Source: a virus
Direction: 5' to 3' (one strand)
DNA: 31,973 bases
Virus record (IMG/VR): IMGVR_UViG_3300033553_000367
Location: 1-31,973 of that record
A program made the position numbers and the translations under genes. Below, piece after piece: positions 1-31,973 of the stretch (position 1 is the stretch's first letter; every line of letters starts with the position of its first letter). The notes under the pieces are model-generated. The model searched no databases, was not told the DNA's origin, and saw nothing but the letters and a program-made list of their open reading frames with translations.

Positions 1-2774
1 CCTACAACCGGAACCACAGAACCTATCATTGCGCCCGCCGCTCCACCTATAGCACCGTAGTCGGCCGCTTTCGTATCAGCTCCCAAAAGCTTATCCCCGA
101 TAGACCCCATAGCATAACCGCCTATTCCCCCCGCGATTCCTGCCGTAGCTAATCCACCCGCATACGCCGCACCGCTTAGACCGGATACGCCTCCGCCTGC
201 GAGGACGTTTGCACCACCCGCGAGAAAAGAACCCGTTCCCGTTAAACCCGCACCGTATGCCATACCTGCCATTTGACCCATCATCGCTGATGGGGCATAC
301 AACGCAGCAGTCAAGCCCCCTGTTAAAAGAGAATAAGCCGTATTTGCGGTGGAAGCTATGTTCAACGCATCCATTACAGAAGAATAATCACTCCCTTGAA
401 GAGTCACTTGACCACCCGCATCCATAACGGTACCGCCTGCGGTGGTCGTAAACCCTGCCGAATCAGTTGTCGCACCGATCAATGCCGCAGGAGTAGCGGC
501 AGACCCGAATACCGATCCAAGCCCTCCAAATGTTTTGAAAATGTTTTGAATCCCGCCTGCTCCGGTATCGATCATAGCGTCCGCGAGAGATTTTGAGAGA
601 CCGCGTGCGAGTGAGTTCGTCATCGCTCCCCAAAAGTCTTTTAACCACGATCCGAATGACTCGAACTTTCCGGTCATAGCATTGAAGAACTGATCATCCA
701 TCGCTTTATTGATGTTACCCATCAGGTCAAACCAAAACTTGTTTTGTTCCTCAAATGTTTTTTGGGCTAGATCCGCTTGCTCTTTTGCACGTTTTTCATC
801 GATGGATAGGATCGATGCCGAAACATAACGCTCGATATCGACAATGTCATTCCCCGCAGCGGCAAACTCTGCGGCACGGTTCGAGATATTTACTATCTCG
901 TTGTCATACCAGTTACCCGAAGCGTCATTGATGGCGGAATATAGATTTTGCGCTGATTCGATCTGTTTTGCGTATTGCTCACGTGTTTTCTCATCTGCTT
1001 TAGCAAAATTATCTTCAGTAAGTTTCCGTGATTCATTCATCATGGCCCCGAGCTCTTTAAGCTCTTTTCGATTCAATGCTGATTTTGCATCGGATACATA
1101 TTGAGCAACCTCGAGTTCAGGCATCTTTTGATCACGCCATATTTTTGCTTTATTATCAATTGCTCTTAAAGCTTTATCATGATCCGATTCATTTAAAGAG
1201 AATATTTCATCATTCAACGATTTAAAATTGCTTGCATACTCTTTAGCCGCTTTTGCTGCAGCTTTTAACTCTTTTTCGCTCAGAGGTGTTGAGGAAGAAT
1301 GACGTCCTCCTGCAGAAGGTGCGTTGGCTTCATCTTGGAAAGCTTGCAGAGCTTTACCATATGTTTTTAACTCATTTTCCAATTGAACACGTCTATTTAG
1401 GTCAATCCTTTCATTACCGAACAATGACTTACCAATAGATGGGTTATTAATACTGTCATTAACTGCCCCAAGCTGCATAGTTGCATACGTTATCTTTGCT
1501 TTGATCGCTTTTTCACTAAGATTTGATACGTCTATGGCTGTCCGTTTTACTGAATCTCTAAGCTCATCCGCTTGATTTTTAAGAACTAAACCAACCCCTA
1601 TGATAGCTGCTCCTGCTATTGCGTATGGGTTTATAGCGACGAGCTTATTCCATCCGGATAACGCTACATTTGCGGCCATTTGTCTAGCGGTTAATGTAGT
1701 TACTGAAGTTGTAGTAGTATTAGTTGCAATGCTATATGATGTTGTAGCTACAGTTGATGCAGCCAAATATGCGGCATATATACTTTGATCCCCTGATAGT
1801 GCAATAGTACCTGCCTTCCATATCAATATCGCGGCTATTGCTTCTCCGACATATCCGGCATAGGTACCAATGTTCCCGCTATGTTCCGAAAGAAGACTAC
1901 TGAGATCGGTAATATTATTCGCAATAGAGCTTGTTACACCGTGCATTTTGTCAAATTCGCTGATAGATAGCCCCATCTGATTTTGTAGCACTACTAGAGA
2001 TTGCGCTACTGTTTTTGGCATCTGATCGAACTCTTTTTCGATCGCATTTTTTTGAGTTCGGATTGCCTCATAGACTTTTTCAGCGGTAAGCTTACCATCC
2101 GCCCCCATCTCTTTGAGTTTACCAACACTGACACCCATACCGTCTGCAATAGCTTCGGCGAGGCGCGGTGCTTGTTCTAACACTGAGTTAAGCTCTTCAC
2201 CCCGCAATGTCCCTGATGCAAACCCTTGACCTAACTGTATGACTGCCGCTTTTGCACTCTCTGATGCGGCACCCGAAACGATAAATGATTTACTTATTGC
2301 CTCAGTAACATCGAGGTTCTCATATTGAGTTTTATTTAGATCTTGCGTAGCACGTGCGATACGAGCATAAAGATCAGCATTTTGTTCATATCCGGTACGG
2401 CTCTCTTGAGAAATGTCGAAAAGGCTACCTTGTACTGATGCGAGTTGTCTACTGGAATCTGTTACAAGGCGTAAACGTCCCTCTAACAGGTTCCATGTAT
2501 CTGCTTGATGAATAGCTGATTTCGCCATATCAGACATAAACGAAAACCCGGCAACAACAGCTTGAAACCCGACATAGGCATGACCCATAAATCCAATGCG
2601 TTCAGAGAGTGTATCGACAGATTGAGCCGCATCGTGATTAGTTTTAGAAATTGCACGTTGAGAAGCTGCCGTACGAAGCGACTCTCGCTCTAATTCAGCG
2701 AAGCTTCGCTTAATATTATCTATTCCTTTAGAGTCAGCAGTGGTACTAAGTTTTATTCTAAGTTCTTTTTCCAT
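1..2774 (-). CDS. Phage tail tape measure protein (partial)
   Basis: The frame is open from an ATG at 2774, preceded by AGGAGG, to the window edge, giving at least 924 codons; the C-terminus lies outside. The N-terminal ~200 residues match the conserved tape-measure N-terminal domain, with blocks such as GSLFDISQESRTGYEQNADLYARI and LNSVLEQAPRLAEAIADGMG. The centre is charged and coiled-coil-like (about residues 480-680). The end is Gly/Ala-rich and hydrophobic, typical of tape measure proteins. It sets tail length and is packed inside the tail tube. It lies downstream of the G/G-T chaperone genes, exactly as lambda gene H does. The family is clear; the full length cannot be judged here. Confidence 0.93.
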   Translation of the reverse strand, partial: MEKELRIKLSTTADSKGIDNIKRSFAELERESLRTAASQRAISKTNHDAAQSVDTLSERIGFMGHAYVGFQAVVAGFSFMSDMAKSAIHQADTWNLLEGRLRLVTDSSRQLASVQGSLFDISQESRTGYEQNADLYARIARATQDLNKTQYENLDVTEAISKSFIVSGAASESAKAAVIQLGQGFASGTLRGEELNSVLEQAPRLAEAIADGMGVSVGKLKEMGADGKLTAEKVYEAIRTQKNAIEKEFDQMPKTVAQSLVVLQNQMGLSISEFDKMHGVTSSIANNITDLSSLLSEHSGNIGTYAGYVGEAIAAILIWKAGTIALSGDQSIYAAYLAASTVATTSYSIATNTTTTSVTTLTARQMAANVALSGWNKLVAINPYAIAGAAIIGVGLVLKNQADELRDSVKRTAIDVSNLSEKAIKAKITYATMQLGAVNDSINNPSIGKSLFGNERIDLNRRVQLENELKTYGKALQAFQDEANAPSAGGRHSSSTPLSEKELKAAAKAAKEYASNFKSLNDEIFSLNESDHDKALRAIDNKAKIWRDQKMPELEVAQYVSDAKSALNRKELKELGAMMNESRKLTEDNFAKADEKTREQYAKQIESAQNLYSAINDASGNWYDNEIVNISNRAAEFAAAGNDIVDIERYVSASILSIDEKRAKEQADLAQKTFEEQNKFWFDLMGNINKAMDDQFFNAMTGKFESFGSWLKDFWGAMTNSLARGLSKSLADAMIDTGAGGIQNIFKTFGGLGSVFGSAATPAALIGATTDSAGFTTTAGGTVMDAGGQVTLQGSDYSSVMDALNIASTANTAYSLLTGGLTAALYAPSAMMGQMAGMAYGAGLTGTGSFLAGGANVLAGGGVSGLSGAAYAGGLATAGIAGGIGGYAMGSIGDKLLGADTKAADYGAIGGAAGAMIGSVVPVV

Positions 2775-2870
2775 ATACTGCCTCCTATGAAATATTTATC
2801 TTCTCTTTTTAGAACCGCTATACTTGGTTTTTTACTTCCGGTAATTGCCGTTTTTATGGCATTTTGGGTT

Positions 2871-3152
2871 CTATTTATCCGCTAACTCTAAAACCATCAT
2901 CTTCATCATTCGAAACAATTCGATTGAATCTGTTTTATGCTTTTTGGCAAAATCACTTACAACCGCATAATCAGAATATGGACCTTCCATTGATCTACTT
3001 AGCGATAAGTGAAAGCAATCTGTGATAACACGCTCTTCCTCATCAATAGGGATAAAGATTGCATCTTCATCAAGTCGATCTAATTTATCGGATAGATGCA
3101 TGAAGCTTTGCCCCTTTGAATATTCAGAGGCAAAACGCTTCAGCCGTTTTAC
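2871..3152 (-). CDS. Tail chaperone T domain, made as a G-T frameshift fusion
   Basis: This reading frame has no stop from the slippery heptamer at 3152-3158 to its TAA at 2871. A -1 shift therefore adds 93 residues to the 145-residue G protein, giving about 238 residues. The only internal start is an ATG at 3101 (76 residues), with AAGGGG nine bases upstream, so some independent translation cannot be excluded. It carries a short basic stretch (VKRLKRF) and then an acidic, helical region. It sits directly before the tape measure gene, the place of lambda T. In lambda, G-T binds the tape measure protein during tail assembly. Its role here is inferred from position and the shift site. Confidence 0.75.
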   Translation of the reverse strand, partial: VKRLKRFASEYSKGQSFMHLSDKLDRLDEDAIFIPIDEEERVITDCFHLSLSRSMEGPYSDYAVVSDFAKKHKTDSIELFRMMKMMVLELADK

Positions 3153-3586
3153 TTTCCCTTTTTAGCCTCTTTTTCGATGTAATTCATCGCTTCATAATAA
3201 TTGATGTTATGCTCATCGATATAGTCACGCAAACGCTCTTTATCAGTTCCCGTAACCATCATTAAAAAACGTGAACGATATACTTCACTCAACATATCTT
3301 CAAGCTCTTTTTGATCCTGTGTGCCAATTTTGGATTCAAGAGATTCAATCTCATCTAAAAGCGCTAAAGCTTCTTTTGTTTGACCGTCTGCTTTTAAAAG
3401 CTGATAGCGTTCAATCTTATTATTTAGCTTCTTTCCGTCGGCGGCCTTAGCTTTGGAAAGTGATTCAAAATCACCGTTTTTTTCAATCAACGTAGCTTGC
3501 TGCTCTTTTGTAAGATTTGACACAGTTACATTGAAACTTTTATCATCGATTTGAATATCTACGTCTACTCTTGATTTTAGTGCCAT
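3149..3586 (-). CDS. Tail assembly chaperone, gpG-like
   Basis: The product has 145 residues, starting at ATG 3586 with AAAGG seven bases upstream. The N-terminal ~30 residues (VDVDIQIDDKSFNVTVSNLT) look like the beta-rich start of phage tail chaperones. The rest is helical and strongly charged. Length is close to lambda gpG (140). It lies between the tail tube and tape measure genes and ends on a GGGAAAG slippery site, which is the strongest evidence for the role. It would coat the tape measure protein during tail assembly and be absent from the virion. Confidence 0.8.
   Translation of the reverse strand: MALKSRVDVDIQIDDKSFNVTVSNLTKEQQATLIEKNGDFESLSKAKAADGKKLNNKIERYQLLKADGQTKEALALLDEIESLESKIGTQDQKELEDMLSEVYRSRFLMMVTGTDKERLRDYIDEHNINYYEAMNYIEKEAKKGK
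3152..3158 (-). promoter_or_regulatory. Programmed -1 ribosomal frameshift site GGGAAAG
   Basis: On the minus strand the G gene ends AAG GGA AAG TAA. G-GGA-AAG is an X-XXY-YYZ heptamer in the correct phase, identical to the lambda G/G-T slippery sequence, and the G stop follows it directly. After slipping, the frame runs GTA AAA CGG straight into the 76-residue downstream ORF. One base past the heptamer, AAAACG and CGTTTT can form a 6-bp stem (3132-3150). AGAGGC and GCCTCT can pair around the whole site. Confidence 0.85.
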
Positions 3587-3606
3587 TGTTTTGCCTTTTT
3601 TTGGAT

Positions 3607-3620
3607 TTTCCCGAGGGAAA
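3607..3620. repeat. parS-like palindrome, copy 1 (TTTCCC-GA-GGGAAA)
   Basis: Six-base arms around a 2-base centre, in the gap upstream of the gpG-like gene. The flanks extend the match (ATTTTCCCGAGGGAAATT). It has the same core as the sites at 9271, 17682, 22540 and 23988. It is proposed as a binding site of the prophage ParB, by inference from motif form and recurrence. Confidence 0.55.
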
Positions 3621-3638
3621 TTTTTTGATCAAAAAATT
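3619..3638. repeat. 20-bp perfect palindrome AATTTTTTGATCAAAAAATT
   Basis: A fully self-complementary 20-mer centred on GATC, abutting the parS-like palindrome. It is intergenic, upstream of the gpG-like gene. It contains one GATC, the classic Dam target, and this prophage encodes a D12-class adenine methylase. Function unknown. Confidence 0.6.
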
Positions 3639-3659
3639 CATTGCCTTTTTCAAAATAGT

Positions 3660-3679
3660 GAGGGGAAGGCTAACCCCTC
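3660..3679 (-). terminator. Hairpin after the tail tube gene
   Basis: On the minus strand GAGGGG and CCCCTC form a 6-bp GC-rich stem with an 8-base loop, just after the tail tube stop codon. It is followed by ACTATTTTG, a weak T tract. It probably attenuates or processes the transcript so that tail tube mRNA exceeds the downstream chaperone and tape measure mRNA. Confidence 0.45.
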
Positions 3680-3682
3680 ATA

Positions 3683-4597
3683 TCATTTATAAGTGATCGT
3701 GTAGTTATCGTTTCCGGCTGATGCCTGAGCTCGGAAAGTACGGGAAATTTTCACGTTTCCTGAGTCATCATTTTCAGACACGTCCTTGAGCATCGCATTT
3801 GGGATACTCAATTCGATCATAGATCCCAACGCTCCAACTTGGATGACTATGGCTCGAACAGTACCGCTCGCATAATCAATCCAAGCCTGCTCATCGGTAC
3901 CTTTTTCTTTAACTGCAGTGATAGTGATTGTAGGATCGAAATCTACTAAGTAATACTTAGATAAATCCATCGCATATAGCTCTTTAATCTCATTCCCCAT
4001 ATCAAAATCGAAGCTATCCGCATTGAGCTGAGTACCGCCCACAGTCAATACGGTAACCTTTGTTACCAGTGGAGCCATATTCTCATCAAGCGTAACGGTG
4101 GGGTTGACTTCAGCTGTTGCTTGCGCAGAGGCCATAAACCCTTTGACTGATGCCGTAGCAGATAAAGGCTCACCTACTTTACCGCTGATTTTAATATTTC
4201 CATAAACACCCGTAAGTGCTCGTACATACCCATCGGTATAGACTTTAATCTGTCCAGTACCTTCATCTGATCCACCAGGTTTGTATTCCACTTTTGTTGC
4301 GGCTGTGATCGTTTCAGCTAACCCGCAGATTTTGAGAAGCTTACTAATACTTGGCGCGGTACCTAGCGCAGATGCTTTTTTCATTTGCACGGGGATATCA
4401 AACTCTGAATTAACCCAGTTTGGATCGATAAAGGTTTTTGTAGCCCCCATCATCCCGTTACCATTGTCTTTATACTCGCCTGATTTAACTTTTGCATTTA
4501 CAAATACAACACCGGTCGTAGTAACCACATCTGCTGCGGATGGCACACTACCAAAACCAACAAGAGTGACATTTTTAAGCGTCTTTTGAGTCGCCAT
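3683..4597 (-). CDS. Major tail tube protein
   Basis: The product has 304 residues and begins MATQKTLKNVTLVGFG. It is beta-rich with many Thr, Val and Gly residues, and has a typical tail-tube stretch (ITISGKVGEP-like turns near residues 130-150 and VTVLTVGGTQLNADSFDFDMGNEI near 180-205). It would form the hexameric rings of the tail tube. Position between a gpU-like gene and the gpG-like gene equals lambda V. It overlaps the upstream 57-residue gene by 23 bases, suggesting translational coupling. The exact tail-tube family is not certain. Confidence 0.75.
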   Translation of the reverse strand: MATQKTLKNVTLVGFGSVPSAADVVTTTGVVFVNAKVKSGEYKDNGNGMMGATKTFIDPNWVNSEFDIPVQMKKASALGTAPSISKLLKICGLAETITAATKVEYKPGGSDEGTGQIKVYTDGYVRALTGVYGNIKISGKVGEPLSATASVKGFMASAQATAEVNPTVTLDENMAPLVTKVTVLTVGGTQLNADSFDFDMGNEIKELYAMDLSKYYLVDFDPTITITAVKEKGTDEQAWIDYASGTVRAIVIQVGALGSMIELSIPNAMLKDVSENDDSGNVKISRTFRAQASAGNDNYTITYK

Positions 4598-4748
4598 CGT
4601 CTTTTACCTTTCCTGTACTTTTAAGCGTTTGGGCAGTGGCCTCATCGACCGTAACCACCCCGCTATATTCGACCTCTTCGATGATGATGGTCGTCCCGTC
4701 CTCGATCGTAAGCGTCACCTCTGCGATATTGATATTTTGTTTTTTCAC
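4575..4748 (-). CDS. Small acidic phage tail-region protein (57 aa)
   Basis: The frame is open further upstream, but the likely start is GTG 4748, because AGGAG lies six bases ahead and the upstream gene ends at the same spot (TGATGTG). The product is beta-rich and acidic (VTLTIEDGTTIIIEEVEYSG) with a charged tail ending DDGDSKDA. It lies between the gpU-like and tail tube genes and overlaps the latter by 23 bases. I do not recognise a family. It may be a tail accessory protein. Confidence 0.7.
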   Translation of the reverse strand: MKKQNINIAEVTLTIEDGTTIIIEEVEYSGVVTVDEATAQTLKSTGKVKDDGDSKDA

Positions 4749-4749
4749 A

Positions 4750-5058
4750 TCAAACTCCTGACCAAAGCGTCGCTTTGACCATAAAATACTCGTGTTCCAA
4801 CCCGTCATTAAAATCGAGGGTACTTTCGGCAAACTCGATCTTATCAGGGAAGTTGATATCACCCGCATTCCCCAACGTCATCAACGCATTTATCATTGAC
4901 TCTCCGATATCTGCATCACGCTTGACCTTGACCGCAAATACAACCTCTTTGAGTGCTGCTGCAACTGGTGTGCGTCGGAATACGAAAACATCCGCCGTCT
5001 TTACGATAGGACGAATCGCATCATTGATACGTGTTTTTACATCGTTTTCGCCAATCAT
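4750..5058 (-). CDS. Tail terminator-like minor tail protein (gpU position)
   Basis: The product has 102 residues. It begins with a helix (NDVKTRINDAIRPIVKTAD) followed by alternating strands, the general pattern of tail terminator and neck proteins. It starts in an ATGA overlap with the stop of the FII-like gene. By gene order (FII, then this, then tail tube) it sits where lambda U does, so capping the tail tube before head joining is the most likely role. The assignment is by position and fold pattern, not by a clear motif. Confidence 0.5.
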   Translation of the reverse strand: MIGENDVKTRINDAIRPIVKTADVFVFRRTPVAAALKEVVFAVKVKRDADIGESMINALMTLGNAGDINFPDKIEFAESTLDFNDGLEHEYFMVKATLWSGV

Positions 5059-5336
5059 ACTGGCGTACCTAAAATGACCGTTACCGATCCAAAACCATCA
5101 TCATGTGGACCGCTTGCAACACCGTATGTTTTACCTTTTGCGATGATCACTGAATCAGCGGTGATGGCTGTACTTGAAGCCACTTTGAGCACATTGACCA
5201 ACTCTTCCATTTCTCCCGATTGCTCGAGCAAAAACCCTGATACTAACTCACCGTCAATCGTTACCGAATCAGCAAGCTCACCCGAGTTCATAAACACGTT
5301 TTCCATATCAGCTGCGAGTTGGTCTTTAAAATTCAT
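5055..5336 (-). CDS. Head-tail joining protein, FII-like
   Basis: The product has 93 residues: an N-terminal helix (FKDQLAADMENVFMNSGELAD), then beta strands ending SVTVILGTPV. This matches the layout of the gpFII-type head-tail connector family. It follows the FI-like gene and precedes the gpU-like gene, as in lambda. It would sit on the gpW ring and accept the tail. ATGA overlap with the next gene indicates coupling. Confidence 0.55.
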   Translation of the reverse strand: MNFKDQLAADMENVFMNSGELADSVTIDGELVSGFLLEQSGEMEELVNVLKVASSTAITADSVIIAKGKTYGVASGPHDDGFGSVTVILGTPV

Positions 5337-5338
5337 AG

Positions 5339-5611
5339 CTATACCCCGTAATGCGCTTTAAGTGCAGCGATCAATGTATCTTTTTTGCCGTTCACCGTTT
5401 CGATTTTCAGTTCAGAGATACGTTTTTTGATATCATTAAAATCCATAGCTTCGATTGACTCGGCTGTGATCTCATTTTCAGGCTTAGAGGCGCGTGTAGC
5501 TTTACCAGCCAAGATCATACGCCCCCCGAGATCGTCTCCGACCTCGATCACCGCACCCGCTTCGTGCTTTTTACCTCGGTATGTTTCATGATATTTGATT
5601 TTTACAAACAT
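5339..5611 (-). CDS. FI-like head protein with a SAP/HeH-type C-terminus
   Basis: The start is placed at ATG 5611, with GAGG seven bases upstream; TTG 5623 and GTG 5614 are weaker alternatives. This gives 90 residues. Residues 1-40 are beta-rich (KIKYHETYRGKKHEAGAVIEVG). The last ~35 residues (EAMDFNDIKKRISELKIETVNGKKDTLIAAL) fit a helix-extended-loop-helix (SAP/LEM-like) motif, often seen in small phage head-tail genes. Position between the cement protein and the FII-like gene equals lambda FI, a packaging-stimulating protein. Function is inferred. Confidence 0.6.
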   Translation of the reverse strand: MFVKIKYHETYRGKKHEAGAVIEVGDDLGGRMILAGKATRASKPENEITAESIEAMDFNDIKKRISELKIETVNGKKDTLIAALKAHYGV

Positions 5612-5619
5612 CACACACC

Positions 5620-5961
5620 TCAAGCCGCATTGATTTTGACGAACACAGTCCCTGCGGTTGCAGCGGCTTTTTCACTTACTGCACGACCTGCACGAGAATT
5701 TGACGTTGCAGTCGTAGTAATCAATCGGTTTGTTGCATCGAAATAAACAATATCCCCGACAGTAATTACATCAGCAGTAGTCGCATTGATTTCAAACACA
5801 CGCTCGATATCAAGTGCGATAACCTCACCTAATAGACCGCTTGTTTTTGCGATACCGATCATTCCGGTGCCGAGCGGCACAACATCACCTACATCGATCG
5901 CACCCGGACAGGTATAATCGATTACATCACCCTCTTGAACTTCAATTGCTTCTTTTACCAT
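5620..5961 (-). CDS. Capsid cement/decoration protein (DUF2190 family)
   Basis: The product has 113 residues. It is a small Ala/Gly/Val-rich beta protein with the family pattern: EGDVIDYTCPGAIDVGDVVPLG near the start, IALDIERVFEINATTADVITVGDIVYFD in the middle, and a C-terminal AGRAVSEKAAATAGTVFVKI. DUF2190 proteins are capsid-stabilising cement proteins. It lies next to the capsid gene, as lambda D does. Spacing to both neighbours is ten bases or less. Confidence 0.8.
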   Translation of the reverse strand: MVKEAIEVQEGDVIDYTCPGAIDVGDVVPLGTGMIGIAKTSGLLGEVIALDIERVFEINATTADVITVGDIVYFDATNRLITTTATSNSRAGRAVSEKAAATAGTVFVKINAA

Positions 5962-5971
5962 TGGTTACTCC

Positions 5972-7918
5972 TTATTGACCGTTATTTTTGTAAAGACCGC
6001 GGAAATCTTCGGCGAATACACCGAAATCAAACACACACTCATACTCGACACCGCTAAGATCACGGCTCTTTTCAGCCACAATAGGACGGCGGTTTGTACC
6101 TTGCAGATAACCGACTTTCAATGTACGTCGTACAGCAGCCATATACCATGCAGTTGCAGCGAGCTCAGATTCAACAATAACATCTACAGCATTTCGGAAC
6201 GGATTTTTTACACCGGCATTTGCTTGCCCAAGTTGCGTTTCACTGGTGATTAGTTGGAGAGCCAATGTCTCTTGCTCTGGAGCAACGATCAGGAATTTAG
6301 GTGCGATACTTAGCGCTGTACCTGATTTATCTTTTTGGCGGCGCATCAATGTACGTGCAACGGTAAGTGAATCAGTAGATAATGCTGTACCTGTAGAGGT
6401 ATAGTTCGCATGCGCTGCATCAAAAATAGCTTTGTTGTCTGCCATTTTGTAGTTTGTGAATTCACCTTTTGCTTGAAGCAGATCATAAACAAGACCGTTT
6501 GCAGTTCGCTTTGCCATTGCACCGAAATCAAGAATAATGTTGTTAAATGCCCCGAGGTCATCGTTAATCAACATCTCACGATTGATTTTCAAAGATTCAC
6601 CGTACGAGTAGATACGCCATGATTCTGCACTCTCTGATGTCTCTTTATTTTTCTTCTCACCACCCTCTGTCAGTTTACGCAGGCGACCACCCAATCGGTC
6701 ACGTCTAGCTTCAGTACGTGTTTTGAAATCAGCTACATCTTCAGCAATGGTCCACATATCGAATGTTCCTGCTTCCTCTTCATAAGCGACGGAGAGAACA
6801 CGGTTTGCCACATTTCCGAGCAATGTAGGGAAATCACTTGTACTCATCGCACGTTTGATCAACTCGTTTTTGTCATACCCGGTATATCCGGTAACCATAC
6901 GTGCGATCTCTAACATCGATGCCCCACGGAACTGATCGACGTCTTTATGCGCATCGGTAACATTCAACCCTGCTCGCATAATTAGAGAATCCCCGATCGC
7001 ACGCATCATGTCACTGTGGTTTTGCTGACCAATCACATATACCTGCGGAGTGGCTTCACCACGCTCAAACGGTACATTTGTTTGTTGTTCAGTAGCTTTA
7101 TCAAGTAAAGCACGTGCGAAATCATCAGGAGTTTTAGTTTTATCATCCAAAAACCGTTGTACTCCATCTTTATCCATAATCCCAGGTTTAGCTTCTGCGA
7201 GATCACGAATACCGGATACACGTTTAAGCTCTTTGTTCTCATCAGCAAGTGCAATCATTGCTACTTGGATCTCTTGATTTTTACGCTCAATAGCAGACTG
7301 GTCCGCACCTTGATTTTTCAGTTCTTCGAGTTGGCGTTGTAACGCTTCCAATTTTTCGTTCACGATTTCCCCTTTTGTTTGATTTTCACTTCGACCGATT
7401 CCTGCACTCGGATCGGCACCGATATCCACGAGCGAAGCTTCGTGAAATGCCCATAATATTACTTCTACGAGTGGGATATTTCCCTCACGCTCAGTAACAC
7501 GTACCTCTTTTTTAGACCCACCTACCGAAATCTCGGTAAGTGTTTCCTCCTCTACCATTCCCCAAAACATATCTGCATCAGGGTTGGCTCGTGAGAACAC
7601 CGCCTCAGACCGAAGCTGTCGGTTAGCGAGTATTACATTTTCTAACTTCCCGAGGGGAAGTTCCCCGTATTGCCCATTTCCATGCATCCATCGCAGTTTT
7701 GCAGTAGAAGCTCTGGTAAGGTCTACATTCTCAGGTCCATGTAATAAAACCTCGTCATAGTATTGACCACTCCACGGGTCATAACGTCGAACTGGTGTTT
7801 CAGTAGATATGAGCAATGTAATTCGCCGCTCTTCCGAATTAACAGAACCAGGCTCGATCTGAGCACGTACAAATTCGACGTTTTTCAGTAACCGTTCTGG
7901 GTCTAATTTTTTAGGCAT
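5972..7918 (-). CDS. Prohead protease / major capsid protein fusion
   Basis: The product has 648 residues. Residues 1-175 form an HK97-type prohead protease: LRWMHGN (His79), TEISVGGSK (Ser131) and a conserved ASLVDIGADPSA. Residues 187-235 are a coiled coil rich in Glu, Gln and Lys, fitting an internal scaffold. Residues ~290-648 are the major capsid protein, ending in VFDFGVFAEDFRGLYKNNGQ. Protease, scaffold and shell in one chain is a known variant, and the protease must release the capsid part during maturation. Eight-base overlap with the portal gene upstream. Confidence 0.9.
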   Translation of the reverse strand: MPKKLDPERLLKNVEFVRAQIEPGSVNSEERRITLLISTETPVRRYDPWSGQYYDEVLLHGPENVDLTRASTAKLRWMHGNGQYGELPLGKLENVILANRQLRSEAVFSRANPDADMFWGMVEEETLTEISVGGSKKEVRVTEREGNIPLVEVILWAFHEASLVDIGADPSAGIGRSENQTKGEIVNEKLEALQRQLEELKNQGADQSAIERKNQEIQVAMIALADENKELKRVSGIRDLAEAKPGIMDKDGVQRFLDDKTKTPDDFARALLDKATEQQTNVPFERGEATPQVYVIGQQNHSDMMRAIGDSLIMRAGLNVTDAHKDVDQFRGASMLEIARMVTGYTGYDKNELIKRAMSTSDFPTLLGNVANRVLSVAYEEEAGTFDMWTIAEDVADFKTRTEARRDRLGGRLRKLTEGGEKKNKETSESAESWRIYSYGESLKINREMLINDDLGAFNNIILDFGAMAKRTANGLVYDLLQAKGEFTNYKMADNKAIFDAAHANYTSTGTALSTDSLTVARTLMRRQKDKSGTALSIAPKFLIVAPEQETLALQLITSETQLGQANAGVKNPFRNAVDVIVESELAATAWYMAAVRRTLKVGYLQGTNRRPIVAEKSRDLSGVEYECVFDFGVFAEDFRGLYKNNGQ

Positions 7919-9311
7919 TCGCTTCCTCCTTTGTTAAAATTCCCGCTTTTTTTAGCATCTTATTCTCTTTGACACGATCAGCGATTACATCTTCCAAATC
8001 CTTACCTCGTGCAGCGGCAACTTCGGAGATGGTGGTGATACCCATGTCGATTTCTTTTTGGATTGCATTGATGTCTTTGAGCGGGTCAACCCATTCACGA
8101 GCGGGTGCCACCCAGCGAGGCTGACAAAAATCAGATTTATTTAGGAAATAAGCACTTACACCCAATCCTTTTATATTCCCAGCCATGACGTTAGCATCGA
8201 GCCATGATTCGAATAATGGGTTAAGCACATACGTCACCATGTGCCACTGCTCATTATTGAACCGTTTATGATCTTGAATAAATGAAGCACGTGCACTGGA
8301 AAAATTGACCTGAGAATAATCACGAAAAGCGAGCTCATAACTTACTTTACGAGCAACGGCAATGAGACGAACACACGATCGAACAAACTCTCCGTATTCA
8401 GTCCCTTTGATCGTTGGGTCAAATTGGTGCATTTTTTCACCACTATTTAGGTAGTGAACCATTACACCATTGATATCATAGATAGGGTCTGGGGTTTGAC
8501 TATCATTTTTAAGCAACCCACTAATATGCCCTTGCACATTTGGTGTTTCTACAGCATAAGCAACACTAGCGCGTGCTCGTGCAGATTTTAGTGTGGAGGT
8601 CTGATACCCTGCGAAGTTACGAAGATCAACAATCGCCTGTTTATATTCAGACAATCCGCGATACTGAGTCGCACGGTTGTCCATACGAAAATAGTGTATT
8701 ACTTGGTCGGATGGGACTTTTACTGAGCTCATAAGCCCATCGCGGAAAACATAGTTTTGTGGAGCACCTAGTGTATCGAGTTCGATACCATCGACACTGC
8801 TTAGAACATTCGAGTTGTCAACACGAACTTTATAGGACACATCAAATCTATCGGCTTCGATAAGCTGAACTTGAAAAGGATTGCTCTTTTTGCCTGAAAG
8901 GTGCTTTTTGATAACTATTTCACCGTCACACATGCGCTGGGATAAAATAAGTGACTGCATATCACCAAAATGCTGACGGCGAGTAACATCACAGTTCTCA
9001 GGCTTGATAAACTTATCCCATAACGATTCAATTTGTTTGTCGATATTTGGTTTCCCCGTTTTTGACTGGAAAGTAAATCCATTCCCTATGCTATTGCGGA
9101 CGATAGTGCCGTCGATATTCGCCATGATCGCATTATTTTCATGGAGCCAACGTGCCCGAGCACGCATCGTGTCACGATCAGGGGATGCAGTGCTCTCAAA
9201 ATCGCTGTTAGCATTATAAAAATCTTGATTGTTCCCAGTACGTTTACCGCCCTCATAAAATCCGCGATTAATTTTCCCTCGGGAAAATGGATTTTTAAGA
9301 AAACTGAACAT
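7911..9311 (-). CDS. Phage portal protein, lambda family
   Basis: The product has 466 residues with family blocks: RARWLHENNAIMANIDGTIVRNSIGNG near residue 55, QLIEADRFD near 140, GLSEYKQAIVDLRNFAGYQ near 220, and RDYSQVNFSSARASFIQDHKRF near 330. It forms the dodecameric DNA channel at one capsid vertex and binds terminase and gpW. Length is shorter than lambda gpB (533) but usual for this family. The N-terminal codons contain one of the parS-like palindromes (NPFSRGKI). Confidence 0.93.
   Translation of the reverse strand: MFSFLKNPFSRGKINRGFYEGGKRTGNNQDFYNANSDFESTASPDRDTMRARARWLHENNAIMANIDGTIVRNSIGNGFTFQSKTGKPNIDKQIESLWDKFIKPENCDVTRRQHFGDMQSLILSQRMCDGEIVIKKHLSGKKSNPFQVQLIEADRFDVSYKVRVDNSNVLSSVDGIELDTLGAPQNYVFRDGLMSSVKVPSDQVIHYFRMDNRATQYRGLSEYKQAIVDLRNFAGYQTSTLKSARARASVAYAVETPNVQGHISGLLKNDSQTPDPIYDINGVMVHYLNSGEKMHQFDPTIKGTEYGEFVRSCVRLIAVARKVSYELAFRDYSQVNFSSARASFIQDHKRFNNEQWHMVTYVLNPLFESWLDANVMAGNIKGLGVSAYFLNKSDFCQPRWVAPAREWVDPLKDINAIQKEIDMGITTISEVAAARGKDLEDVIADRVKENKMLKKAGILTKEEANA
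9271..9288. repeat. parS-like palindrome, copy 2 (ATTTTCCCTCGGGAAAAT)
   Basis: Perfect 8-base arms around a TC centre, inside the N-terminal coding part of the portal gene. Read on the minus strand it is the same GA-centred variant as copy 1. Candidate ParB site. Confidence 0.55.
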
Positions 9312-9531
9312 GAACTCTCGTTTTCATAGGGGATGTGTTTTGTCCTGGGGTGTAGTTTCGACCGTGGATCTCTATTTTTGAGATTAGGTCTTTTTCTTGG
9401 CGGTAAAGGGTGGCTAAGTCGGCACGGGTAAGTTTACGATCCTCGAACTCATAGCTCTGAGAACCCTCTGCCGCTTCGATTGCAGCTTGAACAGCGTCAA
9501 GTTGTTGCCCTAGTGTTTTTGCCAAAACCAA
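9295..9531 (-). CDS. Head-tail joining protein, gpW family
   Basis: The product has 78 residues. The pattern is a helix (LGQQLDAVQAAIEAAEGSQSYE), a short beta hairpin (DRKLTRADLATLY) and a second helix (QEKDLISKIEI), as in gpW (68 residues in lambda). It plugs the portal after DNA packaging and provides the FII docking site. It overlaps the portal start by 17 bases. Location between terminase and portal equals lambda W. Confidence 0.8.
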   Translation of the reverse strand: MVLAKTLGQQLDAVQAAIEAAEGSQSYEFEDRKLTRADLATLYRQEKDLISKIEIHGRNYTPGQNTSPMKTRVHVQFS

Positions 9532-9576
9532 CCCTTTCTAAAAGTATGGTGGCAGTTTGGCAGAATCTAAAAAATT

Positions 9577-9613
9577 AGTTTAGGCCAAAAAACTTAGACC
9601 TAAACTTTTTTTT
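9577..9613 (+). terminator. Strong plus-strand hairpin with T tract
   Basis: AGTTTAGG and CCTAAACT form an 8-bp stem across a 14-base loop, followed by eight Ts. It reads as a rho-independent terminator on the plus strand, although no plus-strand gene lies upstream. It may stop antisense transcription through the head genes. Confidence 0.45.
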
Positions 9614-9650
9614 GTTTTTTTGCTAGTAGCGTAAAAGTTCGCAAAATAGG

Positions 9651-9704
9651 AGGTTAAAAGTTTGTTTTTTTAACCTTTACAAGAAAACAGCCGAAAAAAC
9701 GGCT
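9651..9704 (-). other. Two further hairpins in the gap before the gpW gene
   Basis: AGGTTAAAA/TTTTAACCT (9651-9676) is a perfect 9-bp stem, and AGCCG-AAAAAA-CGGCT (9689-9704) a 5-bp stem. With the terminator at 9577 they fill most of the 236-base gene-free gap 9532-9767. On the minus strand this is the leader between the terminase transcript and gpW. It may be an attenuator, an RNA processing site, or a small RNA. No gene is visible in it. Confidence 0.4.
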
Positions 9705-9767
9705 AAAAAAGTTTGTTAAATTTGTAAAAATTTAGTGATTTTTTTGATAAATTAGTGGTTTTTACGA

Positions 9768-9968
9768 TTATGAAGCGGTTAAAATGTCGGGATAAATCTC
9801 TGAAAGTTCGCTCAAAAGTTCATCATAAAGCTTTTCTTTCATGATCTTTTCGATTGCTTGACCGATTCCGATGGAGTATTTTTCCATACAATGGTGTATT
9901 ACCCTCTCAGTTCTTCGCTCAACTGACGGACGCTTATTAATATTCTCTCTTCCATCCCAAAAACTCAT
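9768..9968 (-). CDS. Small phage protein after terminase (66 aa)
   Basis: A charged, helical product beginning MSFWDGRENINKRPSVERRTERV, starting ten bases after the terminase large subunit stop and read in the same direction. A basic N-terminal part is followed by an acidic amphipathic helix (EKIMKEKLYDELLSELSEIY). No family recognised. Position suggests a packaging or head accessory role, which is a guess. Confidence 0.6.
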   Translation of the reverse strand: MSFWDGRENINKRPSVERRTERVIHHCMEKYSIGIGQAIEKIMKEKLYDELLSELSEIYPDILTAS

Positions 9969-9977
9969 AATTTCCCC

Positions 9978-11834
9978 CTAATAGTTTGATTCATCATCAT
10001 CGTTATGACGTGGTACGCGACGCTCACGGCGTCGAGCTATGGTTTCGATCGGTTCACTTGGTAAAAATCGAATACCGAGCAACTCACCTAAAAATGTTAT
10101 GTAGGTTCCGCAGTCCCATAGATGGTTATACGCTTTTTCGAATACGGGACGCCAGTCGCTTTTTTCTACCCCAGTTTTAGGGTTGACTTCGATATGTTTG
10201 TATTCACTAGTGTATTGTTTAATATACAGAGCATCCACTCCAATGTGAAAGCTAAGCATATTATTTTTTGCCGTCTCACCGAGTGCTACCGCATCGATAG
10301 AGCGTTTGATCTTCGCGTCGAGAATATCTTTGTAATACCCCGTATCGAGTCTGTAAAGTTTCAATCCTGTTGCGACCGGACGTCCTTTAACGTCTTTGTC
10401 CACATTACTAACGACGTATGGGGTGCTCATACTATGATTGCCCCCCTTTGTAGGGATACAGATATCGGAGTTCATAGCGCAGAACTCATAAACCTCGTCC
10501 GTGAGATATCCTGAGTCAACAGCGCATATTCTAACCGCGTGTTTCTCGCCCATAACCCCCTCATACGGAGTTCTCATAACGAGTTCTACATCAGCCCACG
10601 TCTCTAATCGGCCATAACGCACAAGATGAGCACCGTTTCCATACATCAACGCCTTGATCTCAAACCAAAAGTGATCCTTTTGGACGTCAACTGCCATCAC
10701 TACCGCAGCTGTTTTTAGTGGAATTACCCCCTCTTGTAAATCGATTTTAAGAGATAGAAGATCTTCGGGCTGATTCTTTTCAATATTTTCTTCCCAAGGT
10801 TTACCGAGTACCGTATTAGTAAACACTTTTAGTTTTAGCTCATCATCTTTACTATCAAGATATTCCTGAACAATGTGGTACCATCGATAGTTTGGATCAT
10901 GTGCATACGCTGACCATATATGAAATGAAGCGTGACCGTTAAATGGACGCTCTGCTATCCACTTACCCTTTTCATCCATTTCCATCTTTTGGTTCTCTTC
11001 TATGAGCCCTGAGCAGCTTATGCACTCAAGCACAACCGAATCTTTAATAAGCATTTCATTCTCATCGATCTGATATCGAATGTTCTCAAATTCAATCGTT
11101 TGCATATGACCGCAATGAGGACATGGCAAAAATCTACGTCGTCCATCACCGCTTTCAAACCTTTTATGAATTTTTGAAATCTTTAAAAGGGTTGGAGTAC
11201 CGCCCAAAATATTCTTTCTATTCCAAAATCCTTGTGATCGTTTTTGGAACAATGCTATTGGATCACCCTCCTTACCCGCTTCGAATTCCCATCCATCTAT
11301 CTCATCCCCCATTGTGACTCTGTTGGTTCTCCGTCTAAAATTACGAGGAGAGTGCGCTCCGATCCCCTCCCATATTCCTCCAGGATACATTTTTTTAACC
11401 GTTTTTTCTCTCTTATTACGCCCTCTAGCGTTATGGGTATTCACTCTTTCGCGTATAACGTCATTGTCGCGTATCATAGGCTCAAATTCATCCTCAGCAT
11501 ACCCTATGATGTCTCCGTCGGTTGGTTGAGCGTGTAGTATTGAGCATGGGTCTTGGTGTATAAAATATCCTTGCCCAATATTGAGCATTTTTGTGTACCC
11601 AACGCGTGCCGATTTTTCAACAGACACAAAAGGAGTAGTGGTATTGGTCATCTCATCGAGTATCTCTTTTTGCCACGGGTCCGTTTTCCACTTTCCGGGT
11701 CTAGCACTTGACTCTGGAGAGAGATAAAAATACTCATCAGCCCACTCACTACCGCTCAAAATTGGCTTTGGTTTAAATAGCATTAGACCAAACGCTGCAA
11801 GCTCTAGCTGACGTGGGCTCATAATCATAGTCAT
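9978..11834 (-). CDS. Terminase large subunit, GpA family
   Basis: The product has 618 residues. The ATPase has a variant Walker A, SVEKSARVGYTK (residues 71-82), and Walker B VTMGDEID (Asp177-Glu178). A Cys4 zinc motif follows (CPHCG ... CISCSG, about residues 237-280), typical of GpA proteins. The C-terminal nuclease shows ICAVDSGYLTDEVYEFC with a conserved Asp. It pumps DNA into the prohead and cuts at cos. It overlaps the small subunit by an ATGA junction. All key motifs are present and the length is normal. Confidence 0.95.
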   Translation of the reverse strand: MTMIMSPRQLELAAFGLMLFKPKPILSGSEWADEYFYLSPESSARPGKWKTDPWQKEILDEMTNTTTPFVSVEKSARVGYTKMLNIGQGYFIHQDPCSILHAQPTDGDIIGYAEDEFEPMIRDNDVIRERVNTHNARGRNKREKTVKKMYPGGIWEGIGAHSPRNFRRRTNRVTMGDEIDGWEFEAGKEGDPIALFQKRSQGFWNRKNILGGTPTLLKISKIHKRFESGDGRRRFLPCPHCGHMQTIEFENIRYQIDENEMLIKDSVVLECISCSGLIEENQKMEMDEKGKWIAERPFNGHASFHIWSAYAHDPNYRWYHIVQEYLDSKDDELKLKVFTNTVLGKPWEENIEKNQPEDLLSLKIDLQEGVIPLKTAAVVMAVDVQKDHFWFEIKALMYGNGAHLVRYGRLETWADVELVMRTPYEGVMGEKHAVRICAVDSGYLTDEVYEFCAMNSDICIPTKGGNHSMSTPYVVSNVDKDVKGRPVATGLKLYRLDTGYYKDILDAKIKRSIDAVALGETAKNNMLSFHIGVDALYIKQYTSEYKHIEVNPKTGVEKSDWRPVFEKAYNHLWDCGTYITFLGELLGIRFLPSEPIETIARRRERRVPRHNDDDESNY

Positions 11835-12523
11835 AGCAGCTCTTTCCCGCTGTTATGAAGCTCTTGTTTTAGGTGATTAATATGATCGATCAACCAACGG
11901 TATTGATTATCAGGAAAATCACTAAAATTAGCCCTCATCTTATGCGGTATTTCGTCAAGTTTTGTATTGATCGGTGAGATCATAAACTCGATAACTCCCG
12001 CAACCTCATTTTTAGGGATAAGTACCTTTTTCATCTGTTCGACTTCGGCTTTTGCTTTTTCACCCAACCAATACTCTTTGGCGATTTTTACATCGTTCAA
12101 CTTCATTGATCCAAGGTTTTTTTCTTCATTATCGCCGGTATCTTTTGCTCCGGCTGCTAAAGCGGCCTCTCTAGCCTTACGAGCCTCATCAATCTCTCTC
12201 TTACATTCAAGGTCATAAGCCTCACGTTCATCATCATCCATATCAGCTACGCTCTCATACGTTCCTACGGCCGCAAACAAATCGACAGGTTCTGTGCGCT
12301 TCTGCTCATTTGCCTCTCTTTGAGCATCACGAGTTGGATCTTGAGTATTTTTTATTGCTTGAATAACCTCTTCATAAATATAGAATTTTTTCGGACTATC
12401 AGATTTTGGGTGCCACGGTATTTTACCGTCGCTTGTCATTTGGGAAAAATACCCTTTTGTATATTTAATACCATCTGTCTCAAGCTTTTTCAAACATTGT
12501 GAAGCAGTAATTAAATTCACCAT
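11831..12523 (-). CDS. Terminase small subunit, Nu1-like
   Basis: The product has 230 residues. The N-terminus (LITASQCLKKLETDGIKYTKGYFSQMTSDGKIPWHP) is the winged-helix DNA-binding start of Nu1-type proteins. The middle is acidic and helical (YDLECKREIDEARKAREAALAAG). The C-terminal region (LNDVKIAKEYWLGEKAKAEVEQMKKVLIPKNEV) matches the oligomerisation part of the family. It recognises cos and recruits the large subunit. ATGA overlap with the large subunit gene. Confidence 0.85.
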   Translation of the reverse strand: MVNLITASQCLKKLETDGIKYTKGYFSQMTSDGKIPWHPKSDSPKKFYIYEEVIQAIKNTQDPTRDAQREANEQKRTEPVDLFAAVGTYESVADMDDDEREAYDLECKREIDEARKAREAALAAGAKDTGDNEEKNLGSMKLNDVKIAKEYWLGEKAKAEVEQMKKVLIPKNEVAGVIEFMISPINTKLDEIPHKMRANFSDFPDNQYRWLIDHINHLKQELHNSGKELL

Positions 12524-12652
12524 TGATCTACCCTATTGTTTGTTTAGTAAACATTCCGTTGATGGAAAGTTTAGGAAGTTCAGCACTCATAAAATAGAGA
12601 CTTTGCGAAGTGGAGAGTCCCCCCGCAGGGTGCTTCTTGCCGGAGTACCTTT
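12524..12652 (-). other. Candidate cos region upstream of terminase
   Basis: A 129-base gene-free gap immediately upstream of the Nu1-like gene, the place of cos in lambda-type phages. It contains an isolated GC-rich block at about 12617-12643 (CCCCCCGCAGGG core) in an otherwise AT-rich stretch, and a TGTTTAGTAAACA palindrome at 12541-12553. No cohesive-end sequence can be proven by reading. The label rests on position. Confidence 0.35.
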
Positions 12653-13243
12653 TCATCTCATACCTCTCAATGCAATATCAATCCCATCACCAAGATAGCG
12701 CTGAGCATTACGGTCATAGACTTTTCTCCCAATCTCATAGAAGTCATATACCTTTTTGATCTTCGCTTGTTTTTCTAACCAATAAAGAATTACCAATCGT
12801 GATCGTTTCCCTTTACCTTTGAGAACTGCAATCGCATCACCTTTGCTAGTATGAATTAAAAATGATCCTTTCACATTACGTGGACGATTCGCACGGGTGA
12901 TAATATCGCGCTTGCTACGTTTGACTTCAGCGGTAGGGATGGCAATACGACCACGTGCCGTCTTAGTTCCTCCCTCAGCATGAAGCACCAACCAATCAGC
13001 ACGAGTATAGACATAGGAATTTAGATCATTCTTCTTTGCAAACTTAACATTGAACCCAAAACGTGAGCGAGGTTCATACCATCGACCACGTAACGTCAGA
13101 GAGTTCTTCGCCCCTGCAAGTTCTGAATCACGCATATGAGTTGCAAGATTATTCAACCCAACCGAAGCACCATAGTTGAGTTGCTGATGAAGTGAGCCGA
13201 TGAATGAGTTCATCTCTTTGAAGTTGGCATCCATCTTGATCAT
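12653..13243 (-). CDS. gpZ/HK97-gp10-like minor tail protein (putative)
   Basis: The product has 196 residues and is strongly basic. The N-terminal helix region (MNSFIGSLHQQLNYGASVGLNNLATHMRDSE) followed by a basic strand-rich core (RGRIAIPTAEVKRSKRD, RLVILYWLEKQAKIKKVYDF) resembles gpZ and HK97 gp10 tail-completion proteins. It starts in an ATGA overlap with the replication gene upstream. Lambda Z lies among the tail genes, so this location before terminase is unusual. The family assignment is tentative. Confidence 0.5.
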   Translation of the reverse strand: MIKMDANFKEMNSFIGSLHQQLNYGASVGLNNLATHMRDSELAGAKNSLTLRGRWYEPRSRFGFNVKFAKKNDLNSYVYTRADWLVLHAEGGTKTARGRIAIPTAEVKRSKRDIITRANRPRNVKGSFLIHTSKGDAIAVLKGKGKRSRLVILYWLEKQAKIKKVYDFYEIGRKVYDRNAQRYLGDGIDIALRGMR

Positions 13244-14061
13244 GCCACTCTCCCAACTGGTTTTATGAATTTCAAAGAACCATCTTTATATTTCTGCATC
13301 ATCGCTTTAGCGGTCAACATTCCTTTAGCACCATTATCAGCTATGAGTTCCCCAGTATCTGAGTGGTAGTTCATATCGACCCATCTACCATCGTAATTGA
13401 TACTCACGCGCTTAGGCATATATTTCAGATAAGTGTCATTCGATAAAAAGTTTTTGAGGTTGTAATATCCTTTGAATACATCACTGTGTAGATATTCCAT
13501 AGATGCCATTTTAAGAGAATCAGGGTCTACGTTAACAGATCTATAAACCTCATAGACTTCCATCTTTTTACCAACGTTACCACCATTCATTGAATAGATG
13601 AAGCATAGGTCGGAGAACTCCATGTCGGTCAAGTAATTATCTTCACGCGCAACAACATCATTAGAATTAAATACTTCGTTCGGTTGCTGTCGTTCGGTTC
13701 GTTCGGTATATAATTCAAAAACGCCTATATTTTGGGGTTTATCCCAGTTCGATTCGTTCGGTTGCTGTCGTTCGGTTCGTTCGGTTTGATTTTTTGCATA
13801 GCTATAGTGTTGCTCATTTTTTAGAATCCAATAGTTTAAAAACCTATCTGTTTCATGGCGAAAGTCTTTTAACCAATCATGAGCTGTTGATTTGCTAACA
13901 TCCCATGATGTAGCATAAAACTGTACTGAGTGATGATCCCCCAACTCTAGATCATCAAAATATTCCATAAACGCTCTAGCCTTTACTCTACCTCTTACCG
14001 ATGTGCGAAGCCCTCGAACATAATCCACAGGGAGCATAATGTAGTTCATTCGTGCACTCAT
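13240..14061 (-). CDS. Replication initiator-like protein (O-like position)
   Basis: The product has 273 residues. The N-terminal ~85 residues look like a winged helix used by phage replication proteins (NYIMLPVDYVRGLRTSVRGRVKARAFMEYF, then SWDVSKSTAHDWLKDF). Residues ~92-130 contain two in-frame copies of TERTERQQPNE, encoded by iteron-like DNA. The C-terminal part is basic. It lies directly before the helicase gene in transcription order reversed (helicase, then this), with an ATGA overlap. An initiator gene carrying its own origin is the lambda O arrangement. Function inferred from motif and context. Confidence 0.55.
   Translation of the reverse strand: MSARMNYIMLPVDYVRGLRTSVRGRVKARAFMEYFDDLELGDHHSVQFYATSWDVSKSTAHDWLKDFRHETDRFLNYWILKNEQHYSYAKNQTERTERQQPNESNWDKPQNIGVFELYTERTERQQPNEVFNSNDVVAREDNYLTDMEFSDLCFIYSMNGGNVGKKMEVYEVYRSVNVDPDSLKMASMEYLHSDVFKGYYNLKNFLSNDTYLKYMPKRVSINYDGRWVDMNYHSDTGELIADNGAKGMLTAKAMMQKYKDGSLKFIKPVGRVA
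13675..13785. repeat. Iteron cluster, candidate replication origin
   Basis: Two identical 33-base direct repeats lie at 13675-13707 and 13753-13785, a period of 78 bases. Each holds three copies of the 9-mer ACCGAACGA (minus strand), two in tandem and one after CAGCA, giving six in total. The DNA between and beside them is AT-rich (TATATAATTC, GATTTTTTGC). Iterons inside an initiator-like gene, flanked by AT-rich DNA, is the design of ori lambda. Confidence 0.65.
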
Positions 14062-15311
14062 TCTCTAATCTCCGGCATTGTAAACTTCATATCATCTTCT
14101 TTGATCTGAAAGTCAATCTGCACCGCTGTAATACGTGCACTGCTTTTTGGGGTAATATGTTTCTGAACTTTGTAGCCTCCGAGCATTCTAACTGCACCGA
14201 AATTGTCCTTTGACAAGATAAACTCTCTCATATGTTGGTTGTCCATGTCTAGTTCGCCGATACGTGCGTTTTTGTACACCTTGCCGATCTCATACACAGT
14301 ACGGCATGCATCGACAAATGCAGACGCTCCACGCGCTTTTGAGTGCATACCATCATCATTGTTCTTTTTACTATGATGGAGAAATATGATAGTGATGTTT
14401 TCTTCCGCTGCCCAATCTTGGAACGGACCCATAAAAATATTGGCATCGCTGTTTGAGTTTTCATCGCCTCCGAAAAAGGCACGCATAGGGTCTAAGATGA
14501 CTAGATCATAGCCTTTTAGTGATTTACGCAGACGGTAGAAACGTTGCGGGTCATACTTGCCATTATTGATGATAGGCTGAGGGCGTTCGGTGATGAGATG
14601 TACATTTTTGTATTGTGAGAATGAAGTGTGAAGAACATCAATAGCTACAGATTTAGCGCGGTTTTTGGTTTCGTGCATAGGGTCTTCAGAGAGCCAAAGA
14701 GCTACTTTAGAGTATTGAGACTCATCACAATATCGAAATGCTATCTGAGGAGCCGTCCAACTCTTACCTGTTCCTCCAGGTGCGGCGATCATAGAGACAG
14801 TACCGCGAGGGAATGGGAGCCAGTATTTTAGAATAAATTCTGTTTGACCGTCGGGAATATCAGTGATGGATACACAACCTATCCCGCCACCAATATGCAT
14901 ATCAATGATTGATTTGAGGGATGTTTCCGCATAATTAAGCGCAGCAGATACCTCGACAAACTCTTGACTTTTTAAATGAACCCCAAGCAATACAAGTGCA
15001 CGCATTTGTGCAAGCTCTCGTATCCTAGCAACATACATACGGACGTTAGATATCGGGTTCGCTGTAAGTATCTCAACCATAACACGCTCATCAAAACTAC
15101 CACGAGGCAAGAGATAAGATCGAATAAACTCTTCATCGATCGGTTGATCTTCTTTATCGAGTGAAACCATAGCCTCATAGATTTTTTGATGAGCTGATAG
15201 ATAAAAATCGTTTGCGCTTAAACTGATTTCTTTAAACGATGCCGGATCAAAGATAATCGAGGATAGTACCGAGCGCTCAAAAGCGAGATTATAGAGTTCC
15301 TCTTCGTTCAT
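14058..15311 (-). CDS. Replicative helicase, DnaB N-domain plus RepA-like ATPase
   Basis: The product has 417 residues. Residues 1-110 match the DnaB N-terminal domain (FERSVLSSIIFDPASF, DFYLSAHQKIYEAM). Residues ~155-390 form a RecA-like ATPase of the AAA_25/RSF1010 RepA kind: Walker A APGGTGKS (179-184 GGTGKS), Walker B YDLVILDP (Asp274) and IIFLHHSKK (about 308-316). It would unwind DNA at the phage origin. Most DnaB proteins carry a different C-terminal core, so this is a distinct pairing common in mobile elements. Start overlaps the 75-residue HTH gene by one base. Confidence 0.85.
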   Translation of the reverse strand: MNEEELYNLAFERSVLSSIIFDPASFKEISLSANDFYLSAHQKIYEAMVSLDKEDQPIDEEFIRSYLLPRGSFDERVMVEILTANPISNVRMYVARIRELAQMRALVLLGVHLKSQEFVEVSAALNYAETSLKSIIDMHIGGGIGCVSITDIPDGQTEFILKYWLPFPRGTVSMIAAPGGTGKSWTAPQIAFRYCDESQYSKVALWLSEDPMHETKNRAKSVAIDVLHTSFSQYKNVHLITERPQPIINNGKYDPQRFYRLRKSLKGYDLVILDPMRAFFGGDENSNSDANIFMGPFQDWAAEENITIIFLHHSKKNNDDGMHSKARGASAFVDACRTVYEIGKVYKNARIGELDMDNQHMREFILSKDNFGAVRMLGGYKVQKHITPKSSARITAVQIDFQIKEDDMKFTMPEIRE

Positions 15312-15538
15312 TAGTTCTTCTCACCATCAAGAAAATACACCTTATAAAATCCACCATTCTTTGATTTCTCTTCACGGCTATGGATAGGCCACCCATCAGA
15401 TCGTAAAATACAAATTTTGTTTCGTAGATTCAACTCATCCCACATTTTTGCCGCTTCGATAGCGGTGATCTCATTCCCATTTTTGAGGTAGTCTAGGATT
15501 ACACCTACCATCCCATTACGCTTAGTTGCTAGTGCCAT
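15311..15538 (-). CDS. Small winged-helix protein of the replication operon (75 aa)
   Basis: Residues 10-60 show a helix-turn-helix-wing pattern (MVGVILDYLKNGNEITAIEAAKMWDELNLRNKICILRSDGWPIHS), ending with YKVYFLDGEKN. This is a common type of small phage HTH protein. It overlaps the helicase start by one base and lies four bases from the upstream gene. It may regulate the operon or assist replication. Confidence 0.7.
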   Translation of the reverse strand: MALATKRNGMVGVILDYLKNGNEITAIEAAKMWDELNLRNKICILRSDGWPIHSREEKSKNGGFYKVYFLDGEKN

Positions 15539-15541
15539 CCC

Positions 15542-16057
15542 CTACTCCTCACATTCTTTTCTATGCTTTTTAACCATATTTTCAAAAGCTTTTAAATGCT
15601 GGCGTGTTTCATAGGCTACACGTTCCAGCTCATTGGCCTCATCCTCATCGATCACGCCATCATTGTTTTTATATTCGAGAAACTTTGAAGAAAGTGAGCC
15701 GGCAAAAGCGGCAATATTTAGCAATTCATCTTTTATAGATTCATTTTCTACAGATGCAGGTGCACTGAAGTTGAATATTCCATCACACTCTTTGGCAATA
15801 GCATCAAGTATGAATTTTTTATCAGGACCAAGCTCATCGAGTAAAATGGCGAGTTGATCTACGGACATTGCTTTTGGAGTTGATGGGTTATAAGTAGAAG
15901 TGTTGAGCATTGAACCGATCTGAATATCACCGTTTGCTCCATCGTATCCGAGCTTATGGGCGAAATGTTTACGACCGTTTAAATAGTGGCGATCACTGAA
16001 TTTATTGATAGCATTATCAACGGCACGATAAAGCCATGGTGTTTTAGGCAATGGCAT
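15542..16057 (-). CDS. CII-like regulatory protein (Phage_CP76 family)
   Basis: The frame is open to 16171, but ATG 16057 has AAAAGGAG six bases upstream, so the product has 171 residues. The N-terminal half matches the CP76/CII pattern: RAVDNAINKFSDRHYLNGRKHFAHKLGY, then LNTSTYNPSTPKAMSVDQLAILLDELG. The C-terminal half is an acidic helix. Such proteins are HTH regulators in the early operons of P2-like and related phages. It is the first gene of the replication operon and probably acts on promoters nearby. Confidence 0.75.
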   Translation of the reverse strand: MPLPKTPWLYRAVDNAINKFSDRHYLNGRKHFAHKLGYDGANGDIQIGSMLNTSTYNPSTPKAMSVDQLAILLDELGPDKKFILDAIAKECDGIFNFSAPASVENESIKDELLNIAAFAGSLSSKFLEYKNNDGVIDEDEANELERVAYETRQHLKAFENMVKKHRKECEE

Positions 16058-16088
16058 GAAATCTCCTTTTGGTAGAGTTTTCCACTCT

Positions 16089-16143
16089 AAAAGCCTTTTG
16101 ATGTATAATCTTTTTGCTACAAAAAACAACACAAAAGGCTTTT
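16089..16143. promoter_or_regulatory. Divergent promoters inside a 12-bp inverted repeat
   Basis: AAAAGCCTTTTG (16089-16100) and its exact reverse complement CAAAAGGCTTTT (16132-16143) flank two promoters. On plus, TATAAT lies at 16104-16109, about 37 bases before the 71-residue gene. On minus, TTGTTT then 16 bases then TATACA leads into the CII-like operon. The right arm also contains the plus-strand ribosome binding site. The repeats may be operators of the CII-like protein. Confidence 0.45.
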
Positions 16144-16146
16144 GCA

Positions 16147-16362
16147 ATGGAATATTTTCTAAAAACTTCACTTGGTATATTTAGAATAAAACCTAACAAT
16201 GGAAGATGGGGACTTTTTATAGAAAATGAGCTTTTAGGTGGGTATATATCTGCTATCCAAGCAGCCGATGATGTTGCGCAACACGCCACTGGATATGATG
16301 ATTGGGATATTAGTGACATTGATGCGCCTGAAGATTTGTCAGAGTGGATAAAGCAGCAGTAA
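16147..16362 (+). CDS. Small hypothetical protein (71 aa)
   Basis: Start at ATG 16147 with AAAGG upstream; TTG 16114 is less likely. The product is MEYFLKTSLGIFRIKPNNGRW..., a short beta-rich part, then an acidic tail rich in Asp (GYDDWDISDIDAPEDLSEW). Conserved-looking but no family recognised. It is the only plus gene between the CII-like and PL-driven genes, and its 3' end overlaps the convergent 72-residue gene by 53 bases. Antisense interference is possible. Confidence 0.65.
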   Translation: MEYFLKTSLGIFRIKPNNGRWGLFIENELLGGYISAIQAADDVAQHATGYDDWDISDIDAPEDLSEWIKQQ

Positions 16363-16528
16363 GCTTTTTATTTTCTTCGCGATAAAACTTTAAAAGCAAC
16401 CGCTGTTCTTTACGTTTTGATCGCGTCATAACAACGAATCCGGCAGATTCAAGGGCAAAAAGTCCTTCGTCCCCTATTATAGATGCAATAGTATGTCTAG
16501 GCTTTCCGATAGGTTGAGTATTTGTCAT
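16310..16528 (-). CDS. First gene of the PL-like transcript (72 aa)
   Basis: The frame is open to 16639, but ATG 16528 with AAAGGAC upstream is the likely start. The product begins MTNTQPIGKPRHTIASIIGDEG and has a basic helix (TRSKRKEQRLLLKFYREENKKLTAAL). Small, basic and first in an early leftward transcript, it holds the place of lambda N, but I see no proof of antitermination function. No family recognised. Confidence 0.6.
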   Translation of the reverse strand: MTNTQPIGKPRHTIASIIGDEGLFALESAGFVVMTRSKRKEQRLLLKFYREENKKLTAALSTLTNLQAHQCH

Positions 16529-16547
16529 TATATAGTCCTTTGGGCAC

Positions 16548-16591
16548 TTATCTGAAGAGCGGCCCCGAAGGTCCAATCGCCGCTCAGATAA
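16548..16591 (-). other. Stable stem-loop in the PL leader
   Basis: On the minus strand TTATCT and AGATAA (6 bp) and GAGCGGC and GCCGCTC (7 bp) form one long stem with a 3-base bulge; the apex contains CC-TTCG-GG, a stable tetraloop. It lies between the predicted start (near 16600) and the ribosome binding site of the 72-residue gene. It could stabilise the message or act as an antitermination element like the put RNAs of HK022. Confidence 0.5.
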
Positions 16592-16606
16592 ATTGATTGG
16601 TTCGAC

Positions 16607-16636
16607 ATTATAAACATAAAACTGTTTATTTGTCAA
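16607..16636 (-). promoter_or_regulatory. PL-like early promoter
   Basis: A consensus sigma-70 promoter on the minus strand: TTGACA (16636-16631), an 18-base spacer, TATAAT (16612-16607). The spacer holds the repressor operator. It has the same build as the PR-like promoter at 20086, so both are expected to be shut by the same repressor. It drives the 72-residue gene and possibly the replication operon beyond. Confidence 0.75.
16610..16629. promoter_or_regulatory. Repressor operator OL (ATAAACATAAAACTGTTTAT)
   Basis: Arms ATAAACA and TGTTTAT around 6 bases. The 20-mer is identical to the one in the PR-like promoter at 20093-20112, and both lie between -35 and -10. Confidence 0.75.
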
Positions 16637-16651
16637 CATTAAATTGTTTAT
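16632..16651. promoter_or_regulatory. Second, degenerate operator next to PL
   Basis: GTCAACA-TTAAAT-TGTTTAT: one perfect arm and a 4/7 arm with the same 6-base spacing as the main operator. It lies between PL and the TerB-BRCT gene and may help control the plus-strand gene at 16674. Confidence 0.45.
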
Positions 16652-16673
16652 ATTAAATTTTAGGAGGTTATAG

Positions 16674-17318
16674 ATGGATTACAAAAAGATAATTCTTGAT
16701 CCTGGTACCGCGCAACCTGTTTTAAACGTTATCGGAGCCGCTAGACGGGCAGAGCGCAACATTGATGAACTGATAGGGATATGTAAAGGTGTAATAGCGG
16801 ATGGAGAAGTATCACAGCCCGAAGCAGAGTTTATTCTAAAGTGGCTAGAGTCAAATCAGGATGCGGCAAGTGCATGGCCGGCAAATATTCTATACGAGCG
16901 GATCAGGCTTCATTTATCCGACGGGTTTTTGGATAATGATGAAAAACAAGACCTACTAAAACTAATTACTCAGATAACAGGGGGAGACGCACCTGAGGAA
17001 ATTTCGAGCATGGCTTCTTCTCTACCGCTAGATAACCCGCAACCTAATATCGAGTTTGCAGAACGGGTTTTCTGTTTGACCGGATCCTTTACGGTAGGAT
17101 CGAGGGATAATGTAACAAAGCTCATAGAGAGCAAGGGCGGGAAATGTGTTAAAAACCCGACATTGAGCACCGACTATCTAATCATTGGGATAGTTGGAAG
17201 CCGTGACTGGATACATTCAACCTATGGACGGAAGATAGAGTCTGCCGTAGAGATTAGAGAGAGTGGGAAAACGTCTATCAGCATTGTGTCTGAAGAACAC
17301 TGGATTAAATTTATTTAA
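16674..17318 (+). CDS. TerB-like plus BRCT domain protein
   Basis: The product has 214 residues, with AGGAGG seven bases before the ATG. Residues ~30-105 resemble a TerB-type helical domain with two acidic loops (IADGEVSQPEAEFILKWL, LSDGFLDNDEKQDLLKLI). Residues ~125-214 are a BRCT domain (VFCLTGSFTVGSRDNVTKLIESKGGKCVKNPTLSTDYLIIG ... SIVSEEHWIKFI), similar to those of NAD-dependent DNA ligase. No ligase or nuclease core is present. BRCT binds DNA ends or partners. It lies in the immunity region, so it may be expressed in the lysogen as cargo. The cellular role is unknown. Confidence 0.8.
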   Translation: MDYKKIILDPGTAQPVLNVIGAARRAERNIDELIGICKGVIADGEVSQPEAEFILKWLESNQDAASAWPANILYERIRLHLSDGFLDNDEKQDLLKLITQITGGDAPEEISSMASSLPLDNPQPNIEFAERVFCLTGSFTVGSRDNVTKLIESKGGKCVKNPTLSTDYLIIGIVGSRDWIHSTYGRKIESAVEIRESGKTSISIVSEEHWIKFI

Positions 17319-17327
17319 AGAGGAAAC

Positions 17328-17681
17328 ATGAGTAAGATAAAAGTACATGCAGGTGATTTCACTGAGGGTGAACTTGGGATGTTTAGTGTTTTGACGATGA
17401 AATCGAAAGAACACCCATGGATGGGTGAATCAATCACCCTAGACAAATTATCATCAGTTGAAATGGCAAACGAAGAGAGTGTTAAAAAAGTAGGTGGGAC
17501 TATAGGTTGGGGTGCAGCTGGTGCTATAGCCTTGGGACCCGTTGGATTATTAGCCGGACTTTTACTCGGTGGAAAAGGTAAAGAAGTTACTTTCGTTGCC
17601 AAATTCAAAGACGGTAGAAAGATGCTTGCTACTACAGATAGCAAAACTTATACTAAATTACAAGCAGCAGTATTTAGCTAA
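17328..17681 (+). CDS. Glycine-zipper small protein (117 aa)
   Basis: Starts nine bases after the TerB-BRCT stop with AGAGGAA upstream, so the two form an operon. Residues ~57-84 are a Gly-rich hydrophobic segment (GGTIGWGAAGAIALGPVGLLAG, then LLLGGKGKE), flanked by beta-rich parts (EVTFVAKFKDGRKMLATTDSKTYTKLQ). It resembles a conserved uncharacterised family common in prophages and genomic islands. It may associate with membranes. Function unknown. A parS-like palindrome starts right after its stop codon. Confidence 0.7.
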   Translation: MSKIKVHAGDFTEGELGMFSVLTMKSKEHPWMGESITLDKLSSVEMANEESVKKVGGTIGWGAAGAIALGPVGLLAGLLLGGKGKEVTFVAKFKDGRKMLATTDSKTYTKLQAAVFS

Positions 17682-17699
17682 ATTTTCCCGCGGGAAAAT
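17682..17699. repeat. parS-like palindrome, copy 3 (ATTTTCCCGCGGGAAAAT)
   Basis: A perfect 18-bp palindrome, intergenic, starting directly after the TAG/TAA region of the glycine-zipper gene. Best copy of the set. Candidate ParB site. It might also act as a short hairpin. Confidence 0.7.
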
Positions 17700-17868
17700 A
17701 AGCACTATTTTTGGAATGATTGTTGCATTACAGTAAGCGACAGTGAAAGAGATATTTTAAGCAATGTTACTAACGGTAATATTCGCAATACTAAAAGTTA
17801 CTTTTTATGTACTTTTAGCCGATATAGTGGGTATCATCTAACACGACAACGTTCAAAATAAATAGCGT

Positions 17869-17891
17869 GTTTACGTTATCAAAACGTAAAC
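17869..17891. promoter_or_regulatory. Second-type operator, copy A (GTTTACGTT-N5-AACGTAAAC)
   Basis: Perfect 9-base arms with a 5-base spacer (ATCAA). The same arms and spacing recur at 20126-20148. It sits just upstream of the -10 at 17912 and overlaps the expected -35, so binding should control the toxin-antitoxin-like pair. Confidence 0.65.
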
Positions 17892-17911
17892 GAAACTTAA
17901 GCGGATTTCGG

Positions 17912-17917
17912 TATAAT
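17912..17917 (+). promoter_or_regulatory. -10 box of the 17944 operon
   Basis: TATAAT, 27 bases before the ATG at 17944. No good -35 is visible; the operator occupies that position, so activation or autoregulation is likely. Confidence 0.5.
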
Positions 17918-17943
17918 TCCGCAACTTTTTAAGGGGGTTGTAA

Positions 17944-18414
17944 ATGTTGGCAGTAAACAATGTTTATTTTCAAAATCAACCGTCCCTTGCCAAAGAACTA
18001 TATGAAGCTGCTTCAAATCATTTCTCAAAATATTTGAGAAAAAGAAATTTTGAAATTGAGCTCAAAAAATTTGAGTCAAAGGCTTTTGAAGTTACTAGCA
18101 AAGCGCATGAGTATAATGCAAAGATGGAACAAATACGTGATTTTGTAGACTTGTACTACATCAATGACGTTCAAAAAGACGAAGTAATTTTGAATCAATT
18201 CTTTAATTTGATTGATGAAGTATTACCTGATATCGAATTTATACTTGATTCAGAAGATATAGCATCTTTTCCAAATCCTGTACGCGATACATTTATAAAT
18301 GCATTTGATGAGCTATATTCGACTATGGTAAATATAAAATTTGCAATTTCACAAAAGATAGCTCAAGCATATGCTAACAGTAAAAGCGACTTCGAACTTC
18401 TTCAGAATGCGTGA
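17944..18414 (+). CDS. Helical protein, candidate antitoxin of a two-gene module
   Basis: The product has 156 residues, with AAGGGGG upstream of the ATG. It is almost wholly helical and acidic (KYLRKRNFEIELKKFESKAFEVTSKAHEYNAKMEQIRDFVD), with no DNA-binding motif I can see. It overlaps the next gene by 44 bases, and the pair is preceded by a palindromic operator, as in toxin-antitoxin loci. No antitoxin family recognised. The role is inferred from the arrangement only. Confidence 0.6.
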   Translation: MLAVNNVYFQNQPSLAKELYEAASNHFSKYLRKRNFEIELKKFESKAFEVTSKAHEYNAKMEQIRDFVDLYYINDVQKDEVILNQFFNLIDEVLPDIEFILDSEDIASFPNPVRDTFINAFDELYSTMVNIKFAISQKIAQAYANSKSDFELLQNA

Positions 18415-18763
18415 AAAGCTGATCGATGCTGGTTTATTCAGCATGGATCAGTATATCGCAACACGGGATCTTTTTAAGGATGATCCAAAAAACCCAAAAC
18501 TACGACCTCATAAGATTTCGTGCAAAGATTCACAAAATCTGATTTCTATTACTATTCTTCCAAATACTCAATTTCGTATTATGGTTAATATGAAAGATTG
18601 TTCTCCAGAAACAGCTATATTCTCATGGGTTGGTAAACATCGAGAATATGAACGAATTATTAAGGATAAAAAGAATTGCAAATCATTATTTGTATCCTGC
18701 AAAGATATAGCAAAAGATGACCCTAAAGAAATACAACCCCCTACCTCTGCATCCGTAAAATAA
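18371..18763 (+). CDS. Candidate RelE/ParE-fold toxin or nuclease-like protein
   Basis: The product has 130 residues from ATG 18371; ATG 18407 is an alternative. Basic, with a helical start (FFRMREKLIDAGLFSMDQYIATRDLF), then LRPHKISCKD, strands (LISITILPNTQFRIMVNMK), then IFSWVGKHREYERIIKDKKNC. The order helix, 'LRPHKI', strands, 'Y/F-W-V-G-x-H-x-E-Y' is reminiscent of RelE-superfamily toxins, but key catalytic residues cannot be confirmed by reading. It shares a transcript with the overlapping helical protein. The end faces the convergent membrane gene with a 7-base gap. Confidence 0.5.
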   Translation: MLTVKATSNFFRMREKLIDAGLFSMDQYIATRDLFKDDPKNPKLRPHKISCKDSQNLISITILPNTQFRIMVNMKDCSPETAIFSWVGKHREYERIIKDKKNCKSLFVSCKDIAKDDPKEIQPPTSASVK

Positions 18764-18770
18764 CTTTCAA

Positions 18771-19277
18771 TTACCCCAACTTCACATAAATAGAAAAAGC
18801 ATTAAATAAATCTCTTGCCCCTGCTACAGTTACAAATTCAATTTCGTGATCTACTCTTCCGAACGTATTAATATGAACTTTTTTACCAACCCAGTGCATA
18901 TTATGAATATCTCTAAAATCAATTCTGTTACGTTCGCCCATACTGATTTTATCCCAAAATATAGTACCAAAAAGCGATGGATACCAATAAGGCAAAAAAT
19001 ACCAAAACATTAGCATCATTGGAGTGCCATATAAAAGCAGACTTCCAAGATACTCTTTTGCAAAATAGGTCGTAGACATCATAAGGACAAAGAAAATGCC
19101 AATCATTGACATATCTACAAAAAAGTTCATAAGTCTAAATACTTTCGGCGAAGATTTCATTGCCATCTCAGCAGCATACGAATTTATATTTATTTGGAAT
19201 GGGCCTAATACATTTATGGTATTCCCATTACCGATAATCTGAATATTATTACTTCCTTCTATATTTTGATTATTCAT
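18771..19277 (-). CDS. Membrane protein beside the repressor, candidate superinfection exclusion
   Basis: The product has 168 residues. It opens with an Asn-rich repeat (NIEGSNNIQIIGNGNTINV), then has two hydrophobic segments (about 52-72, FFVDMSMIGIFFVLMMSTTYF, and 77-97, GSLLLYGTPMMLMFWYFLPYW) and a polar C-terminal domain (RIDFRDIHNMHWVGKKVHIN...). It starts nine bases after the repressor stop, so it is probably co-transcribed and made in the lysogen. That placement and the membrane topology fit an exclusion or signalling protein. No family recognised. Confidence 0.6.
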   Translation of the reverse strand: MNNQNIEGSNNIQIIGNGNTINVLGPFQININSYAAEMAMKSSPKVFRLMNFFVDMSMIGIFFVLMMSTTYFAKEYLGSLLLYGTPMMLMFWYFLPYWYPSLFGTIFWDKISMGERNRIDFRDIHNMHWVGKKVHINTFGRVDHEIEFVTVAGARDLFNAFSIYVKLG

Positions 19278-19286
19278 TATACCCCT

Positions 19287-20069
19287 TTATAATTTATCAA
19301 AATGCCCTACTACACGCCCGATGATCTTACATCCATCAAGGTCATCACCCTTGATGATAATATCATCTACCTCTTTATTATCGCTGATCAACTTCATCTC
19401 TTTAGTGATCGGATTTCGATATACACGTTTTACAAAAACGGAGTCAGTACAGATTATTACATAAATAGCACCATCTTTTGTCCGACAGTTCTCATTCTCG
19501 TATGGGTTAACCATCAGTAGCTCACCTGGTACGATAGTCGGTTCCATACTGTTTCCGGTAGCACTTATCAGATGAATACCATTAAATCGATCTACCCTCA
19601 AAAAGTCTTTTAAAAATGATGCAGAAAATTTAATCACAGTATCATCAATTTCATTTGGGATGATCGCCCCTCCACCTGCAGATGCAACAACATCGTGCAG
19701 ATAGGGGATATCAATCATATCATCCTGATCTAGTGCCGCATAAGCATGCTCTTTTTGTGTTGTATCACCCGGCACGGTATTATTTGATCCGTTGATTTGA
19801 TTATTGCTATTTCCGGTAATAGACTGGCTAATAGACCCATGTTCAATAAACATTGACCCTTTTCCGGTGTAAATCCAATCCTTTGAAACATTAAACTGTT
19901 TATTCAGTGTCTCAATATAACCCAGCGGCATTTTCTTTACTGTACCCTGCTCATACGTTTGTAAAGTTCTCCAAGATACCCCAATATGCGGGGCAAAAAC
20001 TCTTTGATCACTATATCCAAGAGCTTTTCGAGCTGCAATTAATCGTTCTGCTATTTCACTATTGAACAT
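19287..20069 (-). CDS. CI/LexA-type prophage repressor (HTH plus S24 peptidase)
   Basis: The product has 260 residues. Residues ~6-65 are an XRE-type HTH (AERLIAARKALGYSDQRVFAPHIGVSWRTLQTYEQG). Residues ~78-100 are an Asn-rich linker (SQSITGNSNNQINGSNN). Residues ~118-260 are a LexA-like S24 peptidase with cleavage site Ala131-Gly132 (VVASAGGG), Ser174 (TGNSMEPT) and Lys214 (VFVKRVY). RecA-stimulated self-cleavage would trigger induction. GAGGAAAA precedes the ATG. It should bind the ATAAACA-N6-TGTTTAT operators, one of which overlaps its own promoter region. Confidence 0.92.
   Translation of the reverse strand: MFNSEIAERLIAARKALGYSDQRVFAPHIGVSWRTLQTYEQGTVKKMPLGYIETLNKQFNVSKDWIYTGKGSMFIEHGSISQSITGNSNNQINGSNNTVPGDTTQKEHAYAALDQDDMIDIPYLHDVVASAGGGAIIPNEIDDTVIKFSASFLKDFLRVDRFNGIHLISATGNSMEPTIVPGELLMVNPYENENCRTKDGAIYVIICTDSVFVKRVYRNPITKEMKLISDNKEVDDIIIKGDDLDGCKIIGRVVGHFDKL
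19884..19903. promoter_or_regulatory. Operator-like site inside the repressor gene
   Basis: TGAAACA-TTAAAC-TGTTTAT: one perfect arm, one 5/7 arm and correct 6-base spacing. It is in the coding region, so may be a looping or auxiliary site. Confidence 0.4.
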
Positions 20070-20085
20070 TTTATTGTTTTTCCTC

Positions 20086-20115
20086 TTGACATATAAACAT
20101 AAAACTGTTTATAAT
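20086..20115 (+). promoter_or_regulatory. PR-like early promoter
   Basis: Consensus TTGACA (20086-20091), an 18-base spacer and TATAAT (20110-20115). The repressor operator fills the spacer. It drives the Cro-like gene and probably the rightward early genes. The repressor gene is divergent, starting at 20069. Confidence 0.85.
20093..20112. promoter_or_regulatory. Repressor operator OR (ATAAACATAAAACTGTTTAT)
   Basis: The identical 20-mer is at 16610-16629. Occupation would block RNA polymerase at PR. Confidence 0.8.
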
Positions 20116-20125
20116 GCTTTCATCC

Positions 20126-20148
20126 GTTTACGTTTGCATAACGTAAAC
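20126..20148. promoter_or_regulatory. Second-type operator, copy B (GTTTACGTT-N5-AACGTAAAC)
   Basis: Perfect 9-base arms with a TGCAT spacer, just after the expected PR start. As RNA it would also form a 9-bp hairpin in the leader. Copy A is at 17869-17891. The binder could be the Cro-like protein or another regulator. Confidence 0.6.
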
Positions 20149-20193
20149 AAGATTATAGCGCATCGTACACATTACACAAAAGGTTTGACAAAT

Positions 20194-20445
20194 ATGGCTT
20201 TTAACCAAGACCTATCTCTTTATCAAAATGTAAAACTCGGACTGCTCATCTCAGGCAAGAGTTTAGAAACAGCAGCGAAAGAGATAGAGGCTAAACCGTC
20301 ATCTATCAAACAACGCCTACACGACAAACTGGTTCGAGACGGAAAAAGCACGCCCCTCGATAAAAAGATTTATGAGTACCTAAAAAAGAATTGCAATGGG
20401 TTCCACACCTACTGCCGCGCTCACGACATCAAAATAGTTTCATAG
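20194..20445 (+). CDS. Cro-like small HTH protein (83 aa)
   Basis: The frame is open upstream to 20062, but that region is the promoter; ATG 20194 with AAAAGG ten bases upstream is the likely start. The sequence LYQNVKLGLLISGKSLETAAKEIEAKPSSIKQRLHDKLVRDGK fits a helix-turn-helix. First gene of the PR transcript and divergent from the repressor, the position of Cro. Basic C-terminus (HTYCRAHDIKIVS). Confidence 0.65.
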   Translation: MAFNQDLSLYQNVKLGLLISGKSLETAAKEIEAKPSSIKQRLHDKLVRDGKSTPLDKKIYEYLKKNCNGFHTYCRAHDIKIVS

Positions 20446-20650
20446 AACACACATTGGTGTGATCTATTGAGCCTATGCTCAAAATACGGGGCGAGTTGCC
20501 CTGAGAACCCTACAGTGAAAAGAAACCGTTGATCGGTGGTGCTGGTTTGGGATGAGTTGCCGTGAGGGTGACTGAGCCACGCAGCAGTGGTAAAAGAGTT
20601 TTTAATAAATCATCTCTCGAGGTGGTTTACAAAATACTCAAGGAGAAGAT
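20446..20650 (+). other. Structured leader after the Cro-like gene
   Basis: Three hairpins in a row: CACA-TTGG-TGTG (20450-20461), TTGAGC-CTAT-GCTCAA (20467-20482) and GGGC-GAGTT-GCCC (20489-20501). The 13-mer GAGTTGCC(C/G)TGAG occurs twice (20493-20505 and 20554-20566). No gene-sized ORF. The location on the PR transcript right after the Cro-like gene is where a nut/terminator control region would lie. Confidence 0.5.
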
Positions 20651-20764
20651 ATGAGCGATCCCGTAATTATTTCAATCATAGCATCAGTAACCATTATCGC
20701 CTACGCAGCACTTAGTCGCAATAAGACAACCGTACTTATTAAAAAAGAGTCTACTCTAATCTAA
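20651..20764 (+). CDS. Small single-span membrane peptide (37 aa)
   Basis: AAGGAG lies six bases before the ATG. The peptide MSDPVIISIIASVTIIAYAAL is hydrophobic, then basic (SRNKTTVLIKKES). Its end overlaps the convergent 74-residue gene by nine bases. Function unknown; too small for most gene finders. Confidence 0.6.
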   Translation: MSDPVIISIIASVTIIAYAALSRNKTTVLIKKESTLI

Positions 20765-20980
20765 GTCCTGAATCATAGCATCGAAATCTTCCATATGCTC
20801 AGAGCTATGTAATACCACATCACCACCGTAATCCATCAAATCACCTGTGATGGTATCACCCATTGATATATCAATAGTATCAAGAATCTCAACCAATGCG
20901 GTGCGCCCATTTTCGCATCGTACTTTAAACATTCCACGATTTTGATCTGACCATATAACAGTACCGGAAGTTTTCATCAT
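20756..20980 (-). CDS. Small acidic OB-like protein (74 aa)
   Basis: Starts ATGATG; the second ATG (20977) is spaced better from AAAAGG. The pattern SGTVIWSDQNRGMFKVRCENGRTALVEILDTIDISMGDTITGDL suggests five short beta strands as in OB or cold-shock-like folds; the tail is acidic. It is the only minus-strand gene in the right half of the prophage, with its own TATAAT at 21013-21018, and so may be expressed in the lysogen. No family recognised. Confidence 0.6.
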   Translation of the reverse strand: MMKTSGTVIWSDQNRGMFKVRCENGRTALVEILDTIDISMGDTITGDLMDYGGDVVLHSSEHMEDFDAMIQDLD

Positions 20981-21349
20981 GAAGCCTTTTGTTTGATTTG
21001 TGTTGCAACAGCATTATATCAGAGGGTTTCACCATGGAAAAAGAGTTTTTAATGAAGCCTACGTACGAAGATAGACAGTAGGTTTCACAAAAAGCTTTCC
21101 CAATACATTTCTACTCCTTATTATTACCCATCGGATGCGGTGGGTTTCATTAAGCATATCTTCTCCATTCAAGTAGTGGTATGTTTTGTGAAGCGTATAT
21201 CCAAAATACCTTCGTACAGTGACATTTTTAAAAAGCTCTTATAGTGTTTGATAGGAGGTGCTGCACTGTCACCTTCCTGTTAATTATCGAGTATCTATAT
21301 GAGGGTAAGGCGCCTGCCCTGATTAAATACTTAACCCGAAGGAATCACT
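20981..21349. other. Gene-free control region
   Basis: 369 bases without a convincing gene. Visible items: TATAAT on minus at 21013-21018 for the 74-residue gene; a GTACGAAG / CTTCGTAC inverted pair (near 21063 and 21211); an AGGTG/CACCT hairpin near 21256-21273 that hides an AGGAGG; and an AGGCGCCT palindrome near 21308. The plus genes from 21350 onward probably have their promoter here, but no good -35/-10 pair stands out. Confidence 0.5.
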
Positions 21350-21676
21350 ATGGAACAGAACCCCGAGGTTTTCGCCTCTGAGATCGATGCGTTTATCAAC
21401 GCTTTTAGAGTTATTGGAAACGGAGACATTGCGGATAACACCGCCAGAGCGCTGAAAAAGTGTGTGAAAGCCACGATGATTCAGGAAAAGAAATCGACGA
21501 TCACCATCAAACTTGAGATTTCAAAAGTAGCAGATGATCAGATCACTATGGTTGGAGATGTAAGCCATACCATCCCTCGACCGAAGATCAAAACAGGCTT
21601 CTTCGTCAACGAACAAACGTTTATGCCATCGCGTAACCGTCCAAACCAACAAATACTTCCAGGAGTTAACCAGTGA
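21350..21676 (+). CDS. Phage early protein (108 aa), partner of the DUF2303 gene
   Basis: GAAGGA upstream of ATG. The N-terminus is helical (EIDAFINAFRVIGNGDIADNTARALKKCVKATM), followed by strands (STITIKLEISKVADDQITMVGDVSHTIP) and a Pro/Arg/Asn-rich tail. Its stop overlaps the GTG start of the DUF2303 gene. This small gene often accompanies DUF2303 genes in phages, but its function is unknown. Confidence 0.7.
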   Translation: MEQNPEVFASEIDAFINAFRVIGNGDIADNTARALKKCVKATMIQEKKSTITIKLEISKVADDQITMVGDVSHTIPRPKIKTGFFVNEQTFMPSRNRPNQQILPGVNQ

Positions 21677-22452
21677 AAGAATTATTAAACAGCCTAATGA
21701 ACGCATTCAGACCGCCTATGGAACCGTTGGAAGATGGCTCAATCATCATCCATAACGATTACAAGATAGATACGGCCAAACAGCCTATCCACTTTAAACC
21801 CGCTTTGGCACGTCATGTCGTCTCCCAAAAGATCATCAATAAAGATGACTTCATCGGATTTGTGACCGAGTACAAAACGGACGCTACAAAGCTTTTCTAT
21901 AACGAAGGAAGAGTAGAAGCAGTGTTTAACTATACCACGGCTGAAAAGGCGGATTATGGAGATAGTACAGCGACTATGCCGTTGGTACTTGCCGATGATT
22001 ACAAAGAGTACCGATCCAACAACGTCCGACCAATCACCCAAAAAGATTTCATCAGATTCTTAAAACGTATGGAGCCATTCATCGTCGCGCTTGATAACAA
22101 AAAAGCAGACGACATGGACATCATCGAAATGGCAGAGAACTTGCAGGGGGTTACGACGATCGACAGCATCCAGCGTAATGCCTCAAACAAATTCACGATC
22201 GATGCAACTGTGCGAACCGGTAAAGCAAATGTAGAGATCCCACGGATCATCACGTTTGAATTTCCAATCTACACCAATGATCGAGAGCTAACCACACGAT
22301 TTGAAACCGAGCTGTTTCTAAGTGCTCAAGACGGTGCGTTTGTTGCGGAGCTGATCTGTTACAACATCGACCAACTCGAAGAGGAAACACGTAGACAACT
22401 CACGCAGAGTATCTGTGATGGTATCGAGGATGTTAAAGCGTTCCAAGTATAA
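21673..22452 (+). CDS. DUF2303 family (YfdQ-like) phage protein
   Basis: The product has 259 residues, starting at GTG 21673 with AGGAG eight bases upstream. Family features: DYKIDTAKQPIHFKPALARHVV, then FIGFVTEYKTDATKLFYNEGRVEAVFNYT, then QKDFIRFLKRMEPFI, and a C-terminal strand-rich region. DUF2303 proteins are common in temperate phage early regions; the molecular role is not established. Confidence 0.8.
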   Translation: MKELLNSLMNAFRPPMEPLEDGSIIIHNDYKIDTAKQPIHFKPALARHVVSQKIINKDDFIGFVTEYKTDATKLFYNEGRVEAVFNYTTAEKADYGDSTATMPLVLADDYKEYRSNNVRPITQKDFIRFLKRMEPFIVALDNKKADDMDIIEMAENLQGVTTIDSIQRNASNKFTIDATVRTGKANVEIPRIITFEFPIYTNDRELTTRFETELFLSAQDGAFVAELICYNIDQLEEETRRQLTQSICDGIEDVKAFQV

Positions 22453-22455
22453 CCC

Positions 22456-22532
22456 GTGCCGTTCGCGGCACATCACGAGCTTTCTACGAGGCGCAGGTTC
22501 CCTTTGTGGTTCGCTGAGTCACGTAGAGAGCT
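22456..22532 (+). other. Two hairpins in the leader of the parA operon
   Basis: GTGCCG-TTCG-CGGCAC (22456-22471) is a perfect 6-bp stem. AGCTTTCTACG (22478-22488) pairs with CGTAGAGAGCT (22522-22532) over 11 positions with one G-U. They lie between the DUF2303 stop and the parS-like site. May be an RNA switch, a terminator/antiterminator or an mRNA processing signal. Confidence 0.5.
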
Positions 22533-22539
22533 TACAAAA

Positions 22540-22553
22540 TTTCCCGCGGGAAA
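22540..22553. repeat. parS-like palindrome, copy 4 (TTTCCCGCGGGAAA)
   Basis: A perfect 14-bp palindrome located 24 bases before the Cys-rich gene and about 190 before parA. A centromere directly beside parAB is the usual plasmid arrangement. Binding here would also allow autoregulation of the operon. Confidence 0.7.
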
Positions 22554-22576
22554 ATCTAACCGAAAAAGGTCAAGTG

Positions 22577-22747
22577 ATGGGCGAAGAAATAAAAGATAGT
22601 GTTAAGTGTGACTATAAAGTAGCAAAAAGAGAAGATGGGAAATGTTCCCCATTATGTCTAATGAGTGATAAGTTCTTTTGGAACTCACAACGAAAGATGT
22701 GCCAGATAAAAGATGAATTTCGATACATGCTAAAGGACTCCAAATGA
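22577..22747 (+). CDS. Small Cys-rich protein, first gene of the par operon (56 aa)
   Basis: AAAAAGG lies nine bases upstream of ATG 22577; the frame is open further upstream but that covers the hairpins. Four Cys (C-x13-C-x3-C-x15-C in KCDYKVAKREDGKCSPLC...KMC) suggest a metal site. The stop overlaps the parA start by ATGA, so translation is coupled. No family recognised. Confidence 0.6.
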   Translation: MGEEIKDSVKCDYKVAKREDGKCSPLCLMSDKFFWNSQRKMCQIKDEFRYMLKDSK

Positions 22748-23352
22748 TAATCACCCTCACACACACCAAAGGCGGTGTCGGAAAATCAACTCTCGCGTGG
22801 CATCTAGCTCACAGCTTCAAAAACAAAAAAGTGGCAATCATCGATCTCGACTTTCAGCAAACTCTTCACTACATCAACCTCATGGGCGGTGAGCTGTTAA
22901 AGCTGATCCAGCCTCAAACCTCTGAGGAGCTGATCGAGTTTTTCACTCATTCGGCTTCACAATATGACTTCGTAATCGTCGATGTCGGAGGGTTCGATAG
23001 CGATATCAACCGAACGGCATTACGCTACAGCGATAAAATCCTCATTCCGGTGAGTGATAGTATCACCGAGGTGTTAGGGTTCGTGACGTTTAAAGCGATC
23101 CTATCTCAGATCAGCAGCAGTGCCGATTTTTATATGGTGTTCAACAACGTCCACCCATTGACGAAAAACTTCGACACGCTCCGAGAAGCGATATCCGATA
23201 CAAACATCGTTTTGCTGAATACGGTAATACGTTCCCGCAAGATTTATAAAACGACGATGGGAGATGGTAAAAGTGTATTTGATGAACTCGATGGGTTCCA
23301 AGGTCGTAAAGAGATCATAGGGGTACGTGATGAACTTATCAGCCCTAAATAA
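22744..23352 (+). CDS. parA: ParA-family partition ATPase
   Basis: The product has 202 residues. It has a deviant Walker A KGGVGKST (9-16), IIDLDFQQT (Walker A' region, near 33-41) and YDFVIVDVGG (Walker B, near 74-83). Small, without an N-terminal HTH, so closest to plasmid type Ib ParA proteins. It positions DNA using the nucleoid. It overlaps parB by 23 bases. ParA on a chromosomally integrated prophage is unusual and implies an extrachromosomal stage. Confidence 0.9.
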   Translation: MIITLTHTKGGVGKSTLAWHLAHSFKNKKVAIIDLDFQQTLHYINLMGGELLKLIQPQTSEELIEFFTHSASQYDFVIVDVGGFDSDINRTALRYSDKILIPVSDSITEVLGFVTFKAILSQISSSADFYMVFNNVHPLTKNFDTLREAISDTNIVLLNTVIRSRKIYKTTMGDGKSVFDELDGFQGRKEIIGVRDELISPK

Positions 23353-24127
23353 AGCTACAGCCCAAACCGCCCCACGAACGTCAGGGATCAGTGCGATGAT
23401 GGAGTTGGAGTTAGCACACGTCTACCCCAACCCCGACCAGCCCCGCAAACACTTCGACCCCGTTTCACTCTCAGAGCTTGCCGAATCGATCAAGGCAAAA
23501 GGGTTGATGCAGCCGATAGTCGTCACACGCAAAAGCGACGGGTATATGATCATATCGGGTGAGCGACGGTACCGAGCACATCAGATCAACGCATCGATCA
23601 CCATCCGTGCCATCGTCACCGACCGAGACGATCTATCCATCGACGAAATGGCACTGATCGAGAACATTCAGCGCGACGACTTGACCGATTATGAAATCGC
23701 TATGGCTATCGTGCGGTTATGGGAGAGCGGACAGTACGAACAAAAGACACAACTCGCCCAAGCCATCGCCAAACCGCCCTCGTATGTCTCCAAAGCGTTC
23801 GCGTGTGTAAACCTCGACGATACGATCAAATCGGACATCGAGGATAACAAAAGCGATATCGGGCTATCCGTCCTCCAAGAATTGAGCCGTGTAGATCCTG
23901 ACAAACAGTGTAAGGTCTATGATCGCTACAAAGCCGGAGATATCAAGCGGGATGATTTTAAAGAGGCGGGGAAATCGGAGCCAAAAGTTTCCCGCGGGAA
24001 AATGAAGCATATTTCAACTATTTTTGCTAAAGGCGGAGATTCAGTAGGATCTATCAATTTTGACAAAATCATTTCAGAGTTAGACCCATCTACACAGTAC
24101 AGAATCACCATCGAGGAGATCCTATGA
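23330..24127 (+). CDS. parB: ParB/Spo0J-family partition protein
   Basis: The product has 265 residues from ATG 23330; GTG 23327 is also possible. Conserved blocks: IYPNPDQPRKHFD-like (31-43), GERRYRAH (77-84) and ENIQRDDL (111-118), the CTPase/ParB-N motifs. An HTH follows near 145-168 (TQLAQAIAKPPSYVSKAFACVNL). The C-terminal 40 residues are probably the dimer domain. A parS-like palindrome lies in its own 3' region. It should load at parS, spread and stimulate ParA. Confidence 0.9.
   Translation: MNLSALNKATAQTAPRTSGISAMMELELAHVYPNPDQPRKHFDPVSLSELAESIKAKGLMQPIVVTRKSDGYMIISGERRYRAHQINASITIRAIVTDRDDLSIDEMALIENIQRDDLTDYEIAMAIVRLWESGQYEQKTQLAQAIAKPPSYVSKAFACVNLDDTIKSDIEDNKSDIGLSVLQELSRVDPDKQCKVYDRYKAGDIKRDDFKEAGKSEPKVSRGKMKHISTIFAKGGDSVGSINFDKIISELDPSTQYRITIEEIL
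23988..24001. repeat. parS-like palindrome, copy 5 (TTTCCCGCGGGAAA)
   Basis: A perfect 14-bp palindrome inside parB, coding Val-Ser-Arg-Gly-Lys. Together with copy 4 it brackets the par genes. Confidence 0.7.
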
Positions 24128-24279
24128 AGTACAAATCCCTCAGCATAGGCGAAGCCGTGCGAATACTTGAAGAAATAGAAAAGGAGAGACGATGTTTATT
24201 ACTTGGAACCTCATTGAAACCAATTTTGAAAAGCTCCTCGAATGGTGCGAACAAAATGATCTCTTATAAGGCGGCGTGA
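24124..24279 (+). CDS. Possible small gene after parB (51 aa)
   Basis: Starts in an ATGA overlap with the parB stop and has GAGGAG nine bases upstream. The first 23 residues look like a real amphipathic helix (MKYKSLSIGEAVRILEEIEKERR), but the rest is low-complexity and covered by another small frame (24192). Either a real short gene or a remnant. Confidence 0.4.
   Translation: MKYKSLSIGEAVRILEEIEKERRCLLLGTSLKPILKSSSNGANKMISYKAA
24192..24269 (+). CDS. Possible micro-gene (25 aa)
   Basis: AAGGAG lies six bases upstream of ATG. The peptide is MFITWNLIETNFEKLLEWCEQNDLL, an amphipathic acidic helix with plausible codon use. It lies in another frame within the 51-residue ORF. One of the two frames is probably spurious; this one has the better ribosome binding site. 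Confidence 0.4.
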   Translation: MFITWNLIETNFEKLLEWCEQNDLL

Positions 24280-24280
24280 G

Positions 24281-24430
24281 ATGTTTTTAGCAAACTGCAT
24301 ATTGTGTGAATTAATTATGGTGATGGCGGTAGTCGCTGTCCTTTCGGGGCTCGGTATTGCATCTAGTAAATCGAAGCGTAGATATGGTGAAAATCCACCG
24401 GATGCGAAATACACTAAGGGGCGCAGATGA
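24281..24430 (+). CDS. Small membrane protein (49 aa)
   Basis: The product begins MFLANCILCELIMVMAVVAVL, continuing SGLGIASS, then a basic polar tail (KSKRRYGENPPDAKYTKGRR). One membrane span is likely. Its stop overlaps the next start by ATGA. Function unknown. Confidence 0.5.
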   Translation: MFLANCILCELIMVMAVVAVLSGLGIASSKSKRRYGENPPDAKYTKGRR

Positions 24431-24627
24431 AAAAACAACCCCAAGAGCCTAAGGTCGTAGCAAAATATAAAGAATATGAAATTACTCAGGGTATCAATAA
24501 CAAGATTTTTTATGGATTTCATAAAAAAGAGTTTATTGGTCAAGGGGTTCTTATGTCAGAAGTTGTCAGCACCATATCATTACTTGAAGGTGAGGGATTT
24601 GACATTAATAAAGTAAAGGTTTTATGA
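24427..24627 (+). CDS. Hypothetical phage protein (66 aa)
   Basis: Starts in an ATGA overlap and ends in another. Contains KYKEYEITQGINNKIFYGFHKKEFIG, a beta-rich stretch, then a helical part (LMSEVVSTISLLEGEGFDINKVKVL). Basic. No family recognised. Confidence 0.6.
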   Translation: MKKQPQEPKVVAKYKEYEITQGINNKIFYGFHKKEFIGQGVLMSEVVSTISLLEGEGFDINKVKVL

Positions 24628-25115
24628 TGAATAGTTTCCTAGAGCTAGTAGCAAAAGAGCGCGCCCGTCAGATCAATGACGAGGGTTATAAACGTGAGCA
24701 CGATGATGAGCATACGGACGGATCACTTGCAGATGCGGCGGCGTGTTATGCGGCAAATTCATTATTTATTTGGGAACCAGTAGCAGTAAGTGAAGCAGGT
24801 TCAAGGTTAAGAGATGTTTGGCCGTGGGAACCTGAGTATTTCAAAAAAGAAAAACACCCCCGCAAAAAACAACTCATCATCTCAGCATCTCTCTTAATGG
24901 CTGAGTATGATCGGTTGGAGCGGGAAGAGAAAAAAGACACACGGTGTAAAGGGTGCAACTATCTACTCGAAAAAGATGGTCATACATGGTGTGGGCTTAT
25001 GGGTATATCAATGGATGCATATAGCGCAAGATGTGATGAGTACCAATTACTGCCCTTTGAAACATCCGAAGACAACCCGATTTTGAAGTCGTTTATGAGG
25101 AGTTCCAATGATTAA
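24624..25115 (+). CDS. Phage ER-x-RQI-x-EGY family protein with zinc motif (163 aa)
   Basis: Residues 9-45 carry a pattern widely seen in phages (VAKERARQINDEGYKREHDDEH, then GSLADAAACYA), and residues ~62-100 have WPWEPEYFKKEKHPRKKQLIISASLLMAEYDRL. Similar proteins are annotated as MazG-like or dNTP pyrophosphohydrolase-related, but I cannot confirm activity. A Cys-rich C-terminus follows (CKGCNYLLEKDGHTWCG ... RCDEY), likely zinc-binding and probably an added domain. Overlaps both neighbours. Confidence 0.65.
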   Translation: MMNSFLELVAKERARQINDEGYKREHDDEHTDGSLADAAACYAANSLFIWEPVAVSEAGSRLRDVWPWEPEYFKKEKHPRKKQLIISASLLMAEYDRLEREEKKDTRCKGCNYLLEKDGHTWCGLMGISMDAYSARCDEYQLLPFETSEDNPILKSFMRSSND

Positions 25116-25593
25116 GGTACACGAATTACGTTTTTCAAGAGAAACAAGCTACAAAGCTGTGATGTTTTCAAAGCATCTAAATAAATATTATGTGACCACC
25201 CCTTGTGCAGTCGATGGCGGTTGCACAAGTTTAGCCAATCTCTTTGGGTTTGAAAATTATGGGGTTGATGTTATGATGGATGATATTTTCACATCAGAAG
25301 ATTTTCTCACTAAGTTCAACTGTGATGATGAAGAATACTTCAAGATGGATTGGGTACATATCGACAATATCCAAAGTATTGGAATTAGAGATAAGAAAGG
25401 TGACGAAATTTACGAGGGCCATATCTTCCAAGATGGTGGTATGGTCGTATATTTTGCCCCTAGATATATCAAGCTCTTCCCTACAAAGGACGAAAACGGT
25501 CTTGATCATTGGGAAGATATTGATGGTGATTGCGATGTTATTGCAGGAAATGTTTTTGAGAATCCTGAGTTATGGGAAGTAGATCATGAGTAA
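25108..25593 (+). CDS. YopX-family phage protein
   Basis: The product has 161 residues. The family hallmark is near residues 91-110: IGIRDKKGDEIYEGHIFQDG, matching the usual 'TGIKDKNGKEIYEGDI'. The end, VIAGNVFENPELW, matches the family's IGNIYENPEL. YopX proteins occur in many phages and genomic islands; function is unknown. Overlaps the methyltransferase start by 8 bases. Confidence 0.85.
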   Translation: MIKVHELRFSRETSYKAVMFSKHLNKYYVTTPCAVDGGCTSLANLFGFENYGVDVMMDDIFTSEDFLTKFNCDDEEYFKMDWVHIDNIQSIGIRDKKGDEIYEGHIFQDGGMVVYFAPRYIKLFPTKDENGLDHWEDIDGDCDVIAGNVFENPELWEVDHE

Positions 25594-27478
25594 ATACCAA
25601 CGCACTATGATCGACATGCTCAATCATTTCGATCCCGAATTCGGACTCATCATCGATCTCTTTGCCGGAGGCGGTGGAGCATCGGAGGGGATACGTGCCG
25701 CACTCGGTCGTGATCCTGATGTTGCGGTCAACCATGACCCCGAAGCGATATCCATGCATACAGTGAATCATCACGATACTATGCACTTCACGGCGGACGT
25801 TTTCGAGGTCGATCCTAAAAGCATTTTCCCTGAATACCCCGTCGGTCTGCTTTGGGCTTCTCCGGCATGTACGCACTTCTCAAAAGCACGCGGATCAAAG
25901 CCGGTATGTAAACAGCTCCGATCACTCGCATGGATTGTAGTCAAATGGGCGAAACTCCGAAAACCTGCGCAAATCTATTTAGAGAATGTCGAGGAGTTTA
26001 CCGATTGGGGTCCCGTACTCGATGACGGTCAACCCTGCCCTATCCGCAAAGGCGAAACATTTACCCGCTTTGTGTCAGAACTTGAAAAGCTCGGTTATGA
26101 CGTAGAGTGGCGCGAAGTCAAAGCGCATGAGTTCGGAGCACCTACAATCCGCAAACGTCTCTTTATGGTGGCGCGATGCGACGGTAAAGAGATAGTATGG
26201 CCGGAACCGACCAACGGTGGTCCTAAAAGCGCGGAAGTAAAAAGCGGTAAACGTAAACCGTTCAGAACCGCAGCGGAGATCATCGACTGGTCTATACCTG
26301 GTAACTCAATATTTATGAGTACCGAAGAGATCAAATCTAAAAAGCTCCGTATCAAACGACCGTTAAAAGATACTTCATTACGACGTATCAGTAAAGGGTT
26401 AAATAAGTTCGTATTTAAAAACCCTGATCCATACACCGTCGATCAATCGTGGATTGTGAAATATTACAAAGGCGTAGTCGGAAGCTCAATTGATGATCCA
26501 TTACCTACCGTAACAACTGCGGATCATAATGCACTATCAACTGCCAAGCTCGCCCCATTCGTCAGCACTTATTTCGGTGAACGAAACGGAGAGGCAGACG
26601 GGAGAGGGGCGACACTGGATAAACCGTTAACGACGATTACTAGCGGTGGGTTGAGACATTCACTTATCTCTCCGGTACTGATCGGAATCGATAACGGAAG
26701 CTCTAAAAGTGCATCATGGTCACCCGAAGCACCATTGACTACTATTGTTACAGAGAACCGTCATGCATTGGTCGAAAATCGTATGGTGCAATTGCCTCAT
26801 ATCGTGCGCGACTTCAAAAGCTCTATCGGAAGTAGTATGAACGATCCTATCGGAACGATCACGACTCAGGGCAACGGTAAAGCCGCACTATGTGTTTCGC
26901 ACGCTGTCAAATTCAGAGGAACCAATTACGGCTACCCGATGAGTGATCCGGTACATACCATCACGGCATCAGGAACACACCAGGGATTAGTCACGAGCTA
27001 TCTCAACTCTTTCTACGGAAATGCTGAGGATATAGGCTCACCGATGGACGATCCATTGCGTACAGTTATGACTAAAGACCGATTTGCGAAAGTGGACATC
27101 GTGTTAGATCCGGTCACGGGTGCGATGTGGGATAGCGAAACGATGGAACGGATCATCGCCGTTCGAGAGTTCATCCAAACCTATTGCGGTGATGACCTGA
27201 GCGACGATGAGTGTATGGGGATAGTAACAATCAAAGGGTTGAAATACCAAATCATCGATATTAGCCTCCGAATGCTCAAACCGCGTGAACTTTACAACGC
27301 GCAGGGTTTCCGCCCGGACTACATCATCGACCGAACCGTAGATAATAAACCGATCACCGGCACAGCTCAGGTGCGAATGGTTGGAAACAGCGTATGCCCT
27401 CCCGCTGCGGAAGCGATCATTCGAGCGAATCAAAACGCACCGTATAAACAAGTACCTATCTTGGACGAAGCGGCGTAA
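25586..27478 (+). CDS. DNA cytosine-5 methyltransferase with internal repeats
   Basis: The product has 630 residues. Motif I IDLFAGGGGASEG (23-35), motif IV SPACTHFSKARG with catalytic Cys95, ENV in YLENVEEF (motif VI, ~131-138), IRKRLFMVAR (motif VIII), and VGNSVCPPAAEAI (motif X, ~597-609). Residues ~300-500 hold six copies of a motif like DDPLPTVTTADHNAL, DKPLTTITSGGLRHS, NDPIGTITTQGNGKA and SDPVHTITASGTHQG. No partner endonuclease is nearby, so it is an orphan enzyme, likely protecting phage DNA or altering regulation. Confidence 0.93.
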   Translation: MSKYQRTMIDMLNHFDPEFGLIIDLFAGGGGASEGIRAALGRDPDVAVNHDPEAISMHTVNHHDTMHFTADVFEVDPKSIFPEYPVGLLWASPACTHFSKARGSKPVCKQLRSLAWIVVKWAKLRKPAQIYLENVEEFTDWGPVLDDGQPCPIRKGETFTRFVSELEKLGYDVEWREVKAHEFGAPTIRKRLFMVARCDGKEIVWPEPTNGGPKSAEVKSGKRKPFRTAAEIIDWSIPGNSIFMSTEEIKSKKLRIKRPLKDTSLRRISKGLNKFVFKNPDPYTVDQSWIVKYYKGVVGSSIDDPLPTVTTADHNALSTAKLAPFVSTYFGERNGEADGRGATLDKPLTTITSGGLRHSLISPVLIGIDNGSSKSASWSPEAPLTTIVTENRHALVENRMVQLPHIVRDFKSSIGSSMNDPIGTITTQGNGKAALCVSHAVKFRGTNYGYPMSDPVHTITASGTHQGLVTSYLNSFYGNAEDIGSPMDDPLRTVMTKDRFAKVDIVLDPVTGAMWDSETMERIIAVREFIQTYCGDDLSDDECMGIVTIKGLKYQIIDISLRMLKPRELYNAQGFRPDYIIDRTVDNKPITGTAQVRMVGNSVCPPAAEAIIRANQNAPYKQVPILDEAA

Positions 27479-27516
27479 GCCCTCCCCCTATGATACAATA
27501 CCAAAAAGGAGTATGG

Positions 27517-27705
27517 ATGATTAATAATATAACTATTAAAACATGGTTTAGTATCCGAACTATCACCGCTGATATGAAATCTCTATTGGTAAATGAAAAT
27601 TATAATAATTGGTTTTACCATAAGTGTAAAGTATATAAATTCGATACAAAAGAAGAGTTTATAGCATTTATGGATCAAGTTCAAAAAAAACACAACCTTT
27701 TTTAA
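27517..27705 (+). CDS. Small hypothetical protein (62 aa)
   Basis: AAGGAG lies six bases upstream of ATG 27517; an in-frame ATG at 27490 is less likely. Basic and aromatic (TWFSIRTITADMKSLLVNENYNNWFYHKCKVYKFDTKEEFIAFMDQV). No family recognised. A short hairpin, TGCGGG-ATCTC-CCCGCA (27709-27725), follows it, possibly a weak terminator. Confidence 0.6.
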   Translation: MINNITIKTWFSIRTITADMKSLLVNENYNNWFYHKCKVYKFDTKEEFIAFMDQVQKKHNLF

Positions 27706-27825
27706 TATTGCGGGATCTCCCCGCATAACCTCCCCCTAAATCTATCACCAAATGCCCCAGACTAAATACGTCCAACCAACCAACACGCACGTATTCATTT
27801 TGTGACAAATCAGAAAGGATCACCT

Positions 27826-28008
27826 ATGGAAAAAGTAGAATGCCCATATTGTGAAGAATATGTAGAAATTAACCCTCAGTCAGTTGAGCATTATGAGGGT
27901 GATAAAGATTATATTTGCCCACTTTGTGAGAAACAATTCACTGTGTATGCAGAACCAACCGTTTATTACTGTACAGCTGATAAGCAGAAAAAGGATCACC
28001 AATGCTAG
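27826..28008 (+). CDS. Small zinc-ribbon-like protein (60 aa)
   Basis: Start ATG 27826 after GAAAGGATCACC. Two CxxC motifs (CPYC near residue 5, CPLC near 31) with a beta-rich spacer fit a zinc ribbon. The tail has two more Cys. Overlaps the next gene by seven bases. Confidence 0.7.
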   Translation: MEKVECPYCEEYVEINPQSVEHYEGDKDYICPLCEKQFTVYAEPTVYYCTADKQKKDHQC

Positions 28009-28259
28009 AAGCAGCCAAAGCCGCATTAGATAAAGCCGGATTCACTATCTCAAATCTAAGAAACCGCATTAAAGAACTCGAAGCGGAAAATGAAAAGCTT
28101 AAAGAGCAAAAGATATGTGAGTGGAAAGTTGATGATCCCGAATACAACACATACAAAACTGGATGTGGTCAATATTTTAATATCATTGACGGAAGCCTTA
28201 AAGACAATGGTTTCAAGTATTGTTCATATTGTGGCGGTCTGACAAAGGCTACCGAATGA
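28002..28259 (+). CDS. Coiled-coil protein with zinc-finger C-terminus (85 aa)
   Basis: Preceded by AAAAAGGATCACCA. Residues 1-37 form a coiled coil (LRNRIKELEAENEKLKEQK). Then C-E-W-K ... GCGQYF ... FKYCSYCGG, the common phage 'TxCGxxF...N.F.yCpyCG' pattern with three to four Cys likely binding zinc. Function unknown. Confidence 0.7.
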   Translation: MLEAAKAALDKAGFTISNLRNRIKELEAENEKLKEQKICEWKVDDPEYNTYKTGCGQYFNIIDGSLKDNGFKYCSYCGGLTKATE

Positions 28260-28754
28260 CAAAAACACAAGCAGTAGTAGAGACAGGATTGTTTCCCGCT
28301 ATATTTCGCGATGTTTGCGAAATATTAGAGATCGATCCTGACGCAGATTATTTTTTTCGGACTTGACATAAAACGTATTCAAGAATACGTTAAAAATTCT
28401 TCCAAAATAAAAGACACATCAGTAAACTCGACAAAAGACGGGTATTCCGTAGGTGAAGCGGCTGATCTGTTTGGAGTGTCCACTCAATCGTTTAATGCCA
28501 ATTATTCTCATAAGGCAGAACGTATTCGCAGAGGCGTTTATACCAGAGAATCTATTGATAATTTGGTTCAAAAGAAATTTAAGAAATCACCCACAGTAGA
28601 AGAACCCGCATTTGAAGATACCACAAATTTCAAAAAACGCATCCAAAGAGTCTCGGTGCATTCAGATCGTGAAGGGGGCGTTATGCTGTCCATACACTTA
28701 GAAGGCTTTACCGAGAAGGAACTTATCCATAAACTATTTGAAGTGTTTAATTAA
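28256..28754 (+). pseudogene. HTH protein gene with a frameshift in a T7 run
   Basis: The ATG at 28256 overlaps the previous stop (ATGA) and has AAAGG upstream. The frame reads MTKTQAVVETGLFPAIF... for 36 residues and stops at 28366. Dropping one T from the seven Ts at 28351-28357 joins it to the downstream frame, which is open to 28754: GLDIKRIQEYVKNSSKIKD... and an HTH (GYSVGEAADLFGVSTQSFNANYS). Joined length is about 165 residues. A lone downstream start is GTG 28476 (92 residues). Mutation, assembly error, phase variation and programmed slippage are all possible. Confidence 0.65.
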
Positions 28755-28771
28755 ATCAAAAAGGATCACTA

Positions 28772-28978
28772 ATGCATAAATTAACTTTAGATGAAAAGAT
28801 AAGCATATTGATTCTTAATGGATGGACTTTTTGGTATCCGCAACATATAAAAATAGCTCCGCATGATGCTATGTTTATGAGAGATCCAAAGAACTTAACA
28901 TGTGGTATTCAAGCTATTGAAGCATATAAACTACATATTAAACGCACAAAACCAAAACAAATGTCATTTACTTTTTAA
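28772..28978 (+). CDS. Small hypothetical protein (68 aa)
   Basis: AAAAAGGATCACTA precedes the ATG. Aromatic and basic (LILNGWTFWYPQHIKIAPHDAMFMRDP), with a helical end. No family recognised. Shares the GGATCAC leader with two genes upstream. Confidence 0.6.
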   Translation: MHKLTLDEKISILILNGWTFWYPQHIKIAPHDAMFMRDPKNLTCGIQAIEAYKLHIKRTKPKQMSFTF

Positions 28979-28988
28979 AGGCTCCATA

Positions 28989-29315
28989 ATGTGGCAAACC
29001 TACCCCGAATACTGTGCAGATATGGAACGCCTCGGAACCGAACCACTCCCCGAAGAGATATGGCAAAGAGAATACGCACCAAAAGACGAGCCCTATCGTG
29101 AACCGCTCATTATCACCCCTAAAAATAGAAACCGACCGATGAGTGCTACTTTAGAAAATCATATTGCCGACATCGGTAAAACGATAAAGCCAAAAAAGAA
29201 GTATGCGCCTCGCATATCCCGCAAAGGGTGGACAACGGAACAGATCAAAGCGAGACGATCCGAGAACGTCCAAAACTGCAAGGCGCGGAAGAAATTAAAC
29301 CCAGTGACTTTATGA
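28989..29315 (+). CDS. Basic hypothetical phage protein (108 aa)
   Basis: Start ATG 28989 with AAAGG upstream; the longer frame from 28902 overlaps the previous gene too far. Acidic N-terminus (YPEYCADMERLGTEPLPEEIW), then strongly basic (KPKKKYAPRISRKGWTTEQIKARRSENVQNCKARKK), like a nucleic-acid-binding tail. No family recognised. Confidence 0.6.
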   Translation: MWQTYPEYCADMERLGTEPLPEEIWQREYAPKDEPYREPLIITPKNRNRPMSATLENHIADIGKTIKPKKKYAPRISRKGWTTEQIKARRSENVQNCKARKKLNPVTL

Positions 29316-29383
29316 AGCCTGAGCATTACTTCGATGCTTTGGAAGCTCATAGAATTTTAAATGAAATGAGGAGATCTGGATGA
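29312..29383 (+). CDS. Possible micro-gene (23 aa)
   Basis: An ATGA overlap with the gene before and another with the gene after. The peptide MKPEHYFDALEAHRILNEMR is helical. No clear ribosome binding site, so it would need translational coupling. Confidence 0.4.
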   Translation: MKPEHYFDALEAHRILNEMRRSG

Positions 29384-29598
29384 AACTTGACTTCATTGGT
29401 CATAAGATCAGAGACGAAGATAAACTTTGGATAATCAAAGGCGATCTGTTGAGAATTGAAGCATATCGAGATGGGGACAAAGTCATCCCGATTGATAGGA
29501 ATTATGATTTAGAACAAACCCTACAAGATGGTAAAAATAGCCGTGTTGATTTAAAAAGGTCATGGCTTGAAAACTATATGATGAAGGCTCACGGATGA
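29380..29598 (+). CDS. Hypothetical phage protein (72 aa)
   Basis: GAGGAG upstream of ATG 29380. Beta-rich start (LDFIGHKIRDEDKLWIIKGDLLRIEAYRDGDKVIPID), helical end. It overlaps the adenine methylase start by ATGA, so may be coupled to it. No family recognised. Confidence 0.6.
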   Translation: MKLDFIGHKIRDEDKLWIIKGDLLRIEAYRDGDKVIPIDRNYDLEQTLQDGKNSRVDLKRSWLENYMMKAHG

Positions 29599-30422
29599 AA
29601 CGCCCACTCCTTAGATACTTCGGTGGAAAATTCAGGATAGCGGATTGGGTAGTGTCACACTTCCCGGATCATCTTTATTACGTTGAACCGTTTGGCGGTG
29701 CCGCTTCGGTACTTTTGGCAAAAGGTAGATCCCGAAGCGAAGTATATAACGATATGAACACTGGAGTGGTGAGCCTATTCCAAGTTCTACGAGATCGTGA
29801 GCAATCTAAAAAGCTGATCGACCTTATCGCTTTGACACCATACGCACGTGAGGAGTTTGACCTCTCTTATGACAAAGCAGCCGACCCGATAGAAAATGCA
29901 CGTCGCCTGATCGTTCGATCACACATGGCTTTTTCTACATCCGGCATCGGTAAAAGATCAAAGACCGGGTTTCGTAACGATCACAAAATGAATCCGGCCG
30001 ACGAATGGCACGCTTTTCCATCAGCTCTCAATGAGATAGCAGAACGATTGCGCGGAGTTATTATCGAGAATCGACCAGCTGCTGAGTTGATCGCGAAGAT
30101 GGATGATGTTGAAACGCTGTTTTATCTTGACCCTCCATATCTACCAAGTACGAGAGTAAACGGTGGATACGATTATGAAATGAGTGAAGATGATCATATT
30201 GAACTGCTGGAGCTAATCAGTGGGTTAAAAGGCAAAGTGGTTATCAGCGGATATGACAGCGATTTGTATAACTCATCGCTATTACCGCTAGGATATCAAA
30301 AAAGAACCCGAAGCGCACGCGGCCAACGTGGGGGGGGTGGTGCAAAAATCACCGAAGAGGTTTTATGGATCTCGCCCAATGCTCTGGAGCATGGATTATT
30401 TTGTATGGGAGAAACAGCATGA
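29595..30422 (+). CDS. D12-class N6-adenine DNA methyltransferase (Dam-like)
   Basis: The product has 275 residues. LRYFGGKFRIADWV (about 6-19, SAM-binding motif), VEPFGGAASVLL (about 30-41), FSTSGIGKR in the middle, and the catalytic DPPY at 179-182. Length fits the family. No cognate nuclease is nearby. It may methylate GATC-like sites in phage DNA; the target is not proven. Part of a tightly packed operon with ATGA overlaps on both sides. Confidence 0.92.
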   Translation: MKRPLLRYFGGKFRIADWVVSHFPDHLYYVEPFGGAASVLLAKGRSRSEVYNDMNTGVVSLFQVLRDREQSKKLIDLIALTPYAREEFDLSYDKAADPIENARRLIVRSHMAFSTSGIGKRSKTGFRNDHKMNPADEWHAFPSALNEIAERLRGVIIENRPAAELIAKMDDVETLFYLDPPYLPSTRVNGGYDYEMSEDDHIELLELISGLKGKVVISGYDSDLYNSSLLPLGYQKRTRSARGQRGGGGAKITEEVLWISPNALEHGLFCMGETA

Positions 30423-30691
30423 AATACTTCTACGCATTGCAAACGAATATGACTATGCAAGAAATACATGAGAAACTTGGATTTAAGCCTTGGATCGATT
30501 GTGCAATGAGCGATAAATTTGACGAAAAAGAAGATCAAATTTATATGACTTCCATCCACCGGATTGAAGATAAAAAAATCTGTGACTTTACCAATGAAGA
30601 GCTTATGGTTGAGCTTTCATCTCGCGGAATAGACGGCGACGAATTTGACCAGTTCACTGATAACTACAATAACGAATGGGGTGAAGTATGA
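30419..30691 (+). CDS. Acidic hypothetical protein (90 aa)
   Basis: Start ATG 30419 in an ATGA overlap; the longer frame from 30365 lies inside the methylase gene. Acidic (CAMSDKFDEKEDQIYMTSIHRIEDKKICDFTNEELMVELSSRGIDGDEFDQFTD). No family recognised; a DNA mimic role is possible from the charge alone but unsupported. Confidence 0.6.
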   Translation: MKYFYALQTNMTMQEIHEKLGFKPWIDCAMSDKFDEKEDQIYMTSIHRIEDKKICDFTNEELMVELSSRGIDGDEFDQFTDNYNNEWGEV

Positions 30692-31368
30692 AACCCGCTA
30701 TCTTTAACACCGACATGGTTCGGGCGATACTTGATGATCGAAAGACGAATACACGCAGACCTTTTTCAAAATACATCAAAAAGGTTATCAAATACGCCTA
30801 TGAATTAGGTGAGATTGGAAGCAATGGAGTAGATCAGCCGTTTAGCGATGGAGATATCAAATACCTCATTGATTTCGCCCCATACAAAAAAGGTGACATT
30901 ATCTATGTGCGGGAGACATGGTGCATAGGTTCTCTTGATGGTGATACAAGCGGTCATCGTGAATATTGGTGCATTAGACAAAACAACCTATCAAAAACGG
31001 TTTTTTATAAAGCTGATTGTAATGATGATAGCGGGTATTGCGATAGCGATCATCTTGTTAAGTGGAAACCATCGATCCACATGTCAAAAGAGTACGCCCG
31101 TCTATTCCTACGTGTCAAAGATGTTCGTATCGAGCGATTGAATGAGATCAGCGAAGAGGATGCGATTGCTGAGGGGGTTTTGCGGATTAGCGAAGATGAT
31201 GGAATATGGTACCCAGACTATAAACAGTGGGGAAGATTGTATAAATATGCAAAATTGTCATTTCATACACTTTGGGAATTCATCTACGGCAACGGATCAT
31301 TCAACGACGATTATGTTTGGGTGATTGAGCTTGAGAAGATTAGTAAAAAGGAGGCGATCAATGGCTGA
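30688..31368 (+). CDS. Conserved phage protein of the 'FNTxMVRAILDxRKTxTRR' type, ASCH-like
   Basis: The product has 226 residues. Residues 5-26 FNTDMVRAILDDRKTNTRRPF, then KKGDIIYVRETWC (about 70-83), WKPSIHMSKEYARLFLRVKDVRIERLNEISEEDAIAEGV (about 125-165) and a Trp-rich end (LWEFIYG ... YVWVIELEKI). This is a very common temperate phage protein, annotated hypothetical and resembling ASCH/PUA RNA-binding folds. Function unknown. Overlaps its neighbours. Confidence 0.8.
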   Translation: MKPAIFNTDMVRAILDDRKTNTRRPFSKYIKKVIKYAYELGEIGSNGVDQPFSDGDIKYLIDFAPYKKGDIIYVRETWCIGSLDGDTSGHREYWCIRQNNLSKTVFYKADCNDDSGYCDSDHLVKWKPSIHMSKEYARLFLRVKDVRIERLNEISEEDAIAEGVLRISEDDGIWYPDYKQWGRLYKYAKLSFHTLWEFIYGNGSFNDDYVWVIELEKISKKEAING

Positions 31369-31552
31369 AGTGCTTGATAAATATATAACCGATAAACAGG
31401 TGATGGAAAAGTTCGGAATTGCTAAAGGTACTCTTGCAAACTATCGCAGTCAAGGAAAATTATCATACTCGAAATTTGGCGGATCAATCGTTTATAAAGT
31501 TTCTGATATTGATGAATTTTTAGAGAAAAATCGTATTGAGAAATCAGCTTGA
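31361..31552 (+). CDS. Excisionase-like HTH protein (63 aa)
   Basis: Start ATG 31361 with AAGGAGG seven bases upstream; the longer frame from 31325 is less likely. YITDKQVMEKFGIAKGTLANYRSQGKLSYSKFGGSIVYKVSDIDEFLEKN is a MerR/AlpA-type winged helix, as in phage excisionases. It lies 12 bases from the tRNA at the prophage edge, which fits a role in excision, although no integrase is next to it. Confidence 0.75.
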   Translation: MAEVLDKYITDKQVMEKFGIAKGTLANYRSQGKLSYSKFGGSIVYKVSDIDEFLEKNRIEKSA

Positions 31553-31563
31553 TTTTGAAGAAA

Positions 31564-31639
31564 TGGTGGGTCAAGCAGGACTTGAACCTGCAACAACACC
31601 GTTATGAGCGGTGGGCTCTAACCATTGAACTATTGACCC
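31564..31639 (-). tRNA. tRNA with CAT anticodon (Met or lysidine-type Ile2)
   Basis: 76 bases with all arms: acceptor GGGTCAA/TTGACCC, D stem GTTC/GAGC, anticodon stem CACCG/CGGTG with loop CTCATAA, T stem GCAGG/CCTGC with loop TTCAAGT, discriminator A and encoded CCA. Whether it is elongator Met or Ile2 (CAT modified to lysidine) cannot be settled by reading. The prophage borders its 3' end. Confidence 0.93.
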
Positions 31640-31695
31640 ATTTAAAAAGTGAAACCGTCACCTAAGCCGTCACCGTAAATATTTTCAGACCGTTT

Positions 31696-31716
31696 AACGC
31701 CCTATCTGTAGGCGTT
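31696..31716. other. Hairpin between the two tRNA copies
   Basis: AACGCC and GGCGTT form a 6-bp stem with a 9-base loop. The 95-base spacer also has a direct repeat CCGTCACC (31656-31673 region). No ORF. The spacer may be a recombination scar. Confidence 0.5.
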
Positions 31717-31734
31717 CCATCAATTCAGATTAAG

Positions 31735-31775
31735 CCGTTATGAGCGGGGGGCTCTAACCACTGAACTATTGACCC
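31735..31775 (-). pseudogene. 5' half of a CAT-anticodon tRNA
   Basis: 41 bases match the complete tRNA from its first base through the anticodon loop and the next CGG, with two mismatches (A/G in the D loop, A/C before the anticodon stem). The match ends right after the anticodon stem begins its 3' strand, and no 3' half follows. It keeps a TATAAT upstream (31793-31798), so it is the host-side promoter-proximal part. Confidence 0.8.
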
Positions 31776-31782
31776 GTTTTTG

Positions 31783-31808
31783 AAAGAGCGCAATTATAAA
31801 CGCTCTTT
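31783..31808 (-). terminator. Hairpin after rodA that also holds a -10 box
   Basis: AAAGAGCG and CGCTCTTT form a perfect 8-bp stem just past the rodA stop, followed on minus by CAAAAAC. The loop contains TATAAT (31793-31798, minus), 17 bases before the split tRNA, so one element may end rodA and start the tRNA. Confidence 0.55.
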
Positions 31809-31810
31809 GA

Positions 31811-31973
31811 TTAGACGAAGCTTTTTTTGCCCGTATCTCCGTAAAGATATCGGAATCGATAGGCGAGAAGATTTTCCAAAATCGCTAAAATGACCATAAA
31901 GTTCACAAAACTGCTCCCTCCGTAGCTAAACATCGGCAGAGGAACCCCGACTACGGGGGCAAACCCGATCGTC
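31811..31973 (-). CDS. rodA: RodA/FtsW-family cell-shape protein, C-terminus (partial)
   Basis: 54 codons, open at the right edge. Contains TIGFAPVVGVPLPMFSYGGSSFVNFMVILAIL, the typical GVPLPxxSYGGSS block of SEDS glycosyltransferases, and a basic end (YRFRYLYGDTGKKSFV). The pattern favours RodA over FtsW but does not prove it. It is a host gene and marks the chromosome side of the prophage border. Confidence 0.85.
   Translation of the reverse strand, partial: TIGFAPVVGVPLPMFSYGGSSFVNFMVILAILENLLAYRFRYLYGDTGKKSFV

Follow-up and report, generated by a model that had tools for sequence, protein, structure and literature searches.

Organization of the locus

The window, i.e. the whole stretch of DNA that was analysed, comprises the 31973 bases of an IMG/VR virus record. 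On its minus strand, two small ORFs, here called G and T, are flanked by a tail tube gene (Phage_tube_2) on one side and a tape measure gene (TMP_3) on the other (Table 1). This order of tail tube, G, T and tape measure matches the position of G and T in phage lambda and thereby supports a lambda-like reading of the pair, with products G and a G-T fusion (GT). T was retrieved with 98% identity from a Sulfuricurvum metagenome-assembled genome (MAG; locus L016), which points to Sulfuricurvum as the probable host of the virus.

Table 1. Coordinates of the predicted G/GT frameshift region and its flanking genes in the window.
Feature	Position	Strand	Remarks
G-like tail assembly chaperone ORF, 145 aa	3149–3586	-	between tail tube and tape measure genes; without Pfam or PHROG family
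Slippery heptamer G_GGA_AAG	3152–3158	-	next to G stop TAA (3149–3151); equivalents in all relatives examined
T-like domain, -1 frame, 95 codons, C-terminal part of predicted GT fusion	2871–3158	-	protein-level homology to slip site; AlphaFold model
76-aa ORF, as a gene caller would report it	2871–3101	-	ATG not conserved, base-paired in predicted stem
Predicted stimulatory stem-loop, 7-nt spacer after heptamer, -22 kcal/mol	3098–3144	-	folding prediction
Tail tube protein (Phage_tube_2, 2.7e-9), upstream neighbour	3683–4597	-	
Tape measure protein (TMP_3, 6.2e-62), downstream neighbour, runs off contig	3–2774	-	

Slippery heptamer and open frames

The heptamer GGGAAAG closes the 145-aa ORF, its last codon directly abutting the TAA stop. 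The end of G reads AAA AAG GGA AAG TAA in the 0 frame and AAA GGG AAA GTA AAA CGG in the -1 frame, which confirms the phase assigned in an earlier reading of the letters alone (the sequence-only reading). The same reading had called the heptamer identical to that of lambda, and the lambda G/T site is indeed GGGAAAG in the same phase. It had further described the -1 frame as open for 93 codons; the long open frame is present, the count is not, as 95 open codons extend from GGG to the TAG at 2871–2873, 91 of them past the G stop. On its way the -1 frame passes through the 76-aa ORF. A -1-frame stop at 3162–3164 lies just upstream of the heptamer, so that in the window any shift must fall within the few bases that contain it.

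As a bare string, GGGAAAG is not rare in the window (3 seen, 3.5 expected). For its placement, in-phase X_XXY_YYZ heptamers were counted in all window ORFs of at least 60 aa. Only one of 60, this GGGAAAG, was both no more than 10 codons from the stop and followed by at least 60 further open -1 codons. Of random draws of the codons of this G gene, 1.6% had a strong heptamer among the last 5 codons.

Conservation of the heptamer in relatives

Thirteen loci from six lineages were compared: the window, L003, L016, L013, L017, L006, four Helicobacter prophages (L009, L010, L018, L019), the Nitratiruptor phages NrS-1 and NrS-3 (L007, L008) and RcapMu (L011). Identity of T to the window was 96–98% for L003 and L016, 46–49% for L013 and L017, 39% for L006 and 34–38% for the Helicobacter prophages. 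NrS-1, NrS-3 and RcapMu were reached via the tail tube protein and the gene order, not via T similarity.

A strict in-phase X_XXY_YYZ heptamer was located 0–5 codons before the G stop in all 13 loci. It is GGGAAAG in the window, L003, L016, NrS-1 and NrS-3, GGGAAAC in L013, L017 and RcapMu, AAAAAAG in L006 and AAAAAAC in the four Helicobacter prophages. The check that had been proposed on the window alone, conservation in relatives, therefore came out positive across all six lineages. The outcome named beforehand as speaking against a frameshift, i.e. relatives without the heptamer and with a conserved downstream start codon, was found reversed: the heptamers are kept, and ATG 3101 is lost in distant relatives.

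G and T are entered as separate hypothetical genes in the NrS and Helicobacter prophage records (for example, the gene pairs at L007:4913–5529, L009:2088–2695 and L010:2094–2653). Their heptamers suggest that GT fusions may be made from these Nitratiruptor phage and Helicobacter prophage pairs, too.

Extent of T upstream of ATG 3101

Homology of T extends upstream of ATG 3101 as far as the heptamer (KVKRLKRF), where the window reads KVKRLKRFASEYSKGQSF, L006 KVKRLKRFVKEFKNEASC and L013 KRLIRFAKEYSKEQSY. ATG 3101 is retained in L003 and L016; its position is occupied by Ile in L013 and L017 and by Trp in L006; the Helicobacter set could not be aligned over this region. A T start codon common to the family was not found among the loci compared. 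An AlphaFold model of T (mean pLDDT 85.8) places the first helix at residues 2–14, which are encoded upstream of ATG 3101.

In the stretch that separates the heptamer from ATG 3101, the window and L017 differ at 3, 4 and 12 sites in -1-frame codon positions 1, 2 and 3, respectively, with 8 synonymous and 5 non-synonymous codons. The third-position excess has a binomial P of 0.007 for this pair; other pairs were weaker and are not independent. The reach of T homology to the slip site and the loss of the T start in distant relatives both support the lambda-like G/GT reading.

RNA stem-loop downstream of the heptamer

The 60 nt past the heptamer were predicted to fold with -22 kcal/mol (z -4.55; equalled by 0 of 200 shuffles), which places them in the best 0.3% (37 of 12766) of overlapping 60-nt segments of the window. 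The spacer between heptamer and stem is within the 5–9 nt typical for -1 frameshift signals. A different stem-loop, AAAACG/CGTTTT starting one base after the heptamer, had been suggested by the sequence-only reading; it reaches only -3.8 kcal/mol, compared to -22 kcal/mol for the 3144–3098 stem, and was dropped.

L003 (z -3.7), L016 and 4 of 4 Helicobacter loci (z -3.5 to -6.0) likewise have a stable stem after the heptamer. Folding of L013, L006 and NrS-1 yielded no stem of note, so that the stimulator is not universal. Among the Helicobacter stems no two-sided changes were seen; variation there is too sparse for covariation to speak for or against the stem.

The AUG of the 76-aa ORF and the AAGGGG upstream of it lie in the 3' arm of the window stem. 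Since both would be paired, the predicted fold argues against efficient independent initiation, and translation of T on its own is probably weak.

Translation of T by other routes

In the clade of the window, two products might be made side by side, GT through the frameshift and, from ATG 3101, a shorter T on its own. This AUG and its Shine-Dalgarno-like AAGGGG (AAAGGG in relatives) are conserved within the close clade, but the predicted fold pairs the start region and a free T would be devoid of the first predicted T helix, which renders a second product improbable.

That T is simply an ordinary separate gene for 76 aa, perhaps translated by reinitiation after the G stop, with the heptamer being incidental, is very improbable. 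Such a gene would have AAGGGG 9 nt upstream of its ATG, which persists in L003 and L016, and in L003 a further ATG follows soon after the stop. Against this, the homology begins at the heptamer and not at ATG 3101, L006, L013 and L017 have lost the ATG and no start is common to the family, the ATG and AAGGGG are sequestered in the predicted stem, and an in-phase heptamer occurs in every lineage.

A frame change by slippage of RNA polymerase on an A run, in place of the ribosome, has a negligible probability: despite A7 in L006 and A6 near the site in the Helicobacter set, L003 and L016, polymerase slippage requires longer homopolymer runs than the A5, G3 and A3 of the window, and the GGGAAAC lineages contain no long homopolymer.

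G and T proteins

Searches of G and T against Pfam and PHROG gave no significant match, nor did tblastn with G against the phage collection give any. Viral Foldseek neighbours of T were weak (all E > 0.1), several named tape-measure or tail-assembly chaperones being among them. Matches of T in the PDB (Z no higher than 4.1) were mostly small helical DNA-binding domains and were taken as generic. For G, AlphaFold gave only a poor model (mean pLDDT 66), whose structure matches were not regarded as meaningful.

At the DNA level, a 4-kb stretch that ends at the G start codon is 84% identical between the window and L013; from there to the tape measure gene the two can hardly be aligned. Their T proteins share 52% identity (6e-31). 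Homology of their G proteins was not recognisable (best blastp E 0.42 against the set; hhalign probability 0.9%), and the G proteins of L013 (L013:4003–4317), L017 and L006 are 45–51% alike. The simplest reading is that the G cassette has likely been exchanged, with T and the frameshift being kept; fast divergence of G is a less simple one.

Other features of the window

A dispersed palindrome, TTTCCCGNGGGAAA, occurs five times in the window (3607–3620, 9273–9286, 17684–17697, 22540–22553 and 23988–24001), where 0.06 matches with at most 1 mismatch are expected. Relatives carry six copies (G001), three copies (G002) and two copies (G003), and in the Sulfuricurvum MAG it is present on one contig only. 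One copy is inside a parB-like gene and one shortly before a parA-like gene; because of these locations the palindrome may be a candidate ParB (parS-like) site or a repressor operator. Adjoining ParA-like and ParB-like genes are located at 22744–24127 and an S24 repressor-like gene at 19287–20069. Judged from these genes, a phage-plasmid lifestyle of the virus is possible. Two DNA methyltransferase genes are also present, for a C-5 cytosine enzyme of 630 aa (25586–27478) and a D12 N6-adenine enzyme (29595–30422).

Proposed mechanism

The heptamer, its phase and conservation, the shared -1 frame and the gene order are seen in the sequence itself. Together with the homology of T up to the slip site and the lost T start, the gene order and the in-phase heptamers of six lineages make it highly probable that a -1 programmed frameshift, predicted here, yields G and GT tail assembly chaperones. 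The original proposal that GGGAAAG joins the G and T chaperone frames is supported by these same lines, including the 13 of 13 heptamers.

Ribosomes translating G would meet G_GGA_AAG just before the stop, where most would terminate and release the 145-aa G. A minority, presumably at low frequency and paused by the stem-loop 7 nt downstream, would slip one base back onto GGG AAA; translation would then proceed in the -1 frame and give a G-T fusion of about 240 residues. By analogy with lambda, the task of G would be to coat the tape measure protein and that of the T part to recruit tail tube subunits.

The mechanism is already well known, and the pair described here is a further example. It extends the tail-chaperone frameshift to phages of Sulfuricurvum, Helicobacter and Nitratiruptor, and supplies a putative chaperone family, missed by the searched libraries (Pfam, PHROG), with correct gene models. 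The apparent exchange of G with retention of T could help to map which part of the chaperone matches which tail partner. A broader proposal is tentative and rather doubtful: Campylobacterota phages would share an undescribed tail assembly chaperone family in which G is exchanged as a cassette and T and the frameshift stay in place. A single stem-loop would act twice in this family, by promoting the shift and by masking the internal start, which would leave the fusion as the only form of T.

Comparison with known systems

In lambda, G and GT are produced at a molar ratio of 30:1, which is crucial for tail assembly, and G_GGA_AAG is highly shift-prone in E. coli; other g-t pairs use G_GGA_AAC and A_AAA_AAC (PMC5009743). 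The window shares with lambda the identical G_GGA_AAG heptamer with the same phase and close to the 3' end of G, the -1 direction, the location between the major tail protein and tape measure genes, and a T without a conserved start of its own. It differs in that the heptamer abuts the G stop, whereas it precedes the stop by four codons in lambda, in that the T domain is shorter (95 codons; longer in lambda), in its strong adjacent stem-loop, and in that G and T match no known chaperone family by sequence.

NrS-1 (NRS1_41/42) and NrS-3 (NrS3_57/58) have a tail tube protein about 30% identical to that of the window, the same gene order and an in-phase G_GGA_AAG. Unlike in the window, their heptamer is located five codons before the stop, and each gene of the pair is annotated separately as hypothetical; the paper describing these phages never uses the word "frameshift".

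Genes 49/50 of the Rhodobacter phage RcapMu likewise follow a related tail tube gene in the same order and contain G_GGA_AAC TGA. RcapMu differs in its alphaproteobacterial host and in its T, which matches DUF1799, whereas the T of the window does not. The RcapMu record as deposited already marks this gene position with 'potential -1 frameshift'.
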